Below the pieces are notes generated by a model. That model worked only from the letters and a program-made list of their open reading frames with translations, made no database searches and was not told the origin of the DNA. A stretch of DNA of 64,000 nt from Natronosporangium hydrolyticum (GTDB lineage Bacteria > Actinomycetota > Actinomycetes > Mycobacteriales > Micromonosporaceae): NCBI RefSeq assembly GCF_016925615.1, contig NZ_CP070499.1:3534001-3598000 (forward strand). The letters run 5' to 3'. The position numbers were made by a program, and so were the translations under genes. Shown piece by piece: positions 1-64,000 of this stretch; positions within the stretch are counted from its first letter, which is position 1; each line of letters begins with the position of its first letter.

Positions 1-186
1 CGGCAGCGCCGCCCCGAGCCGGCTGGGCGGTGCGGCGAACAGCACCGTGAGCGCACCGGTGAGGCCCACCAGCGACCGCATGGCCAGGCCCGCCCGAGTG
101 GTTCGACCTGCCCAGGCCCGGAGCTGGGCCGCGTAGTGGAGCATCCGTTCCAGCAGCGGATGGCGCAGGCCGGATCGACGGTTCAT
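1..186 (-). CDS. Membrane protein of the MoxR operon, 5' part only
   Basis: The first 62 codons of a gene that continues beyond the left window edge. Its ATG overlaps the TGA of the DUF58 gene (ATGA at 183-186), so it is the next cistron of the same minus-strand operon. The visible N-terminus is basic (MNRRSGLRHPLLERM) and is followed by a hydrophobic stretch around residues 38-52 that looks like a first membrane segment. MoxR/DUF58 operons of actinobacteria often end with membrane proteins such as RDD or SpoIIM-like families. Too little is visible to assign a family here. Confidence 0.6.
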   Translation of the reverse strand, partial: MNRRSGLRHPLLERMLHYAAQLRAWAGRTTRAGLAMRSLVGLTGALTVLFAAPPSRLGAALP

Positions 187-1496
187 CGCGCCATCACCCG
201 CGCGGTGGTGGCGAGCCGGGCCACATGCCGCAGCATCAGGTCGAGGCTGCCGGCCCCCTGCCAGGGTTCGACCGGCACTCCGGCGGCCCGGAGCCGGCCG
301 ATGGTGTTTGCCCGCTCTACCTGCCAGAGTCGGGTCGCGACCGAGGTCCACGCTCCCTCGACCGGCGGGCGTACCTGCTCCGGCAGCGTGTCCACGGTGA
401 CCAGGGAACGGCCGGTGCGGGTCAGCGTCGCGAGCAGCTGGGCACTCTGCAGGTCCAGCAACGGCGTCAGCACGATCACCAGTGCGGTGGGCGGTTTGAG
501 GCCGCTGCTCAGCAGCCGGGTGTTGGGGGCGAAGCCGGTCGGGGTGCGGTCGGTCGCCACCAACCACTCCAGCGCGGACAGGTACTGCCGGCGCCCGGTG
601 CCGGCGCGCAGCCGGCGCAGCCGCTGACCGTACTCGACCAGCGCCACCCGGTCGCCCTGGTGGGCGAAGTGTTCGGTGATCGCCGCAGCGGCGCGAACCG
701 TCCGGTCGAGCACGCTGTCGCCGCCGCCGAGACCGCCCGGCACTCCGGCCTCTAGCCGGACATCCAGCAGCAGCAACACTTCGGCGTCGCGTTCGGCGAA
801 GGTGGTGTTGACATGCGGCTGACCGGTGCGCTGGGTGACCCGCCAGTTCAACCGGCGCAGCCGGTCACCGGGTTGAAAGAGTCGGACGTCGGCCAGCTCC
901 CCGCCCTCGCCGGGGCGTCGGGAACGGTGCTGGCCGACGATGCCACCGGCGCGCGGCATGGCCTGCTCGGCGTCGAAGCTCTCGGCCGCCGGGTACACCG
1001 CCAGCGGCAGCGCCGGCAGCGGCTCGCCGTCGGCTACGAGCAACCCGTCACAGGCGACGGTCCGCGCGACCGCGGGCCCCAGCCGGTACCTCCCCCACCG
1101 CCGCGCGGTGCCCTGCAACAGCAGGCCGGTGGTGGTGCCGGCGGGGAGGGCGGCGGCGTAGTACCCGACCCCGTGCCGGGGGGTGATCCACGGCGGCAGC
1201 TGCGCATGCACCACACACAGCAGCGGGTACGGGGTGTCGTTGTCGACCCGGACCCGGCCGACCACCGGGCCGCCCTCGACGCTGGTGGGCTCGTCGAGTA
1301 GCAGCTTCGCGGCCGGCGGCTGCCCGGGGCGGCGACGCAGCGCCAGGGCGGTCCCCACCGCCACCGGCACCGCCAACAGCACCAGCTCCCGGGTGCCCAG
1401 TAACGCCGCCGTGAGCAGCGTCAACGCCACGACCAGGGTGGCCCGGTAGAGCGCCCGGGTGGGCCGCCAGCCGGCGCCGGCGACGGGTGTGCTCAC
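183..1496 (-). CDS. DUF58 domain protein (MoxR-associated)
   Basis: A 437-residue protein starting at a GTG that overlaps the MoxR stop (GTGA, 1493-1496). A longer reading upstream exists but runs through the ATPase gene. Two adjacent hydrophobic segments near residues 15-50 give a membrane anchor. A central region then leads into the DUF58 signature, seen here as FQPGDRLRRLNWRVTQRTG followed by a VWA-like stretch (LLLLDVRLE). DUF58 proteins are partners of MoxR AAA+ ATPases, thought to act in chaperone-like maturation of surface or metal-binding proteins. The substrate is unknown. Co-transcribed with the ATPase and two further membrane proteins. Confidence 0.85.
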   Translation of the reverse strand: MSTPVAGAGWRPTRALYRATLVVALTLLTAALLGTRELVLLAVPVAVGTALALRRRPGQPPAAKLLLDEPTSVEGGPVVGRVRVDNDTPYPLLCVVHAQLPPWITPRHGVGYYAAALPAGTTTGLLLQGTARRWGRYRLGPAVARTVACDGLLVADGEPLPALPLAVYPAAESFDAEQAMPRAGGIVGQHRSRRPGEGGELADVRLFQPGDRLRRLNWRVTQRTGQPHVNTTFAERDAEVLLLLDVRLEAGVPGGLGGGDSVLDRTVRAAAAITEHFAHQGDRVALVEYGQRLRRLRAGTGRRQYLSALEWLVATDRTPTGFAPNTRLLSSGLKPPTALVIVLTPLLDLQSAQLLATLTRTGRSLVTVDTLPEQVRPPVEGAWTSVATRLWQVERANTIGRLRAAGVPVEPWQGAGSLDLMLRHVARLATTARVMAR

Positions 1497-2566
1497 CGGC
1501 CGACTCCCTGGTGGTAGCGGTGCACCGGATCGTCGGGGTCGGGCCGGCTCGCCGGCACGGGGGCACCACCGCCCGTTTCGGTGCCCTGGTAAACCGGGAG
1601 GGAGTCCGAGGCGGGGACCGCCACCTGGTCGCAGATCTCGGCGACCACCTCGGCCGGGTCGAGCTGCCGCAGCCACATCTCCGGCCGGAGCGTGATCCGG
1701 TGCGCCAACGCGGCTGGTGCGACGTGCTTGACGTCCTCTGGGGTGACGTAGCCGCGGCCGGCCATCGCTGCCCGGGCCCGGGCGACCAGCAGCAGCGCCA
1801 GCGAACCGCGGGGCGAGGCACCGACCTGGACGCTGCGGTGTTCGCGGGTCGCGGCGACCAGGTCCACAAGGTACGCGCAGACCGAATCCTCCACCGCCAC
1901 ATCCTCCATCGCCAGCTGTGCCCGGCGCAGGGTGGTGAGGTCGATGACTGGTTCCAGTATGGCTTGTTCGCGGCGGCGGGCCATCCGGCGTTGCAGCACT
2001 GCCCGCTCCTCCACCCGCTCGGGGTACCCGAAGGAGACCCGCAGCAGGAACCGGTCCAGCTGCGCCTCGGGCAGCGGATAGGTGCCTTCGTACTCGATCG
2101 GGTTGGCGGTCGCGAGCACGTGGAACGGCGCCGGCAGCGGGTAGGTCCGCCCTTCGACGCTGACCTGCTGCTCCTGCATCGCCTCCAGCAGCGCCGACTG
2201 GGTCTTCGGCGGCGTCCGGTTGATCTCGTCGGCGAGCAGCAGGTTGGTGAAGACCGGCCCGGCCCGAAACTCGAACTCACGCTCTCGCTGGTCAAAGTAG
2301 AACGCGCCGGTGACGTCGGCGGGCAACAAGTCAGGAGTGAACTGCAGCCGCCGGAACTCCATGCCCAGGCTCTGTGCGAAGCATCGGGCGGTCAGCGTCT
2401 TGGCCAGCCCGGGATAGTCTTCAAGCAGAACGTGCCCGCCGGCGAGCACCCCGGCGAGGATCAGCTCCAGCGGCTCACGCTTGCCGACGATCACGGTGCC
2501 GACCTGGTCCAGCACCGCCCGGGCGTGACGCGACACCTCGGGCAGCGGCAGCGGTTCGTCGCTCAT
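1493..2566 (-). CDS. MoxR family AAA+ ATPase
   Basis: A 357-residue MoxR-type ATPase. The Walker A region reads LLEDYPGLAKT and Walker B reads LLLADEINRTPPKTQSALLEAMQE-type, both typical of MoxR. Arginine-finger and sensor regions follow (PLPEAQLDRFLLR). The ribosome-binding site GAGGAG lies inside the end of the preceding gene, which stops 1 base upstream, so the two are translationally linked. MoxR ATPases work with DUF58/VWA proteins as a folding or insertion machine at the membrane. A second, separate MoxR module lies at 28952-31874. Confidence 0.93.
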   Translation of the reverse strand: MSDEPLPLPEVSRHARAVLDQVGTVIVGKREPLELILAGVLAGGHVLLEDYPGLAKTLTARCFAQSLGMEFRRLQFTPDLLPADVTGAFYFDQREREFEFRAGPVFTNLLLADEINRTPPKTQSALLEAMQEQQVSVEGRTYPLPAPFHVLATANPIEYEGTYPLPEAQLDRFLLRVSFGYPERVEERAVLQRRMARRREQAILEPVIDLTTLRRAQLAMEDVAVEDSVCAYLVDLVAATREHRSVQVGASPRGSLALLLVARARAAMAGRGYVTPEDVKHVAPAALAHRITLRPEMWLRQLDPAEVVAEICDQVAVPASDSLPVYQGTETGGGAPVPASRPDPDDPVHRYHQGVGR

Positions 2567-2567
2567 G

Positions 2568-3065
2568 TCAGATCTCCTCTATCCGCGTGGTGAGCCGGCT
2601 CAGCTCGGCAGGGCTCGGGGTGGCGGTGGCGGGTGGGGCGGCGAGGAAGTCGGCGAGGTCGGCGCCGAGCACCTCCCGGGCCCGGGCCGGGTCGCGGCTA
2701 AGGCTGACGCCGTGTCGCTGCCACAGCCGCTGCCCGACCAGGGTGACCAACCGCGGGTGGACGACCCGCGCATACCACGCCGGGTCGCCGTGGGTGGTGG
2801 CCAGCCGCCACTCCCAGCGTTCCATTTGCCGGTACGGCCGCTGCTGCGTCTCCGGTTCCGCCAGCGACACCGGGCGCAGCGGTTCGGCCGGGTCGCCCCG
2901 GGCGCCCAGCAGCGCGAACAGCACGAGCAGGGCGGTGCAGCTCAGCCAGAGTTGCCAGTACGGCGCGTGCAGGCCGCCGACGGCCAGCGCCAGGTAGATG
3001 AAGGCGCTGGCGAGCAGGCCGAGCCCGGCGGCGCCGGCGGCCCGACGGGCGAGTCGTCCGGTCAC
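2568..3065 (-). CDS. Small membrane protein of the MoxR operon
   Basis: A 165-residue protein with two hydrophobic segments (about residues 10-30 and 37-54) followed by a soluble tail of about 110 residues. The tail contains a Trp/Arg-rich stretch and ends in a helical segment. I do not recognise a named domain. Its ATG overlaps the stop of the DUF4129 gene (ATGA at 3062-3065), and its stop is 1 base from the MoxR start. It occupies the place where related operons often carry a DUF4350 or similar membrane component, which suggests a structural role in the MoxR complex (inference). Confidence 0.75.
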   Translation of the reverse strand: MTGRLARRAAGAAGLGLLASAFIYLALAVGGLHAPYWQLWLSCTALLVLFALLGARGDPAEPLRPVSLAEPETQQRPYRQMERWEWRLATTHGDPAWYARVVHPRLVTLVGQRLWQRHGVSLSRDPARAREVLGADLADFLAAPPATATPSPAELSRLTTRIEEI

Positions 3066-3808
3066 CGCATCCGCTCCGCGGGTTGGCCGGCACCGAGCTG
3101 ACCGGTGCCGAGCTGGTCGGCACCGAGCTGGCCGGCGATGTCGGCGAGCGCGGCGCGGGCGCGGGTCACCAGCTCCGCCCGAACCGCGTCGGGGGCGTAG
3201 CGGGCTGACCGGTAGGCGTCCGCGAGCTCGGCCAGGGTCTCGTCGCTGACCTGGTGCGCCGCGAGCAACCGGGCCACCAGGTCGGCGGGGGTGTCGGCGG
3301 CGTACCGGGGGGTGCCGGCCTCGGCGGCGACCCGCTCAAGTCGCAGCCAGCAGGCGATGACCACCCGGCGCGGGTCGCCGCCGGCGTCGAGGTCAGCCAG
3401 GCCGGCGGTGACCGCGTCTCGGACGGCTTCGGCCCGCAACGCCCCGTCGGGCTGGCTGGCAGCGCGGTGGTGGACCGGCCGGCGCACGATCCGTTCGGTG
3501 AGTAGGTAACGCACCAGCAGGAAGAGCACGGTGCCCACGGCGGTGGTGACCACCAGCAGCCCGAACAGCGTCACCGGCCAGGTGAGCCAGCCTGGGAAAT
3601 CGGTGCTGACGAACTCTTCGGTCGACCGGACCGGCACGCCGGTCGGCTCACCCTGCCCGTCGTCGGGCGACTCGACCAGGGCTGGCTCTTCTTCCGGTGG
3701 CGGGGCCAGCCCACCGGTGAGCCCGGGGCCGGCCGCGGCGACACCGGCCAGGCCGAGGCCCACGGCGACCAGCAGGATCGGCAGCAGCCGCCGCAACCTG
3801 TCGACCAT
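3062..3808 (-). CDS. DUF4129 domain membrane protein
   Basis: A 248-residue protein from the ATG at 3808, chosen because GGGGAG lies 7 bases upstream and the N-terminus then begins with a membrane or signal segment (residues 7-27). A second hydrophobic segment near residues 85-110 precedes the C-terminal DUF4129 region (VIACWLRLERVAAEAG, then TPADLVARLL and LADAYRSARYAPD), which is characteristic of the family. It is the first gene of the operon running toward position 1 and is separated from the cellulase gene by the hairpin at 3865-3898. The C-terminus has a short GQLG-type repeat (GADQLGTGQLGAGQ). Confidence 0.8.
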   Translation of the reverse strand: MVDRLRRLLPILLVAVGLGLAGVAAAGPGLTGGLAPPPEEEPALVESPDDGQGEPTGVPVRSTEEFVSTDFPGWLTWPVTLFGLLVVTTAVGTVLFLLVRYLLTERIVRRPVHHRAASQPDGALRAEAVRDAVTAGLADLDAGGDPRRVVIACWLRLERVAAEAGTPRYAADTPADLVARLLAAHQVSDETLAELADAYRSARYAPDAVRAELVTRARAALADIAGQLGADQLGTGQLGAGQPAERMR

Positions 3809-3864
3809 CGCACTCCCCGGCACCCGACGCTGTGTGACCTCCACCATAGCCGCCGTAACCGCGG

Positions 3865-3898
3865 GTGCCCCGCCCCCGCATGGGCGGGGGCGGGGCAC
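3865..3898. terminator. Intrinsic-type hairpin between the GH48 gene and the MoxR operon
   Basis: A perfect 15-bp stem, GTGCCCCGCCCCCGC (3865-3879) against 3884-3898, with loop ATGG. It starts 23 bases after the cellulase stop and lies upstream of the DUF4129 start. There is no T-run, as is usual for actinobacterial terminators. It most likely ends the cellulase transcript. Confidence 0.75.
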
Positions 3899-3921
3899 TG
3901 TTACTGAGTCGCGACAGCAGC

Positions 3922-6852
3922 TCAGCCGTTGGGGAACAGCAGGGCGTAGTCGGCGAAGGCCATCGCCACGTCCATCTGCGCCCAGCTCCGGTGGTACTCG
4001 AAGGTCGGCACCGGGGCGTTGTCCGGGTCCTGGGCGTAGGCCAGCACCTGGTCGATGTTCGGGTCGTCGGCGTAGAACGACCGCAGGTCGTAGAAGGTCA
4101 CGCCGGGCTCGACCAGCTCGCCGTTGCCCATCTGACCGCTGAACCCGGACGGGATGAACGGCCCGTCCTCGAAGCCCGGCGGGTCATTGTGAACATCCAG
4201 GAACCGCTCGTAGTCCGGCCGCTCCTCGGTCACCGTGACACCGAGGTCGCCCATGTTGGCGTAGAGCGCCTCGATCAGCCCGAGCGCGGTCTCCTGGGCG
4301 TCGGTGTCCCCGGTCGCCGCGGCGTACCACAGCAGGGTCCGGGCGTACGCGGCGGTGACGCCGACGTCCTGGTTGTGCGCGACCACCTCGACGTTCAGGT
4401 TCGGGTTCTGGTGGCCCAGCGGGTCGGACGGGTCCCAGGTGGTGGGTGCGCCGCTCCACGCCATCTCCGCCGGCACCGCGTACTCGCCGTCGGCGCCGAT
4501 GGTGGTCTCGCTGATCGCCCACGGCGCCCACCGCTCCAGCACCTGCTCGGCGCGCTCGTCGCCGGTCAGGTAGAGGTACTCGGCGAGCCGCTGCAGCGAC
4601 CACACCTGCATACCGAACCAGCCGTTGCTGCCCGGGTCCTTGTAGACGGGGTGCTCGTCGTAGAACATCCCGTAGAAGGTGGGCGTACCCGCCGGCGGGG
4701 TGCCATAGTGGCCACCCCAGCTGTTGGTGGCGCCACCGGCGATGCCGCCCTCGGAGGACTGCAGCCACAGGTAGAACTCGATGGTGCGCTCCAGGCTGTT
4801 CTCCCAGTCCGACACGAAGGTCGGCGAGGAGGTCTGCAGCGCCGGTTCGGTCACCATCGCGTACGCCGACATCGGGTTCTGGTATCCGAAGTGGTTGTGG
4901 CTGGAGCCGATCCGCCAGGACCAGTCGTTACTCGGGTACGAACCGCCCCAGGAGTAGTACCAGGAGAGCAGGTAGTGTGCCGAATCCCGGCCGCTGCCCG
5001 CCGGGCACTCCGTGGCGCCGACGCAGTTGCCGATCTCCTTGAAGTACTTGTCGAACAGCGAGTACCGCAGGTAGTCGCCCATCTTGGCGGCGTCGTCAAT
5101 AGTGCCGGAGACCTGCGACTCGTTGCCCTGCTCCCGGGCCCAGGTCAAGGCCCAGTATGCAGACTGGATGGCGCGCGCGTCGGCGTCCGGGGCGTTGGTG
5201 TAGCGCCACTGCTCGGCGCCGCCCTCCGGGTCGTCGATGAAGAGCGGCAGGAAGCCGTTCGAGCCACCGAAGTCGAAGGTCTCACACGACGGGTGCGGGA
5301 CCGTCTCCCAGACCGACTCCTGCTCACCACGCTGGAAGGTGTTGATGTACGACGGTGAGGTGGTGCCGTCGCCGCAGTGGCCGTACCCATAGGCGTTGTC
5401 CACGTCGAGCAGCCAGTGCATGCCATAGATCTCACCGGTGCCGTGGGTGGACTGCAGCTCCGAACGCAGCGGGTCGTCGCCGACCGGGACGGTGTCGTCT
5501 AGCACGCTGGGGTACATGCTGGGTTGCGGGTGCTCGGCGGCGTAGATGGCGTCACCGGCCGCGCCCGCGCTGGGCTGGTCGTCGCTGCCCGGGATGATGT
5601 AGGTCTCCATGGTCTGCCAGGCCGCGTTGAACGGCTGCCAGTCCTCAGTGAGCTTTCCGTAGTAGGCCTCCATCCACAGCCAGAAGCTGAACGCCTCCGA
5701 GGTGGTGACGTGGCCGTAGTCGGGCGCCTCCACGATCAGCGTCTCGATCGAGTGGTACGGAATCCCGTGCGAGCTGAAGTAGCCGGAGTTCTTGACCTTG
5801 TCGTACTGCTCCAGGAACCGGTCCACCCACACCTCGTCGTCGCCACCGCTGGTCAGCGAGTTGACGGTGACGGTCGCGGCGATGTGGCCGGTGGCGTTGC
5901 TGGTGAACTCGGCGCTGCTGCCGCCGGTGCCCTCGGCCGCGGCGACCACCACCGACTGCGGCTGGTCCCAGTCGGCGCTGGTGAAGGTCAGCTGCGCGCC
6001 CTCCTCGAGGGTGAACCCGGTCCCGCCCGAGCTCTGCTCGGTGGTCACGGTGACCGTGCCGGCCGGCTCGTGGGAGAGGCTCACCTCATAGCCGCCGCTG
6101 CCACCCTCGGTGAAGTTGACCGTGTTGAGGCTGGTCACCACAGTCGGCTCAGCGCTGGCGTCGACCACCACTGTGACCTCGTCGGTGGCGGCCTGGTCCT
6201 GGTCGTCGACGGCGCGGGCCCCGAGCACGTAGCTGCCGGCCGGCAGGCCCTCGTGCGTGAAGCTGTACGGGGCGCTGGTGTCGCTGCCGGCGAGGTTGCC
6301 GTTGATGTAGAACTCGACCCGGTCGACGCTGCCTTCGTCGCTGCTGGCGGTCGCCTCGACGGTGACGTCCGCCGGGGCGGTGAAGGAAGCTCCGTCGGCC
6401 GGGCTACTGATCGACACCTCCGGGGGAGCCGTCTGCTGCTCACCGGTGCACTCCACGCCGTTCAGGAAGAACGTGGTGGGGGGCGGGTTGGAGCCGCTGT
6501 AGCTGCCGTTGAAGCCGAGCGTCACCGAACCGTTGGCGGGGATGTTCGCGTTCCACGATTCGTTGGTAGCGGTGACTTCGGAGCCAGACTGCGACCAGAC
6601 CGCGGTCCAGCCGTTGGTGATCTGCTGGTTGCCGGGGAAGCTGAACGTGAGCGTCCAGCCGTTGATCGCACTGCCATGGTTGTTGATCGTGACGTCGGCG
6701 CCGAAGCCGCCGCCACCGTCCCACGCATTGGTGTAGTCGACCGTGCAGGCGCTCTGCGCATGCGCCGGGGTCGCCGGCGCGGCCGCCAGCCCGGCGGCCA
6801 ACAGCGCTCCGGCCGCGAGCACCGCGGTCCAACGCCGTCTTGAACGGATCAT
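3922..6852 (-). CDS. Secreted GH48 cellulase with N-terminal CBM2
   Basis: A 976-residue exported cellulase starting at the ATG at 6852, behind a GAGGAG site. Order of parts: signal peptide (about 1-32, ending AHA); CBM2 cellulose-binding domain (about 35-135, framed by Cys36 and Cys135 with Trp66, Trp82 and Trp100); Ig-like domain (about 144-232); a second beta-rich domain, Calx-beta-like (about 234-335); GH48 catalytic module (about 340-976). Glu375 (EAPDYG) and Glu386 (TTSEAF) have the 11-residue spacing of Glu44 and the catalytic acid Glu55 of Cel48F. GH48 enzymes are processive cellobiohydrolases cutting from reducing ends. It stands alone; three CebR-type boxes lie upstream. Confidence 0.95.
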   Translation of the reverse strand: MIRSRRRWTAVLAAGALLAAGLAAAPATPAHAQSACTVDYTNAWDGGGGFGADVTINNHGSAINGWTLTFSFPGNQQITNGWTAVWSQSGSEVTATNESWNANIPANGSVTLGFNGSYSGSNPPPTTFFLNGVECTGEQQTAPPEVSISSPADGASFTAPADVTVEATASSDEGSVDRVEFYINGNLAGSDTSAPYSFTHEGLPAGSYVLGARAVDDQDQAATDEVTVVVDASAEPTVVTSLNTVNFTEGGSGGYEVSLSHEPAGTVTVTTEQSSGGTGFTLEEGAQLTFTSADWDQPQSVVVAAAEGTGGSSAEFTSNATGHIAATVTVNSLTSGGDDEVWVDRFLEQYDKVKNSGYFSSHGIPYHSIETLIVEAPDYGHVTTSEAFSFWLWMEAYYGKLTEDWQPFNAAWQTMETYIIPGSDDQPSAGAAGDAIYAAEHPQPSMYPSVLDDTVPVGDDPLRSELQSTHGTGEIYGMHWLLDVDNAYGYGHCGDGTTSPSYINTFQRGEQESVWETVPHPSCETFDFGGSNGFLPLFIDDPEGGAEQWRYTNAPDADARAIQSAYWALTWAREQGNESQVSGTIDDAAKMGDYLRYSLFDKYFKEIGNCVGATECPAGSGRDSAHYLLSWYYSWGGSYPSNDWSWRIGSSHNHFGYQNPMSAYAMVTEPALQTSSPTFVSDWENSLERTIEFYLWLQSSEGGIAGGATNSWGGHYGTPPAGTPTFYGMFYDEHPVYKDPGSNGWFGMQVWSLQRLAEYLYLTGDERAEQVLERWAPWAISETTIGADGEYAVPAEMAWSGAPTTWDPSDPLGHQNPNLNVEVVAHNQDVGVTAAYARTLLWYAAATGDTDAQETALGLIEALYANMGDLGVTVTEERPDYERFLDVHNDPPGFEDGPFIPSGFSGQMGNGELVEPGVTFYDLRSFYADDPNIDQVLAYAQDPDNAPVPTFEYHRSWAQMDVAMAFADYALLFPNG

Positions 6853-6979
6853 CTTGAGGCTCTCCTCGCGAGATGTGAGTGGACGCGGCGCCGCCGAGTC
6901 AGCGGCGGCCGGCCGCGGAGACCAGTGCGTGGCTGGTGTGGCTCCCGTCACGCGAGTGATGACCATCATGATTCTGCCA

Positions 6980-6993
6980 TGGGAGCGCTTCCA
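6980..6993. promoter_or_regulatory. CebR-type operator 1 (cellulase promoter)
   Basis: TGGGAGCGCTTCCA differs by one base from the perfect palindrome TGGGAGCGCTCCCA bound by the LacI-family cellobiose regulator CebR. The symmetry extends outward to 6975-6998. It lies about 130 bp upstream of the cellulase start, so repression relieved by cello-oligosaccharides is likely (inference from known CebR boxes). Confidence 0.85.
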
Positions 6994-7103
6994 TGGCAAC
7001 CTCGATTACCACCGATTCGTTACCGGATGGTGAGACGAGGATTTCGATCACGTTAGGACCTTCCCTTGGCGGCGCACAGCCGCTACAGTCCCGAGTAAGT
7101 CGA

Positions 7104-7117
7104 TGGGAGCGCTTCCA
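7104..7117. promoter_or_regulatory. CebR-type operator 2
   Basis: TGGGAGCGCTTCCA, the same 14-mer as operator 1. Flanking symmetry (GTCGA on the left, TCGAC on the right) extends it to 7099-7122. It lies 124 bp from operator 1, a distance that would allow looping by a tetrameric repressor or control of a second transcript. Confidence 0.85.
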
Positions 7118-7273
7118 TCGACGGGAGTAGCGACCGGCGGCGGGCCTCGCCCGGACACCGCCGCCAGTCGCACCACCCCTAGGGAGGTGATACCACCACC
7201 ACTCGCGTGGCCATGGCTCCCGCGCGATTTATGCGCCACAGCGGACATCAGTCCGACTGCGGTGCGGTACCAC

Positions 7274-7306
7274 CGTGGGGGCGGGGTCGCCCTCCCCGCC
7301 CCCACG
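7274..7306. terminator. Perfect 13-bp hairpin
   Basis: CGTGGGGGCGGGG (7274-7286) pairs perfectly with 7294-7306 around the 7-base loop TCGCCCT. Its G/C composition and shape resemble the terminator after the cellulase gene. No gene ends just before it on either strand, so the transcript it would terminate is unknown. Confidence 0.6.
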
Positions 7307-7336
7307 ACACACATCCAGCCGGCGACCGGCAGGGTT

Positions 7337-7379
7337 TTCAGCCCGAGGGGCGTTCAACCCGATGGGCCTTTCAACCCGA
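7337..7379. repeat. Three direct repeats of TTCAACCCGA
   Basis: TTCAGCCCGA at 7337-7346, TTCAACCCGA at 7353-7362 and TTCAACCCGA at 7370-7379, spaced 16 and 17 bp. The regular spacing suggests an iteron-like binding site next to CebR box 3. The regulator is unknown. Confidence 0.5.
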
Positions 7380-7411
7380 CCTCACCGCCGATGGTTGCGA
7401 CATGGGCGCCT

Positions 7412-7425
7412 TGGGAGCGCTCCCA
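7412..7425. promoter_or_regulatory. CebR-type operator 3 (perfect palindrome)
   Basis: TGGGAGCGCTCCCA is the exact consensus. The perfect symmetry extends to 18 bp (7410-7427). It lies about 125 bp upstream of the folP2-like gene and about 300 bp from operator 2. Confidence 0.85.
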
Positions 7426-7550
7426 AGCATTTTACCACGTCACCAGGCATAACGGCCCTCCCGTGAACGGCCCAACGGATCTCGTCAACCGGCGGACTCC
7501 TACCTCCTTACCGGCCCGACCCCACAGCCGGTGGTCTAGGGTCCGAGATC

Positions 7551-8435
7551 GTGGACCTACCGCCGCTCACCGCCCCCCGCCGCCAGATCGGCGGCCACGA
7601 CTTCGACTTCGCCCGGCAGGTGGCGATCATGGCGATCGTCAATCGCACCCCAGACTCCTTCTACGACCAGGGGCGCACCTTCGCACTGCCGGCGGCGGTA
7701 GCGGCGGCGAAACAAGCAGCCGAAGCCGGCGCCGACTGGGTCGACATCGGCGGCCAGCCATTCGCACCCGGCGAGGAGCTCAGCGTCGCCGACGAGATCG
7801 CCCGGGTGTTGCCGGTGATCGAAGCGACCCGGGCCGCTACCCCGGTGGTCATCTCGGTCGAGACCTACCGCCCCGAGGTGGCCCGCGCCGCCATCACCGC
7901 CGGGGCGGGCATCATCAACGACACCAGCGGGCTGCACGACCCGACCCTCGCCGAGGTCGTCGCCGACAGCGACGCCACCCTGGTGATCACGCACAGCCTC
8001 GCCCGGCCCCGCACCCCGTACCCCAAGCCGCAGTACCGCGACGTCGCAGTAGACGTCGCCGACCTGCTGCGGCAGCGGGTGGATACCGCGCTGCGACACG
8101 GTGTCCCCCCAGCCCGGATCATCGTCGACCCCGGACATGACCTGAACAAGAACACCTACCACTCGCTGGAGTTGACCCGCCGTCTGCCGGAGATCACCGC
8201 GCTCGGGTTCCCGACCCTGGCGGCGGTGTCGAACAAGGACTTCATCGGCGAGACCCTGGCCGCCCCACCCGGCCAACGGCGCGAGGGGACGCTGGCGGCG
8301 GTGGTCGCCTGCGTCATGCTCGGCGCCCGCATCGTCCGGGTCCACGAGGTCGCCCCCGCCGTGGCGGCGGTCCGAATGACCGAGGCGATCCTCGGGCTAC
8401 GGCCGCCCGCGACGGCCCGGCACAACCTGGAGTAG
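7551..8435 (+). CDS. folP2: FolP2-type dihydropteroate synthase homologue
   Basis: A 294-residue TIM-barrel protein of the dihydropteroate synthase family, starting at a GTG. Pterin-site motifs are visible: MAIVNRTPDSFYD near residue 27, IINDTSG, and DPGHDLNKN. The usual phosphate loop of DHPS after the first aspartate (GGESTRPG) is replaced by DIGGQPFAPGEE, which fits the actinobacterial FolP2 paralogue; FolP2 of mycobacteria is reported not to have DHPS activity. The true reaction is therefore uncertain. It stands alone, and a perfect CebR box lies upstream without an obvious metabolic link. Confidence 0.8.
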   Translation: MDLPPLTAPRRQIGGHDFDFARQVAIMAIVNRTPDSFYDQGRTFALPAAVAAAKQAAEAGADWVDIGGQPFAPGEELSVADEIARVLPVIEATRAATPVVISVETYRPEVARAAITAGAGIINDTSGLHDPTLAEVVADSDATLVITHSLARPRTPYPKPQYRDVAVDVADLLRQRVDTALRHGVPPARIIVDPGHDLNKNTYHSLELTRRLPEITALGFPTLAAVSNKDFIGETLAAPPGQRREGTLAAVVACVMLGARIVRVHEVAPAVAAVRMTEAILGLRPPATARHNLE

Positions 8436-8475
8436 GCCACGGCGCCGGTGCCGAACCGGTGACACACCGCGAGGG

Positions 8476-8508
8476 TGATCCACAATTTGTGGATAACGTT
8501 GTGGACAT
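8476..8508. promoter_or_regulatory. Cluster of three DnaA-box-like sequences
   Basis: TGATCCACA (8476-8484, plus), TGTGGATAA (8488-8496, the reverse complement of the perfect DnaA box TTATCCACA) and TGTGGACAT (8500-8508, reverse, one mismatch to TTGTCCACA). They lie within 33 bp in the gap before the acetyltransferase gene. The first two form an inverted repeat. Confidence 0.6.
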
Positions 8509-8615
8509 CCTGTGACCGGCTGGGGACAACCCTCCGATCGGGAGGACGCACTGCCCTACCGGCGGAGCCACAGTGGGCCAACCGCAGCGGGCACCACCGC
8601 GACTACCGTTCGTCC

Positions 8616-9215
8616 ATGTACCCGGTGATGATCGATGGCCCCCGAGTCTGGCTACGCGAATTCGACGACGGCGATCTCGACGCCACGATGGCGATCGTCG
8701 GCGACCCCGAGGTGACAAAGACCCTCAGCTTCGAGACCCCGACCAGCGAAGAGCAGGCCGCGGTGCTGGCGACCCACCTTGACAAGGCCCGCAGCAAACC
8801 CCGGGTCGAGTATTACCTCGCCGCGGTCGAGCAGGGCACCGGCGAACTCATCGGCATGGTCCGGCTGACCCTCGCCTGGCCCCGCGCCGGCGACCTCGGC
8901 TACATCGTGCGGCGGGATCGATGGGGCCTGGGCTACGCCACCGAGATCGCGACCGCGATGCTGGACTTCGGCTATGGCCGGCTGCGACTGCACCGGGTGC
9001 AGGCCAGCTGCGAACCGGACAATCCCTCCTCCGAGCGGGTGCTGCGCAAGCTCGGCTTCAGCTTCGAGGGCCGGCTACGGGACCACACCGTGCGTGGCGG
9101 ATCTTTCCACGACTCCCTGCAATATTCACTGCTGGCGCCGGAGTGGCGGCAACCACGCCCCGAGGCGCCGCCCTCGCCACCCGACGAGTCCAACCAGGCC
9201 ACTGTGGCAGGATAA
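8616..9215 (+). CDS. GNAT family N-acetyltransferase (RimJ/RimL-like)
   Basis: A 199-residue acetyltransferase from the ATG at 8616; an earlier start would add 47 residues unlike the family. The N-terminal strand reads DGPRVWLREF. The acetyl-CoA loop reads RRDRWGLGYATE (RxxGxGxA type), followed by NPSSERVLRKLGFSFEGRLRD, the standard end of RimJ/RimL-type proteins. The substrate (protein N-terminus, amino acid or antibiotic) cannot be told from sequence. It is followed four bases later by the EEP hydrolase gene on the same strand. Confidence 0.88.
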   Translation: MYPVMIDGPRVWLREFDDGDLDATMAIVGDPEVTKTLSFETPTSEEQAAVLATHLDKARSKPRVEYYLAAVEQGTGELIGMVRLTLAWPRAGDLGYIVRRDRWGLGYATEIATAMLDFGYGRLRLHRVQASCEPDNPSSERVLRKLGFSFEGRLRDHTVRGGSFHDSLQYSLLAPEWRQPRPEAPPSPPDESNQATVAG

Positions 9216-9219
9216 GCCT

Positions 9220-10092
9220 GTGCGGGTGCTGACCTGGAATCTGTGGTGGCGGCACGGCCCCTGGCGACGTCGGCAACCAGCGATCGCGGCGGCGTTGGCG
9301 CAGTTGGCCCCGGACATCTGCGGGTTGCAGGAAGTGTGGGGTCGGGCCCCCGCCGGCCCCGGCGAGCCCAGCGACTCCGCGGTCGTCACTGACCAACCCC
9401 CGGACGACAACCTCGCCGCCGCCCTGGCGCAGCAGCTCGGCATGCACTGGTGCTGGGCCGGCCGGCCGCGGGTGGCCGGGCGCGCCGACGACGCCGGGTA
9501 CTGGTTCGGCAACGCGATCCTGAGCCGCTGGCCGATCACCGACCCGGCGCAGACACCGCTGCCGGTGCCGGCGGGGCAGCAGCAACGGCTCGTCCTCCAC
9601 GGCGCGATCGCCGCCCCCGCCGGCCGGCTGCCCTTCTTCACCACCCACTTCAGCCACCCGGCCGGCGCCTCCGCGCAGCGGGTAGCTCAAGCACGCACCG
9701 TCGCCGGCTTCGTCGCCACCCACAGCCGGCCCGACGACCCGTACCCACCGGTGGTCACCGGGGACCTCAACGCCGAGCCAGACTCCGACGAACTCCGGCT
9801 GCTCGGCGGCGTACACACCGCACCGGCCGCCCCCGGGGTGGTGTTGTTGGACACCTGGCGGTTCGCCGCCACCGACGCCGCCGGCGCGACCTGGAGCCAC
9901 CGCAACCCGTACCTGGCCGACGACCCCTACCCCGACGCCCGGATCGACTATCTCCTGGTCGGCGTCGCCCGCGCCGGCCGCGGCCGGGTCCGGTCGGTCC
10001 AACGGGTCGGCGACACCCCGGTGGCGCTGCCCGGCGACCCAGAGGTGTGGGCCTCCGACCACTTCGGCGTCAGCGCCGACCTGGCCGACTGA
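9220..10092 (+). CDS. Endonuclease/exonuclease/phosphatase family protein
   Basis: A 290-residue metal-dependent phosphoesterase starting at GTG 9220. Family motifs in order: VLTWNLWW at the N-terminus, GLQEVW (metal-binding Glu), TTHFSHPAG, GDLNAEPDS (catalytic Asp-x-Asn), ARIDYLLV and WASDHFGVSADL (catalytic Asp-His). All catalytic positions of the DNase I-like fold are present. There is no signal peptide, so it is probably cytoplasmic. The substrate could be nucleic acid, a sugar phosphate or a phospholipid head group; sequence alone does not decide. Confidence 0.88.
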   Translation: MRVLTWNLWWRHGPWRRRQPAIAAALAQLAPDICGLQEVWGRAPAGPGEPSDSAVVTDQPPDDNLAAALAQQLGMHWCWAGRPRVAGRADDAGYWFGNAILSRWPITDPAQTPLPVPAGQQQRLVLHGAIAAPAGRLPFFTTHFSHPAGASAQRVAQARTVAGFVATHSRPDDPYPPVVTGDLNAEPDSDELRLLGGVHTAPAAPGVVLLDTWRFAATDAAGATWSHRNPYLADDPYPDARIDYLLVGVARAGRGRVRSVQRVGDTPVALPGDPEVWASDHFGVSADLAD

Positions 10093-10159
10093 CTCGACCC
10101 CGCGTGGGATCTTCGCCACGGTGCGCGTTCCCAGCTCGAATCCGGGGTACCACTGGCCC

Positions 10160-11356
10160 ATGACCAAGGTGACCGAGGCGATCGCCCGGCAGTGGGAGGG
10201 GCTGAGCCAGCTACCGGCGGCCGTCGCCCGAACGGGACGAGAACTCGCCCAGCCCGAGAGCCGGACCCGGACCACGGCGATCCAGATCAGCAAGGCTACC
10301 GCGGCCGCGATCGTGGCCTGGTATATCGCCGGCGAGCTACTCGGCAGCGAGGCCGCCTGGCTGGCCCCGGTGACTGCTGTCCTGATGGTCCACAGCACGG
10401 GGTACCGCTCGTTGGCCGAAGGGATGAAACGGGTGGTGGCGGTGGCGGCCGGGGTGGTGCTAGCCGCCGCCGTGGGTAACCTGCTCGGCCTCAGCGCGCT
10501 GGGGCTGCTGCTGGTGGTGCCGCTGAGCCTGCTCGGCGCCCGGCTCCGGTGGATCGGAGCCCAGGGCGAGTACATCGCGATCACCGCGGTGCTCCTGCTC
10601 ACCTTCGGCGTCGCCACCGACCAGAACTTTCTGCTGGCCTACGTCACCGACACCCTGTTGGGCGCCGCCACCGGCGCACTGATCAACCTGTTCGTCTTCC
10701 CGCCCGCCTACCAGCGCAGCACCCGCGCCGCCATCAGCGACCTCGCCACCCACACTGCGGAGGTGCTGCGCGACATCGCTGCCGGCGCCCGCTCTGACTG
10801 GGACCACGACGAGGCCGACCGCTGGCACCGGCGCGCCAACCGCCTCGACGACGAGGCGCGAGCCGCCCAGACGGCGCTGGCATGGAACCGAGAAGGGCTA
10901 CGGTACAACCCGTGGCGGCGACGCGACGACCGTCCCAGCGAGCATTACCAGCCGGCGGTCGACACGTTGTGGCACATCGCGATCGAGGTACGGTCGCTGA
11001 CCCGTACCCTCCGTGACAACCTCCCCGGCGATGGTGAACGCGAGCTGCGAGACGAGGTACCGCCGCTCGTCGACGACCTGGCGCCGCTGTTGGAGTCGGC
11101 GGCTGAAGTAGTCGACACCTTCGGCGATGACCCGGTGGTCACCGACGGCCGGCTGAGCGAACCGGTCCGGGCCTCGCTGGGCCGTGCCGAGGAGCTCTTC
11201 CACGACATGGCGCAGCGGCTCCCACAGGCCGGCAGCCAGGCGCCGGAGGCGTACGCGGCCGGCGGCTCCACCCTGGAACTGGTCGGCCGGATCCTCAGCT
11301 TCCTACGCACCCTGGACCACGATGACCAGCCAGCTGACTCCGACGACCAGCGCTGA
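10160..11356 (+). CDS. FUSC / aromatic acid exporter family membrane protein
   Basis: A 398-residue protein from the ATG at 10160. The first half has about six hydrophobic segments (roughly residues 35-190) of the FUSC/aromatic-acid-exporter fold, including VTAVLMVHSTGYRSLAEGMKR-type and GALINLFVFPPAY. The second half is a soluble, helical, charged domain (about residues 200-398). Such proteins are inner-membrane exporters of aromatic or small organic compounds. It converges with the lactate permease gene, with 3 bases between the two stops. Confidence 0.75.
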   Translation: MTKVTEAIARQWEGLSQLPAAVARTGRELAQPESRTRTTAIQISKATAAAIVAWYIAGELLGSEAAWLAPVTAVLMVHSTGYRSLAEGMKRVVAVAAGVVLAAAVGNLLGLSALGLLLVVPLSLLGARLRWIGAQGEYIAITAVLLLTFGVATDQNFLLAYVTDTLLGAATGALINLFVFPPAYQRSTRAAISDLATHTAEVLRDIAAGARSDWDHDEADRWHRRANRLDDEARAAQTALAWNREGLRYNPWRRRDDRPSEHYQPAVDTLWHIAIEVRSLTRTLRDNLPGDGERELRDEVPPLVDDLAPLLESAAEVVDTFGDDPVVTDGRLSEPVRASLGRAEELFHDMAQRLPQAGSQAPEAYAAGGSTLELVGRILSFLRTLDHDDQPADSDDQR

Positions 11357-11359
11357 CGG

Positions 11360-12994
11360 CTACTGGACGAACCACCAGGCCAGCAGCCCGCCCAGCGCCA
11401 CGTATCCGAGCGCCACCGGCAACGTCACCCGCATGATCCGCCCCTCCTGCCCAGAGAGGCCGACCGTGGCCGCGGCCGCCACAATGTTGTGCGGGCAGAT
11501 GATGTTGCCGACGGCCGCACCGAACCCCTGCGCTCCCAGCAGCGGCAACACCGGTAGCTCCGCGGTCTCGGCGGTGCTCTGCTGAAACTCGGTGAAGAGG
11601 ACATTCGAGGCGGTCGCTGAGCCGGTGACGAAGGTGCCGAGCGCGCCCACCGCCGGGGCCAGCAACGGCCACCACGGGCCGGCCCCAGCCGCGGCTTCGG
11701 CGAGCTGGGCGGTCATCCCGGACTGGGACATGGTGAACGCGATGGTCACCATCGCCACCAGCGCCACCAGCACCCAGCCGAGCTGGCCGGTAGCGGTGGC
11801 GGCGGCGCCGCGGACCTGCCGCAGCGGCGCCCGTTGCACCAGGGCGCCGAGTAGGAAGGCGACGGTGAGCAGCACCGCCGGATGGTAGAGCGGCCGCACG
11901 TGCCCGGTGAAGGCGTCGAAGAGTCGCCACTCCACCTCCACCCCGTACAGCGCGTCCCGCACCGGCGGCACCAGCCGGCTCAGCAACACCAGCCCGACCA
12001 GGATCAAATACGGCGCGGCCGCCCGCACCACCCCCATCCCCGGTGGCGACGAGTCGTCCCCGGCCGCTCCGGCGCCCGGGCCCTCCCCGGCCCGGTCCGC
12101 CGAGTCGGCGTCGTCCGAGTCGGCGTGGTCGCCGCCCCCACCGGCCGGGCCGGGCGGAACACCGACCGGCACCGAGACCGCGACCGGGGTCGCTGGCGCG
12201 CGTCGGCGCAGTAGCACCACCAACCCGACGAAGCCGAGCGCCCCAAGCAGCGCCCCGCCGAGGGTGGGCAACTCCGGGCCGACGAAACGGGCGATCAGCC
12301 CGTACGGGATGAAGAACAGCACCGCTGCGGCGGCGCCCCACAACCACGGTGGCCGACCCTCGGCTGCCCGGCCGATCACCAGCACCACCACCGCAGCGAG
12401 GAGCCCACCCAAGATCAGGTGGTACGGCGCGGTCGCCCAGGCGAGCTGCCCACCGCTGTAGTCGGTGATCGTCACCTGGGCGAGCAGCGGGGTGCCGACC
12501 GCGCCGAAGGAGACTCCGGCGGCGTGTCCCACCATCGCCGCGACCACCGCGGCTACCGGCCGGAAGCCGGCCGCGACCAGGAACGGTGCCGCCAGCGCCA
12601 CCGGCGTGCCGAAACCCGCCGCCCCCTCCAGGAAGAGGCAGAAGAACCAGGCGATCAGCAACGCTGCGACCCGGGGATCGGGCGTGATCCGCGCCAGCCC
12701 GGCCCGCAGCGTCGCGGTCGCACCGGTGCGCTGTTGCAGATGGTGGATGCCGAGCGCCGGTCCGATGATCGCGATTACGGTCAGACTGACGAACCCTGCC
12801 TCGGCGAGCACCCCGAGCACTCCGGCCGGGACCCCGAACGGGTCGGTGGGGCCGCCGAACCGGAAGGCGAAGATCGCCAGCAACAGCGTGCCGATCGCCG
12901 CTACCGTGCCGGCCCGCGCCGCCGACCAGCCGACGACCAGCATCAGCACCAGCACCGCCACGATCGGCAGCGCCGCGAGTAACGCCTGCACCAA
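11360..12994 (-). CDS. lctP: L-lactate permease family transporter
   Basis: A 544-residue polytopic protein of the LctP/LldP family with many hydrophobic segments and the family motif region FLEGAAGFGTPVALAAPFL, then GHAAGVSFGAVGTP and, near the C-terminus, TGSATASNVLFTEFQQSTA and CPHNIVAAAATVGL. Members import L- and D-lactate and glycolate with protons. It lies 10 bases downstream of the D-lactate dehydrogenase gene and is surely co-transcribed, so the pair probably handles lactate uptake and oxidation or release. An acidic stretch rich in Asp/Ser (about residues 290-310) replaces a conserved loop. Confidence 0.9.
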   Translation of the reverse strand: MVQALLAALPIVAVLVLMLVVGWSAARAGTVAAIGTLLLAIFAFRFGGPTDPFGVPAGVLGVLAEAGFVSLTVIAIIGPALGIHHLQQRTGATATLRAGLARITPDPRVAALLIAWFFCLFLEGAAGFGTPVALAAPFLVAAGFRPVAAVVAAMVGHAAGVSFGAVGTPLLAQVTITDYSGGQLAWATAPYHLILGGLLAAVVVLVIGRAAEGRPPWLWGAAAAVLFFIPYGLIARFVGPELPTLGGALLGALGFVGLVVLLRRRAPATPVAVSVPVGVPPGPAGGGGDHADSDDADSADRAGEGPGAGAAGDDSSPPGMGVVRAAAPYLILVGLVLLSRLVPPVRDALYGVEVEWRLFDAFTGHVRPLYHPAVLLTVAFLLGALVQRAPLRQVRGAAATATGQLGWVLVALVAMVTIAFTMSQSGMTAQLAEAAAGAGPWWPLLAPAVGALGTFVTGSATASNVLFTEFQQSTAETAELPVLPLLGAQGFGAAVGNIICPHNIVAAAATVGLSGQEGRIMRVTLPVALGYVALGGLLAWWFVQ

Positions 12995-13004
12995 CGGTCC
13001 CTGG

Positions 13005-14009
13005 CTAGGCCAGCACGTCGGCGGTCACCCGGTGCAGTTCACCCTCATCCCGCTCGAACGCGGTGACGTTGGCCACTGTGGTCGCGGCGATGTTGCCCAG
13101 CGCCTCCTCGGTGAAGAACGCCTGATGCCCGGTGATCAGCACGTTCGGGAAGGTTATGAGCCGGGAGAAGATGTCGTCCCGCAGCATCTGGTCGGAGAGA
13201 TCCTCGAAGAACAGATCGGCCTCCTCTTCGTACACATCCAGCCCGAGGAAGCCGATCTTGCCGCGCTTGAGCCCCTCGATCACCGCGGCGGTGTCCACCA
13301 ACGCACCCCGGCTGGTGTTGATCAGCATGACCCCGTCACGCATCTGCTCGATGGACTCGGCGTTGATCAGGTGGTGGGTCTCCGGCGTCAGCGGGCAGTG
13401 CAGCGCCACCACATCCGACTCCCCCAGGACCTGCGCCAGCGGTGCATACTCCGCGCCGGCCTCCCGGGCCGCGTCACCTGGGTACGGGTCATAGGCGAGG
13501 ACCCGGCAGCCGAAGCCCGCCATGATCTTGATGAAGCAGACACCGATCTTGCCGGTGCCGATCACCCCGACCGTACGGCCGTGCAGGTCGAAGCCGAGCA
13601 GCCCGCTCAGCGCGAAGTTGCCCTCCCGGACCCGGTTGTAGGCACGGTGGATCTTGCGGTTGAGCGCCAGGATCAGCCCGGCGCAGTGCTCGGCCACCGC
13701 GTGCGGCGAGTAGCCCGGCACCCGTGCCACGGTGATCCCCAGCTTCGCGGCGGTCGCCAGGTCGACGTGGTTGAACCCGGCCGAGCGCAGCGCCACCAGC
13801 CGGACCCCCTGCTCGGCGAGGCGGGCCAGCACTCCGGCGCTCAGATCGTCGTTGACGAACGCGCACACCGCCGCGCTGCCCGCGGCCAACGCCGCGGTCT
13901 CCTCCGACAAGCGCGGCTCCAGAAACACCAGCTCGTGCCCGGCCTGCTGATTGGCCGACCGCAGGAACTCCTCATCATAGGGTTTGGTACTGAACACTGC
14001 GACGCGCAT
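13005..14009 (-). CDS. ldhA: NAD-dependent D-lactate dehydrogenase
   Basis: A 334-residue D-2-hydroxyacid dehydrogenase, start ATG 14009 behind GGAGGTGA. Motifs: [20 protein letters not shown], the Rossmann glycine motif [32 protein letters not shown] (catalytic Arg), [15 protein letters not shown] (catalytic Glu) and [12 protein letters not shown] (catalytic His). The [12 protein letters not shown] segment is typical of LdhA-type D-lactate dehydrogenases, which reduce pyruvate to D-lactate in the cytoplasm. It sits upstream of the lactate permease, pointing to D-lactate metabolism. Confidence 0.93.
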
Positions 14010-14043
14010 CGCTCACCTCCACCCACGACGCTACCGGGTGGCG

Positions 14044-14706
14044 TCACACCCACCCCGGGCGGACCAGCCCCGCCTCGTAGGCCAGCACCACCAACTGCGC
14101 CCGATCCCGCGCCCCCACCTTGCCCATCGCGCGCGACACATGCGTCTTCGCGGTCGCCGGACTCAACACCAGCCGCTCCGCGATCTCCTGGTTCGACAAC
14201 CCCGCCCCCACCAACGCCACCACCTCCCGTTCCCGGTCGGTCAGGTCGGCCACCTCCCGAGGTGGCGTGGGCGCGGCGGCGCGCGCCGCGAACTGCTCGA
14301 TCACCCGCCGGGTCACGCTCGGCGACAACAGCGCATCACCGGCCGCGACCGCCCGCACGCCCCGCAGCAGCTCCACCGGTTCGGTGTCCTTCACCAAGAA
14401 ACCGGCCGCGCCGGAGCGGAGCGCCTCGAAGACATACTCATCCAGTTCGAAAGTGGTCAGGATTACGATCCGCAGCTGCGCCAACGCCGGGTCCGCCGCC
14501 AGTTGCCGGGTGGCGGTCAACCCATCCACCCCCGGCATCCGAATGTCCATCAACACCAGATCCGGCCGGGTCTGGCTGGTCAACCGGACCGCCTGCGCGC
14601 CGTCGCCCGCCTCCCCCACCACCTCGATGTCGGGCTCCGCGTCCAGCAACGCCCGGAACCCGGCCCGAACCAACGCCTGATCGTCGGCGAGCACTACCCG
14701 GATCAC
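14044..14706 (-). CDS. NarL/FixJ-type response regulator
   Basis: A 220-residue regulator: receiver domain (about 1-120) with the acidic pair Asp8/Asp9, phosphoacceptor Asp54 (LMDIRMPG) and Lys in FLVKDTEP, then a LuxR-type helix-turn-helix (about 150-215; LTDREREVVALVGAGLSNQ-type). The start is GTG, overlapping the kinase stop (GTGA at 14703-14706), so kinase and regulator are translationally coupled. Targets are unknown; the adjacent divergent DUF1707 gene is a candidate. Confidence 0.94.
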   Translation of the reverse strand: MIRVVLADDQALVRAGFRALLDAEPDIEVVGEAGDGAQAVRLTSQTRPDLVLMDIRMPGVDGLTATRQLAADPALAQLRIVILTTFELDEYVFEALRSGAAGFLVKDTEPVELLRGVRAVAAGDALLSPSVTRRVIEQFAARAAAPTPPREVADLTDREREVVALVGAGLSNQEIAERLVLSPATAKTHVSRAMGKVGARDRAQLVVLAYEAGLVRPGWV

Positions 14707-16037
14707 CGCTCACCCCCGGCCGGCAGCGGCAACCGGGCCACCACCTCGAAGCCGCCGGCCGGGCGGGGCCGGGCGGTCAGACTCCCACCCCACGCCGCCG
14801 CCCGCTCCCGCATTCCGCTGATACCGCTGCCCTCGGTGACCGCTGCGAGGGGCGGGTTCGCACCCCCGTCGTCCTCGATCCGCAACACCACGTCGTCCTC
14901 CTGGTAGTCGATGCGTACCGTCGCGCTCGCCGCCGATCCGGCGTGCCGCCGCACGTTGGTCAATGCTTCCTGCACTATCCGGTACGCCGCCCGGTCCAGC
15001 TCGGCCGGCAACGTACGGACGGTGCCAGTGATCGACGTGGCCACCGCGATGCCCGCCGGTTCGATCAGTTCCGCCAACCGGGCCAACCCCGGCGCCGGGG
15101 TACGCGGCGCCGAGTCGCTTTCCGCCCCGAGGGTGGCGAGCACCGACCGGACCTCCCGCAGCGCCTCCGCGCTCGCTTGTTTGATCGTGCCCAGCGCGCG
15201 CCGCGCCTGCTCCGGTTGGTTATCCATCAGGTGCAGACCGACCCCGGCCTGAACATTGATCAATGACAGGTGGTGGCCGATCACGTCGTGCAGCTCCTGG
15301 GCGATCCGCAGCCGCTCCTCACTGGCGTGCCGCCGCTGCTGCTCGGCCGCGGCCCGCGCCCGTTCCTGCTGCACTTGAACGGCCCGCGCCCGGTGCATCG
15401 TGCCGGCCCGCGCCCACTCGGCCGCTGCCGCGAGCCCCACCGTCCAGGCCGCGATCACCAACGCGTGGCGCAGCCCCGGGCCGGTCAACAGCGCCCACCC
15501 GGCGTAACCCACCCCGGTCAGCGCCCACACCGGATAGCGGCGACCAGCCTTCACCGCCGCCACCCCGGCGATGATCAAGGCTACGAAGCTGGGGCCGTTC
15601 GGGTACTCGCCCACCCAGTACGCCAACGTCGCCGCCCCGGCCACCCCGAAGGTCACCAGCGGCTGCCGGTAGCGCAGCGCCAACACCAGTCCGCTCACCA
15701 CCAGCAGCGCATACCCGACCGGGTCCAGTTCGGTGGGCTGGTTTCGGGCGGCCAGCACGCACCCGACCACCTGCACCGCCGCGATGACCACCGCGAGGCC
15801 GAAGGGGCTCCACGCTGGCCGCCGTCCCCGGCCCCACCAGCCCGGCCACGGTCCATGGCCCACCCAGTGGGAGTGGCCCGCCCAGTGTGCCTGGCGGTCG
15901 GGCACCCCGTGGTCGCCGGGCTTCCCGTGGTCGTCGGGCAACCGATGGCTGCGGCCCGCCCACGGCGGCCACGCCGGCCGATCCGGGCGCTTCGAACCGC
16001 CCGCGCATGCGCTGCCCATGTCAGCACCGTAGGCCAC
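14703..16037 (-). CDS. DesK-type sensor histidine kinase with W/G/H-rich N-terminus
   Basis: Up to 444 residues from GTG 16037 (a later ATG at 16019 is possible; neither has a strong ribosome site). Order: a soluble N-terminal region of about 75 residues, unusually rich in Trp, Gly and His (HWAGHSHWVGHGPWPGWWGR, about 51-70); 5-6 membrane segments (about 78-220); a HisKA_3 dimerisation helix with ELHDVIGHHLSLIN (phospho-His); and an HATPase domain (RIVQEALTNVRRHAG, IEDDGG, GSGISGMRERAAAWGG). Partner of the downstream regulator. The N-terminus may bind metal, or may interact with the similar repeats in the DUF1707 protein encoded divergently (inference). Confidence 0.92.
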   Translation of the reverse strand: MAYGADMGSACAGGSKRPDRPAWPPWAGRSHRLPDDHGKPGDHGVPDRQAHWAGHSHWVGHGPWPGWWGRGRRPAWSPFGLAVVIAAVQVVGCVLAARNQPTELDPVGYALLVVSGLVLALRYRQPLVTFGVAGAATLAYWVGEYPNGPSFVALIIAGVAAVKAGRRYPVWALTGVGYAGWALLTGPGLRHALVIAAWTVGLAAAAEWARAGTMHRARAVQVQQERARAAAEQQRRHASEERLRIAQELHDVIGHHLSLINVQAGVGLHLMDNQPEQARRALGTIKQASAEALREVRSVLATLGAESDSAPRTPAPGLARLAELIEPAGIAVATSITGTVRTLPAELDRAAYRIVQEALTNVRRHAGSAASATVRIDYQEDDVVLRIEDDGGANPPLAAVTEGSGISGMRERAAAWGGSLTARPRPAGGFEVVARLPLPAGGER

Positions 16038-16232
16038 CCGTGACCCCGGCGACGTCGGTCGGTCGAGGTTTGCCGGTTACGCCGCCGGGCGCAGCCCTGC
16101 CGGCCCGCTACACCCCCGGGCGCAGTCCGGCCCGCGCCGGGCCGCCAGCGGACGCAGCGAGGAAGCCGCCGCCTACCCGACGCGCCCGGGGCCGGTTCAG
16201 CGAGACGCTGGAGACCACCGTGAGGAGGAGAG

Positions 16233-16868
16233 ATGAGCGAACAACCACACCGCCGGTTCCGGGCATCCGACGCTGATCGCGACCAGGTGGCGGAGCACGT
16301 GCGGCAGGCGATGGCCGAAGGGCGGCTGAGCCTGGCCGAGGGCGAGGAGCGACTGGCCGCCGTCTACGGGGCCACCTACCAGGACGAGCTGGGGGCGTTC
16401 ACCGAGGACCTGCCGCCCACCCGGCCCGCTTCCGGGGCCGGCGGCGGACCGACCGCCGCCCCCGGGGCCGGCGCGTCCGACACCCCGCCACCGGGCACTC
16501 ACTCGGCTGGCGCTGCGGGCGGGTCCTCCGCCGACGGTCCGCAGCGCTGCGGACCGCAGCTCGGCACTGTCCCGCTCCTGCTGGTCACCGCCCTCGCCGG
16601 GCTGGCCACCGGCTGGGCGGTCCTCGGCGGCGGACCAGGCTGGCTAGCCATCCTGCTCGGGGTGTTCGCCCTGGTCGGCATCAAGCACCGCTGGTACGCG
16701 TACCTTCGCAGCCGCGGTGAAGCTGGCCATCCCCACCCCCGGTGGGCCGGCCGCCAGGGCTGGGGCCATCACCGAGGTTGGGCGGGGCACCGGGGAGCGG
16801 GGCACCAAGGCAGGGCGGGGCACCAAGGCTGGGCGGGACACCGGGGCTGGGCCGGAGACCGGCCGTAA
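16233..16868 (+). CDS. DUF1707 membrane protein with WAGH hexapeptide repeats
   Basis: A 211-residue protein, ATG behind AGGAGG. Residues 9-55 form the DUF1707 domain (RASDADRDQVAEHVRQAM, then LSLAEGEERLAAVYGA). A Pro/Ala/Gly linker follows, then two hydrophobic segments (about 109-150) and a C-terminal tail (166-211) of imperfect WAGHRG/AGHQGW repeats rich in Trp, Gly and His. DUF1707 is common in actinobacterial surface or envelope-stress genes. The gene is divergent from the two-component operon, whose kinase carries a similar W/G/H-rich segment; co-regulation through the 195-bp shared gap is likely. Confidence 0.85.
   Translation: MSEQPHRRFRASDADRDQVAEHVRQAMAEGRLSLAEGEERLAAVYGATYQDELGAFTEDLPPTRPASGAGGGPTAAPGAGASDTPPPGTHSAGAAGGSSADGPQRCGPQLGTVPLLLVTALAGLATGWAVLGGGPGWLAILLGVFALVGIKHRWYAYLRSRGEAGHPHPRWAGRQGWGHHRGWAGHRGAGHQGRAGHQGWAGHRGWAGDRP
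16780..16848. repeat. 18-bp imperfect tandem repeat
   Basis: About four units of GGGCGGGGCACCAAGGCT or variants, in frame with the DUF1707 gene and encoding hexapeptides of the type AGHQGW. The unit length (six codons) means gain or loss of units would keep the frame. Confidence 0.75.
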
Positions 16869-16910
16869 CGCCCACCGCACCCCACGCTCCGGCGAGCGGA
16901 TCGCCCGGGC

Positions 16911-17543
16911 TCAGTCGGCGTTAGGGGTGAGCTCGATGCCGCAGGCGCTGGCCTCATCGGGGGTGTCGATGTCCTCCCCGGTTGCGACCTGGTCGCAGGC
17001 GACATCCACCAGCTGGGCGGCGCGGGCCAGCAAGTACGGCCGCACCCCGACATCGGCGCTGGCCAGGGTCTCTACACCAGCGAAGTGAGCCCGGCCCAGC
17101 AGCACCGGGTAGCTCCGCCGACCCTCGTAGGTGCCGCAGACCAGCGCCTCGGCGGACGGCTCCGCGCCGACCAGCTGAACCGCCTCCGGGGTAATCCCCG
17201 GCATGTCCACCGGCACCAGGATCACCGACTCGGCGCCGGCGTCGGCCACGGTCTGCAGCCCCACCCGCAGCGAGGAGGCCATCCCGGTGCTCCAGGCCTT
17301 GTTGACCACCACGGTGGCGTCGCTCAGCTCCGCCTCGGCCTGCACCTGGTCGGCGGCGGCGCCCAGCACCACCACCAGCGGCGCACAGCCGGCCGCCTGC
17401 ATCGTCCGCAGCGCCCGCTCCACCAGCAGCCCGTCGCCGCTGCGCAGCAAGGCTTTTGGGCGGCCCAGCCGTCGACCGCTGCCACCGGCGAGCACCAGCC
17501 CGGCCACGCCCGCCAGTTGCGACGTGTTGCTGCTCAGCGCCAA
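16911..17543 (-). CDS. MobA-like NTP transferase (MocA type)
   Basis: A 210-residue nucleotidyltransferase with the N-terminal loop LVLAGGSGRRLGRPKALL, then VVNKAWSTGMASSLRVGL and LVPVDMPGITPEAV, all typical of molybdenum-cofactor cytidylyl/guanylyl transferases of the MocA group. It would couple CTP (or GTP) to molybdopterin, but no molybdenum enzyme is in the window, and related proteins act on other sugars or cofactors such as F420 precursors. The start is uncertain: TTG 17543 is preceded closely by AGGTGGGAGG, and GTG 17507 is an alternative. Confidence 0.78.
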   Translation of the reverse strand: MALSSNTSQLAGVAGLVLAGGSGRRLGRPKALLRSGDGLLVERALRTMQAAGCAPLVVVLGAAADQVQAEAELSDATVVVNKAWSTGMASSLRVGLQTVADAGAESVILVPVDMPGITPEAVQLVGAEPSAEALVCGTYEGRRSYPVLLGRAHFAGVETLASADVGVRPYLLARAAQLVDVACDQVATGEDIDTPDEASACGIELTPNAD

Positions 17544-17630
17544 CCTCCCACCTGCGGTGATAGGGCCCGGGGCCGGCCCGGCGGGGCGCCCGCACCCGGC
17601 GACCGGCGAACCCTTCGGGAGCCTATCGGT

Positions 17631-19265
17631 TCAGTCGGCATCGGCATAACACCGGACGGCCGCCACGTCGAGCGGGAACCGGACCTCGGTGGCCCCGAAG
17701 AGCCACCGACCCGCCTCGACCGCAGCCGCCTGCACCGCCGCCACCACCGCCGGCACCTCGGCCTCCGGGCAGTGCACGACCACCTCGTCATGCTGGAAGA
17801 AGACCAGCTGGGCTGGGGAATCCGCCAGCGCCGTACGGAGCGTCACCAGCAACACCAGCGCCCACTCCGCGGCGGTCGCCTGGATCACGAAGTTGCGGGT
17901 GAACCGGCCTCGGGCGCGGGCAGCCGCCGCCGCCAGCTCCTCACGCCGGGCTGGCGGGCAGGTACGGCCGAGCCAGGACCGGACCAGCCCACCGGCCTCC
18001 CCGGTCTGCGCGGCCTGCTCGACGAAGTCCCACGCCCGCGGATACCGCTGCCGTAGTACAGCGATCGCTGGCAGCGCCGCGCCCCCAGTCTGCCCGTACA
18101 TCGCGCCCAGCAGCGCCAGCTTGGCCTGCCCACGATCCCGGTCGAACGATTCGGCGGCGAGCGCGGCGTACAGGTCACCGGTGGCGGCGGCCGCGGTCAG
18201 CCCGGCGTCCTCCGACACGGCCGCCAGGATCCGGGGTTCCAGCTGCCCGGCGTCGGCCACGACCAGTCGCCAACCGGGGTCGGCCACCACGGCACGGCGT
18301 ACCGCTTTGGGAATCTGCAGGGCGCCACCACCGCGCGTGGCCCACCGCCCGGAGACCACCCCACCGGGCACATACTCCGGCCGGAACCGGCCGTCGCGCA
18401 CCCACGTGGCCCGCCACGACCAGCCGTGGGCGGTCCAGATCCGATACCGCTCCTTGAACTCCCGCACCAACGGTACGGCCGGATGATCGATCTGCCGCAG
18501 CGACCAGGCCCGCGTATCTGGCAGCGCGAACCCGGCGTGCGCGAAAGCCCGCCGCAGCTCCGCCGGTGACTCGGGGTGCAGCCCAGGGCTGTGCAGGGCA
18601 GCCGCGATCGCCGACGACAGCTCCGCTAACCGGCCCGGCAGCCCACCCACCCGGGACCGGGGTCCGAGCAGCTCCGCGAGCACCTCCTCGTGGACCGCTC
18701 CCGACCACGGCAGGCCGTCGTGTCCCAGTTCGGCGGCGGCCAGCGCACCAGCCGACTCGGCTGCCACCAGCAGCCGGAACCGCTCCGGGGCCTCGGTCTG
18801 CCCGATTCGGGTGAGCTGGTCGCGGTACCCGACGGCCAGCTCCGGCGTGGGATCGTCGGTCACCACCGGCGCGAGGTCGAACAGGCTCTCCTGGATCTGC
18901 CCGGGGGCCTGCGGCTCGGCCTGCGGCGGATCGGGCGGCACCGGCGCCCCGGCCCGGCGCGCCAGCAGCGCCGCCAGCGAACGAGGCTCGCCCCACCGGC
19001 CCGCGTAGCCGACCAGCAGCGCCTCGGTGAGCTGCAGATCGTGGCACCGGGCAAGCCGGAGCCCGGCGCGCAGCAACGCCGGATAGGTCGTTTCGGTCGC
19101 CGCCCACAACCAGCGTGGCCGCTCCCGCGCCGCAGCGACGGCGACCGCGGCGGCGAGGTCGTCGACCCGTTGCGCCGGGCCGGCCGGCTCGCCCTGGGCA
19201 TCGAGCGGGCGCAGCCAGCCACCGCCGGCTCCGTCGCCGGCGACCGCTATCAACACGATCCCCAC
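17631..19265 (-). CDS. Divergent Pol I-like exonuclease/DNA polymerase
   Basis: A 544-residue family A polymerase-like protein from GTG 19265. The polymerase half shows motif A as VVADAGQLEPRILA (Pol I: DYSQIELRIMA), motif B as RGQAKLALLGAMYG (Pol I: RRSAKAINFGLIYG) and motif C as FQHDEVVVHCP. The metal-binding Asp residues of A and C and the motif B Arg/Lys remain; the Tyr of motif A and the Phe of motif B are changed. The N-terminal exonuclease-like region lacks an obvious DEDD set, and there is no 5' nuclease domain. Actinobacteria often annotate this as a bifunctional 3'-5' exonuclease/DNA polymerase. It may act in repair; activity is unproven. Confidence 0.85.
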   Translation of the reverse strand: MGIVLIAVAGDGAGGGWLRPLDAQGEPAGPAQRVDDLAAAVAVAAARERPRWLWAATETTYPALLRAGLRLARCHDLQLTEALLVGYAGRWGEPRSLAALLARRAGAPVPPDPPQAEPQAPGQIQESLFDLAPVVTDDPTPELAVGYRDQLTRIGQTEAPERFRLLVAAESAGALAAAELGHDGLPWSGAVHEEVLAELLGPRSRVGGLPGRLAELSSAIAAALHSPGLHPESPAELRRAFAHAGFALPDTRAWSLRQIDHPAVPLVREFKERYRIWTAHGWSWRATWVRDGRFRPEYVPGGVVSGRWATRGGGALQIPKAVRRAVVADPGWRLVVADAGQLEPRILAAVSEDAGLTAAAATGDLYAALAAESFDRDRGQAKLALLGAMYGQTGGAALPAIAVLRQRYPRAWDFVEQAAQTGEAGGLVRSWLGRTCPPARREELAAAAARARGRFTRNFVIQATAAEWALVLLVTLRTALADSPAQLVFFQHDEVVVHCPEAEVPAVVAAVQAAAVEAGRWLFGATEVRFPLDVAAVRCYADAD

Positions 19266-19350
19266 CGGCCGATCATGACCTAATTGACCGACACTCTCGG
19301 CGAGTCTGCTGACTGGCTCATGATCGGCGGGGCCCGCTCAGGGTCGGCGG

Positions 19351-20208
19351 TTAGGTACTGCGGGCGAGTTCCCAGCAGGCGACCGCCGCCGCGGCGGCGA
19401 CGTTCAGCGAGTCGACACCGCCCTGCATCGGGATCGCCACCCGGCGGTCGGCCACCGCCAACGCCGCCGCGGACAGCCCTGCCCCCTCCGCGCCGAGCAG
19501 CAGCGCCGGCCGAGCCCGGTCGGCGGTCGTGAGCCGGTCCAGCGGCACCGCATCAGCGGCCGGGGTCAGCGCCAACACGGTGAACCCGGCCTGCGCAACC
19601 CGCGCCAGCCCCGCCGGCCACGGTTCGAGCCGCGCATACGGAACGGCGAAGACCTCGCCCATGCTCACCCGGACACTGCGGCGGTAGAGCGGGTCCGCGC
19701 AGGACGGCGACAGCAGCACCGCGTCGGCGCCCAGCCCGGCCACGCTACGGAAGATAGCCCCAAGGTTGGTGTGGTTGTTGATGTCTTCACAGACCACCAC
19801 CCGGCGGGCGGTAGCGAGCAGCTCCGCCACCTCCGGCAGCGGTCGGCGATGGAACGAAGCCAGCACGCCACGGTGGACATGGAAGCCGGTGGTGTGCTGC
19901 AGCACCTCAGGGGAGGCCGCATACACCGGGGCGCCCGGCAGCTGCGGTGCCAGCGCGGCGGCCCGGTCCCGCTCGATCAGGTACGACCGCGGCGCAAACC
20001 CGGCCCGCAGCGCGCGCCGCAGCACCAGCTCGCCTTCGGCGATGAACAGCCCGTGCGGCGGTTCCCACTGGGTCCGCAGCGCCACATCGGTCAACGCCCG
20101 ATAGTCCGCTAACCGGGCGTCGTCCGGATCGGTCACCGGCACCACACCGACGGCGGAGGCTGGAGATGCGGCCGCATCTCCAGCCTCGTCCAGACCGGTC
20201 CGGGTCAA
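19351..20208 (-). CDS. TrmH/SpoU family RNA methyltransferase
   Basis: A 285-residue SPOUT methyltransferase. An N-terminal substrate-binding domain (GLFIAEGELVLRRAL) is followed by the knotted SAM domain with motif 1 (VVCEDINNHTNLGAIFRSVAG), motif 2 (LLLGAEGAGLS) and motif 3 (IPMQGGVDSLNVAAAAAV). It 2'-O-methylates rRNA or tRNA. The longest start is a TTG overlapping the SPFH stop (TTGA at 20205-20208); GTG codons at about residues 22-25 fit homologues better and are an alternative. Downstream member of the NfeD-SPFH operon. Confidence 0.92.
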   Translation of the reverse strand: MTRTGLDEAGDAAASPASAVGVVPVTDPDDARLADYRALTDVALRTQWEPPHGLFIAEGELVLRRALRAGFAPRSYLIERDRAAALAPQLPGAPVYAASPEVLQHTTGFHVHRGVLASFHRRPLPEVAELLATARRVVVCEDINNHTNLGAIFRSVAGLGADAVLLSPSCADPLYRRSVRVSMGEVFAVPYARLEPWPAGLARVAQAGFTVLALTPAADAVPLDRLTTADRARPALLLGAEGAGLSAAALAVADRRVAIPMQGGVDSLNVAAAAAVACWELARST

Positions 20209-21317
20209 GCTTGCTCGGACTGACGCTGCTCGCCAGCGAGCTCGGCCGAGGCCGGCTGGGCGTTCGCCGGTAGTTCCTTGCCGCGGGCACCGCCGCCACC
20301 CACGTTCTCCTCGGCCTGCCGGACGTCCTCCCGGACATCCTCGGCCACCTTGGCCGCCTCCTCGGCGGCGATCCGCGCCTCCTCGGCCACGGCCGCCACC
20401 GCCTCGTCCTGCTCAGCCTCGATCGGGCCACCGCCGGCGAGCTGGCCCAGGTTGCCCAGCGCCCCCCCGATGCCCTCCAGGGCTCGGGTCATCTCCGCCG
20501 GCACCACCCAGACCTTGTTGGCCGAACCCTGCGCGATCTGCGGCAGCGCCTGCAGATACTGGTAGGCCAAGACCTTGGAGTCGGGGTTGGCGACATGGAT
20601 CGCGTCGAAGACCGTGCGGATCGCCTTCGCCTGCCCCTCCGCCTGCAGAATCCGGGCCTGCCGGTCACCGTCGGCGCGCAGCACCGCCGCCTGCTTCTCA
20701 CCCTCGGCGGTCAGCACCTGCGACTGCTTGACCCCCTCGGCGTTCAGGATCGCCGCCCGGCGGTCCCGCTCGGCACGCATCTGCTTCTCCATCGCGTCCC
20801 GGATACTCGGCGGCGGCTCGATCGCCTTGATCTCCACCCGGGTCACCTTGACCCCCCACTTGCCGGTGGTCTCGTCCAGCTCCGCCTGCAAGTGCCGGTT
20901 GATCGTCTCCCGGCTGGTCAGCGTCTTCTCCAGGTCCATCGACCCGATCACGTTCCGCAGCGTGGTGACGGTCAACTGCTCGATGCCCTGCAGGAAGCTC
21001 GCGATCTCGTAGGTGGCGTCCTTCGGGTTGATCACCCGGAAGTAGAGCACCGTGTCGATCGAGACGACCAGGTTGTCCGAGGTGATCACCGGTTGCGGGG
21101 GTGAACTCCAGACCTGCTCCCGCATGTCCACTTTAGTGCGGATCCGGTCCACGTACGGCATGATCACGTTCAGGCCGGGGCCGAGCGTCCGGCGGTACCG
21201 GCCGAACCGTTCCACCACATCCATCCGCTGCTGCGGAACGATCCGCACCGCCTTCCCCAGCGTCACCGCCGCCAGCAGCGCGAGCGCCGCCACCACTATA
21301 AGTACAACTGCCTCCAT
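20205..21317 (-). CDS. SPFH/stomatin-like membrane protein (QmcA type)
   Basis: A 370-residue protein with an N-terminal membrane anchor (residues 4-20), an SPFH/band-7 domain (about 25-200; QQRMDVVERFGRYRRTLGPG), a long coiled coil with AEGEKQAAVLRADGDRQAR-type repeats (about 195-245), and an Ala/Glu-rich tail. It probably forms ring-like membrane scaffolds. Its ATG overlaps the NfeD stop (TGATG), matching the widely conserved NfeD-stomatin operon involved in membrane microdomains and stress. Confidence 0.93.
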   Translation of the reverse strand: MEAVVLIVVAALALLAAVTLGKAVRIVPQQRMDVVERFGRYRRTLGPGLNVIMPYVDRIRTKVDMREQVWSSPPQPVITSDNLVVSIDTVLYFRVINPKDATYEIASFLQGIEQLTVTTLRNVIGSMDLEKTLTSRETINRHLQAELDETTGKWGVKVTRVEIKAIEPPPSIRDAMEKQMRAERDRRAAILNAEGVKQSQVLTAEGEKQAAVLRADGDRQARILQAEGQAKAIRTVFDAIHVANPDSKVLAYQYLQALPQIAQGSANKVWVVPAEMTRALEGIGGALGNLGQLAGGGPIEAEQDEAVAAVAEEARIAAEEAAKVAEDVREDVRQAEENVGGGGARGKELPANAQPASAELAGEQRQSEQA

Positions 21318-21793
21318 CAGAGGGTCCCCTCCCGGTCGTCTTCGACCACATCACCAAACTCGTCCCGCCACACCAGCGCAGTAGTGCCCTTGACCTCGAT
21401 CACCCGGACCCGCTCCCCCGGTTCGAGGATCTGGGTGGCGTCGTACACCCGGGCGTTCCACAACTCGCCCTCGATCCGCACCAACCCGCTCTCCTGGGTG
21501 ACCTGTTCCAGCACGCTGCCCGGCGCCCCCTCCAACGCCTTCATGCCGATGGTCTCGTCCGCCCCGGCGATCGCCGGCATCGCATGCTTGCGGATGATCG
21601 GACGCAGCACGAACAGAGACAACGCCGAAACCGCCGCGAAGGTGACGACCTGCCCCACCACGCCCAGGCCCAGCGCCGCCGCGATCGCCGCCGCCCCTGC
21701 CCCCGCGGCGAGCATGAGCAGCACGAGCGTGGCCGTAAAGACTTCAGCGATCGCGAGCACGACCGCGAGCACAATCCACAACAGCACTGCCAC
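21317..21793 (-). CDS. NfeD-like membrane protein
   Basis: A 158-residue protein from GTG 21793 with three or four hydrophobic segments (about 2-72) and a C-terminal OB-fold of the NfeD family (about 85-150; VRIEGELWNARV, then LEPGERVRVIEVKGTTALV). Partner of the SPFH protein encoded next, sharing stop and start bases. First gene of the NfeD-SPFH-SpoU operon. Confidence 0.9.
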   Translation of the reverse strand: MAVLLWIVLAVVLAIAEVFTATLVLLMLAAGAGAAAIAAALGLGVVGQVVTFAAVSALSLFVLRPIIRKHAMPAIAGADETIGMKALEGAPGSVLEQVTQESGLVRIEGELWNARVYDATQILEPGERVRVIEVKGTTALVWRDEFGDVVEDDREGTL

Positions 21794-21899
21794 TACTCGA
21801 TCCTGACACGACCGGGCATTCCGCGCGAGCCGACGAATCGGACGTTACGCCCGGTAAGGTCGGGAACTCGGCGAAGATCGCCTGACAGGAGATGGTTTC

Positions 21900-23249
21900 G
21901 TGTCCGAATCCGCTGACCAGCTGCTCGATGAGACCGTCCGGGTGATCCGCCGGCTGGTCGCACAGGCACAGTCCGACGGCCGGGTGCCGACGCTCGCCGT
22001 CGGCGTGGCCCGCGGCGGCTCGCTGATCCATCTCCGCCGAGTCGGCGCCCAGCCGATCGAGGCCGACACCCAGTTCCGGATCGGGTCGATCACCAAGACG
22101 ATGACCGCGACACTGGTGCTGCAGCTCCACGAGCAGGGTCAGGTGGCACTGGACGATCCACTCACCCGGTACGTGCCGGAGCTCCCGGTCGGCGCAGTGA
22201 CGATCCGGCAACTGCTGGGACACGCCGCCGGCCTGCAGCGCGAGCCGGACGGCCGGTGGTGGGAGCGCGCCAGCGGGCAGGACCTGTCGACGCTGCTGGC
22301 GACGGTCGGCCCGGCGCAGCTCACCCGGCCGCCGTACCACGGCCACCACTACTCCAACCTCGCCTACGGGCTGCTCGGGGCGGTCCTCGAACGGGTCAGC
22401 GGGCAAACCTGGTGGTCCCTGGCCGAGCAACGGTTGCTCGGCCCGCTCGGGCTCCACCGCACCAGCTACTCCCCGCAGGAGCCGTTCGCCCGCGGCTATG
22501 TGGTCCATCCATGGCACGGCACGCTCCGGGAGGAGCCACGGTACGACAGCGGGGCGATGGCACCGGCCGGACAGCTCTGGTCGACCCTGTCCGACCTCGC
22601 CCGATGGGCCGATTTCCTAGCCCGGCCGGACCCGGCGGTGCTAGCCGCGGCGAGCCTCGACCAGATGTGTGTCCCGGTGGCGATCCGCGACCCGCACGCC
22701 TGGACCGCAGGGCACGGGCTCGGTCTGGCGCTGTGGCGGCATCGGGAACGCGTCTACGTCGGCCACGCCGGATCAATGCCCGGCTACCTGGCGGTGGTGG
22801 TGGTCGATCGGCCGACCGGGACGGCGGTGGTGGCCGCCGCCGACGCCTACACGGTGACCGGCGGCGGGCTCAGCGAGCTGGCGATCGGCACGCTGACCAC
22901 GGTGCTCGACCGGGAACCGCCGGCACCGCCGCCGTGGCGCCCCGCGGCGCACGCGCCGCCGCCGGAGATCGCCGAACTCTGCGGCGGCTGGTGGTGGATG
23001 GGCCGGGAGTTCACCTTGAGCTGGCACGGCGACGCCGACGAACTGGTGATGTCGTCGGTGACCGTGCCGGGCGGCGCCACCCGGTTCCGACCTGACAGCG
23101 ACGGGGCCGGCTTCGACCGGTGGCGCGGCGTCGCGGGCCCGGACGACGGCGAGATCCTGCGGGTCCTGCGGGACCCGGACCACGGCGGGGTGGTGGGTCT
23201 GGAGGTCGCCACCCTGCGCTTCCACCGCGCCCCGACCGACCATGGTTGA
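21900..23249 (+). CDS. Serine hydrolase of the beta-lactamase / penicillin-binding family
   Basis: A 449-residue protein from GTG 21900 behind AGGAGATGG. The class C-type serine hydrolase fold is shown by Ser63-Ile-Thr-Lys66 (SxxK), Tyr151-Ser-Asn153 (YxN) and a later HAGSMPGY segment in the KTG position. The last 120 residues form an extra beta-rich lipocalin-like or DUF3471-like domain. No signal peptide is visible, so a cytoplasmic esterase or peptidase is more likely than a true beta-lactamase. Confidence 0.88.
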   Translation: MSESADQLLDETVRVIRRLVAQAQSDGRVPTLAVGVARGGSLIHLRRVGAQPIEADTQFRIGSITKTMTATLVLQLHEQGQVALDDPLTRYVPELPVGAVTIRQLLGHAAGLQREPDGRWWERASGQDLSTLLATVGPAQLTRPPYHGHHYSNLAYGLLGAVLERVSGQTWWSLAEQRLLGPLGLHRTSYSPQEPFARGYVVHPWHGTLREEPRYDSGAMAPAGQLWSTLSDLARWADFLARPDPAVLAAASLDQMCVPVAIRDPHAWTAGHGLGLALWRHRERVYVGHAGSMPGYLAVVVVDRPTGTAVVAAADAYTVTGGGLSELAIGTLTTVLDREPPAPPPWRPAAHAPPPEIAELCGGWWWMGREFTLSWHGDADELVMSSVTVPGGATRFRPDSDGAGFDRWRGVAGPDDGEILRVLRDPDHGGVVGLEVATLRFHRAPTDHG

Positions 23250-23283
23250 CCCACCTCGGCGGCCGAGCACGTAGGCTTATCGG

Positions 23284-24072
23284 ATGACGCCGGCAACCAG
23301 CGAAACGGCCCACGCCACCCGGCGCTCGGCGCGGTTCGTCGCCTGGGTGAGGGCGTGGCGGGCGGGCTTCATCCCGTACGACGATGTCGTCGACGAGATC
23401 GAGGCGACCGAGGATCACCTGCTCGCCGACGCCACCGCCGAGGGGGACGAGCGACCGTTGCGGGAGGCGCTGGCGACCTTCTCGTCCCTGCACCCCGACC
23501 AGATCCAGCTCGTGCTGCCGGCACCCGGCGACCCGCGCGGGTTGCCGGGCCCGCAGACGGCCTTCACCGGGGAGGCGTTGACCACCGGGGAGGGGGTGCT
23601 CGCTGGCGAGGTCGGCCTGGTGCCGGCCGAGCGACACCACACCTCCGGCTCCGGGGTCAGCTTCCGCAACGTGGTGTGGCGCGCCTTCCCGCTGCCGGCG
23701 GATGTGGTCGCGGCGCCGCACAGCGCCACCGCGGCCGAGGCCGAGGCCGAGCTCACCGGCGCGTTGGTCGAGGCCACCACCGCACTCACCGATCTGGACA
23801 TCGCCCAGTGGCGGCCCGAGCTCGCTGGTGCGCTGGCGAATCTGCGCCGCCACGACAGCGAGGGCGAGCTGCCGCCGGTCTTCGAGCCGCGGGCTCGACG
23901 GCTCTACGCCCGCGCCAGCCTGCTGGACCGGGTGCTCGCGCTGGCTGGCGACACCGCGCCGGGCGGCGCGGTCAACGCGCTGGAGGCGCAGCAGCGCGAC
24001 GCCGCGCTGCGACCGCTGGCGGCCGCCTGCCGGCGCGCCCTGGTCGCCGCCTGCAACGCCCCCCTCTCGTAA
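23284..24072 (+). CDS. Conserved protein of unknown function
   Basis: A 262-residue protein from ATG 23284. I do not recognise a named domain. The N-terminal third contains an Arg/Trp-rich helix (RFVAWVRAWRAGFIPYDDV), the middle is Pro/Gly-rich with an LVLPAPGDPRGLPGP segment, and the C-terminal half is helical and Ala/Arg-rich. No membrane segments or signal. It reads in normal high-GC codon use, 34 bases after the serine hydrolase gene, so co-transcription is likely. Confidence 0.75.
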   Translation: MTPATSETAHATRRSARFVAWVRAWRAGFIPYDDVVDEIEATEDHLLADATAEGDERPLREALATFSSLHPDQIQLVLPAPGDPRGLPGPQTAFTGEALTTGEGVLAGEVGLVPAERHHTSGSGVSFRNVVWRAFPLPADVVAAPHSATAAEAEAELTGALVEATTALTDLDIAQWRPELAGALANLRRHDSEGELPPVFEPRARRLYARASLLDRVLALAGDTAPGGAVNALEAQQRDAALRPLAAACRRALVAACNAPLS

Positions 24073-24432
24073 TCGTCGGGGCGACGGCCGGGCCTGCGAC
24101 CGTCCAGCACCCTCAGCCTCACCCGGGCTGGCAGGAGCTGCCCGAGCCCACCTCGAAAAGAATCAGCGCCACCGGCGCGAGGAAGCAGAGCACTAGCGGC
24201 GCTCGACACCGCCCGTTCGCGAAGCCGCGAAGCATCTCCGTCCACAGTACTGTCCTCGACAGGAGCCGGGCGGTTGCGCCGTGGCCGACGGGTCGATCAT
24301 GAAACAATCGATGGTTGCTCTTCCAGGCTAGAGTGTTCTTGATTCGTCACCCTAGATGTGTCGAGGAGTGGTATTGGGGAGCAACTGGCACCGACGGGCA
24401 GCCGCCGACCGAGGACGAGGCAAGGAAACGAC
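24073..24432. other. 360-bp gap without a supported gene
   Basis: It probably carries the promoter of the membrane gene at 24433; the stretch 24300-24370 is relatively AT-rich. On the minus strand a 38-codon frame starting at 24235 encodes one hydrophobic segment, but it lacks a properly spaced ribosome site and I do not call it. Confidence 0.4.
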
Positions 24433-25320
24433 ATGATCCATGGTGCTGCGGCCACCGGCCCGCCGCAACCGCCCCGGCCCGAATTGCCCCGGCCAGCGGA
24501 GTGGCCGGAGCGCCCGGGCCGGTCAATGGTTGGTGACCTCGTGTTCCTTGGGGTGCTCACAGTCTTCCTCGCCGCTATGGCCGCGGGGATGCTGGCCACC
24601 GGCGCCACCCAGGTCGCGGCGGTATTCCTCGGTATGACCACGCTGGTCGTTCTCGTCACGGCCGGCGTCGTTCCCCTGCACCGGGTCAGCCGGCGCGCGG
24701 TCGGTGCCATCGATGCCGGCACCGCCGCGCTCGGCGAGGCCGGGGTGCGGTTACGCTACTCGGCCTGGTGGTACACGTGGGTGCTGGTGCTGATCGCGAG
24801 CCTCGGCGCGGGGCCCGGTGCGCTGGCTCTGTACCTGTTCGTGGGTGGTGGCGAGTATCAGTCTCCACAGGTGGTCATGGCCCTGATCGGAGTTGTATCA
24901 CTGCCATTCGCCCTCTGGTTCGGCTTCGAGGTGCTGCGCGGCGGGGTGACCCGCGGAGAGGTCCTGCTGACGCCGAGGGGTATCCACCACCGCGGAATGA
25001 TCCACAAGGAGTTCGTCGCCTGGGAGGATGTGTTCGGGGTCGCGGCGGTCAGCCGCCGTGGCTTGCCGGTGATCCTCGTGATGGTGGCCCCCGGGCGGCT
25101 GCAGTGGGAGGCCACCAGCTCTTTGTCCATCGGACGCAAGCCCGGCGGACCGACCGACCTGACCCCTGTGGTGGAGCTGTCCATCTATCTCTTCCCGGTC
25201 GACCCGGTGCTGGCCTACCATGCGCTGGAGTACTACCGGACCCGCCGCGAGGCGCGGGCGGAGCTCGCCACCAACGCCGGCCCGCAGCGCATTCGCAGCG
25301 GCGCGCTGCTTAGCCGCTAG
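24433..25320 (+). CDS. Membrane protein of unknown function
   Basis: A 295-residue protein from ATG 24433, preceded by AAGGAAACG. A Pro-rich N-terminus (about 1-30) leads to four hydrophobic segments (about 33-55, 57-77, 110-135, 145-165), then a C-terminal soluble half that looks PH-like: VLLTPRGIHHRGMIHKEFVAW and a final LEYYRTRREARAELA helix. This resembles actinobacterial membrane proteins with a PH-type domain facing the cytoplasm, but I cannot name the family. It converges with the HAD gene. Confidence 0.75.
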   Translation: MIHGAAATGPPQPPRPELPRPAEWPERPGRSMVGDLVFLGVLTVFLAAMAAGMLATGATQVAAVFLGMTTLVVLVTAGVVPLHRVSRRAVGAIDAGTAALGEAGVRLRYSAWWYTWVLVLIASLGAGPGALALYLFVGGGEYQSPQVVMALIGVVSLPFALWFGFEVLRGGVTRGEVLLTPRGIHHRGMIHKEFVAWEDVFGVAAVSRRGLPVILVMVAPGRLQWEATSSLSIGRKPGGPTDLTPVVELSIYLFPVDPVLAYHALEYYRTRREARAELATNAGPQRIRSGALLSR

Positions 25321-25334
25321 TCCGGTTCACCCGG

Positions 25335-26117
25335 TCAGACCTCCTCGATGAGATCGACGACCGACTCCACCACCCGGCTGGGCCGGTACGGGAAGCGGTC
25401 GACATCGGCGCGGTTGCTGATCCCGGTCAACACCAGGATGGTGTCCAGACCGGCCTCCAGCCCGCAGAGCACATCGGTGTCCATCCGGTCGCCGATCATC
25501 GCGGTGGTCTCCGAGTGCGCCTCGATCCGGTTCAGCGCCGAGCGCATCATCATCGGATTGGGCTTGCCGATGAAGTAGGGCTCCACCCCGGTCGCCTTCG
25601 AGATCATCGCCGCCACCGCTCCGGTCGCCGGCAACGCCCCTTCGCTGGACGGGCCCGTGGCGTCCGGGTTGGTGCAGATGAACCGCGCCCCATTGTTGAT
25701 CAGACGAACCGCCCGGGTGATCGCCTCGAAACTGTAGGTACGGGTCTCCCCCACCACCACATAATCCGGATCGTGATCGGTGAGCACATAGCCCGACTCG
25801 TGCAGCGCGGTCGTCAAGCCGGCCTCACCCAACACGTACGCGGTGCCGTTGGGTCGCTGGTCGTAGAGGAACTGCGCCGTCGCCAGCGCCGAGGTCCAGA
25901 TCGACTCCTCCGGAACGTGGAAGCCGACCCGGCTCAACCGGGCGACCAGATCCCGCGGAGTGTAGATCGAGTTGTTCGTGAGCACTAGGAACGGCTTACC
26001 GGACTCGCGCAGCCGGCCGACGAACTCGGGCGCCCCGGGGATCGGCTGACCCTCGTGGACCAGCACCCCGTCCATGTCGGTCAGCCAGGCCGCGACCGGT
26101 TTGCGGTCACCGGCCAT
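25335..26117 (-). CDS. HAD-IIA family phosphatase (NagD-like)
   Basis: A 260-residue HAD hydrolase. Motif I is [13 protein letters not shown] (Asp14/Asp16), motif [10 protein letters not shown], motif III/IV near [17 protein letters not shown] and [18 protein letters not shown]. The C2-cap between motifs II and III is the HAD-IIA type of NagD/phosphoglycolate or p-nitrophenyl phosphatases. It dephosphorylates small phosphates in the cytoplasm. It lies 15 bases downstream of hemH and may be read with the fabG-inhA-hemH operon. Confidence 0.9.
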
Positions 26118-26132
26118 CGCCGGCTCCGCCGC

Positions 26133-27167
26133 TCAGCCGCGGGGCGCGGACCGGCTCTGACAGCAGTGGCTGAGACAGGTATCCCACACCGGCAGCGTAC
26201 CCATCCGACGGGCCGGATGGTCACCCTCCGGCACCATCCGTTCCTGTACGAGTTCGCGGATCATCGCGACGAACCGGGGGTCGGTGCCCGGGGTGGCGGC
26301 CCGCGCGTACTCCAGCCCCAGCTGCTTGGCGGTGTCGGCGGCCTCGGTGTCGAGGTCCCACATCACCTCCAGGTGGTCGGAGATGAAGCCGATCGGGCTG
26401 ACCGCCACCGCGCCGACCCCCTGCTCGGCGAGGGTGCCCAGGTGGTCGTTGATGTCCGGCTCCAGCCATGGCACCTGCGGCGGGCCGGAGCGGCTCTGCC
26501 ACACCAGGTCATACGGCAGATCGGGGGCGGCGGCCGCGGCCACCAACGCCGCCGTCTCGGCCAACTGGGCTTCGTAGCGCCCGCCCTCGGGACCGGCGCA
26601 CTCGGCCATCTCCACCGGGATCGAATGGGCTGTGAAGACCAGCCGGGTCGCCTCCCGCGGGGCTGGCGCGAGGCTGGCCAACGCCTGCCGGACCCCGTCG
26701 GCGAACGGCTCGACCAGGCCCGGATGGTCGTGGTAGTGCCGCAGCTTGTGCACCACCGGGGCGCGCGGACCCACCGCCGCCCGGGCCGCCGCGATGTCTT
26801 CCAGATATTGCCGGCAGGACGAGTACGACCCGTACGGGCTGGTCACGAACGCGACCGCCGACTCGACCCCGTCGTCGCGGGCCTGGGCGAGCGTATCCGC
26901 GAGCATAGGATGCCAGTTGCGGTTGCCCCAATACACCGGGGTGTCGAGCTGGTGCCGATCGAACTCTGCCCGCATCGCGGCGAGCAGCGCCCGGCACTGA
27001 TCGTTGATCGGCGACACCCCGCCGAAGTGCTGGTAATGCTCGGCAACCTCGGCGAGCCGCTCCGGCGGCACCCGGCGGCCCCGAGTCACATTCTGCAGAA
27101 ACGGCAGCACGTCCTCGGGCCGCTCCGGCCCGCCGAACGACAGCAGCAAGACAGCGTCGTAGCCCAC
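26133..27167 (-). CDS. hemH: Ferrochelatase (coproporphyrin III type, Fe-S)
   Basis: A 344-residue ferrochelatase from GTG 27167, inserting ferrous iron into coproporphyrin III in the actinobacterial heme pathway. Motifs: LLLSFGGPERPEDV at the N-terminus, FTAHSIP (catalytic His), SPIGFISDHLEVMWDLDTEA (catalytic Glu region). Four cysteines likely hold a [2Fe-2S] cluster: one in SSCRQYLED and three in the C-terminal CLSHCCQ. It follows fabG and inhA as in mycobacteria. Confidence 0.96.
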   Translation of the reverse strand: MGYDAVLLLSFGGPERPEDVLPFLQNVTRGRRVPPERLAEVAEHYQHFGGVSPINDQCRALLAAMRAEFDRHQLDTPVYWGNRNWHPMLADTLAQARDDGVESAVAFVTSPYGSYSSCRQYLEDIAAARAAVGPRAPVVHKLRHYHDHPGLVEPFADGVRQALASLAPAPREATRLVFTAHSIPVEMAECAGPEGGRYEAQLAETAALVAAAAAPDLPYDLVWQSRSGPPQVPWLEPDINDHLGTLAEQGVGAVAVSPIGFISDHLEVMWDLDTEAADTAKQLGLEYARAATPGTDPRFVAMIRELVQERMVPEGDHPARRMGTLPVWDTCLSHCCQSRSAPRG

Positions 27168-27194
27168 ACGAGCTATGGTGCCAGATTCTGCTGC

Positions 27195-27962
27195 TCAGCC
27201 GCCCACCGCGTGGTAGCCCCCGTCGACGTGAATGATCTCACCGGTGGTCGCCGGGAACCAGTCGGAGAGCAGCGCCAGGATCGCCCGGCCGGCCGGCTCC
27301 GGGTCGGCCAGCTCCCAACCCAGCGGCGCCCGCTGCACCCAGCTCTCCTCGAACTGCTGGAAGCCGGGGATCGACTTGGCCGCCATCGTCCGCAGCGGGC
27401 CGGCCGCCACCAGGTTGCTGCGGATGCCCTTGGGGCCCAGGTAGCGGGCGAGGTAGCGGGAGGTCGACTCCAACCCGGCCTTGGCCACGCCCATCCAGTC
27501 GTAGACCGGCCAGGCCTGGCTGGCGTCGAAGGTGAGCCCGACCAGGCCGGCGCCGGGGCGCAGCATCGGCAGCGCCGCCATCGCCAACGACCGGTACGAG
27601 TACGCGGAGACGTGGACCGCGGTGGCCACGTCCTCCCACGGCGCTTCGAGGAAGTTGCCCCCGAGCGTGCTGGGCGGGCCGTAGGCGATCGAGTGCACCA
27701 CACCGTCCAGCTCACTCAGGTGCGGCTGCAGCCGCTCGACCAGGCTGTCGAGGTGCTCCGGGTCGGTGACGTCCAGCTCCACCACCGGCGCCGGCTGCGG
27801 CAGTCGCTTGGCGATCCGCTCCACCAGCGACATCCGCCCATAGCCGGTGAGCACGATCTGTGCCCCATGCTCCTGGGCGAGCCGGGCGGTCGCGAACGCG
27901 ATCGACTGCTCAGTGAGCACACCGGTAATCAGTAGCCGCTTACCGGCCAACAGTGCAGACAC
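27195..27962 (-). CDS. inhA: Enoyl-[acyl-carrier-protein] reductase (NADH), InhA/FabI
   Basis: A 255-residue short-chain reductase from GTG 27962 behind AGGAGG. N-terminal LLITGVLTEQSIAFATA is the FabI/InhA nucleotide loop. VHSIAYGP, and the catalytic Tyr and Lys within VYDWMGVAKAGLES, follow, then GPLRTMAAKSIPGF (substrate loop) and HVDGGYHAVGG. It performs the last step of each fatty-acid elongation cycle in type II FAS. Placed between fabG and hemH as in mycobacteria. Confidence 0.96.
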   Translation of the reverse strand: MSALLAGKRLLITGVLTEQSIAFATARLAQEHGAQIVLTGYGRMSLVERIAKRLPQPAPVVELDVTDPEHLDSLVERLQPHLSELDGVVHSIAYGPPSTLGGNFLEAPWEDVATAVHVSAYSYRSLAMAALPMLRPGAGLVGLTFDASQAWPVYDWMGVAKAGLESTSRYLARYLGPKGIRSNLVAAGPLRTMAAKSIPGFQQFEESWVQRAPLGWELADPEPAGRAILALLSDWFPATTGEIIHVDGGYHAVGG

Positions 27963-28014
27963 GTGGGGTCCCTCCTGGAGTCAGCGAATCGCCTGCGATC
28001 TTCTCACCCGACGA

Positions 28015-28728
<714 letters not shown>

Positions 28729-28951
28729 TTAGCGCCGGTCGTTGTCGGGTGGGCCGGTGTCGTAGCCCACCGCCCTTGCCCGGATCCTACGGGGCACCGG
28801 GTTACCGGCCGCGCCCTCGGGTCCGAAAATGATCACGAAAGGGCGCCTGTTATACCCCCGGTACGGGTACTCGAAGTCGGCCACATGTCGCATTCCGGAC
28901 TGGTGACCCTCCGGTGGCAGCGACCGGATCCGACGGAGAGCAGCGCGGCGG

Positions 28952-29902
28952 CTACGGCAGCCGGGGCGTCCACAACAGGCTGAGCCCACCAGCGGCGAGC
29001 GCCAGCAGCAGCGCCCCGGCCAGATACCACTGGGTGATCTCCTGCGGTACGGTCCGGTGGCCGATCGAGCTGCCCATGTCCTCGTAGACCGCCGCCAGCT
29101 CGGCCGCGCTCGCCGCCTCGTAGAATTCACCGCCGGTGGCTTCAGCGAGGAAGGCCATCTCCTCCCGGTCCACCGGCACCCGGTAGAGCTGGCCACCGAT
29201 GTCCACCACCCCGTCGTCGGTACCGAAGGCGACGGTGGAGACCGGCACGTTCGCCTCGGAGGCCGCGGCGGCCGCCTCCTCCACCGTCCGGCCGTAGGTG
29301 CGGTACCCGTCGGTGAGCAGCAGAATTCGGGCCGGCGGCGGCCCGTCCGCGCCGTCGGGGGGCACCTGCTGGATCGCCTCGAGGCTGGTGAAGACCGCCT
29401 CCCCGGTGGCGGTCGCCTCGGCGAGAGTCAGCTCTTGGATGCCGCGGATCACCGCCGGCCGGTCGGACCCTGCCGGCACCAGCACATTCGCCGTACGCGC
29501 GAACGAGACCAACCCCAGATTGTGGCTCTCGGGCAGCTGATCGGTGAACTCGATCGCGGCCTGTTGCGCGGCGGCGAGCCGGGTGGGGGCCACGTCGGTC
29601 GCCTCCATCGAGAGGGAGACGTCGATCGCCAGGATCACCGTGGCCCGTTCGACCGGCTCCTCCCGGTCCACCGCCGGCCGCGCCATGCCGGTGGCCAGCG
29701 CCACCAGCGCGAGCAGGAACGCCGCCGCGGCCAGGTGCCGACGCCAGCCCAACCCGGCCGGCGCGAGCTGTTGCAGCAGTGCGACGTTGCTGAACCGGAC
29801 CGCGTGGCTGCGCCGCCGCCACTGCCGCCACAGGTACGCACCGGCGACCAGCGCGACCGGCAACAGCGCCAGCAGCCACCACGGTTGCAGAAACCGGATC
29901 AT
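28952..29902 (-). CDS. VWA-domain membrane protein (BatA-like)
   Basis: A 316-residue protein: N-terminal membrane segments (about 6-26 and 57-77, BatA-like), a von Willebrand A domain (about 90-270) with the MIDAS motif DVSLSME and LLLTDGYRTYG, and a C-terminal membrane helix (about 291-311). Its ATG overlaps the DUF58 stop (ATGA at 29899-29902). Together with MoxR and DUF58 it forms a membrane-bound AAA+/VWA machine. It lacks the hydrophobic-plug and TPR partners (BatB, BatC) seen in Bacteroidetes. Confidence 0.9.
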   Translation of the reverse strand: MIRFLQPWWLLALLPVALVAGAYLWRQWRRRSHAVRFSNVALLQQLAPAGLGWRRHLAAAAFLLALVALATGMARPAVDREEPVERATVILAIDVSLSMEATDVAPTRLAAAQQAAIEFTDQLPESHNLGLVSFARTANVLVPAGSDRPAVIRGIQELTLAEATATGEAVFTSLEAIQQVPPDGADGPPPARILLLTDGYRTYGRTVEEAAAAASEANVPVSTVAFGTDDGVVDIGGQLYRVPVDREEMAFLAEATGGEFYEAASAAELAAVYEDMGSSIGHRTVPQEITQWYLAGALLLALAAGGLSLLWTPRLP

Positions 29903-30846
29903 GTCACCTCCCGGTCGAGCCCAGCGCCTCGCGCGGCCCCGCTGCTGCGGGCGTGCCGCCGGGCGGCGACGAACCGTACGATATCGGCCAGCCAGTCCGA
30001 GTCGGTACGCAGCCGGAGGTGGGCTGCGCCGGCCCGGCGCAGCGCCGCCTCGATCTCACCGCGTTGCGCGGCGGCCGCGGCGGCGTACCGCTCCCGCAGC
30101 CGCGGGTCGGCGGTCTGCACCTCCACCGTGGCGCCGCTCTCCGGGTCGAGCAGCTCCAGCACCCCGACGTCGGGCAGCGAGAGTTCCCGCGGGTCGAGCA
30201 CCTCGATCGCCAGCACGTCGTGCCGGGCCGCCAGCTTGCGCAGCGGACGGCGCCACTGCTCGGCCGGGGCGAGGAAGTCTGAGATCACCACCGCGAGGCC
30301 GCGGCGCCGCGGGGGCCGGTGCAGGCTGTCGATCAGCGCCGCCAGGTCGACCTCCCCGGGCGGGGTGTCCGGGGAGGCGATGGTCCGCAGCAACCCCTGC
30401 GCCGACCGGCGCCCAGGGCGGGCCGGCAGCCGGCGCGGCGGCCCGGACCCGCGCGCCACCACCGCGCCGACCCGATTGCCGCCGCGGACGGTCAGGTGGG
30501 TCACGGCCGCGGCGGCGGCGAGCGCCAGGTCCCGCTTGAGGCACTGGGCGGTGCCGAACTCCAGGCTCGCCGACAGGTCCACCGCCAGCCAGGTCTCCAG
30601 CTCCCGGTCGGCCTCGGTAAGCCGAACATGCGGCACGGTGGTGCGGGCGGTGACCGGCCAGTCCATCCGGCGTACGTCGTCGCCGGGGTGGTACGCGCGG
30701 GACTCGCCGGCTTCGCTGCCGGGGCCAGGCAGCAGGCCGAGGTACTCCCCCTGCAGCAGGCCGTCGAGCCGGCGGGTGATGAGCAGTTGCAGCCGGGCCA
30801 GCACGGCTGGGGCGGCGGTACCGCCGACGGGTGGCGGCATACTCAC
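29899..30846 (-). CDS. DUF58 domain protein (second MoxR module)
   Basis: A 315-residue DUF58 protein without membrane segments, unlike the paralogue at 183-1496. It starts RLDGLLQGEYLGLLPGPG and has the DUF58 core SRAYHPGDDVRRMDWPVTAR, then LAVDLSASLEFG in the VWA-like part. GTG start overlapping the MoxR stop (GTGA at 30843-30846); ATG 30840 is an alternative. Confidence 0.9.
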   Translation of the reverse strand: MSMPPPVGGTAAPAVLARLQLLITRRLDGLLQGEYLGLLPGPGSEAGESRAYHPGDDVRRMDWPVTARTTVPHVRLTEADRELETWLAVDLSASLEFGTAQCLKRDLALAAAAAVTHLTVRGGNRVGAVVARGSGPPRRLPARPGRRSAQGLLRTIASPDTPPGEVDLAALIDSLHRPPRRRGLAVVISDFLAPAEQWRRPLRKLAARHDVLAIEVLDPRELSLPDVGVLELLDPESGATVEVQTADPRLRERYAAAAAAQRGEIEAALRRAGAAHLRLRTDSDWLADIVRFVAARRHARSSGAARGAGLDREVT

Positions 30847-31874
30847 CCGCCGGTCCCGATCGCGGGCGGGGGCGGCGGCACCACGGTGGCGTGCTGGCGG
30901 GGGGCGACCGCCGGCATCGGCACGGTCTGCAACACCCGGTTGACGACATGGTCGGCCGGCACGTCGTCGGCGAGCGCGTCGTAGCTGAGCACCAGCCGGT
31001 GCCGCAGCACGTCGGGGGCGATGTCGAGGACATCTCCGGGCAGCGCGTAATCCCGGCCCCGCAGCAGCGCCAGCGCCCGGGTGGCCCGGACGATACCGAG
31101 CGAGGCGCGCGGGCTGGCGCCGTACTGGACCAGGTTCGCCACATCGGGTACGCCGTGCTCGGCCGGGCTGCGGGTGGCCATCACCACCCGGACCGCGTAG
31201 TCGACCAGCGCGTTGTGGATGAACACCTGGTCCGCCTTGCGCTGCAGCGCGAGCAGGTCCTCCGGGGCGAAGATCACCTCCGGTTCGGGCGGGGACACCC
31301 CCATCCGGTAGACGATCTCTCGCTCCTCCAGGTCGGTCGGGTAGCCGACCACCACCTTCAGCAGGAACCGGTCCCGCTGCGCCTCGGGTAGCGGGTAGAC
31401 GCCCTCCTGTTCGATCGGGTTCTGGGTGGCCATCACCAGGAACGGGTCCGGCACCGGATGGCTCTCGCCGCCGATCGAGACCTGCCGCTCGGCCATCACC
31501 TCCAGCAACGCCGACTGCACCTTCGCCGGCGACCGGTTGATCTCGTCGGCGAGGAGGAAGTTGACGAAGACCGGCCCTAGCTCGACGTCGAACTTCTCGC
31601 TGCCCTGCCGATAGATCCGGGTGCCGACCAGGTCGGAAGGCATCAGGTCGGGGGTGAACTGCACCCGGGCGAAGCTGCCGCCCACCACCGTCGCCGCGGT
31701 CTGCGCGGCCAGCGTCTTCGCCACCCCGGGCACGCCCTCCAGTAGGCAGTGGCCACGGGCCAACAGCGCGACGAAGAGCCGCTCGATCAACTGGTCTTGA
31801 CCGACGATGACCCGCTTCACCTCGAAGAGCGCCCGCTCCAGCAGGGTGGCATCCTGGGCCGGGGTGCTACTCAT
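30843..31874 (-). CDS. MoxR family AAA+ ATPase (second module)
   Basis: A 343-residue MoxR ATPase, start ATG 31874 behind GGAGG. Walker A region CLLEGVPGVAKTLAAQTAA, Walker B LLADEINRSPAKVQSALLEVM, then MATQNPIEQEGVYPLPEAQ and PEAQRDRFLLK (arginine finger), all standard MoxR. First gene of the MoxR-DUF58-VWA operon. Similar in role to, but clearly different in sequence from, the ATPase at 1493-2566. Confidence 0.95.
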   Translation of the reverse strand: MSSTPAQDATLLERALFEVKRVIVGQDQLIERLFVALLARGHCLLEGVPGVAKTLAAQTAATVVGGSFARVQFTPDLMPSDLVGTRIYRQGSEKFDVELGPVFVNFLLADEINRSPAKVQSALLEVMAERQVSIGGESHPVPDPFLVMATQNPIEQEGVYPLPEAQRDRFLLKVVVGYPTDLEEREIVYRMGVSPPEPEVIFAPEDLLALQRKADQVFIHNALVDYAVRVVMATRSPAEHGVPDVANLVQYGASPRASLGIVRATRALALLRGRDYALPGDVLDIAPDVLRHRLVLSYDALADDVPADHVVNRVLQTVPMPAVAPRQHATVVPPPPPAIGTGG

Positions 31875-32177
31875 GCGTCCTCCGCTGGGTAAGGGGCGTA
31901 CGCCGGCCGGAAGCCGGCGACCGGTGTTCTTTCTAAGCCTGACATGTCGGCGCCGGCTGCCGGTTGGGCTGGCCGGGATTAACCAAACAGCGACCTGCGA
32001 TACTCAACTGGTCAACCTAACCCGAACGTACGGCCGGAACCAGCCAAACGGACACAGTTGGCGGGTAGACATTGCTGGAGGTCAGGTGGGTACGATTCGA
32101 GCGTCGCCGGGCGGCTTCCCCCGTGGCCGCCCGGCGCTACTCATACCGATTAATCGGGTAACAGAAAACAGCTGGTC
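31875..32177. other. Divergent promoter region of the second MoxR operon
   Basis: 303 bp between divergent transcription units. The half near the MoxR gene is gene-free and should carry its promoter. The other half holds a short candidate ORF (32086-32187) and a 10-bp stem (32106-32115 with 32126-32135). A 12-bp palindrome CCGATTAATCGG lies at 32146-32157. Confidence 0.45.
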
Positions 32178-32187
32178 GTGCGGGTGA
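32086..32187 (+). CDS. Candidate 33-codon leader ORF
   Basis: GTG 32086 is preceded by GGAGG (32077-32081). It reads 33 codons and stops at a TGA that shares bases with the ATG of the next gene (TGATG at 32185-32189), the usual form of translational coupling. The peptide (VGTIRASPGGFPRGRP and so on) has no family. It spans a perfect 10-bp hairpin, which could act as an attenuator. Supported only by the ribosome site and the overlap. Confidence 0.35.
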   Translation: MGTIRASPGGFPRGRPALLIPINRVTENSWSCG

Positions 32188-32408
32188 TGATGCTAGATCC
32201 GAGCACGCCGCAGGACGGTCCGGACCAGCTCGTCTGCTCAGCCAAGGGGTGCCGCCGGCCGGCGATCTGGGCGCTGCGGTGGCACAACCCGAAACTGCAC
32301 ACCCCCGACCGGCGAAAGACCTGGCTGGCCTGCGACGAACACCGGCAGTATCTGAGCGACTTTCTCGACGCCCGCGGATTCCTCCGCGATGTGGCGGCGC
32401 TCGAGTGA
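32187..32408 (+). CDS. Small conserved actinobacterial protein with Cys/His pairs
   Basis: 73 residues from ATG 32187, or 76 from GTG 32178. It contains VCSAKGCRRPAIWALRW and LACDEHRQYLSDFLDARGF. Two cysteines five apart and a later Cys-x-x-His look like a zinc site. It belongs to a widely kept family in actinobacteria that is of unknown function. The preceding short ORF overlaps its start, and the PH-domain genes follow 18 bases later on the same strand. Confidence 0.8.
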   Translation: MMLDPSTPQDGPDQLVCSAKGCRRPAIWALRWHNPKLHTPDRRKTWLACDEHRQYLSDFLDARGFLRDVAALE

Positions 32409-32425
32409 ACGAATAGGCTCGAACC

Positions 32426-32971
32426 GTGACCGAATCGACCGCGCCGCCCGCCGACCAGCCGCCCACCCGGGCACCTCACCCGCGGCTGAGCCCGCTCGAC
32501 CCCTGGCCGAACACGGTGGTGTGGCGCCCGGTGTCCCGCCGCCTGATCGTGGTCGAACTGCTCCGGTTCGCGGTCTGGGTCACCTTCCTGGTGCTGATGG
32601 TGCTGCTCGCCGGCACCTTCGGCTGGCCGTTCGTCGCCGCCACCTTCTGGGTGCTGGCGGCCTACACGCTGCTGCGCGGCACCGCGATCGTCCGGGCCGT
32701 CTTCGCCTGGGGCTACGCCGAACGGGAACGCGACCTGCTGGTCCGGCACGGGCTGCTGCTGCGCCGGTTGTCGATCGTGCCGTACGCCCGGATGCAATTC
32801 GTGGACGTCACCGCGGGCCCGCTGGAGCGGCTGTTCAACCTGGCGACGGTGCAGCTGCACACCGCTGCCGCGGCCACCGACGCCCGGGTTCCAGGGCTGC
32901 CCCCGGACGAGGCGTCCCGGCTGCGCGACCGGCTCGCCGCGCTCGGCGAGGACCTGGGAGAAGGGCTGTGA
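32426..32971 (+). CDS. PH domain-containing membrane protein (YdbS-like)
   Basis: A 181-residue protein from GTG 32426. A Pro-rich N-terminus, two hydrophobic segments (about 43-63, 68-88) and a bacterial PH (bPH2) domain: RHGLLLRRLSIVPYARMQFV and GPLERLFNLATVQLHTAA. Such proteins pair with a larger YdbT-like protein in the membrane. The next gene is that partner and overlaps it by GTGA. Confidence 0.88.
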   Translation: MTESTAPPADQPPTRAPHPRLSPLDPWPNTVVWRPVSRRLIVVELLRFAVWVTFLVLMVLLAGTFGWPFVAATFWVLAAYTLLRGTAIVRAVFAWGYAERERDLLVRHGLLLRRLSIVPYARMQFVDVTAGPLERLFNLATVQLHTAAAATDARVPGLPPDEASRLRDRLAALGEDLGEGL

Positions 32972-34830
32972 CGACGAGCGGCCCACCCCCGGGGCCACCA
33001 CCCGGACCACCGACCGGACCACCGGGGCCGGCGGGGCCACCGGCCGGCCCGCCGGGGCCGGTGGGGCCACCGGCCGAGCCGGGCGCTGAGCCACCGGCGG
33101 GGCCACCCGCCGGGGCATGGCCGCCGCCTGACACCGGACCGGTGCCCGGCCCGCCCGTATGGCCGCCGCCATGGGGTTATCAGCTGCCACCGGTCCCCGA
33201 GCCGCGGCAGCGGCTGCACCCGCTCAGCCCGCTGCTGCACAGCGCCAAGATGCTGGCGCTGCTGATCGCGGCGATCTCGATCAACGGAGCGGCGCAGCTC
33301 GGGCTGGCGGGGTTCCTCGGCACGGTCGTCATCGCGACGGTGTTGGTGATGGCGTACTCGGCGGTGACCTGGCTGGTCACCGGCTACCACGTGGTCGGCC
33401 GGGAGCTGCGGATCTACGACGGGGTGCTGGTCCGGCGTACCCGGGCGATCCCGCTGGAGCGGCTCCAGGCGGTGGAGCTGGTCCGCCCGTTGATGGCCCG
33501 CGCCACCGGCCTGGCCGAGCTGCGGCTGGAGGTGGTGGGGGGCGGCAAGACCGAGGCGCCGCTGGCGTTCCTGACCGTCGCCGACGCCACCGCGCTGCGG
33601 AACCGGCTGCTGGCGCTGGCGGTCCGGGTCGGTGCTCCCGCCGCCGCGCCGGGTGGCCAGGCGGCACCGCTGGCCGGCGCCGCCGCACCCGGCGCCGCGC
33701 CGTCCGCTGTCCCGCCGCCACCCCCCACCGGGGAGATCCCCCCGGCACACCCGGAGCCGCCGGACCAGCCGGTGCCGCCGGCGCATCCGGCACCCCCCGA
33801 CCAGCCGGTGCCGCCGGTACACCCGGGGTACCCCGCCCCCGGGTACCCAGCCCAGGGGTACCCGGGCTACCCGCCGCCGGGCTACCCACCGCCGGGCTAC
33901 CCCGCGGCCCCCGCCCCGGCCGCTCCTGCCCCGCTCGCCGAGCGGCACCTCCACTCGGTGGTCAACCGGGACGTGTTGATCAGCCAGATCCTCACCCCCC
34001 AGGTGATCTTCCTACCGATCGCGATCGCGCTGGTCGTCACCCAGTACTGGTTCGGCGCCCGCGCCTGGTCGCTGGTAGTGCTGGCGAGCATGGCGGCGGC
34101 GGTCATCGGAGTGATCCAACAACCGGTCCGCCGGATCATGTCTGACTGGAACTTCCGGATGGCGGTCCAGGATCCGCCTCCGGGTAAACGCCACCCCGGC
34201 CTGCGCATCCGCAGCGGGCTCACCGAAACCCGCAGTCAGACCGTCCCGCTGAACCGGGTGCAGGCGATCGGCGTGACCTGGCCGTTCCTGTGGCGGCGCC
34301 GGCAGTGGTTGCGCAGCCGGCTCGACGTCGCCGGCTACGGCGTGGGCGAAGGTGCCGGCTCGGACCGGCTGCTGCCGGTCGGCGACCTGGCTACCGCCCG
34401 CCGGCTGACCTCAGTGGTGCTGCCGGGGATCGACCTGACCGACCTGCGACTGCGCCGGCCACCCCGACGAGCCCGCTGGCTAGCGCCGTGGCGGCAGCCG
34501 GTGCTGGGCATCGCGATGACCGACGAGGTGTTCGTCTCCCGCGACGGCCGGATCACCCGGGAGCTGGTGGTCGTGCCGTACCTGCGGATCCAGAGTGTCC
34601 GGTTGACCCAGGGGCCGATCCAGCGCCTGCTGGGGCTGGCCAATGTGTACGCCGACACCGCCGGTTCGCTGACCGCGGTCGGCTCACACCGGGAGCTCGG
34701 TGAGGCGCGCCGGCTCGCCGCCGAGCTGACCGCCCGCGCCCAGGCCGCCCGGGACGCCGACGCGGCGCTCACCGGCGCCGAGTCGACATCTCCGGACGAG
34801 AACGCCGACGGCACCGCCGACGGCGGGTGA
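32968..34830 (+). CDS. Tandem PH domain membrane protein (YdbT-like), proline-rich
   Basis: A 620-residue protein whose GTG overlaps the preceding stop (32968-32971). Parts: a Pro/Gly-rich N-terminus (about 1-80), paired hydrophobic segments and a first bPH2 domain (about 95-215; VGRELRIYDGVLVRRTRAIPLERLQAVE-type), a second Pro-rich region with PPDQPVPPxHP and PGYP repeats (about 225-315), another membrane pair, and two more PH-like units (RIRSGLTETRSQTVPLNRVQ; VVVPYLRIQSVRLTQGPIQR). Probably forms a membrane complex with the upstream protein. The long proline tracts are much larger than in Bacillus YdbT. Confidence 0.85.
   Translation: MTTSGPPPGPPPGPPTGPPGPAGPPAGPPGPVGPPAEPGAEPPAGPPAGAWPPPDTGPVPGPPVWPPPWGYQLPPVPEPRQRLHPLSPLLHSAKMLALLIAAISINGAAQLGLAGFLGTVVIATVLVMAYSAVTWLVTGYHVVGRELRIYDGVLVRRTRAIPLERLQAVELVRPLMARATGLAELRLEVVGGGKTEAPLAFLTVADATALRNRLLALAVRVGAPAAAPGGQAAPLAGAAAPGAAPSAVPPPPPTGEIPPAHPEPPDQPVPPAHPAPPDQPVPPVHPGYPAPGYPAQGYPGYPPPGYPPPGYPAAPAPAAPAPLAERHLHSVVNRDVLISQILTPQVIFLPIAIALVVTQYWFGARAWSLVVLASMAAAVIGVIQQPVRRIMSDWNFRMAVQDPPPGKRHPGLRIRSGLTETRSQTVPLNRVQAIGVTWPFLWRRRQWLRSRLDVAGYGVGEGAGSDRLLPVGDLATARRLTSVVLPGIDLTDLRLRRPPRRARWLAPWRQPVLGIAMTDEVFVSRDGRITRELVVVPYLRIQSVRLTQGPIQRLLGLANVYADTAGSLTAVGSHRELGEARRLAAELTARAQAARDADAALTGAESTSPDENADGTADGG
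33822..33903. repeat. PGYP-encoding tandem repeat
   Basis: Six PGYP-type units (PGYPAPGYPAQGYPGYPPPG and following) within the PH-domain gene, built from GGGTACCC/GGGCTACC steps. Low-complexity linker likely to vary between strains. Confidence 0.75.
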
Positions 34831-34870
34831 CCTATCCTGGGCCGGTCGACGCCGACCCAGGGAGCTGCCG

Positions 34871-36130
34871 ATGCCGCCCGCCGCCACCGACGAGCTGACC
34901 CCCGACGCCGCGGTCCGCCGCTACGTCGACGCCGCAGCCCGACTGGTCGGGCTGGAACCCGACGTCGCCGAGGTGCTGGAGTCGAGCTACCGCGAGATCA
35001 GCGTGCAGGTGCCGCTGCGGCGGGAGGACGGCAGCCTGCTGGTGGCGCGCGGCTACCGGGTCCAGCACAACGGCGCCCGCGGGCCGTACAAAGGCGGGTT
35101 GCGCTACCACCCGGCGGCCGACCTGTCCGAGGTCCGCGCGTTGGCCTCGCTGATGACCTGGAAGACGGCGCTGCTGGATCTGCCGTTCGGCGGCGCCAAG
35201 GGTGGCCTGCAGATCGACCCGGCCGAGCTGACGCCCACCGAACTGCAGGCGCTGACCCGCCGGTTCGCGCTGTCGCTGAGCCACCTGGTCGGGGTCTACC
35301 GGGACATCCCGGCGCCGGACGTCGGCACCAACGGGCAGGTGATGGCGTGGTTCATGGACGCCTACAGCAGCCGCAACGGCTACTCGCCCGGGGTGGTCAC
35401 CGGCAAGCCGGTCGACCTGGGCGGGGCCCCGGGTCGGGAGGCGGCGACCGGCCGCGGCCTGGTCTACATCCTGTCGGCGACGGCCCGGCGAGGCGGCTGG
35501 GAGCTGGCCGGTAAGCGGGTGGCGATCCAGGGCTTCGGCAACGTCGGATCCTGGGTCGCCCGCGAACTCGCCGAGCTGGGCGCCCGGGTGGTGGCGGTGG
35601 GAGATGTCGGCGGCGCGGTCACCCACGACGCCGGACTGGACGTTGCGGCGCTGGTGGCCGCGGCACGGGCCGGCGGCTCGGTAGTCGACGCCGACACCCC
35701 GCACGACAAGCTGGACCCGGCGGAGCTGCTCACTATGGAGTGCGACGTGCTGGTGCCGGCGGCGCTCGGCAACTGCATCACCGCCGGCAACGCCGACCAG
35801 ATCCGGGCCTCGCTGATCGTGGAGGGTGCGAACCATCCGGTCACCCCGGCGGCCGACGCGATCCTCGCCGACCGGGGTATCCCGGTGATCCCCGACATTC
35901 TCGCCAACGGTGGCGGGGTGACCGGCTCCTACTTCGAGTGGACCCAGAACATCCAACAATTCCAGTGGCCGGAGGAGCGCTTCAATGAGGAGCTCCGGGG
36001 CCGGTTGGAGCGCGCGTACGACGCGGTCGCCGACGCCGCCGAGCAGCGGGGCTGCCCGTACCGGCTGGCCGCCTACGCGATCGCGCTGGAACGCGTGGTC
36101 AACGCGGTCCGCCTCCGCGGCTACGTCTGA
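34871..36130 (+). CDS. gdhA: Glutamate dehydrogenase (Glu/Leu/Phe/Val family)
   Basis: A 419-residue enzyme, ATG behind AGGGAGC. Motifs: VQHNGARGPYKGGLRYHP (glutamate-binding lysine), KTALLDLPFGGAKGGLQIDP (catalytic Lys), DIPAPDVGTNGQVMAW (catalytic Asp), GFGNVGSW (nucleotide loop) and EGANHPVTPAAD. Converts glutamate to 2-oxoglutarate and ammonia in the cytoplasm. This is the roughly 420-residue hexameric type with Asp following the nucleotide-binding strand (VVAVGDVGG). Confidence 0.94.
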   Translation: MPPAATDELTPDAAVRRYVDAAARLVGLEPDVAEVLESSYREISVQVPLRREDGSLLVARGYRVQHNGARGPYKGGLRYHPAADLSEVRALASLMTWKTALLDLPFGGAKGGLQIDPAELTPTELQALTRRFALSLSHLVGVYRDIPAPDVGTNGQVMAWFMDAYSSRNGYSPGVVTGKPVDLGGAPGREAATGRGLVYILSATARRGGWELAGKRVAIQGFGNVGSWVARELAELGARVVAVGDVGGAVTHDAGLDVAALVAAARAGGSVVDADTPHDKLDPAELLTMECDVLVPAALGNCITAGNADQIRASLIVEGANHPVTPAADAILADRGIPVIPDILANGGGVTGSYFEWTQNIQQFQWPEERFNEELRGRLERAYDAVADAAEQRGCPYRLAAYAIALERVVNAVRLRGYV

Positions 36131-36311
36131 GCGGCCCCGGTTCCTAGGTCCCCCGCTTCGCGGCTCCCCACTCACGACATCCGGCAGATTCAAGGCCCTC
36201 TCATCGCGATTCAGCGGACGGCCGGGGCACTCCTGTGCCTATACCCCCATCACTGGATAGAGTTCCCGGTATCTAGCAAGACAGCGGCATAGGAATTGGC
36301 CGGAGGCCCAA

Positions 36312-36734
36312 GTGGTGGATGAGGAGTTCCTGACCGCGCTGGCGACGGCTCTCGCCGGCAAGGTGGCGCACGGTCTGTCCGAGGCGGGCCGGGCGGCCTA
36401 CCAGCGGTTGGTGCGGTTTGTCCGCGGCCGATTCCAGGCCGACCAGGCAGCCGAGGGCGTACTGGCCGCGGCCGAGGCGGACCCCTCCGATCACGAACGG
36501 CTCGTCGAACTGCGGGCGGCGCTGGCCCGGCTGGCGGCCGACGACCCGCAGTTCGACGCCGAGTTGCGCACCCGCTGGCGCGAGTTGCAACCGCACCTGA
36601 CCGCCGCAGCCGGCAGCGTCCGCAACACCATCGCCGGTGACGTGAGCGGCAACGTTGTTCAGGCTCGCGACGTACAAGGTGGAATTTCTTTCGGTTCCGA
36701 CCGCGACGATCATGGTGATACGCGGCCAGCATGA
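36312..36734 (+). CDS. Helical protein with C-terminal BASS-like amyloid motif (putative effector)
   Basis: A 140-residue protein starting at a GTG with CGGAGG upstream (36312; a second GTG follows at once). Residues 1-105 are predicted all-helical, amphipathic and Ala/Arg/Leu-rich (EEFLTALATALAGKVAHGLS; AAYQRLVRFVRGRF). Residues 113-128, GNVVQARDVQGGISFG, match the N-terminus of the NLR-like protein encoded at 37729. In published BASS systems, an effector domain (often Bell, a putative membrane-disrupting helical bundle) carries the motif at its C-terminus and is encoded beside an NLR that carries it at its N-terminus. The layout here is the same; that this helical part is Bell-like is inference. 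Confidence 0.75.
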   Translation: MVDEEFLTALATALAGKVAHGLSEAGRAAYQRLVRFVRGRFQADQAAEGVLAAAEADPSDHERLVELRAALARLAADDPQFDAELRTRWRELQPHLTAAAGSVRNTIAGDVSGNVVQARDVQGGISFGSDRDDHGDTRPA

Positions 36735-36830
36735 AAGACTATGATCAACTGATCCACTTTCGATTGTCAGTCGACGACCGGCATTGCTACCATCACGGGC
36801 AGTATCCGTTATGGGCTTCTAAGGGGCAGC

Positions 36831-37100
36831 ATGTCTACTGGCTGGCGTCCTGATCCATCCGCCGATTTGGTGCGCCGACTCGGCAAGTCCCCTGAGGAGC
36901 TCGGCGCCACCGGCGGCACTGACGGCTGCCCGGACATCTGGGAGCTGAGCAACGGCGACTTCGCCGTCATCGGCCGCGACCTGACCGCCGCTCATCAAGC
37001 GCGGCTCCCCGAGGGTGCAAGCATAGTGCCAAGCGAGCGGCTGGTCGTCATCCCACGCGCGACGCTCCTGGCGGCGAAGGCGGACATCCCAGATGCGTGA
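36831..37100 (+). CDS. Small conserved protein paired with DUF6879
   Basis: 89 residues, ATG behind AAGGGG. Core sequence CPDIWELSNGDFAVIGRDLT, then a Pro/Ser-rich stretch and VVIPRATLLAAKADIPDA. Families with this DIWEL-GDFAVIG core occur next to DUF6879 genes in actinobacteria; I know of no assigned function. Its last 8 bases overlap the DUF6879 start (ATGCGTGA), so the pair is translationally coupled. Confidence 0.8.
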   Translation: MSTGWRPDPSADLVRRLGKSPEELGATGGTDGCPDIWELSNGDFAVIGRDLTAAHQARLPEGASIVPSERLVVIPRATLLAAKADIPDA

Positions 37101-37713
37101 GTCACTGGTGGGTGCTGCCGACGAGCGGCTGGAGGTCACCGCCTACCGAGCCGAGTTTCGAGACCACTTCTGGCGGGTTGACGCGCTCGGGGTCTGGAAG
37201 CTGGAGCGCCAACAGTACTTTCAGGAGCCGGGCGACGACAGCTGGGAAGCGTTCGCCGATGGCAACTGGGAGGAATCGCTGCGACTGCTGGCTGCTCGCC
37301 GGGCGGAGCTGGAGGACGAGCACCGACGAATTTCGCAGCTCGGCTTCTCGGTCCGCCGGGTCCGGGTGGTCGAGGAGCCGATCATCCCGTACGTGCAGTG
37401 GGAGCTGCACCTGCTGCGGCTGCGGGAGCAGTGCGGCACCGGGGTCCGGGTGGTGACCCCGGAACAGGTGGCGCGGTTCGAGTCGAGCGGGCCGCTGCCG
37501 GAGATCTGCACGCTCGGCAGCTCGGTAATGTATGAGATCGTCTACAACGATCATGGCATCCTCGACGGCGGCCGGCGTTACACCGACCCCGAGCTGATCC
37601 GGCAGTGGCAGCAGCTGACCGCCGACCTCTACGCCGACGGTGAGCCGCTGGCGGACTATTTTGCCCGGCGGGTCGCCGACCTACCCGCTCCAGCCGTGCC
37701 GCAGGTCAGCTGA
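37093..37713 (+). CDS. DUF6879 family protein
   Basis: A 206-residue protein with the family pattern: HFWRVDALGVWKLERQQYF, WEAFADGNWEESLRLLAARR, RRVRVVEEPIIPYVQWELHL, and a C-terminal QWQQLTADLYADGEPLADY. DUF6879 proteins are common in filamentous actinobacteria, often beside XRE/DUF397 regulators; their activity is unknown. Here it lies between the BASS-motif protein and the NLR-like gene, and the regulator pair is missing. Confidence 0.85.
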   Translation: MRESLVGAADERLEVTAYRAEFRDHFWRVDALGVWKLERQQYFQEPGDDSWEAFADGNWEESLRLLAARRAELEDEHRRISQLGFSVRRVRVVEEPIIPYVQWELHLLRLREQCGTGVRVVTPEQVARFESSGPLPEICTLGSSVMYEIVYNDHGILDGGRRYTDPELIRQWQQLTADLYADGEPLADYFARRVADLPAPAVPQVS

Positions 37714-37728
37714 CCGCCCTGATCGTTC

Positions 37729-40122
37729 ATGCCCGCTGACGACCAGACCGAGCCAGAGCCATCGGTGGAGCACCTCAACCGGTTGGAGACCGATGGTGGA
37801 GCCGGTGACGTCGTGCAGGCGCGGGACGTTCACGGTGGTGTGCACTTCCACCAGTCACTGCCGCCGTTCCCGGTGACGCCGCGGCAGCTCCCCGGCCCGC
37901 CGCACGGGTTCGTCAACCGGCAATCCGAGCTGATTCAGCTGGCTAAGGTAGCCGTCGATGAAGCCGGCGCGCCGCGGCTGGTGATCATCGCCGGGACGGC
38001 CGGAGTCGGCAAGACCTCGCTCGCGCTGCGCTGGGCCCACACCGTGCGCAGTCAGTTCCCCGACGGCCAGCTCTATACCAATCTGCGCGGCTACGATCCG
38101 GGCACGCCTGCCACGCCAGACCACGTCCTAGGCGGCTTTCTCCGCGCGCTCGGCGTGCCAGCCCGTGCCCTCCCTTCCGGGGTGGACGACCGCGCGGCGC
38201 TTTACCGCTCGATCCTCGCCGACCGCAGAGTGCTGGTCCTGCTGGACAACGCCGCGACCGCCGGTCAGCTACGGCCTCTGTTGCCCGGCGCCGCGGGCTG
38301 CCTCACGGTGGTGACCAGTCGCAGCCGGCTGTCCGGGCTGGTGGCACGGGAGGGAGCTCGCCGGCTGCAGCTCGATCTGCTGAGCGAAGACGACGCCGTC
38401 GAGCTCCTTGGCCGGGTGGTCGCTGGCTACCGCACCGCCGACGAACGCGCCGAGCAGGTGGAGTTGGCGAGATTGTGCGCACGGCTGCCGTTGGCGTTGC
38501 GGATCGCGGGTGAGCGGGCGGCGAGCCGGCCGCTGATGCCGCTGGCTGAGCTTATCGCCGACCTCCGCGACGAGTCCGGCCTCTGGGACGCGTTAAGCAC
38601 CGATCGTGACGACGCCGAAGCGGACGCGGTCCGGACTGTGTTCGCCTGGTCATACCGGGCGCTGCCGGAGTCGGCCGCCCGGATGTTCCGGTTCCTGGGC
38701 CTGTTTCCGGGGGACGAGTTCAGCTCTCCCGTCGCCGCCGCACTCGCCGGCAGCTCCACCTGGCAGGCTCGCCGCGACCTCGATGCGCTGGTCGGTGCCC
38801 ATCTGGTCGAAGATTGCGGCCACGATAGATATCAGTTCCACGACCTGTTGCGGGCCTACGCGAACGACCAGCTCACGGTGCTGGAGAGCGAGCACGAGCG
38901 CACCGAGGCGCGACGGCGAGTGCTGACTTGGTACTTACACAGCGCCGATGCTGCACAGCAGCAGATCTCGCCCTTCGAGTGTTACCAGCTCGACCTGCCG
39001 AGCTCTGGCACACTCGCACCGGCACGCTTCGATAGCTACCACGCCGCTTTGAGCTGGTACCGGACCGAATCAGGCAACCTGGTGGCGGCGGTTCGTGCTG
39101 CGGCCGCTGCTGGAGAACATGGCATCACATGGCGGCTGTCAGCGGTTATGCGGGCGATCCAGATGCACCAGAATGCCTTCGACGAGTGGATCACAACTGC
39201 CCGGATCGGCGCCGAGTCCGCTGCTGTCCTTGGAGAACTGGCCGGCGAGGCCGAGGCGCTCGATAGCCTCGGCAAGGCGCTGTTCCAGTCTCGGGTGTTG
39301 GCCGAGGCGGGAGCGTGCCACCGCCGCGCGCTGGGAATCCGCCGTGACCTGGGCGACCGGTTCGGTGTGGCCGTGTCGTTGAACGCTCTCGGCCTGTGGG
39401 AGCTGCGCCAGCGGCGCCTGACAGCGGCCGCAAGCTACTTTGCGCAAGGCGAAGCCGTCTTCAACGAGCTGGGTGAGCGCCGGTGGGTCGCGCTGCTGCG
39501 GGCCAATCGTGCCGAGACGCTGTGCGAACGTGGCGACTACCCCGAGGCGACTGATCTCCTCCACGGTGCCCTAGCGGTGCTGCGAGACGTCGGAGACCGC
39601 TATGGCCTGGGCAATGCGCAGTATCTACTCGCGTGGGCTCTCCGTGCGGTGGGCCGCCCAGCGGAGGCTCGGTCGGCCATCGACCTGGCGATCGAGATCG
39701 CCACCTCCGATGACATCGACATGCGCCTGGCGCATTGGCTGGCTGAGTTGGCGCGCATCGAGCTGGCTCAGGACGAGCCGGGCGAGGCGCTGGTCAGCAG
39801 CCAGCGCTCCGCCGTGATCCAGCGACGCCTCGGCGACCGCAGCCGGGAGGCGATCGCCATCGATCTCACCGGCCAGGCGTATCAACACCTGGATCGTCAC
39901 GACGAGGCGGCGAAGTTCCATCGCCGCGCTGCCGCCGTCCATCGGGAGTTTAACGACCCTTGGCAACTGGCAAACTCGCTAGCGAACCTCGCCACCGCCC
40001 TCGATCACCTGGCGGAACCGGACGAGGCACGAAGCTGCCGGCGGGAGGCGACGGCCTTGCTGGGCAGTTTCGACGATCCGGTCGCGGCGGCGCTGCGGCA
40101 GCGGCTCAGCGAGGATCGGTAG
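37729..40122 (+). CDS. NB-ARC/TPR NLR-like protein with N-terminal BASS-like motif
   Basis: A 797-residue STAND ATPase. Residues 26-42 (GDVVQARDVHGGVHFHQ) are the amyloid-like motif. NB-ARC follows: P-loop GTAGVGKTS (89-97, Lys95), Walker B VLVLLDN (Asp173), TSR sensor (Arg198), RLPLAL (252-257) and an MHD-like His371-Asp372. The last 330 residues are TPR-type repeats (AGACHRRALGIRRDLGDRF and similar). By analogy with fungal and bacterial NLRs, ligand sensing by the TPRs would open the NB-ARC ring and expose the motif, templating the matching motif of the 36312 protein. No DNA-binding or effector domain is fused. Confidence 0.9.
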   Translation: MPADDQTEPEPSVEHLNRLETDGGAGDVVQARDVHGGVHFHQSLPPFPVTPRQLPGPPHGFVNRQSELIQLAKVAVDEAGAPRLVIIAGTAGVGKTSLALRWAHTVRSQFPDGQLYTNLRGYDPGTPATPDHVLGGFLRALGVPARALPSGVDDRAALYRSILADRRVLVLLDNAATAGQLRPLLPGAAGCLTVVTSRSRLSGLVAREGARRLQLDLLSEDDAVELLGRVVAGYRTADERAEQVELARLCARLPLALRIAGERAASRPLMPLAELIADLRDESGLWDALSTDRDDAEADAVRTVFAWSYRALPESAARMFRFLGLFPGDEFSSPVAAALAGSSTWQARRDLDALVGAHLVEDCGHDRYQFHDLLRAYANDQLTVLESEHERTEARRRVLTWYLHSADAAQQQISPFECYQLDLPSSGTLAPARFDSYHAALSWYRTESGNLVAAVRAAAAAGEHGITWRLSAVMRAIQMHQNAFDEWITTARIGAESAAVLGELAGEAEALDSLGKALFQSRVLAEAGACHRRALGIRRDLGDRFGVAVSLNALGLWELRQRRLTAAASYFAQGEAVFNELGERRWVALLRANRAETLCERGDYPEATDLLHGALAVLRDVGDRYGLGNAQYLLAWALRAVGRPAEARSAIDLAIEIATSDDIDMRLAHWLAELARIELAQDEPGEALVSSQRSAVIQRRLGDRSREAIAIDLTGQAYQHLDRHDEAAKFHRRAAAVHREFNDPWQLANSLANLATALDHLAEPDEARSCRREATALLGSFDDPVAAALRQRLSEDR

Positions 40123-40963
40123 CTGGTGGCTCGGCCGGGGCGGATTCGACGATCCAGATCGGCCCGTCGCCGCATTCGACCCGGAGTCCATCGGCTGGTG
40201 TGAGGCTGGTGCGGACCAGCCGCACCCACTTGTCGCCGACCCGCGCCATTGGCGCAGTGTCGCTGCCGATGTACCTGAACACCCGTACCTGGTTGTGGAT
40301 CTGTCGGGCAGGGTGTGACCAGTCCACCTGTGAGAACTCCGGCTCCAGGAACCCGGCCCGGGGTCCGGTCACGGCCGGTTGCGGCTCCCCCGGCTCGCCG
40401 GCGGCGATCCGCGCCAACGCGGTGGTGAGCGCATCCGCGACCGCCGGCGCCAGCCGCGCGTGCACCTGCTCCCGATGGACATCCTCCCCGAGCGGTACGC
40501 CGCCGCGCTGCGCGAGGATCGGCCCGGTGTCGACACCGTCGTCGACCCGGTGCACCGTCACCCCGGTCTCCGGGTCGCCGTTGCGGATCGCCCAGTGCAC
40601 CGGTGCCGGCCCCCGGTAGCGCGGCAGCAGCGACGGGTGGATGTTGACGGTACCGAAGGTCGGCAGCTGGTAGACCTCGCGCGGAAGTATCCAGTTGAAT
40701 CCGTAGAGCACCAGTAGGTCCGGTCGGTGCCCGGCCAGACTGTCGGCCAGGCCGGCCTGATCCGCCGGCAGCAGGAGATCCACATCGGTGGGCAGCGCCT
40801 CAATGACCCCGGTCAGCTTCGACACCGCGTAGGCGTCGGCGGGCTGCCGGGGGCGCATCGACCGGGAGTAGGCGTACGCAACCGGCTGGTGCCCGGCGGC
40901 CGCACAGGCGCGGTGCAGCAACCCGAACTCCTCAGCCCCCATTGACGCGAGCACGACCCGCAT
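40106..40963 (-). CDS. Methionyl-tRNA formyltransferase-like protein
   Basis: A 285-residue formyltransferase from ATG 40963 (MRVVLASMGAEEFG; an upstream GTG at 41008 is possible). Formyl-THF site NIHPSLLPRYRGPAPVHWAI with the catalytic Asn-His and, later, Asp in VDDGVDTGPILAQ; a short C-terminal OB-like domain. It would transfer a formyl group from 10-formyl-THF to an amino group, but the lack of nearby def or fmt context leaves open a sugar or tailoring substrate. Its stop overlaps the end of the NLR gene by 17 bp (convergent). Confidence 0.85.
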   Translation of the reverse strand: MRVVLASMGAEEFGLLHRACAAAGHQPVAYAYSRSMRPRQPADAYAVSKLTGVIEALPTDVDLLLPADQAGLADSLAGHRPDLLVLYGFNWILPREVYQLPTFGTVNIHPSLLPRYRGPAPVHWAIRNGDPETGVTVHRVDDGVDTGPILAQRGGVPLGEDVHREQVHARLAPAVADALTTALARIAAGEPGEPQPAVTGPRAGFLEPEFSQVDWSHPARQIHNQVRVFRYIGSDTAPMARVGDKWVRLVRTSLTPADGLRVECGDGPIWIVESAPAEPPATDPR

Positions 40964-41071
40964 CGCGGTGCTGTCGAGGGCACCCTCAATTCCGACCTCG
41001 CTGGACACGATCAGCCCTTCAGAAGCTCGATGCGGTGGTCTCCGTCATCATTCCGGAGCAGCCCTGAACCG

Positions 41072-42073
41072 TCACGAGGGTCGGGGGGCTGCGGCTCGCT
41101 CGCCTCGGCTCCCATGGGGCCCCGCAGAGTGTAGGGCGAACCGGTGCAGTGCGCGGCGGAGCATCGCCCGGACCACCAGGGGGTGGAGCCGGCGCACCAC
41201 CGCCAGGTAGAACCTGCCGCGCCGGTTGTGCGCCCGGGTGACCGTCGACAGGGTCACCCGCCGGCCGGCCGGGTCGACCAGCACCGACACCCGGAAGTCG
41301 AGATGCTCGTCGTCGACCCCGAGCAACGCCTCCCGCTCGGAGGCGGCGTGCACGTCGAAGACCCGGCGGGAGGCGGGCGGCACACCCACCAGCCGGACCA
41401 GCGCGTTGCGGGCGACCAGTAGCGTGGCCACCCAGCGGGGTGGGTCGCCGAAGACCCGGCGCGCCCAGTCTGCCGGGTCGGTGCTCATCCCGGGCAGCCA
41501 CGGCACCTGCCAGGCGTCGGCGAAGTCGGCCGGGCCGAAGTCGGTGAGCAGGGTCGCCTCCGCTGGGATCGCCACCGCGCGCGGCCGGGGGAACTCCAGC
41601 CCGCGCCAGCGCCGGACCCACCAGCTCCACCGGGCGGGCTGTGCGACCCGGCCGGTCGCCACCCGCTCGGCGTTGTCGAGCAGGTCCTCCAGCAGCGCGT
41701 CGTGCAACCAGCGGATCACCGCCGGCCAAAGTAGCCGGGCCTGGCCGCGGGGCCCGATCACCACCTCGTGTCGCATCCGGCAGGCGGCCGGCCCGTCGGC
41801 GGTGACCGTCAGTTCGTGGTAGCCGTCGAGCCCGAGATTGGGGTGGAAGGTGAACCGGATCCGCCGCCCCGGGTCGTACCCGCTGACGAAGTAGCGCACC
41901 GGGCCGTGCCCGCCGTCGGCGCCGAGGGCCAACGGCCGGTCCAGCACCAGCGGTGCCCAGGCCGGGGTGGGCCAGAGTGGGTCGTCGTCGCCGCCCAGCC
42001 GGTCGAGCAGGGCGCCGACCACCGGAGCAGGCGCCTCGATGCGGCGCTCATGGACATTGCGGACGTTCGCCAT
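41072..42073 (-). CDS. DUF2867 family protein
   Basis: A 333-residue protein. The N-terminal part is SRPBCC-like (VRYFVSGYDPGRRIRFTFHP; HELTVTADGPAACRMRHEVV). The C-terminal half matches DUF2867 (REALLGVDDEHLDFRVSVLV, then TRAHNRRGRFYLAVVRRLHP). The exact role is unknown; such proteins are sometimes fused to NAD-binding domains. Divergent from a TetR gene with operator palindromes between them, so it is the likely target of that repressor. Confidence 0.75.
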   Translation of the reverse strand: MANVRNVHERRIEAPAPVVGALLDRLGGDDDPLWPTPAWAPLVLDRPLALGADGGHGPVRYFVSGYDPGRRIRFTFHPNLGLDGYHELTVTADGPAACRMRHEVVIGPRGQARLLWPAVIRWLHDALLEDLLDNAERVATGRVAQPARWSWWVRRWRGLEFPRPRAVAIPAEATLLTDFGPADFADAWQVPWLPGMSTDPADWARRVFGDPPRWVATLLVARNALVRLVGVPPASRRVFDVHAASEREALLGVDDEHLDFRVSVLVDPAGRRVTLSTVTRAHNRRGRFYLAVVRRLHPLVVRAMLRRALHRFALHSAGPHGSRGERAAAPRPS

Positions 42074-42088
42074 GTCAGCCTACTTTCT

Positions 42089-42117
42089 CCATACGCCCCC
42101 GTATGGTTAACCATACG
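42089..42117. promoter_or_regulatory. Operator of the TetR regulator
   Basis: CGTATGGTTAACCATACG (42100-42117) is a perfect 18-bp palindrome, and its left half also pairs with CCATACG at 42089-42095 across a 4-base spacer. The half-site CCATACG therefore occurs three times in 29 bp between the divergent genes, 14 bp from the TetR start. Confidence 0.8.
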
Positions 42118-42131
42118 ATACCGTACGGCGA

Positions 42132-42707
42132 ATGGGTGAGACACCGGCACGGCAGCGACTGAGCGTGGACGACTGGGCGGCGACCGCGTTGACCGCGATC
42201 GCCGAGGGCGGCCTCGCCGCCGTCGCGGTGGAGCGGCTGGCGACCCAGCTCGGGACCACCAAGGGCAGCTTCTACTGGCACTTCCGCAATCGGGACGCTT
42301 TGGTGCGTGCCGCGCTGGACCGCTGGGAGCAGCAGCAAACGGACGTCATCATTGCCGCGATGGAGCAGTTCCCCGACCCGGCGGACCGGCTCCACCGGCT
42401 CCTGAGTTTGATCACCGAGCACACCCATCCCCGAACGGAGAACCGGATCGAGGTAGCCCTGCTCGCCTCGGCGAGTGACCCGGCGGTCGCGGCGGCGCTG
42501 ACTCGGGTCACCGAACGCCGGATCAGCTACGTGTCGGAGCTGTTCAGACAGCTCGGGTCCGATCCGGATCGGGCCCGCCGGCAGGCGCTGCTGGCCTACA
42601 CCGCCTGGCTCGGCCACACCCAGCTGCGGCACGCGGTGCCGCAGGTGCTCCCCGCCCCTGGCGACCACCGGCAGTACCTCGAGCACCTGCTCACCAGCCT
42701 GCGCTGA
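42132..42707 (+). CDS. TetR family regulator
   Basis: A 191-residue regulator: N-terminal helix-turn-helix (about 8-55; AVERLATQLGTTKGSFYWHF) and a helical ligand domain. The strong palindromes just upstream suggest it represses itself and the divergent DUF2867 gene. Ligand unknown. Confidence 0.93.
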   Translation: MGETPARQRLSVDDWAATALTAIAEGGLAAVAVERLATQLGTTKGSFYWHFRNRDALVRAALDRWEQQQTDVIIAAMEQFPDPADRLHRLLSLITEHTHPRTENRIEVALLASASDPAVAAALTRVTERRISYVSELFRQLGSDPDRARRQALLAYTAWLGHTQLRHAVPQVLPAPGDHRQYLEHLLTSLR

Positions 42708-42784
42708 TCACCATCCTGGCAGCCTCGGGCAAGATCACCGACCAGGCAACTGGCCAGCGGGCGGCGTTGGATATCATGACCTGA

Positions 42785-42816
42785 GCCCGCGCTGGGCGTA
42801 TCCAGCCGGGCGTTTT
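42785..42816 (+). terminator. Rho-independent terminator after the TetR gene
   Basis: GCCCG (42785-42789), a bulged C, GCTGG (42791-42795), loop GCGTAT, then CCAGC and CGGGC (42802-42811), followed by GTTTT. A classic stem plus T-run, 78 bp after the TetR stop, isolating it from the mrp operon. Confidence 0.85.
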
Positions 42817-42821
42817 GTGTA

Positions 42822-42855
42822 ACCGCGGCTGCGGCGTGACGCCGGCAGCCGCGGT
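42822..42855. promoter_or_regulatory. Large hairpin upstream of mrpA
   Basis: ACCGCGGCTGC (42822-42832) pairs with 42845-42855, with an inner GGCG/CGCC pair around TGA. It lies 28 bp upstream of the leader ORF. It may be a second terminator or a 5'-UTR element controlling mrpA; the sequence does not decide. Confidence 0.5.
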
Positions 42856-42882
42856 GACGTTCGACGGAGGGAGGGACGGCCC

Positions 42883-42921
42883 ATGTCGACCGGCCCACGG
42901 GCAACCGGGCTCCGGCGATGA
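42883..42921 (+). CDS. 12-codon leader ORF coupled to mrpA
   Basis: ATG 42883 follows the strongest ribosome site of the area (GGAGGGAGG, 42867-42875). It encodes MSTGPRATGLRR and ends at a TGA that overlaps the mrpA ATG by two bases (42918-42921, ATGA). mrpA itself has no ribosome site in front of its ATG and no earlier in-frame start, so its translation should depend on this leader. Confidence 0.55.
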   Translation: MSTGPRATGLRR

Positions 42922-45722
42922 TCCTGTTCATCGTGCTGGCCGGCATGATGGGGCTGGCGCTACTTGTGGCGCCGATCTCCCGCCGGTTCGGCCGGGACAC
43001 CGGCTACTTCCTCGCCGCCGCCTTCCTCCTCCTTGGAGCGTTGCTGACGCCATCGATCCTGGAGGCGCTCGGCGGCGGTTACGTCGAGGAGTCGCTGCCG
43101 TGGATCCCCGCGCTCGGGGTGCAGGCGACGCTGCGGCTGGACGGGCTGGCGTCGCTGTTCACGCTGCTGATCATCCTGGTCGGCGCGCTGATCCTGGCCT
43201 ACTGCCCGCGCTACCTCCACGGCGACCACCACGCCCGCACGTACATCCTGCTGACCCTGTTCGCCGCCTCCATGCTCGGGCTGGTGCTCTCGGCCGACCT
43301 GGTGCTGCTCTTCGTCTTCTGGGAATTGACGACGATCTCGTCGTTCTTCCTGATCGGTGGCACCGGTCCGAAGTCGGCGAAGCCGGCGATGCGGGCGCTG
43401 ATCATCACCGCGGCCGGCGGGTTGGCGCTGCTGGTCGCAGTGATCATGATCTGGGCCGAGACCGGCACCACCTACCTGCCGGCGGTGCTGGATAATCCCG
43501 AGTGGCTGCTCGAATCACCCTACGGCTGGTCGGTCGGTGCGCTGGTGATCCTCGCCGCCTTCACCAAGTCCGCCCAGCTGCCGTTCCAGTCTTGGCTGCC
43601 CGGCGCGATGGTCGCGATCACTCCCGTGAGCGCCTATCTGCACGCGGCGACCATGGTCAAGGCCGGCATCTACCTGCTGATGCGCTTCTCCCCCGTCTAC
43701 GGTGACCAGGCTGCCTGGCAGGCCACCCTGGTCAGCGTCGGGTTGATCACCGCGATCGTCGGGGCGGCGCTGGCGCTGCGACAACACGACCTCAAGGCGC
43801 TCCTGGCCTACTCCACCGTGAGCCAGCTCGGGCTGCTGGTTGCGGTCACCGGCATCGGCACCTCCATCGGCTTCGCCGCCGCGGTGCTGCACACCGTCGC
43901 CCACGCGCTCTTCAAAGCGACCCTGTTCATGCTGGTCGGGATCATCGACCGGGAGGCCGGCAGCCGCGATGTCCGGGAGCTGGGTGGGCTGCGCCGGGTG
44001 ATGCCGGTGACCGCGGCCCTGACTGGCATCGCCGGACTCTCCATGGCCGGCGTCCCACCCATGATCGGCTTTGTCAGCAAGGAGACGATCTTCGAGGCGC
44101 TCTCGGAGGCGCACTTCGCCCCGTGGGCCGGCCCGGTCGCCGCCGGGCTCGGCGTCACCGCCTCCGTCCTGACCTTCGCCTACGGGGTCCGGATCTTCCA
44201 CGGCGCCTTCGCCGGCCCGACCACCCAACGCAACCTGTACGAGCCGTCGTGGCAGTTCCTGCTGCCGGCGGCGGTCCCGGCGGTCGCCGGGGTGGTCCTC
44301 GGCCCGGGAGTCGGCCTGCTGAACCCGCTGACCCAGAGCGCGGTGGCGAACATGGACCCGGGCGCCGTCGCGCCGGTGCTCGAGTTCTGGCACGGCTTCA
44401 GCATCGAGCTGTGGCTCTCGGCGATCACGATCGCGCTGGGGATGGTGCTCTTCTTCGCCCGGGAACCGGTGGACCGGTTCCTCAACCGGATCAAGACACC
44501 GCCCGAGGGTGAGCTGTTCGACTACGGCTACAACGCGACCTTGAAGTTCGGCTGGTGGGTCGGCGCCCCCAACCGCAGCAACTCGCCGGCCGCGTTCCTG
44601 ATCTGGCCGATGGTGGTGGTGCTGGTCCTAGGCGCGGGCGCCCTCTTCGCCTACGGTTCGTGGCCCACCGATCCACCGGGCACCACCACCCCGTACGACT
44701 GGCCGTTGATCGCGCTGCTCGCCGTGGCGTCCGCGGCGCTGGTGGCGATGCGGAACACGCTCGCCGCGATCGCGCTACTCGGCGTGATCGGCTTCCTGGT
44801 CTCGATCTGGTTCATGCTCGCCGGTGCCCCGGACGTGGCGCTCACCCTCCTGCTGGTGGAGGTGCTCACCGCGGTGGTGGCGGTGCTGGTGCTGCGGACG
44901 CTGCCGCCGAAGTTCCGGCGGGTGCCGAAGCTGCGGCAACTGCCGGCTGCGGTGGTGGCGATCGCCACCGGGGTGCTGGCGATGGCGGCGACGCTCGCCT
45001 TCACCGGCCACCGGGACCGCTCCGAGCTGGGTGACTACTTCCTGTCCAACGCCGAGGAGCAGACCGGCGGACGCAACGTGGTCAACACCATCCTGGTCGA
45101 CTACCGCGCGCTGGACACCCTGGGTGAGGCGACCGTGCTGGGCGTCGCGGCGCTCGGGGCGATCTACCTGCTGGGCCGGTTCCGCGTCACCCGACCGGCG
45201 AGCGACCCGAACGCGGCGCCAGCGCCGCAGCTCAGCAGCCCGATCTTGTTCCAGGTGACCAACTGGGTGCTGGCGCCCGGCCTGTTGTTGCTCTCGGCGT
45301 ACCTCTTCCTGCGGGGGCACTACGAGCCGGGCGGCGGGTTCATCGCCGCGCTGGTCGCCGGGATCGCGATCGCCTTCGGCTACCTCGCCCAGGGGATCAC
45401 CGGCGGCACCGTGCCGGTGCTGCGGGCACTAAAGCCCGAGCCGTTGATCGCGCTCGGCCTGGGCCTCAGTGTCCTGGTCGGCGGCGCCGCCGCCATCGGC
45501 GGCGAGCCGTTCCTCACCCCGCTGCATCTGGAGTTCGGCGACTTCAAGCTGACCTCCTCGTTGCTCTTTGACGTCGGCATCTACCTGTTCGTGCTCGGCA
45601 TGGTGGTGGCCGCGATCGACCGGCTGGGCGGCGCCCGACGGGAGCCGCCCCCAGAGCCGGCCGACGCCGCCGCGCCCACCCCCGACCCGGCTGGGACCCC
45701 TCGCCCAGGAGGTGACGCATGA
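42918..45722 (+). CDS. mrpA: Mrp Na+/H+ antiporter subunit A fused to subunit B
   Basis: A 934-residue polytopic protein. The NuoL-like core (about 1-500) has VLLFVFWELTTISSFFLIGG, the conserved Lys in AAFTKSAQLPFQSWLPGAM and His/Lys in LHTVAHALFKATLFM. A DUF4040/MrpA C-terminal part (about 590-700; LLAVASAALVAMRNTLAAIALLG) is followed by a full MnhB domain (about 775-910; LSSPILFQVTNWVLAP, GGGFIAALVAGIAIAFGYLA). Part of the multi-subunit antiporter that extrudes Na+ using the proton gradient, supporting salt and alkali tolerance. All following subunits overlap by ATGA. Confidence 0.95.
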   Translation: MILFIVLAGMMGLALLVAPISRRFGRDTGYFLAAAFLLLGALLTPSILEALGGGYVEESLPWIPALGVQATLRLDGLASLFTLLIILVGALILAYCPRYLHGDHHARTYILLTLFAASMLGLVLSADLVLLFVFWELTTISSFFLIGGTGPKSAKPAMRALIITAAGGLALLVAVIMIWAETGTTYLPAVLDNPEWLLESPYGWSVGALVILAAFTKSAQLPFQSWLPGAMVAITPVSAYLHAATMVKAGIYLLMRFSPVYGDQAAWQATLVSVGLITAIVGAALALRQHDLKALLAYSTVSQLGLLVAVTGIGTSIGFAAAVLHTVAHALFKATLFMLVGIIDREAGSRDVRELGGLRRVMPVTAALTGIAGLSMAGVPPMIGFVSKETIFEALSEAHFAPWAGPVAAGLGVTASVLTFAYGVRIFHGAFAGPTTQRNLYEPSWQFLLPAAVPAVAGVVLGPGVGLLNPLTQSAVANMDPGAVAPVLEFWHGFSIELWLSAITIALGMVLFFAREPVDRFLNRIKTPPEGELFDYGYNATLKFGWWVGAPNRSNSPAAFLIWPMVVVLVLGAGALFAYGSWPTDPPGTTTPYDWPLIALLAVASAALVAMRNTLAAIALLGVIGFLVSIWFMLAGAPDVALTLLLVEVLTAVVAVLVLRTLPPKFRRVPKLRQLPAAVVAIATGVLAMAATLAFTGHRDRSELGDYFLSNAEEQTGGRNVVNTILVDYRALDTLGEATVLGVAALGAIYLLGRFRVTRPASDPNAAPAPQLSSPILFQVTNWVLAPGLLLLSAYLFLRGHYEPGGGFIAALVAGIAIAFGYLAQGITGGTVPVLRALKPEPLIALGLGLSVLVGGAAAIGGEPFLTPLHLEFGDFKLTSSLLFDVGIYLFVLGMVVAAIDRLGGARREPPPEPADAAAPTPDPAGTPRPGGDA

Positions 45723-46168
45723 CCGCAGCGATCGCCGTCGGCATCCTCGCCGCCACCGGGACGTACCTCATCTTCCAGCGGGGCCTGATCCGGATCACGA
45801 TCGGGTTTGTGATGCTGGGCCACGCCGCCAACATCATCGTGGTGGCGGCGGGCGGGATGAGCCTGCGGAGCGCGCCCCTGCTCGGCCACGGCCCGGCCGA
45901 GGAGATGGCCGACCCGTTGCCGCAGGCGTTCGTGCTGACCGCCATTGTGATCACCTTCGGGATCACGGTCTACCTGCTCGCCCTCGCGCGCGGCGGCGGT
46001 GAGGAGGACCCGGGCGACGACGCGCTCGACCCGGACACCCCGGACGAACCCGACGGCGAAGACGACGTCGATCCGGACCGACGAGCGGATCTGGGCCACG
46101 GCAGCGACACCCCCGAGTGGGACGAGGACGTCTCCCACATCACCGACGAGCGGGCTGAGAAACGATGA
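45719..46168 (+). CDS. mrpC: Mrp antiporter subunit C
   Basis: A 149-residue NuoK-like protein: three membrane segments (about 3-22, 28-48, 70-92) with GFVMLGHAANIIVVAAGG, followed by an unusual acidic tail of about 50 residues (EEDPGDDALDPDTPDEPDGE) longer than in most MrpC proteins. ATG overlaps the mrpA stop (ATGA). Confidence 0.93.
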   Translation: MTAAIAVGILAATGTYLIFQRGLIRITIGFVMLGHAANIIVVAAGGMSLRSAPLLGHGPAEEMADPLPQAFVLTAIVITFGITVYLLALARGGGEEDPGDDALDPDTPDEPDGEDDVDPDRRADLGHGSDTPEWDEDVSHITDERAEKR

Positions 46169-47661
46169 ACGGCTGGCTGCTGACGCTGCCGGTGGCGGTG
46201 CCGCTCTTCGCGGCCGCCGTGCTGGTCTTCACCCCCAACTCGGTCGCGCTGCAGCGGCTGCTGAGCATCGCCGCCAACGGCGCGGTGCTGGTACTCGGCG
46301 CGGTGTTGCTGGCCCGCACCTACGACGGGTCGGTGATCAGCGAGAACCTGAGCGGCTGGACCCAGGTCGGCATCCCGATCATGTTCGCCGGCGACGCCTT
46401 CAGCGCGTTGATGCTCTGCGTCACCGCCCTGCTGGTGATGGTCTGCTTGGGCTTCGCGTTCGCCACCGGCGACGCCGCCCATCGGCTCTTCGCGCCGATG
46501 GCGCTGGTGATGGCGGCCGGGGTCTACGGCGCCTACCTCACCGCCGACCTGTTCAACCTGTTCGTCTTCGTCGAGGTCATGCTCGCGCCGTCGTACGTGT
46601 TGCTGGTGCTCGCCGGTGGCCGGAAGCGGGTCGCCGCCGGCCGGCTGTATCTGACGGTGAGCCTGCTCGCCTCGACGATCTTCCTCGCCGGCATCGGCCT
46701 GGTCTACGGCTTGGCCGGCACGGTCAACCTCGGGCAGCTCGCCGGGAGCGCCAGCGGCTCCCCCGCGATGGCGGTCGCCGGCTCGCTGATCCTGATCGCG
46801 ATGGGGGTCAAGGCGGCGCTGGTGCCGGTGCATGGTTGGCTACCCCGGGCCTACCTGCACGCCGCCCCCGCGGTGGCGGCGCTCTTCTCCGGCCTGCTCA
46901 CCAAGGTCGGCGTCTACGTGATCTTCCGGCTCTACGCGGTGATGTACGAAGGGGATCCGCAGTACGCGTGGGTGGTGATGCTCGCGGCGCTGCTGAGCAT
47001 GGTGGTCGGGGTACTCGGCGCGGTCGGCGAGAAGACCATGCGGGCGATCCTCGCGTTCCACATGATCAGCCAGATCGGCTACATGATCATCGGCCCGGCG
47101 CTCTTCACCACGGTGGCGTTGGCCGCCGGCATCTTCTACATCATCCATCATGTGCTGGTGAAGGCTGCGTTGCTGATCTGCGCCGGGGCGGTGGAGGTCA
47201 CCTACGGCACCGGCCGGTTGGACCGCCTGGGCGGGTTGGTCAACCGTGCCCCCTGGCTGGCCGCCGCGTTCATGGTCGCCGCCCTGTCGCTGGCCGGCAT
47301 GCCACCCATGTCCGGGTTCATCGCCAAGCTGGCGATCGTCCGGGCCGCGATCCTGGAGGCCCACTACCTCGCCGCGGTGGTAGCGGTGCTGGTCGGGCTC
47401 CTCACCCTGCTTTCTATGATCAAAATTTGGAACGGCGCGTTCTGGGGCCACAACGGCGAGGCCACCTGGGACGAGGAGGGTGAACGGAGCAGCGCGACCA
47501 CTCGGGTGATCAAGCCGTCGCTGGTTGCACCGGCGGTGGTGCTCGCCTCCTTCTCGTTGATCTTCGGCATCGGGGCGGAGCCGTTGCTGGCGGCGACCAC
47601 TGTGGCGGCCGAAGGTCTGACCGATATCACGGCCTACGTGACGGCGGTGACGATGCGATGA
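46165..47661 (+). CDS. mrpD: Mrp antiporter subunit D
   Basis: A 498-residue NuoM/N-like subunit. FNLFVFVEVMLAPSYVLLVL (conserved Glu), KAALVPVHGWLPRAYLHA (conserved Lys), HMISQIGYMIIGPAL and HHVLVKAALLICAGAVE are the proton-channel motifs. 14 or so membrane segments. ATGA overlap with mrpC and mrpE. Confidence 0.95.
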   Translation: MNGWLLTLPVAVPLFAAAVLVFTPNSVALQRLLSIAANGAVLVLGAVLLARTYDGSVISENLSGWTQVGIPIMFAGDAFSALMLCVTALLVMVCLGFAFATGDAAHRLFAPMALVMAAGVYGAYLTADLFNLFVFVEVMLAPSYVLLVLAGGRKRVAAGRLYLTVSLLASTIFLAGIGLVYGLAGTVNLGQLAGSASGSPAMAVAGSLILIAMGVKAALVPVHGWLPRAYLHAAPAVAALFSGLLTKVGVYVIFRLYAVMYEGDPQYAWVVMLAALLSMVVGVLGAVGEKTMRAILAFHMISQIGYMIIGPALFTTVALAAGIFYIIHHVLVKAALLICAGAVEVTYGTGRLDRLGGLVNRAPWLAAAFMVAALSLAGMPPMSGFIAKLAIVRAAILEAHYLAAVVAVLVGLLTLLSMIKIWNGAFWGHNGEATWDEEGERSSATTRVIKPSLVAPAVVLASFSLIFGIGAEPLLAATTVAAEGLTDITAYVTAVTMR

Positions 47662-48116
47662 CGACCACGAACAACTCCACTGGCGCCGGCAGCCGGGCAG
47701 TCACCCGGGCCGGCCGGATCCTCGGCTTCCTCGGCTATTACTCAGTGGAGTTCCTGCGCTCCAACGCGATGGTGCTGGTCGAGATCTTCCGGTTCCGGTC
47801 GCGGGCGCGCCCGGCGCTGCTGACCGTGCCGCTGCGCAGCACCCGGCAGGTAGAGATGGTCTCGCTGGCCAGCCTGATCTCGCTCACGCCCGGCACCCTC
47901 ACCATCGAGGTGCAGCCGGAGCCACCCACGCTCTACGTGCACGGCATGTTCGCCGCCGACCCGGCGGAGTTCGTCGCCGGCCTGCACACCATGGAGGACC
48001 AACTACTCGCCGCGATGCGGCCGGTAGCGCAGGAGCCGGACCCGGCTGGCCTGGCCGCACGGGGCGAGCGCTCCCGCCGGGCCGGCGTCGCCGCCCCCAT
48101 CGAGCGGAGGCCGTGA
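47658..48116 (+). CDS. mrpE: Mrp antiporter subunit E
   Basis: A 152-residue MnhE protein: membrane segment, then FLRSNAMVLVEIFRF, PLRSTRQVEMVSLASLISLTPGT-type family signature and YVHGMFAADPAEFV. A Pro/Arg-rich tail follows. Its TGA overlaps the mrpF start region. Confidence 0.92.
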   Translation: MTTTNNSTGAGSRAVTRAGRILGFLGYYSVEFLRSNAMVLVEIFRFRSRARPALLTVPLRSTRQVEMVSLASLISLTPGTLTIEVQPEPPTLYVHGMFAADPAEFVAGLHTMEDQLLAAMRPVAQEPDPAGLAARGERSRRAGVAAPIERRP

Positions 48117-48373
48117 TGACTGTGCTCGACGGAGTGCTCGTAGTTTTGGCCGTCGCGATGCTGGTGGTGACCGTCCGGACCGTGGTCGGGCCGACCAACG
48201 CCGACCGCGCGCTCGCGATCGACCTCGGCTTCGCCGCCTTCGTGGCCGCGATCGCGGTCCTAGCGGTCCGGGTCGACGAACCCGCGCTGCTGGACCTGGT
48301 GCTGGCCGCGACCCTGGTCGGTTTCCTCGGCACCGTGGCGGTGGCGAAGCTGGTGGAGAGGGGGCGGCGATGA
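48116..48373 (+). CDS. mrpF: Mrp antiporter subunit F
   Basis: An 85-residue MnhF protein with three membrane segments and the signature VVGPTNADRALAIDL. ATG 48116 is preferred over GTG 48113 because the GGAGG site then has proper spacing and the ATG shares a base with the mrpE stop. Confidence 0.92.
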   Translation: MTVLDGVLVVLAVAMLVVTVRTVVGPTNADRALAIDLGFAAFVAAIAVLAVRVDEPALLDLVLAATLVGFLGTVAVAKLVERGRR

Positions 48374-48738
48374 GCACCGTCCAGACCATCGTCGGGCACG
48401 CCCTGATTTTGATCGGTGCCGGGTTGATCTTCGGTGCCACTGTCGGCATCATCCGGCTGCCCGATCTCTACAACCGGACCAACGCGGTGGCGAAAGCGGC
48501 CGCGTTGGGGGTCTCGTGCATCCTCGCCGGGGTGGGGGTGCTGATGCCCAGCCCCACGACGATCCTGATCCTGCTGCTGGCGATCGCCGCGCAGCTGTTC
48601 ACCGCCCCGATCGCCGGCTACGCGGTGGGGCGCGCGGGCTACCGGACGGGCGCGCCGATGGTGTCGACCACCCACCGGGACGACCTGGCCGAGGTCTACC
48701 GTTCCGGGGCCGACCCGGGGCAGGACCAGCAGCACTAG
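48370..48738 (+). CDS. mrpG: Mrp antiporter subunit G
   Basis: A 122-residue MnhG protein with three membrane segments and GIIRLPDLYNRTNAVAKAAALG, ending in a charged tail. Last gene of the mrp operon. Its stop and the stop of the convergent sigma factor gene are both read from the palindrome CTAG at 48735-48738. Confidence 0.93.
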   Translation: MSTVQTIVGHALILIGAGLIFGATVGIIRLPDLYNRTNAVAKAAALGVSCILAGVGVLMPSPTTILILLLAIAAQLFTAPIAGYAVGRAGYRTGAPMVSTTHRDDLAEVYRSGADPGQDQQH

Positions 48739-49976
48739 CCCGCCGGCAGGCGACCCGCCCGCCCGTAGAGGTAACGCTGCATCGGCGGGCTGGTCGCCCG
48801 CTGGGCGGCCGCCTCGTAAGCGACCCGGGCGGCCTGCGGCTCCCCCGCCAGCTCCAGCAGGTGCGCCCGGACCGCGTACAGCCGGTGGTGGTCGGCGATC
48901 CGCTCGTCGGCCTGCAGCTCGCCGACCAGCTCCAGCCCGGCGGCGGGCCCGCGCGCCATCGCCGCCGCGACCGCGTGGTTCAGCGCCACCATCGGGTTCT
49001 CCGACAGCTGCCGCAGCAGTTCGTAGAGGGCCACGAGCTGCGGCCAGTCGGTCGCCTCGGCGCTGGGCGCCTCGTCGTGCACCGCGGCGATCGCCGCCTG
49101 CAGTTGGTAAGGGCCGGTGGGGCCACGCGGCAACGCCTGGCTGATCAGCGCCACGCCCTCGGCGATCATCCCCCGGTCCCACTGGCTGCGGTCCTGCTCA
49201 GCCATCGGGACGAGCGCCCCCTCCGGGCCCAGCCGCGCCGGCCGGCGGGCATCGGTGAGCAGCATCAGCGCAAGCAGGCCGGTCACCTCGCCGTCCTCCG
49301 GCTGCAGCCGGTGCAGCAGCCGGGTCAGCCGGATCGCCTCGGCCGACAGCTCAGCACGGTGCAGACCCGGCCCGTACGTGGTGGCGTACCCCTCGTTGAA
49401 GATCAGGTAGAGCACATGTAGGACCGCGGCGAGCCGCTCCTCGCGCTGCGCCGGCGGCGGCATCCGGAACGGAACGCCGCTGGCTCGGATCCGCTGTTTG
49501 GCCCGGCTGATCCGGCGGGTCATGGTCGGTTCCGGCACCAGGAACGCCCGGGCAACCTCGGCGGTGGACAGGCCGCCGACGGCCCGCAGCGTGAGCGCGA
49601 TCTGGCCGGCCGGCGGCAGCGCCGGGTGACAACACAGGAAGAGCAGGACCAGCGTGTCGTCGGCCGCGGTCGCGGTCCGGTCGGCCGGCGGGGCCTGCCC
49701 CTGCTCCGGCAGCGCCCATTGGGTGACCGTCTCCTCCCGCCGGCGCCGGGCCTGCTCGCTGCGGAGCAGGTCGGTCAACCGGCGCCCCGCAACGGTGATC
49801 AGCCAGGCCCGCGGGTTATCCGGCAGGCCCTCGGTCGGCCACTGCCGGGCTGCGGCGATCAGCGCCTCCTGCACCGCGTCCTCGGCGGTGTCGAAGTGTC
49901 CATACCGGCGTACGACCGCGCCGAGGACCTGCGGCGCGAGGGTACGCAGCAGGTCCTCGAAGCCGGCGTCGGTCAC
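48735..49976 (-). CDS. ECF42-type sigma factor with DUF6596 domain (copy 1)
   Basis: A 413-residue sigma-70 family protein: sigma region 2 (about 5-75; YGHFDTAEDAVQEALIAAAR, PRAWLITVAGRRLTDLLRSE), region 4 (about 115-175; LRAVGGLSTAEVARAFLVPE) and a long C-terminal TPR-like DUF6596 part (VLHVLYLIFNEGY, GPYQLQAAIAAVHDEA). ECF42 factors have no anti-sigma and pair with a YCII/DGPF protein, as here: its GTG overlaps that gene's stop (GTGA at 49973-49976). About 6 kb away is a second such pair. Confidence 0.93.
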   Translation of the reverse strand: MTDAGFEDLLRTLAPQVLGAVVRRYGHFDTAEDAVQEALIAAARQWPTEGLPDNPRAWLITVAGRRLTDLLRSEQARRRREETVTQWALPEQGQAPPADRTATAADDTLVLLFLCCHPALPPAGQIALTLRAVGGLSTAEVARAFLVPEPTMTRRISRAKQRIRASGVPFRMPPPAQREERLAAVLHVLYLIFNEGYATTYGPGLHRAELSAEAIRLTRLLHRLQPEDGEVTGLLALMLLTDARRPARLGPEGALVPMAEQDRSQWDRGMIAEGVALISQALPRGPTGPYQLQAAIAAVHDEAPSAEATDWPQLVALYELLRQLSENPMVALNHAVAAAMARGPAAGLELVGELQADERIADHHRLYAVRAHLLELAGEPQAARVAYEAAAQRATSPPMQRYLYGRAGRLPAG

Positions 49977-50380
49977 GGCACCGACAGCTCCTCCACGCCC
50001 TCCAGCACCGGCCGGATGTCCACGTACTCGCCCTCGGCGGCCGGGTTGATGAACTGCACGGCGATCTCCGCGGCCCGGTCGAAGCTGTCACACTCGACGA
50101 TATTGAAACCGGCGAGCACCTCCTGGGTCTCCGGGTACGGCCCGTCGGTCACCACCGGCGTACCGCCGCGTAGCTCCACCCGTCGGGCATGCACCGGCGC
50201 GGTCAGGCCGTGAGCCGCGACGTGCTCGCCGGAGTCCACCAGCCCCTGGTTCGCCTTGCCCATGTGTTCGTGCATCGCCGCGATCTCCTCACCGGACATC
50301 GCCGGCTTGCCAGGGGTGGGCCGGCCCGCCAGCACGTCGTAGTCCTGCTGCGAGGCATAGAGCATGATCATGTACTTCAT
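49973..50380 (-). CDS. YCII/DGPF domain protein (copy 1)
   Basis: A 135-residue protein from ATG 50380 behind GGAGAC. It opens MKYMIMLYASQQDY and holds VVTDGPYPETQEVLAGFNIVE, the DGP signature of the family. DGPF proteins accompany ECF42 sigma factors; a role in signal input or metabolite detoxification is suspected. Transcribed with the sigma gene. Confidence 0.92.
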   Translation of the reverse strand: MKYMIMLYASQQDYDVLAGRPTPGKPAMSGEEIAAMHEHMGKANQGLVDSGEHVAAHGLTAPVHARRVELRGGTPVVTDGPYPETQEVLAGFNIVECDSFDRAAEIAVQFINPAAEGEYVDIRPVLEGVEELSVP

Positions 50381-50529
50381 CGGTGTCTCCTTCCCTGCCG
50401 GGCGCCGGTGCTCGGCGCCCTCATCAGGGACGTCGGAGCCCGCACCGGCCAGCGGACCTCCCCCAACCCTCAGCCTAAGTCCTCGCCGATCCTCCACCGT
50501 CCGCAACGCACCCCGCCACCCAGCAGCCA

Positions 50530-51043
50530 GCTGGCTGATCGGGACGCTTGATCATCATGCATCGCCGCACCTCAGGTGGTGCGGCAGCAGCGTTTGCTCT
50601 GCGCATCTATACGCCAGCGCTGGTCATTCGAGAAGGGCTGGGCCAGCGAGAATACGCGGGGAGCGCCGCCGAGCTGCCTCCCCTCCCGCCGGCTGACCGC
50701 TCCGGCCTCCTGCCGCCGCCTGACCACCGCCGGGGACCGCCGGCGACCGCCGGGGACGGAAGTTTGCCCCAGGTCACGGACTTTGTAGCAGGCCAGCTTG
50801 CGCCCGTCGGTCGCTTGGTGGGTTGAGTGGTGATCCACTACGGCGACAAATCGCCTTAAACTGGCAAACCAGGCACCACTCAACCCACCAAGTCGAGCGA
50901 GACGAGCTGCCCGGACCCGACCTTGCGGCGATCCCTACCGAAACAGCCCAGCCGATGGCGTATGCGTAAGCAGCGCAAACGCTCCCGCAGCACCACCTGA
51001 GCTGCGGCGATGCCTGATGATCAAGTGACCCGATCCAGCCAGC
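50530..51043. repeat. 514-bp element bounded by imperfect inverted repeats
   Basis: The left arm (about 50530-50615) and the right arm (about 50960-51043) are inverted copies of about 85 bp, matching at roughly four in five positions by eye. Shared words are CTTGATCATCA, GCATCGCCGCA, CTCAGGTGGTGC, GAGCGTTTGC-like and ATACGCC. No transposase is encoded inside. It looks like a non-autonomous element (MITE-like) or a degenerate inverted duplication. Confidence 0.6.
50814..50892. repeat. Nested 19-bp perfect stem with two inner hairpins
   Basis: CTTGGTGGGTTGAGTGGTG (50814-50832) pairs exactly with 50874-50892. The 41-base interior holds GGCGA-CAAA-TCGCC (50842-50855) and CTGG-CAAA-CCAG (50861-50872), giving a three-way-junction-like shape with two identical CAAA loops. 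It could be a structured RNA, or a recombination or terminator element. Confidence 0.6.
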
Positions 51044-51105
51044 GGAGTCGCATGCGTCCCGCGGTCTCACGGCCGGGTTGGGGGTATCGAGCTGAAGATC
51101 CAAAG

Positions 51106-51148
51106 CCCGGGAGCTGTACGACACGCGGCGAGCCGTACAGCTCCCGGG
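51106..51148. terminator. 15-bp perfect hairpin
   Basis: CCCGGGAGCTGTACG (51106-51120) pairs perfectly with 51134-51148 around a 13-base loop; no T-run. No gene ends nearby, so it may end a non-coding transcript. Confidence 0.4.
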
Positions 51149-51520
51149 TAGTTGATCAACTCAGGATGGCGCCCGGAACGACCTGCGCCGATACGCGAGT
51201 CGGCGGTTGGACCGGCAGCCCAGCGGCCAGATCCCCCGGCCGATGGCGAGGGCGGCCTGCTTGCTGCTCCGTCTGTGCTCGCAGCTCTCGTAGGCCACGG
51301 CGTAGCTGCCTCTGCCTGCCAAGCGGCGACTCGGCTGGAGCCCAGTGTGTCGACCATGGCCTTCCGCGACCGACCCGAAGTACGCTTTGCCCGTGGCTTA
51401 GGCATGGCTTAGGCGTGGCGTGGCGTGGCTGGTTCGGGCGGGCCGCGGAGCCGTCCGGTCGCGGCGACCGGCCACCCGGCACCCCCGCGACCAGGCTGGC
51501 GACCGGAGGGAGCGGGGTAC

Positions 51521-52231
51521 GTGAGCAGCCTGACCGCTGAGCAGTTCATCGCGACGATGAAGAGTCTTCAGTCCGATCAGGAGCGCCAGAAGATCCGCCG
51601 GTACTTCAAGGCCGCGGGGGCCGACAACGAGGTCATCGGTGTCCGGATGAAACACATCTTCGACACCGCCAAACGATCCAAAGACATGCCGTTGGATCAG
51701 GTCGAGCAGCTGCTGGACAGCCCATACTACGAGGGCCGTGTCGGCGCGGTGAGCATCCTCGACTTCAAAGCTCGCGGCCGCAAGCTCACCGACGCCGACC
51801 GCAGGGCGCTCTATGAGATCTACCTCGGCAAGCATGACCGCATCAACAACTGGGACCTGGTCGACCGGTCGGCACCACGGGTGGTCGGCTGCTACCTCGT
51901 GGACAAGCCACGGAACGTCCTCTACGAGCTAGCCCGCTCAACGGACATCTGGCGACGGCGGACCGCCATCGTCGCGACCTGGTATTTCGTCTTCTACGAC
52001 GACGACTTCACCGATGCCCTGGAGATCGCGGAGATCCTCCTGAAGGACCAGGAAGAGTTGATCAACAAGGCGGTCGGGACGACCCTGCGCTACGTCGGTG
52101 ACCACGACCGGCAGGCACTGCTGAGCTTCCTCGACCAGCACGCTCATGACCTGCCGCGGGTCGCGCTGCGCTACGCCATCGAGAAGCTGGAACCGGAGCA
52201 GCGCAACCATTATCTGACGCTCGGCAAGTAG
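51521..52231 (+). CDS. DNA alkylation repair protein (AlkD family)
   Basis: A 236-residue protein from GTG 51521 behind GGAGGG. ALK/HEAT-like repeats with DSPYYEGRVGAVSILDFKAR, the AlkD signature INNWDLVDRSAPRVVG (Trp/Asp pair of the active cleft), WRRRTAIVATWYFV, and a final HEAT repeat. Removes alkylated purines from DNA without base flipping. It converges with the hydrolase gene, overlapping by 22 bp. Confidence 0.9.
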   Translation: MSSLTAEQFIATMKSLQSDQERQKIRRYFKAAGADNEVIGVRMKHIFDTAKRSKDMPLDQVEQLLDSPYYEGRVGAVSILDFKARGRKLTDADRRALYEIYLGKHDRINNWDLVDRSAPRVVGCYLVDKPRNVLYELARSTDIWRRRTAIVATWYFVFYDDDFTDALEIAEILLKDQEELINKAVGTTLRYVGDHDRQALLSFLDQHAHDLPRVALRYAIEKLEPEQRNHYLTLGK

Positions 52232-52845
52232 CGCAGGAACTCTCGCACCGCCTCGGCCACCGCGGCCGGGTCCTTGCGCAGCTCGTGCCGCTCCCCCGGG
52301 CGTACCACCACGGTCACGCCGGGGCCCGGCTCGGGGAGCCCGAACGGGTCCCGGTCGCCGTTGACCACCAGCGTCGGCACATCGCCGCGCAGTTCGTCGG
52401 CGCGGGACCGCTCCGGCCGACCCGGCGGGTGCAGCGGGAACGCCAGCGCGACCACCGCGGTCGCGGCCACGGTCGCGGCGGTGCGCGCGGCGACCCGGGC
52501 ACCGCTGGACCGGCCCCCCACCACCAGCGGCCGGCCACTCAGCCGCGGATCGTCGCGCAGCTGCTCGATCACCGCGATCCACGCCGCGTCGAGCTGGCCG
52601 GCGGGCGCCGGCGCCCGCCGGCCAGCGACCCGGTACGGCTGGGTGATCCGGGCCACCGCCAGCCCTTCGTCGAGCGCCGCCTCGCGTACCGCCGCCAGAT
52701 CGGGGGCGTCGACACTGCCGCCGGCGCCGTGCCCCAGCGCCAACCAGCCCACGGGTACGCCGGCCGGCAGCGTCAGCTCCACCTCGGCCGGCCCGCGGGC
52801 GGTAGCCGGTTGCCAGATCTCCGGATCGGCCGTGCTGCTTCCCAT
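52210..52845 (-). CDS. Alpha/beta hydrolase (KANL3/Tex30 type)
   Basis: A 211-residue hydrolase from ATG 52845. Oxyanion region LALGHGAGGSVDAPDL, nucleophile elbow GGRSSGARVAART (Ser), LVVNGDRDPFG (Asp) and GERHELRKDP (His). Cytoplasmic; substrate unknown. Related to small dienelactone-hydrolase-like proteins. Confidence 0.85.
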   Translation of the reverse strand: MGSSTADPEIWQPATARGPAEVELTLPAGVPVGWLALGHGAGGSVDAPDLAAVREAALDEGLAVARITQPYRVAGRRAPAPAGQLDAAWIAVIEQLRDDPRLSGRPLVVGGRSSGARVAARTAATVAATAVVALAFPLHPPGRPERSRADELRGDVPTLVVNGDRDPFGLPEPGPGVTVVVRPGERHELRKDPAAVAEAVREFLRYLPSVR

Positions 52846-53005
52846 ACCGCCACCGTAGACGCTGCTCACAGCGGCCACTGCCGACGCGCCCACCGGCACT
52901 AGACTGAGCCTTGGTGACCTCGACTCTGCTCAATCTCACGATCGTGACCGGGATGCTGCTGGCGGTGCGGCCAGGTGGTCCGCCAGCTGGCGGCCGCCCG
53001 GTAGC

Positions 53006-54016
53006 TCAGGCCCCGGCGGCGTCCAGCCGGACCAGCTGTTCCTCGGTCAGCTTGATCTCCAGCGCCGGCAGCGCCGCCTGGTACTGATCCAGCGTGCGGG
53101 GACCGATGATCGGGATCACCTGCGGCGACCGCTGCTGCATCAGCCACGCGAGCACCAGCTGGTTCGGGGTGACCGACAGCTCCGCCGCCAGCTCGCTCAG
53201 GACCGCCAGCCGGATGTCGGCGTCCGGACCCCGATAGTCGATGAACTTGCCGTGGCTCTCCCGCTTGACCGGATCGTTGTAGATCCCCATCAGAATTGGC
53301 GAGTACGCCACCAGTGACATGTCCTCATAGGTGCGCAGCAGGTCCAGGTGCTCGCTGTTGGCGATGCCGGCGTGGTCCAGCCCGGCCCGCGGCCGCAGAT
53401 AGGAGTGCTGCTGCTGCACCGCCACCGGCGCTGGCCAGCCGTGCTCGGCGCAGAGCCGCCGAATCTCGGCCAACCGCCACGCGCGGACATTGGAGTAGCC
53501 GAGGTAGCGCACCTTGCCCGCCTGGACCATCTCGGCGAGCGCTGCCAGAGTTTCGACCAGCGGTGTCGCCCGGTCGTCCACATGCACGTAGTAGAGGTCG
53601 ATCCGGTCGGTGCCCAGCCGCCGGAGGCTGTCGTCGACATGCCGGCGAATGGTCTCGGCACCCGCACCCTCGAAGGTCCGGTAGGCCTCGGCCCAGTCGG
53701 GCTCCCCGTCACTGCTGAACACCGCGTCGACGTCGCGTGGGATCGCGGAACCCTTGGTGGCCAGAAAGACCTCGTCACGACGGCCGCTGCGGGCGAACCA
53801 CCGACCGAGCAGCTCCTCGCTGTGGCCGCCATAGCTCCCTCGGTCGTGCCACCAGCAGTAGCAGTTGGCGGTGTCGAGGAAGGTGCCACCGGCCGCGAGG
53901 TAGCGGTCGAGCATCTCGGTGGAGTCCGCCTCGCTGGTCCTGGTCCCCATCAGCATGCACCCGAGGGAGAGCTGACTGACCTTCTCACCGGTGCGGCCAA
54001 GGGTCACGGTCTGCAT
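53006..54016 (-). CDS. Aldo/keto reductase
   Basis: A 336-residue (beta/alpha)8 reductase. Catalytic tetrad candidates: Asp in FLDTANCY, Tyr in the same motif, Lys in LATKGSA and His in YYVHVDD. NADPH site IPIIGPRTLDQYQAAL near the C-terminus. Reduces carbonyls using NADPH. The segment after the catalytic Tyr (CWWHDRGSYGGHSEELLGRW) is Trp-rich and longer than usual. Substrate unknown. Divergent from the methyltransferase gene. Confidence 0.92.
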   Translation of the reverse strand: MQTVTLGRTGEKVSQLSLGCMLMGTRTSEADSTEMLDRYLAAGGTFLDTANCYCWWHDRGSYGGHSEELLGRWFARSGRRDEVFLATKGSAIPRDVDAVFSSDGEPDWAEAYRTFEGAGAETIRRHVDDSLRRLGTDRIDLYYVHVDDRATPLVETLAALAEMVQAGKVRYLGYSNVRAWRLAEIRRLCAEHGWPAPVAVQQQHSYLRPRAGLDHAGIANSEHLDLLRTYEDMSLVAYSPILMGIYNDPVKRESHGKFIDYRGPDADIRLAVLSELAAELSVTPNQLVLAWLMQQRSPQVIPIIGPRTLDQYQAALPALEIKLTEEQLVRLDAAGA

Positions 54017-54134
54017 GGTGCGCTCCTGTCATCGAAACGCCGGAGGAAGCTCCGGCCATCAGCTGCGACCGACGGTACGAGTTCGAGCGCACTCTCAGTC
54101 AACCCCGGCCGCCCGGGTACGGCATGATGCACGC

Positions 54135-54815
54135 ATGCGGATCGCCCCCGACGGTAGCCCGGTCGACCTCTACCGCCGGCTGCCGGCGCGCCAATCGGAG
54201 GCCGAGCTCCTGCATGACCTGCTGCCGGCGGGCGGGGCTGTACTCGACCTCGGCTGTGGTGCTGGCCGGCTCGCCGAACCGCTCGCCGCGCTCGGTCACC
54301 CGGTCACCGGGGTGGACAACGAGCCGGCGATGCTCGCGGGGCTGGACCGGGCCACCGGAGTCTGCGCCGAGATCACCGCGCTTGACCTGCCGGACCGGTT
54401 CGACGCCGTGCTGGCGATGAGCCACCTGGTCAACACCGCCGACGACGAGTTCGTCGCGGCGGTGTTGGCCACCGCCCGCCGGCACGTCACCGACTCCGGT
54501 TTCGTCGTGGTGGAGCGCCACGCCCCCGGCTGGGTGCACAGCTGCGCCGACTCCGACCACGAGCGGGACGGGGTGCGTTACCGGCTGACCGTCCATAGCC
54601 GAGACCAGGGCCAGTTGACCGCCACGATCCGGTACGAGTTCGACGGGAACGCGGCCGAGCAGCGCTTCTCGGCCCGGGACGTGCCCGACGACCGGCTTGC
54701 TGACCTGGCCGCAGCCGCGGGCCTGCGGGCGGTGGGAGCTCTGAACCCAGCCGAGACCCTGGTCCGATTGGAACCGGCTCAGTCGCCGAGCCGGGCTGCG
54801 CGCATGGTCAGGTAA
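54135..54815 (+). CDS. Class I SAM-dependent methyltransferase
   Basis: A 226-residue methyltransferase from ATG 54135 (longer starts add unrelated sequence). SAM motif I VLDLGCGAGRLAEPL, motif II VTGVDNEPAML, then FDAVLAMSHLVNT. A C-terminal beta-rich part follows. Small-molecule substrate unknown. It overlaps the end of the convergent sigma factor gene by 37 bp. Confidence 0.88.
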   Translation: MRIAPDGSPVDLYRRLPARQSEAELLHDLLPAGGAVLDLGCGAGRLAEPLAALGHPVTGVDNEPAMLAGLDRATGVCAEITALDLPDRFDAVLAMSHLVNTADDEFVAAVLATARRHVTDSGFVVVERHAPGWVHSCADSDHERDGVRYRLTVHSRDQGQLTATIRYEFDGNAAEQRFSARDVPDDRLADLAAAAGLRAVGALNPAETLVRLEPAQSPSRAARMVR

Positions 54816-56038
54816 CGCTGCTCGGGGCGGCTGGCGGTCATGGTCGCCGCCGACCGGTACGCCGCTTGCGCGGCTTCGATCTCCCCCGCCTGTTCCAGCA
54901 GATGGCCGCGGGCCGCCGCAAGCCGGTGGCTGTGGGTCATCCGGGCGTCGGCGTCGAGGGTGCCGAGTAGCGCCAGGCCGGCCCGCGGGCCGTGCACCAT
55001 CGCCACCGCGACCGCCCGGTTGAGGGTCACCACCGGCCCCGGGGCGACCCGCTCCAGCACCTCGTAGAGGGCGAGGATCTGCCGCCAGTCGGTAGTCTCC
55101 ACGCTCTCGGCCTCGTCGTGCACCGCTGCGATCGCCGCCTGCAGCTGGTAGGGCCCTACCGGGCCGGTGCCGAGGGTACGGGTCAGCAGCGCGGTCCCCT
55201 CCGCGATCAGGTCGTTGTCCCACCGGTCCCGCCGCTGCTCGGTCAGCGGCACCAGCAGCCGGTCCGGGCCGGTCCGGGCGGCTCGCCGGGCGTCGGTGAG
55301 CAGCATCAACGCCAGCAGTCCCGCCACCTCCGGCTCGGTCGGCGCGAGCCGGTGCAGCAGCCGGGTCAGCCGGATCGCCTCGGCGGTCAGGTCGGTCCGC
55401 TGCACCGCCTCTCCGGCGGTGGCCGCGTACCCCTCGTTGAAGATCAGGTAGAGGACGTGCTGGACTTCGCGGAGCCGCGCCGGCCACTGTTCCGCGTCCG
55501 GTGGCGCGAACCGGGCGCCCGCGGCCTTGATCCGCTGCTTGGCCCGGGTGATCCGCTGCGCCATGGTCGGCTCCGGGATCAGAAAGGCGCGGGCAATCTC
55601 GGCAGTGGTCAGCCCGCCCACCGCCCGCAGCGTCAGCGCGATCGCGCCCGGCGGCGACAGCGCCGGGTGGCAGCACAGGAACAGCAGCGACAGCGAATCA
55701 TCGCCGCTGGCCTGGTCGTCGTGGTCGGCCGGCGGCGTCACCTGCTGGTCCACCGGCGTCCGGGTGGTCACCAGCTCCTCGCGCCGGCGGCGAGCCTGGT
55801 CACTGCGGGTCTGGTCGGTGAGCCGCCGGAAGGCGACCTGGATCAGCCAGCCGCGCGGCGACTCCGGCACCCCGGACGCGGGCCACTGGACGGCCGCGGC
55901 CAGCAACGCCTCCTGCACCGCGTCCTCGGCGGCAGCGAAGTCGGCGTACCGCCGGCACACTGCGCCGAGCACCTGTGGGGCCAACTCCCGCAGCAGCTCC
56001 TCGAAGCCGTGGCCGGTTGCGGCCGCGGGCCGGGTCAC
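54779..56038 (-). CDS. ECF42-type sigma factor with DUF6596 domain (copy 2)
   Basis: A 419-residue sigma factor with the same order of parts as copy 1: region 2 (YADFAAAEDAVQEALLAAAV), region 4 (LRAVGGLTTAEIARAFLIPE), the C-terminal TPR-like DUF6596 part (VQHVLYLIFNEGYAAT; GPYQLQAAIAAVHDEA). GTG 56038 overlaps the DGPF stop (GTGA at 56035-56038). A longer reading upstream runs inside the DGPF gene and is rejected. Confidence 0.93.
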   Translation of the reverse strand: MTRPAAATGHGFEELLRELAPQVLGAVCRRYADFAAAEDAVQEALLAAAVQWPASGVPESPRGWLIQVAFRRLTDQTRSDQARRRREELVTTRTPVDQQVTPPADHDDQASGDDSLSLLFLCCHPALSPPGAIALTLRAVGGLTTAEIARAFLIPEPTMAQRITRAKQRIKAAGARFAPPDAEQWPARLREVQHVLYLIFNEGYAATAGEAVQRTDLTAEAIRLTRLLHRLAPTEPEVAGLLALMLLTDARRAARTGPDRLLVPLTEQRRDRWDNDLIAEGTALLTRTLGTGPVGPYQLQAAIAAVHDEAESVETTDWRQILALYEVLERVAPGPVVTLNRAVAVAMVHGPRAGLALLGTLDADARMTHSHRLAAARGHLLEQAGEIEAAQAAYRSAATMTASRPEQRYLTMRAARLGD

Positions 56039-56430
56039 ATCTCTACCTCCGGCTCCGACATCACCTGGCGTACCTCGATCGGCTGGCCGACCGGGGCGCC
56101 GCCGGCGCCGGGGGCGGCCGAGGCCGCGCGGGCGACCGCCAGCGCCCGGGCCTCGTCCGCCACGTCGACGATCCAGTAGCCGGCGAGGAACTCCTTGGTC
56201 TCCGGGAAGGGCCCGTCGGTGACCACCACCTCGCCGCCCGGTTGCGTCCTTACCACCTTGGCCTGGTCGGGGAAGGCCAGCCCCTGCGCCTCGACCAGCT
56301 CCCCCGCAGCGCTCAACTCGTCGTTGAGCCGGTTCATGAACTCGTGGTGGGCCCGCAGCTCCTCCGGCCTCAGCTGCAGGAACTCTTGCCACTTCGCGGC
56401 CGGCCCCATCATCAGCAGCATGTACTTCAC
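56035..56430 (-). CDS. YCII/DGPF domain protein (copy 2)
   Basis: 131 residues from GTG 56430 behind GGAGAG. Opens VKYMLLMMGPAAKWQEF and carries VVTDGPFPETKEFLAGYWIVD. Pairs with the sigma factor of copy 2. Clearly related to, but far from identical with, copy 1. Confidence 0.92.
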   Translation of the reverse strand: MKYMLLMMGPAAKWQEFLQLRPEELRAHHEFMNRLNDELSAAGELVEAQGLAFPDQAKVVRTQPGGEVVVTDGPFPETKEFLAGYWIVDVADEARALAVARAASAAPGAGGAPVGQPIEVRQVMSEPEVEM

Positions 56431-56538
56431 GTCGCTCTCCCGTCTGCTCCTGCTCACGCTCTCACAGAGACATCGGAGCCGCCGGGCGCTCTTCGACCGG
56501 CAACCCGCAAGGCGTGAACAAGCGGTAGCGGGATAAAC

Positions 56539-56558
56539 AGCAACGTAGTAACATTGCT
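56539..56558. promoter_or_regulatory. Candidate operator of the toxin-antitoxin operon
   Basis: AGCAACGT-AGTA-ACATTGCT, an inverted repeat with one mismatch, 21 bp upstream of the antitoxin start. Antitoxins of this type repress their own operon, so this is a likely binding site. Confidence 0.55.
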
Positions 56559-56579
56559 ACCGAGAAGGAGGTGATGCAT

Positions 56580-56834
56580 GTGGCTATCACCACGCTGTCG
56601 AGCCGGGAGTTCAACCAAGATACGGGTCGCGCCAAGGTCGCGGCACGAAGCGGGCCGGTCTTCATCACCGACCGCGGTCGTCCCGGGCATGTGCTGTTGA
56701 CCTTCGAGGACTACCAACGACTGACCGGTCAGGACAACATCGTCGACCTGCTGGGCTTGCCGGCGGGTGTGGAAGACGCTGAGCTGGAGGCGCCTCGCCC
56801 GCGAGACCTCGCCCAGCCAGCGGACCTGAGCTGA
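56580..56834 (+). CDS. Phd/YefM-type antitoxin
   Basis: 84 residues from GTG 56580. Earlier in-frame starts (GTG 56571, ATG 56574) lie inside or against the perfect ribosome site AAGGAGGTGAT (56565-56575), so 56580 is preferred. N-terminal VAITTLSSREFNQDTGRAK and VFITDRGRPGHVLLTFEDYQ are the Phd/YefM DNA-binding fold. The C-terminus (about 50-84) is the toxin-binding tail. Neutralises the PIN toxin encoded next. Confidence 0.9.
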   Translation: MAITTLSSREFNQDTGRAKVAARSGPVFITDRGRPGHVLLTFEDYQRLTGQDNIVDLLGLPAGVEDAELEAPRPRDLAQPADLS

Positions 56835-57262
56835 TGTTCCTGCTCGACACGAACGTCGTGTCGGAGCTACGAAAAGCCAGAGCCGGCCGCGCCGACAAGC
56901 ACGTCGCCGCATGGGCGGCCGGCGCATCCGCGGCAAGCATGTTCGTGTCAGTAATCACCATCCAGGAGCTGGAGATCGGGGTTCTTCTCGCCGAACGGCG
57001 TGACCCGACCCAAGGCGCCATCCTGCGCCAGTGGCTGGCGAAGCAGGTGCTGCCCGCATTCGCCGAGCGCATCATCCCGGTCGATACCGCCGTTGCCAGA
57101 CGCAGCGCCATGCTCCACGTCCCTGACCCGCGGCCGGTCCGGGACTCGCTTATAGCCGCCACCGCCATGGTCCACGGCTTGGCGGTCGTCACCCGCAACG
57201 TGGGCGACTTTCGGCCGATGGGCGCCGAGTTAGTCGACCCGTGGCAGGCGACCGACGCGTAG
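56834..57262 (+). CDS. PIN-domain toxin (VapC/FitB type)
   Basis: A 142-residue PIN nuclease with the four acidic residues Asp5 (LLDTNVVSEL), Glu45 (IQELEIG), Asp104 (VRDSLIAATA) and Asp125 (TRNVGDF). ATG shares a base with the antitoxin stop (TGATG). VapC toxins cut tRNA or rRNA. All catalytic residues are intact, so it should be active when released. Confidence 0.92.
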   Translation: MFLLDTNVVSELRKARAGRADKHVAAWAAGASAASMFVSVITIQELEIGVLLAERRDPTQGAILRQWLAKQVLPAFAERIIPVDTAVARRSAMLHVPDPRPVRDSLIAATAMVHGLAVVTRNVGDFRPMGAELVDPWQATDA

Positions 57263-57312
57263 GCAGCAAGAACGGTCAGGCGCGCCGGCCCTGTCCCGGT
57301 AACACTGGTGGC

Positions 57313-58248
57313 ATGGCCGAGAACGGACGCGATCGCCTGCGGGAGCTGCTCGACGCGGTCCTGCTCGATACCGACGGCGCCGCGGATGGGGTCCACCGCC
57401 GGCTCGAGGACATGGCCGACGACGCCTTCAGCTCGCCGTTTCACTTCAGCCGGCTGCTCTCCCGGGCCACCGGTGAGCCGCCGGTCGCCATGCGCCGGCG
57501 GGTGATGCTCGAGCGCTCCGCCTGGCAGCTCGCCCGCGGCACGTCGGTCACCCAGGCCGCCTGGGCGGCCGGCTACGAGTCGGTCGAGGGATTCAGCCGC
57601 GCGTTCCTGCGGGCGTTCGGCCGTTCGCCGTCCAGCCCCGCCGGCGGGAGCCACTGGCTGCCGGCCCCGAACGGCATCCACTTCCACCCGCCCATGTCGC
57701 TGTGGGCGCAAGCGCAGGAACGGCCGATGAACCCGCTTACTGAGCAACTGGTGGCCCACGACCTCGATGACACCCGGACGCTGCTGGAGTTGGCCAAGGG
57801 GCTGGCGGTGGCTGAGTTCCGCGCCATCTGCCAGCCCGGGACGATCGTGTTGCCGTGGGACGGGCCGGAAGAGTCGATCGCCGCCGTGCTCGATCACCAG
57901 GTCTTAGCCAAGGAGGTCTGGCTGGCCTCGATCGAAGGACTCGACCTGCCGTACCGTGCGGGGCCGCCGGACGCCGCCGGTCTGCTCGACCGGCACGACG
58001 CGGTCGCACCACGCTGGCTGGCCACGGTACGGGACATCGACCGCCGCGGGGCATGGAACGACCGGCTCATCGACGCGCTCTGCGATCCGCCGGAGAGCTT
58101 CGTGATCAGCAGCGTCATCGCCCACGTACTGACCTACTCCGCCCACCGGCGCCAGCTGGTACGGCGGATGTTGGCCGCCGCTGGCCGCGAGACCGACCAC
58201 GGCGACCCGATCATATGGCTACGAGCACAACGGGGAGAGACCGGATGA
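57313..58248 (+). CDS. AraC-type regulator fused to a DinB-like domain
   Basis: A 311-residue protein from ATG 57313. N-terminal AraC helix-turn-helix (about 15-105; FSSPFHFSRLLSRATGEPP, VTQAAWAAGYESVEGFSRAF), then a DinB-like four-helix domain (about 135-300) with three His in LDHQVLAKEVW, IAHVLTYSAHRRQLVRRM. The fusion suggests ligand or metal-thiol sensing coupled to transcription. Its stop overlaps the next gene (ATGA), so the two form an operon. Confidence 0.85.
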   Translation: MAENGRDRLRELLDAVLLDTDGAADGVHRRLEDMADDAFSSPFHFSRLLSRATGEPPVAMRRRVMLERSAWQLARGTSVTQAAWAAGYESVEGFSRAFLRAFGRSPSSPAGGSHWLPAPNGIHFHPPMSLWAQAQERPMNPLTEQLVAHDLDDTRTLLELAKGLAVAEFRAICQPGTIVLPWDGPEESIAAVLDHQVLAKEVWLASIEGLDLPYRAGPPDAAGLLDRHDAVAPRWLATVRDIDRRGAWNDRLIDALCDPPESFVISSVIAHVLTYSAHRRQLVRRMLAAAGRETDHGDPIIWLRAQRGETG

Positions 58249-58781
58249 GCGTCACCACGTACTACACCGCCACCAGCCTCGATGGCTTCATCGCGGACGA
58301 ACAGCAATCGCTCGAGTGGTTGCTCCGCCAGGACCTGGACGAGTCCGGTCCGCTCAACTACGACGAGTTCTTCGCCCGCATCGGCGCCGTGGTGATGGGC
58401 TCCACGACCTACGAGTGGATTCTCAAGCACGAGCGCGGCAAGTGGCCGTACCAGCTGCCGGTGTGGGTGATGACCACACGGGACCTGCCGAGGGTCGACG
58501 GAGATATCGGGTTCGCCCGCGGCGACGTCCGAGCCGTCCACGCCGAGATGACCGCCGCGGCAGCGGGGAAGGATCTGTGGGTGGTCGGCGGTGGTGAGCT
58601 GGCCGGCCAGTTCGCGGACGCCGGCCTGCTCGATGAGATCATCGTCTACATCGCACCGGTGACCCTGGGCGCGGGGGCGCCGCTGCTGCCACGCAAACTC
58701 GACCTCCGGCTTGAGGAGGTGGCCCGGAACCAGGCTTTCACCTGCGCCCGCTATTCGGTCGTCGGGCGTACGGCGTCGTAG
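58245..58781 (+). CDS. Dihydrofolate reductase family protein (RibD C-terminal type)
   Basis: A 178-residue protein from ATG 58245, overlapping the regulator stop (ATGA). TTYYTATSLDGFIADEQQS, VVMGSTTYEWIL, and LWVVGGGELAGQFADAGLLDE are RibD_C/DHFR-like motifs. Likely an NADPH-dependent reductase of unknown substrate controlled with the AraC-DinB protein. Confidence 0.9.
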   Translation: MSVTTYYTATSLDGFIADEQQSLEWLLRQDLDESGPLNYDEFFARIGAVVMGSTTYEWILKHERGKWPYQLPVWVMTTRDLPRVDGDIGFARGDVRAVHAEMTAAAAGKDLWVVGGGELAGQFADAGLLDEIIVYIAPVTLGAGAPLLPRKLDLRLEEVARNQAFTCARYSVVGRTAS

Positions 58782-58811
58782 AGTCGGGCGGACCTCGTCG
58801 TAGAGTCGGGC
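58774..58811. repeat. 16-bp direct repeat around the end of the reductase gene
   Basis: CGTCGTAGAGTCGGGC occurs at 58774-58789 and 58796-58811 with a 22-bp period. The first copy contains the TAG stop of the reductase; the second ends two bases before the macrodomain ATG. Confidence 0.7.
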
Positions 58812-58813
58812 AG

Positions 58814-59329
58814 ATGAGGCTTGAGCTCGTCACCGGCGACATCACTACCGAGCGCGTGGATGCGATCGTGAACGCGGCCAATTCGAGCCTGCTCGGCGGC
58901 GGCGGGGTGGACGGGGCGATCCACCGCAAGGGCGGCCCCGCGATCCTCGCGGCGTGCCGGGACCTGCGGGCCGGCGCCTACGGTGGTGGCCTACCGACCG
59001 GGCAGGCGGTCGCCACCACCGCGGGCAACCTGCCCGCCCGGTGGGTGGTGCATACGGTGGGCCCGGTCTGGCACGAGTCCGAGGACCGGTCCAGCGTGCT
59101 CCAGGACTGCTACCGGAACTCGCTGCGGGTCGCGGCGGAACTGGGGGCGGCATCGGTGGCGTTTCCGCTGATCTCGGCGGGGGTCTACCGCTGGCCACGC
59201 GCGGACGCGGTGTCCCACGCGGTAACCACGATCCGCGCCGAGGCGGCGCATCCGGTCACCCTGGTCCGGCTGGTGCTCTTCGACGAAGCGACCCGGAACG
59301 TCGCCGAACAGGTCCTCGGGCAGGGGTGA
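58814..59329 (+). CDS. Macrodomain protein (O-acetyl-ADP-ribose deacetylase type)
   Basis: A 171-residue macrodomain, start ATG 58814. IVNAANSSLLGGGGVDGAIH (ADP-ribose loop), TGQAVATTAGNLPARWVVHT and PLISAGVYRWPRADA are typical of MacroD-like hydrolases that remove ADP-ribose or deacetylate O-acetyl-ADP-ribose. The partner of the modification is not in the window. Confidence 0.93.
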   Translation: MRLELVTGDITTERVDAIVNAANSSLLGGGGVDGAIHRKGGPAILAACRDLRAGAYGGGLPTGQAVATTAGNLPARWVVHTVGPVWHESEDRSSVLQDCYRNSLRVAAELGAASVAFPLISAGVYRWPRADAVSHAVTTIRAEAAHPVTLVRLVLFDEATRNVAEQVLGQG

Positions 59330-59354
59330 GCTGGCCGGCCCACAGGGCCGCAGC

Positions 59355-59696
59355 TCACCATGCCACCGCGACCGCCACGTTCGCCGTGGTCAACAGCCCG
59401 ACCGCGACCGGCCAGGACCGGTGATCGGGGCGACGCCGGTGCAGTATGACCGCCACCAGAACCAGCACCGCGAGACCGAGCTTGACCGCGATCTTGGCTG
59501 AGTCGACCGGCAGGTGTTGGATCTCGCGGCTGGCGGTGAGGCCGAAGCCGGTTGCCAGCTGCACCAGGGCACCGGCCAGCATCGTGGTCGCGGCGCGCCG
59601 CAGCGCGGGCGCGCCGAGTTGCACCAGGCACCCGCCGATCAGCGCAGCCAAGCCGAGGAAGTGCGTGATGAGCAGGATGTACCGCAAGGTCTCCAC
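59355..59696 (-). CDS. Small four-helix membrane protein
   Basis: A 113-residue protein from GTG 59696 behind GGAGG, with four hydrophobic segments and ILLITHFLGLAALIGG, TASREIQHLPVDSAKIAVKLG between them. It resembles small DUF4149/CopD-like or DoxX-size proteins but I do not name the family. Divergent from a TetR gene with palindromes in between; probably its target. Confidence 0.8.
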   Translation of the reverse strand: METLRYILLITHFLGLAALIGGCLVQLGAPALRRAATTMLAGALVQLATGFGLTASREIQHLPVDSAKIAVKLGLAVLVLVAVILHRRRPDHRSWPVAVGLLTTANVAVAVAW

Positions 59697-59716
59697 GTGA
59701 CGCCTCCGAGAGGTGA

Positions 59717-59756
59717 GTAAGTGCTCACCAACTTACCATGGTGGGCGAGTACCCAC
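59717..59756. promoter_or_regulatory. Operator region between the membrane protein and TetR genes
   Basis: GTAAGT-N8-ACTTAC (59717-59736) and GTGGG-N6-CCCAC (59741-59756) are inverted repeats placed in the 93-bp gap between the divergent genes. The first is the better candidate for the TetR site. Confidence 0.55.
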
Positions 59757-59789
59757 TAACCTGCAAGGTCGGCACCGGAAGGAGCACAC

Positions 59790-60407
59790 ATGGCCGCCGC
59801 CAGCACCACATCCACCCAGACCCGGACCCGGATCGTCGACGCCGCCGCCGCGGTGATGCGCGACCTCGGCCTTGCCCGGGCCACCACCAAAGCGATCGCC
59901 GCCGCAGCGGGCTACTCGGAGGCCACCCTCTACAAACACTTCCCGAGCAAGGAAGAGCTCTTCCTGGCGGTGCTCCAGGAGCGGCTACCCGATCTCGGTG
60001 GGTTGCTCGCCGCGCTGCGCGACCCCGACCAGGATCGCAGCGTTGCCGAGAACCTGATCGAGGTCGCGGCCCAGGCGGTGGCCTTCTACACCGAGGGTGT
60101 GCCGGTGGCCGCGTCGATCTTCGCCGAGCCTTCCCTGCTCGCCCAGCACCGGGAACGGCTCGCGGCGCTCGGAGCCGGGCCCCAACACGTCAATGCCGGG
60201 CTCGCCGGCTACCTGCGCGTGGAGCGGGACCGCGGCCGGCTACCCGCGCACCTCGACCCGCAGGCCGCGGCCGATCTGCTGATCGGCGCCTGCTTCCAGC
60301 ACGGGTTCCTACTCAGCTACGCCGGCGGCACCGAGACCGATGCACAGCGGCGGGAATTCGCGACCGGGATCGTCACCACGCTGCTCGGCGAGAACCCATC
60401 ACCGTGA
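59790..60407 (+). CDS. TetR family regulator
   Basis: A 205-residue regulator: helix-turn-helix (about 12-60; LARATTKAIAAAAGYSEATL, YKHFPSKEELFLAVLQER) and a helical ligand domain. Probably controls itself and the divergent membrane protein gene. Overlaps the DUF2071 gene end by 9 bp. Confidence 0.92.
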   Translation: MAAASTTSTQTRTRIVDAAAAVMRDLGLARATTKAIAAAAGYSEATLYKHFPSKEELFLAVLQERLPDLGGLLAALRDPDQDRSVAENLIEVAAQAVAFYTEGVPVAASIFAEPSLLAQHRERLAALGAGPQHVNAGLAGYLRVERDRGRLPAHLDPQAAADLLIGACFQHGFLLSYAGGTETDAQRREFATGIVTTLLGENPSP

Positions 60408-61091
60408 CGACCGCGGTCGCTGCCACCCGCCGATCTCGACCGGCACCCCGGCCGAGGCGTGGCACAACGGGTCCGACCCCGGCTCTGGCAGCCCGGCCGA
60501 GGCCAGCAGATTCTCCCGCAGCCGCCGCACCCGCGCCCGGCGCAGCGTCCACGGGGGATGGTCGGCATCGGCGGTCGCCAACCCTCCGGCGAACAGCGAA
60601 TACAGCCTGAACCGGGCGGTCAGGAAGTGATCCAGCTCAGTCACCTCGGTGGGTGGCACCTCCTCCCCCAGTTCTGCCACCAGCTCGCAACCGGCGCCCG
60701 CCCGGCCGGGCCACCGGCGCCGGGACCGGTAGCTGAGCACCGCGCCGGCTCGACGCACCGACATGCCGGCCCAGTAGTACGGCAGGCCGAACGCGGCCCG
60801 CGCCGCGACCACCGCAGGCAGCCGGGCAGCGTCGAGCGAGCAGAACCAGATCCCGGTGCGCCCATCCGGCCCGTGTACGTACGTGCGCACGTTGGTCTCC
60901 GGAAACCGGGACAGCCCCGGCAACGGCGGACCGCCGAGCAGCCGTACCCGGTCCATCAGGAATGGAATCAGGCCCACCCAGGCCGAGCCGTCGTAGGTCT
61001 GCACCCGCAGGCCCGGCGGCAACAGCGCCTGCACCGTCTCGGCCGGGTAGCGCCAGTGCAGGAAGGTCAGCCACCGCCAGTGCTGCCGCAT
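60399..61091 (-). CDS. DUF2071 (YqjF-like) protein
   Basis: A 230-residue protein with the DUF2071 pattern: QHWRWLTFLHWRYPAETVQA, LPPGLRVQTYDGSAWVGLIPF, NVRTYVHGPDGRTGIWFCSL, and RRAGAVLSYRSRR. Distantly related to acetoacetate decarboxylase-like beta-barrels. Function unknown. Divergent from the LigD-like gene, with 80 bp between the starts. Confidence 0.9.
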   Translation of the reverse strand: MRQHWRWLTFLHWRYPAETVQALLPPGLRVQTYDGSAWVGLIPFLMDRVRLLGGPPLPGLSRFPETNVRTYVHGPDGRTGIWFCSLDAARLPAVVAARAAFGLPYYWAGMSVRRAGAVLSYRSRRRWPGRAGAGCELVAELGEEVPPTEVTELDHFLTARFRLYSLFAGGLATADADHPPWTLRRARVRRLRENLLASAGLPEPGSDPLCHASAGVPVEIGGWQRPRSSR

Positions 61092-61171
61092 ACCTCGACG
61101 GTACCGGCGAGCGGGGGTACCGCCCTAGGCCAGCACGGTACGGGCCGACCCGGTGCGGGTACGGGAGGAGG

Positions 61172-62806
61172 ATGACGGCAGACCCGGCTAGCTCCGCCGC
61201 CGACCAGCTCGCCGGCTACCGGCGGAAGCGGGACTTCGCGCAGACCCCGGAGCCGACCGGCGCCTCCCCCGGCACCGCATCGCAGCCGCGGTTTGTGGTG
61301 CAGCGGCACCGGGCGCGGCGGTTGCACTACGACCTCCGGTTGGAGATCGGTGGGGCGCTGGCCAGCTGGGCGGTGCCCAAGGGCCCGACCCTGGATCCGG
61401 CGGTACGACGGGCGGCGTTCCGGGTCGAGGACCACCCGATCGAGTACCTCGACTTCGAGGGTGTCATCCCCGCCGACCAGTACGGTGGCGGCGATGTCAT
61501 CGTGTGGGACGCCGGTGACTGGCGAGCACTTGAGCCCGACCCGGCCGCTGCGCTCGCCCACGGGGAACTCCACTTCGACCTGTACGGCCGCAAGCTCCGC
61601 GGCCGGTTCGTGCTGGTCAATACCGGGCGCGGCGACCCGGATCGCGAGCAGTGGCTGCTGCTACACAAACGGGACGAGTTCGCGGTGCCGGGTTGGGAGC
61701 CTGAGGCGCACCCCTACTCGGTACATAGTGGCCGCACGAACGAACAGGTCAAGGCCGCCCCGGAACGGTTGTGGCGGTCCGATCTGCCTGCCGACCGCGC
61801 CGCCGTCGCGGTACCGGCCGCCGCCGACGGCACCGACACCGACACCGGCGCCGGTGCCGGTGCCGGTGCCGATGAGCTGCGGCGCCTGGACGACTTGGGC
61901 TCCGCCGGGACCTGGGAGGTGTTCGGCCGCCGGCTGCGGGTCACCAACCTCGACAAAGTACTCTTCCCGCCCCGGCCCGGCGAGCCGCCGGTCACCAAAC
62001 GAGACCTGCTGCGGTACGCGGCGCAGATCGCCCCGGTGGTGCTGCCGTACCTGACCGGGCGGGCGCTGAACATGCACCGGTTCCCCGACGGGGCGCAGGA
62101 GAAGGGGTTCTGGCACAAGGCGCTGCCCAACCACGCACCGCGGTGGCTGCCCCGGTGGACCAACCCCGAAGCCGGCCCGGGCGAGACCCGCACCTACCTC
62201 GTGGTGGACGAGCCGGCCGCCCTGGTCTGGGCCGCCAACTTCGGCGCCCTGGAGTGGCACCCCTGGACCTCACCGGTCGAGACTCCGCACCAGCCGACGT
62301 ACGCCCTGATCGACCTGGACCCGGGTAAGACCACCAGCTGGCAGGAGCTGCTGGTGCTGGCGCGGTTGCACCGCACCGCCCTGGCTCACCTGGGAGTCGC
62401 GGCCCGCGCCAAGGTCACCGGGCGCCGCGGTATCCAGATCTGGGTACCGGTCACCGGCGGCCCCGACTTCGCCACCACCCGGGCCTGGGCCGAGCAGCTG
62501 TCGCGCGCCATCGGTGCGGTCGTGCCCGAGCTGGTCAGCTGGGAGTGGGGCGTCTCCGAGCGCGGTGGCCTGGCCCGGCTCGACTACACCCAGAACGCCG
62601 TCAACAAGACGCTCGTCGCCCCGTACAGCCCACGACCGGCCCCGGGCGCCCCGGTTTCGGCCCCGATCGACTGGGACGAACTCGACGAACCGGGGCTGAC
62701 CCCGGACGCCTTCACCATCCGTACCATCCTGCCCCGCCTCGCGGCCCGGGGAGACCTGTTCCGTGACGTGCTCCACCACTCGCAGCAGCTGCCGCCGCTG
62801 CGGTGA
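61172..62806 (+). CDS. LigD-like 3'-phosphoesterase plus polymerase, without ligase
   Basis: A 544-residue protein from ATG 61172 behind GGGAGGAGG. First part (about 40-175): LigD 3'-phosphoesterase with His46, His52, Asp54 (RHRARRLHYDLRLE) and His88, in the same spacing as the active-site residues of Pseudomonas LigD. A short GAGAGAGAD linker (about 225) is followed by the LigD polymerase/primase domain (about 245-540; NLDKVLFPPRPGE, YALIDLDPG with the metal-binding Asp-x-Asp, GRRGIQIWVPV). No ATP-dependent ligase domain is present, and no Ku gene is in the window. Likely an end-processing protein in non-homologous end joining. Confidence 0.93.
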   Translation: MTADPASSAADQLAGYRRKRDFAQTPEPTGASPGTASQPRFVVQRHRARRLHYDLRLEIGGALASWAVPKGPTLDPAVRRAAFRVEDHPIEYLDFEGVIPADQYGGGDVIVWDAGDWRALEPDPAAALAHGELHFDLYGRKLRGRFVLVNTGRGDPDREQWLLLHKRDEFAVPGWEPEAHPYSVHSGRTNEQVKAAPERLWRSDLPADRAAVAVPAAADGTDTDTGAGAGAGADELRRLDDLGSAGTWEVFGRRLRVTNLDKVLFPPRPGEPPVTKRDLLRYAAQIAPVVLPYLTGRALNMHRFPDGAQEKGFWHKALPNHAPRWLPRWTNPEAGPGETRTYLVVDEPAALVWAANFGALEWHPWTSPVETPHQPTYALIDLDPGKTTSWQELLVLARLHRTALAHLGVAARAKVTGRRGIQIWVPVTGGPDFATTRAWAEQLSRAIGAVVPELVSWEWGVSERGGLARLDYTQNAVNKTLVAPYSPRPAPGAPVSAPIDWDELDEPGLTPDAFTIRTILPRLAARGDLFRDVLHHSQQLPPLR

Positions 62807-62837
62807 TGAAACGCAGCAGCTGCCGCCGCTGCGGTGA
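62781..62837. repeat. 26-bp tandem duplication over the LigD-like stop codon
   Basis: The 26 bases 62781-62806, which encode the last eight residues plus the TGA, are repeated exactly at 62812-62837 (period 31). The second copy lies outside the gene. Confidence 0.85.
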
Positions 62838-62893
62838 GGCAGCGCGGCGGTGCCCGCCGCCAGGTGCTCCCGCCGGGTTGGCAGGATGGGGCG

Positions 62894-64000
62894 GTGAGTG
62901 AGAACCGAGCGCAGCCACTGCTCGACCCGGCCGGCATCGACCAGCTTCGGGAGGCGCTGACCAGCGCCGGCTACACCAGCGCCGGGATCTCCGACCGGCT
63001 CGGCCCGGCCGCCACCGCCGCCGTGAGCCGTGGGGATCATCGGGCGGCCCTGCGCGCCACCGCCGACCGGGATCCACTCGCCACCCTGATCCGACTCTTC
63101 GTCTGTGGACAGAGCGAACCGGCCGACGTGGTCGCCGCGGCGTTGGCCCCGCTACCACTCGCCGCCGCCCAGGCCGCCGGCCTGGTGGTACCGCACATTG
63201 ACGGCGTACGCCGGGGAGTGGACCTGGAGCCGTACGGCGACCGGTGGTGGGTGGTGGCCGACCTCCCGGCGGCACATACCGGACAGCCGCTCGCCGCCGA
63301 CCATGTGCTCGGGATCGGCGGCGCCTCCACCACGCTGGCGGGCGCCACGATCCGCCGGCCGGTCGGGCGGGCGCTCGACCTCGGCACCGGCTGTGGCGTG
63401 CAGGCGCTGCAGCTTGCCACCCACGCCGACTCGGTGACCGCCACCGATCTCAGCCCGCGGGCGCTGCGGTTCGCCGCCACCACCGCGGCGCTGAGCGGCC
63501 AGCGCTGGGACCTGCGCGCCGGTGACCTCACCGAGCCGGTGGCCGGCGAACGCTTCGATCTGGTCGTCAGCAACCCGCCGTTCGTGGTTGGCCCCGGGTC
63601 GATCAGCCACACCTACCGGGACTCGGGCCGGCCGGGCGACGCGGTCAGCGCCGACCTGGCCCGCTCGGCGCCCACGCTGCTCACCGAGGGCGGCGTGATG
63701 CAGTTCCTGGCCAACTGGGCGCACGTCTCCGGTGAGGACTGGCGGGAGCGGGTGGCCGGCTGGTTCACCGGCACCGGTTGCGATGTGTGGGCGATCCAGC
63801 GGGAGGTCAGCGACCCGCTCGGGTACGCGCGGATGTGGTTGGCCGACAGCGGGGAGCGGGCCGACCCGCAGCGCATGAGCGACTGGCTGGACTGGTTCGA
63901 CGCGCAGGCCATCGAGGCGGTCGGATTCGGGGTGATCACGGTGCGGCACAGTGGCCGCGCCGACCCGGCGATCCGGGTGGAGGAGCTCCGCCAGCAGCTG
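62894..64000 (+). CDS. HemK-like SAM-dependent methyltransferase, 3' end missing
   Basis: 369 codons from GTG 62894, open to the window edge. An N-terminal helical domain of about 150 residues is followed by the methyltransferase fold: ALDLGTGCGVQALQLATHA (motif I), VTATDLSPRALRFA (motif II), DLVVSNPPFVVGP (the NPPF motif of N5-glutamine and nucleotide amino methyltransferases). It looks like the actinobacterial DUF7059/PrmC-like family. The target (protein, rRNA or small molecule) is not known. Confidence 0.88.
   Translation, partial: MSENRAQPLLDPAGIDQLREALTSAGYTSAGISDRLGPAATAAVSRGDHRAALRATADRDPLATLIRLFVCGQSEPADVVAAALAPLPLAAAQAAGLVVPHIDGVRRGVDLEPYGDRWWVVADLPAAHTGQPLAADHVLGIGGASTTLAGATIRRPVGRALDLGTGCGVQALQLATHADSVTATDLSPRALRFAATTAALSGQRWDLRAGDLTEPVAGERFDLVVSNPPFVVGPGSISHTYRDSGRPGDAVSADLARSAPTLLTEGGVMQFLANWAHVSGEDWRERVAGWFTGTGCDVWAIQREVSDPLGYARMWLADSGERADPQRMSDWLDWFDAQAIEAVGFGVITVRHSGRADPAIRVEELRQQL

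Follow-up and report, generated by a model that had tools for sequence, protein, structure and literature searches.

Mosaic islands of dispersed palindromic repeats in Natronosporangium hydrolyticum and their probable link to putative DUF559 nuclease genes

MITEs (Correia, RUP and similar elements) are short, non-coding, multi-copy sequences with inverted ends. In the REP-RAYT/BIME systems (PMC2817692, PMC3733652), a gene lies between two palindromes, solitary copies occupy intergenic spaces that are mostly convergent or tandem, copies join into mosaic clusters, stems change in a complementary manner, and each gene family is paired with its own repeats. The REP palindrome measures 20-40 bp and carries a GTAG/CGTC tag at one end, and the partner protein, RAYT, is a Y1/HUH transposase (TnpA-REP). 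REPs of the CGTC type have also been described without a dedicated transposase (PMC3733652). Among the EDxHD homing endonucleases, I-Bth0305I combines several domains in an extended architecture and its target spans nearly 60 bp (PMC3943268), and the antitoxin regulator AbiEi binds inverted repeats located in its own promoter (PMC7319586). Here we compare with these systems a group of palindromic repeats that accompany genes of the Pfam entry DUF559, whose function is unknown.

The window, i.e., the whole stretch of 64 kb that was analysed, belongs to a genome (G000) assembled as one 5.70-Mb contig (C1) that starts with dnaA; two other genomes, G001 and G002, are of the same genus. The original prediction had placed at 50530-51043 a gene-free element with inverted arms of about 85 bp, matching at about four positions in five. 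Both features were recovered, since our own gene calling found no gene inside, and 50530-50623 aligns with the inverted copy of 50948-51043 at 83.3% over 96 columns (blastn, E 1e-19). An inverted-repeat search delimited the arms as 50537-50619 and 50953-51035 (83 nt, 83% complementary, spacing of 333 nt). Their local score was 60; in a sample of 3000 pairs drawn at random from the window with this geometry, the top scores were 44 and 42, from pairs that possibly overlap the arms themselves, and then 21. The 514 nt folded at -302.5 kcal/mol versus -213.3 +/- 7.2 in 100 shuffles (z -12.5).

Dispersed palindromic repeats make up this mosaic island, in which the modules follow one another as A-B-A-C-F. 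The left arm (50530-50623, minus strand) is a module A with its model core at 50547-50615, of a subtype preceded, by eye, by ACCAGCGC. It is followed by a linker (50624-50813, plus strand), which over its initial ~105 nt shows 68-72% similarity to a segment present in four other islands (L009, L011, L018 and L024), and by module B (50814-50892, plus strand), an 80-bp imperfect palindrome with a perfect stem of 19 bp formed by 50814-50832 and 50874-50892. The right arm (50948-51043, plus strand; model core 50957-51025) is a module A of the other subtype. Module C (51095-51158, no strand assigned) is a palindrome of 64 bp that carries GATC close to each end, and module F (51246-51299, minus strand) is one arm of a second long-inverted-repeat family, with no partner arm seen here. 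The genes next to the island are divergent, one on the minus strand and the other on the plus strand. Elsewhere in the window, a perfect palindrome of 32 nt (20156-20187), possibly a terminator, lies between two tandem genes.

The further copies anticipated by the original prediction were found: the interval has at least 101 matches in its own genome (the best 40 of 221 first-look candidates were scored), which excludes a single-copy region. Searches with models derived from 40 sequences of B, 14 of C and 24 of A, each scoring 150 candidates, located B in at least 59 distinct places, C in at least 26, and at least 39 matches of A. Of the 72 segments of 5 kb that we inspected, one is at dnaA and the other 71 surround repeats. 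According to our own gene calling, the islands lie between genes and form mosaics that reach ~1 kb; they overlap a weak gene call in 1/40 cases in one count and in 0/71 in another. Gene orientation around the 71 islands flanked by two genes was convergent in 35, tandem in 31 and divergent in 5, the window's island being among the latter. The corresponding figures for 203 gaps of at least 80 bp were 25, 118 and 60 (Fisher 8e-10 for the convergent excess), a rough baseline because these gaps were taken from the window itself and from the surroundings of DUF559 and mqnC genes, which for the most part belong to other genera. Close A pairs (two matches less than 900 bp apart) showed the same inverted arrangement in 10/10 places. 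By eye, the two ends are two subtypes, and the orientation of B relative to them was constant in a comparison of six islands, including two with a truncated arm. Some F members, e.g., L103 and L110, contain B. The A model gave no match in G001 and a single partial match in G002, and families A, D, E and F had no match in the loci that we searched from other genomes and around DUF559 genes.

Some of these islands have additional features. The long palindrome E, with the core GATCTTGCGTAC..GTACGCAAGATC, recurs inside islands L009, L011, L013, L017, L018 and L022. The F-B island L044 (2100-3150 of that locus, about G000:C1:542600-543650) has between its arms two tandem arrays with units of 21 bp and 13 bp, as counted by eye. 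Sites of the attC and Xer types were considered and dropped.

Palindromes of these families are also found in pairs around genes. A pair of C copies brackets a DUF559 gene located just upstream of the window (C1:3532352-3533338; 97% identity over 62 bp), a pair of B copies brackets another at C1:5.1366 Mb (97% over 90 bp), and a third repeat family brackets a third DUF559 gene of G000 (86% over 63 bp). Judged by sequence similarity, the B and C modules of the window are solo copies of the palindromes that bracket DUF559 genes at other places of the chromosome. Solo B copies are at most 81% like those at the partner gene (median 74%), so that this particular enzyme is not necessarily what moved the B of the window; the closest solo C is 92% like the C copies at its gene.

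To measure how general this arrangement is, the 600-bp flanks of each gene were compared with each other at E<=1e-4 or E<=1e-6. There are 20 DUF559 genes in the genus (7 matches in G000, 4 in G001 and 9 in G002), three of them with a flank too short for the test. Matching repeats were detected on both sides of 11 of the 17 testable genes at the 1e-4 cut and of 8 at the 1e-6 cut, versus 2/83 and 0/83 control genes, respectively (at 1e-4, 1/45 genes of the window and 1/38 other genes of the same loci), which gives Fisher values of 6e-9 and 1e-7. The 11 cases include weaker ones: the matches of L139, L147 and L153 are short (16-25 nt), the top match of L148 is a non-palindromic duplication with the palindrome in second place, and that of L152 is partial. 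The flanking repeats are gene-specific and most of them are palindromes of about 45-90 bp, whose two copies are not always inverted. GATC is present in 15/19 palindromes versus 4.0 expected by mononucleotide shuffling (maximum of 10 in 500 shuffles). The repeat of L139 (2342-2392, 3383-3402 and 4727-4754 of that locus) has a third copy past the neighbouring gene.

At least one DUF559 match exists in 46/61 genomes of the family; the 61 genomes gave 150 matches, of which 138 belong to other genera. Among 40 loci of other genera chosen down that list, 6 were flank-matched, one of them (L219) by a 19-nt match that may be due to chance, and the controls gave 2/66. The best DUF559 match of each genome gave 0/26 testable cases, i.e., 6/66 when combined with the chosen loci; in many of the 28 best-per-genome loci left out of the first 40, the DUF559 gene appears by eye to touch or overlap the following one. 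The clear cases in other genera include that of G003 (L206), where an identical 59-bp palindrome lies on both sides of the gene. Outside the family, 6/7 loci from a plasmid collection were matched (3/3 in Tsukamurella, 3/3 in Arthrobacter and 0/1 in Nonomuraea), versus 0/20 controls, several of these loci being in apparently chromosomal pieces; the same collection searched with the protein encoded by the C partner gene gave no match. The best DUF559 gene of many genera (L154-L183), which overlaps or abuts the next gene, possibly represents a separate, unflanked type. In Tsukamurella tyrosinosolvens NZ_LR134464.1 (L286), the palindrome-flanked DUF559 gene has the aspect of an insertion, on the strand opposite to both of its neighbours, the phosphoribosylaminoimidazolesuccinocarboxamide synthase gene and purB.

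All 16 proteins encoded by genes with matched flanks contain a DUF559 match, 14/16 an MTES_1575 match, 7/16 an AbiEi_4 match and 5/16 an AbiEi_1 match. Residues E227, D259, E270, R289 and G297 are invariant in the 16 proteins, and D272, H277 and D286 are nearly so. Compared with the PDB, their profile matched 3hrl, annotated as "Endonuclease-Like Protein" (1.6e-12), and more weakly (about 0.004-0.005 each) PvuRts1I, AbaSI and 3r3p, a "Mobile intron protein" that we take to be I-Bth0305I. The flanked genes are predicted to encode a Vsr-like / PD-(D/E)XK-type endonuclease, in some cases with AbiEi-type DNA-binding domains. A DUF559 protein of Caulobacter is likewise described as Vsr-like (PMC12907096).

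The dispersal of the four palindromes that we followed is nearly confined to their own genome. One palindrome of G002 has 5 solo copies in G002 and none in G000 or G001. The palindrome that brackets the DUF559 gene of G003 has 10 solo copies in that genome, none in G002 and one partial match of 31 bp in G000. Among 72,556 records, the Tsukamurella palindrome was found in 8, all of them from that one organism, and the Arthrobacter palindrome in 2, both from one strain; 6/7 solo copies of the former lie between convergent annotated genes. Regarding B, its model matched only G000 and G002 among 101 genomes of the family, under stricter filters and with the best 46 candidates per genome. An exact B pattern gave no match in a genome contig collection that may omit the own genome, and a degenerate one matched 4 contigs of one Micromonosporaceae MAG, plus one match each in Pseudovibrio and in a Lachnospiraceae MAG.

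When the palindromes differ, the stems tend to keep their pairing. The B stem reads CTTGGGGGGC.. / ..GCCCCCCAAG in G002 and mostly CTTGGTGGGT.. / ..ACCCACCAAG in G000, so that two pairs are changed on both sides in 6/6 G002 copies, to G-C and C-G from what is mostly T-A in G000. Changes on both sides were also found in 6/23 pairs of the C stem (14 sequences), and a T-A pair became C-G in 3/10 solo copies of G003. In the G003 and outside-family palindromes, the loops are variable and the stems are largely kept. A wobble of the B stem (U-A to U-G on one side) was discarded as a sign of RNA, as it rests on two columns.

The proteins and their palindromes also vary together. Protein and palindrome similarities of 19 genes, 16 with matched flanks and three with a palindrome on one side, were correlated in a Mantel test (Pearson 0.52, 0/5000 permutations; Spearman 0.21, 29/5000), and proteins that are related have related palindromes even when they come from different genomes (L141/L153, L117/L143 and L106/L133), as expected from a joint history. 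In addition, a B copy of G002 near a contig end adjoins a partial DUF559 protein whose identity with the B partner of G000 is 69% over 88 aa (next best 37%). As for the insertion site, the B-DUF559-B cassette of G000 lies between mqnC and menG (gene names from NCBIfam), which are 1415 bp apart. The mqnC locus was obtained from 30/41 genomes, and in the 29 others than G000 the spacing was 45-463 bp in 10 and 906-969 bp in 2, menG being outside the examined stretch in 17; a homologue of the B-flanked gene was found in the examined mqnC stretch of 0/29. In G004 (L260), a different DUF559 match lies just past menG and not in the mqnC-menG gap.

The explanation that we favour, and that we consider reasonably probable, is that a DUF559 protein acting with its own palindrome produces the dispersed copies and the mosaic islands. 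Each protein would recognise its own hairpin or palindrome and would cut or nick DNA there; the break and its repair could then seed new copies, mostly intergenic and at the 3' ends of genes. The gene with its two palindromes might also be movable as a unit, and insertions of different palindromes side by side, one after another, would generate mosaics like A-B-A-C-F. Nuclease activity and palindrome binding are inferred from the precedents found in the parts of the protein, and nuclease-driven dispersal from the pairing, the dispersal and the one apparent insertion. Several findings speak against this model: flank pairing is rare in the other genera of the family, the solo B copies differ from those at the partner gene, A, D, E and F had no match in the DUF559 loci searched, neither a target-site duplication nor an empty site of a solo copy was seen, menG was outside the examined stretch in 17/29 genomes, and G004 has another DUF559 match just past menG. 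Furthermore, terminators or operators that were dispersed in some other way could equally show a preference for convergent gene ends.

Operators and terminators are the main rival explanation, which we consider unlikely: the flanking palindromes would be autoregulatory binding sites and terminators, and the solo copies recruited regulatory hairpins that are not mobile. The AbiEi domains of some flanked proteins, the binding of AbiEi to inverted repeats in its own promoter and the frequent location of solo copies at convergent gene ends agree with it. However, a copy of the palindrome is also placed downstream of the gene, tens of solo copies stand at unrelated genes, each palindrome that we followed occurs almost exclusively in one genome, and a gene-palindrome cassette lies between mqnC and menG, all of which this explanation accommodates badly. 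A different possibility, which we judge improbable, is that the repeats are older and were spread by a transposase now lost, the DUF559 genes being passengers of the homing type that settle where they cut. The weak profile match to 3r3p points in this direction, as do the solo B copies, which far outnumber and differ from those at the gene, the lack of a partner gene for A and F in the loci searched, and the fact that most DUF559 genes tested in other genera have no matched palindromes; the finding that related proteins carry related palindromes, even between genomes, argues against it.

Of the two forms proposed in the original prediction, a MITE or a structured RNA, the first was sustained in part. 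The island does resemble non-autonomous mobile repeats, but no target-site duplication was seen by eye in the flanks, nor an empty site for a solo copy, several palindrome families are combined in it, and the palindromes matched by B and C enclose genes of DUF559 nucleases and not of a DDE transposase. An ordinary MITE, in which a lost DDE transposon would have had the A ends as its terminal inverted repeats and B and C would be unrelated passengers, could account for the inverted arrangement of all ten close A pairs. Yet among the at least 39 A matches of G000 there was no A pair around a gene, no autonomous transposon with A ends and no wider pair able to hold a transposase, and B and C do have DUF559 partners; we find this reading quite improbable. 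As to the RNA form, the changes that preserve the stems and the strong fold would suit a family of structured non-coding RNA genes, transcribed and folded as one long hairpin, but a search of the 64-kb window with Rfam at the gathering threshold gave 0 matches, and the modules occur singly and in many orders, so that we find such a gene family very improbable. Moreover, stem-preserving changes fit RNA and single-stranded DNA hairpins alike and do not tell the two apart. The pairing of the arms is not usable as evidence of RNA structure either, because the arms of the window are 83% alike and the right arm is 92-93% like the arms of other islands. The repeats may still have a role as RNA, e.g., as terminators.

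Returning to the nuclease-driven model, its resemblance to REP-RAYT/BIME systems is extensive. In both, a gene lies between two palindromes (here DUF559 genes, in 11/17 cases of the genus), solo copies are intergenic and mostly convergent or tandem, clusters are mosaic, stem changes are complementary and each gene family has its own repeats. In contrast, the DUF559 proteins are unrelated to RAYT. Y1_Tnp (PF01797) gave 0 matches in the own genome, while a control search was positive in 5/14 genomes, and a RAYT was therefore rejected as partner of the repeats. The palindromes also differ, those described here being about 45-90 bp long and often containing GATC, with no GTAG tags noted in an unsystematic look. 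The workings are thus like those of REP-RAYT, but the enzyme is unrelated, so that the system is not a member of that group. The flanked proteins share with EDxHD homing endonucleases a weak profile match, through 3r3p, but they are encoded by free-standing chromosomal genes bracketed by palindromes whose copies are dispersed. With the AbiEi antitoxin regulators, some of them share the AbiEi domains, although here the domain is joined to a nuclease domain. Finally, the island is short, non-coding and multi-copy like MITEs, with the A arms as terminal inverted repeats, but it is a composite of separate palindromes and no parent DDE transposon was found in its own genome.

The pairing of hairpins and nucleases suggests a kind of repeat-spreading system not described before in actinobacteria. 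In the open-access literature searched, no article that mentions DUF559 was about repeats, judging by titles and abstract openings, and none combining DUF559 and palindromes was judged relevant. As to whether DUF559 nucleases spreading their own hairpins would form in Actinomycetota a separate class of selfish systems, evolved independently of the HUH/RAYT route, we regard the arguments as evenly balanced. If so, REP-like repeats would have arisen more than once, with different enzymes. A dedicated nuclease partner could explain dispersed hairpins that lack a RAYT. If paired with a dedicated palindrome, at least the flanked members of DUF559 would gain a testable substrate, and the gene-specific nuclease-hairpin pairs would provide a natural collection of nucleases with specificity for sequence or structure.

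With respect to the location of the repeats in the chromosome, the dnaA-proximal half is richer in copies of the three families (38/59 for B, p 0.036; 18/26 for C; 27/39 for A).
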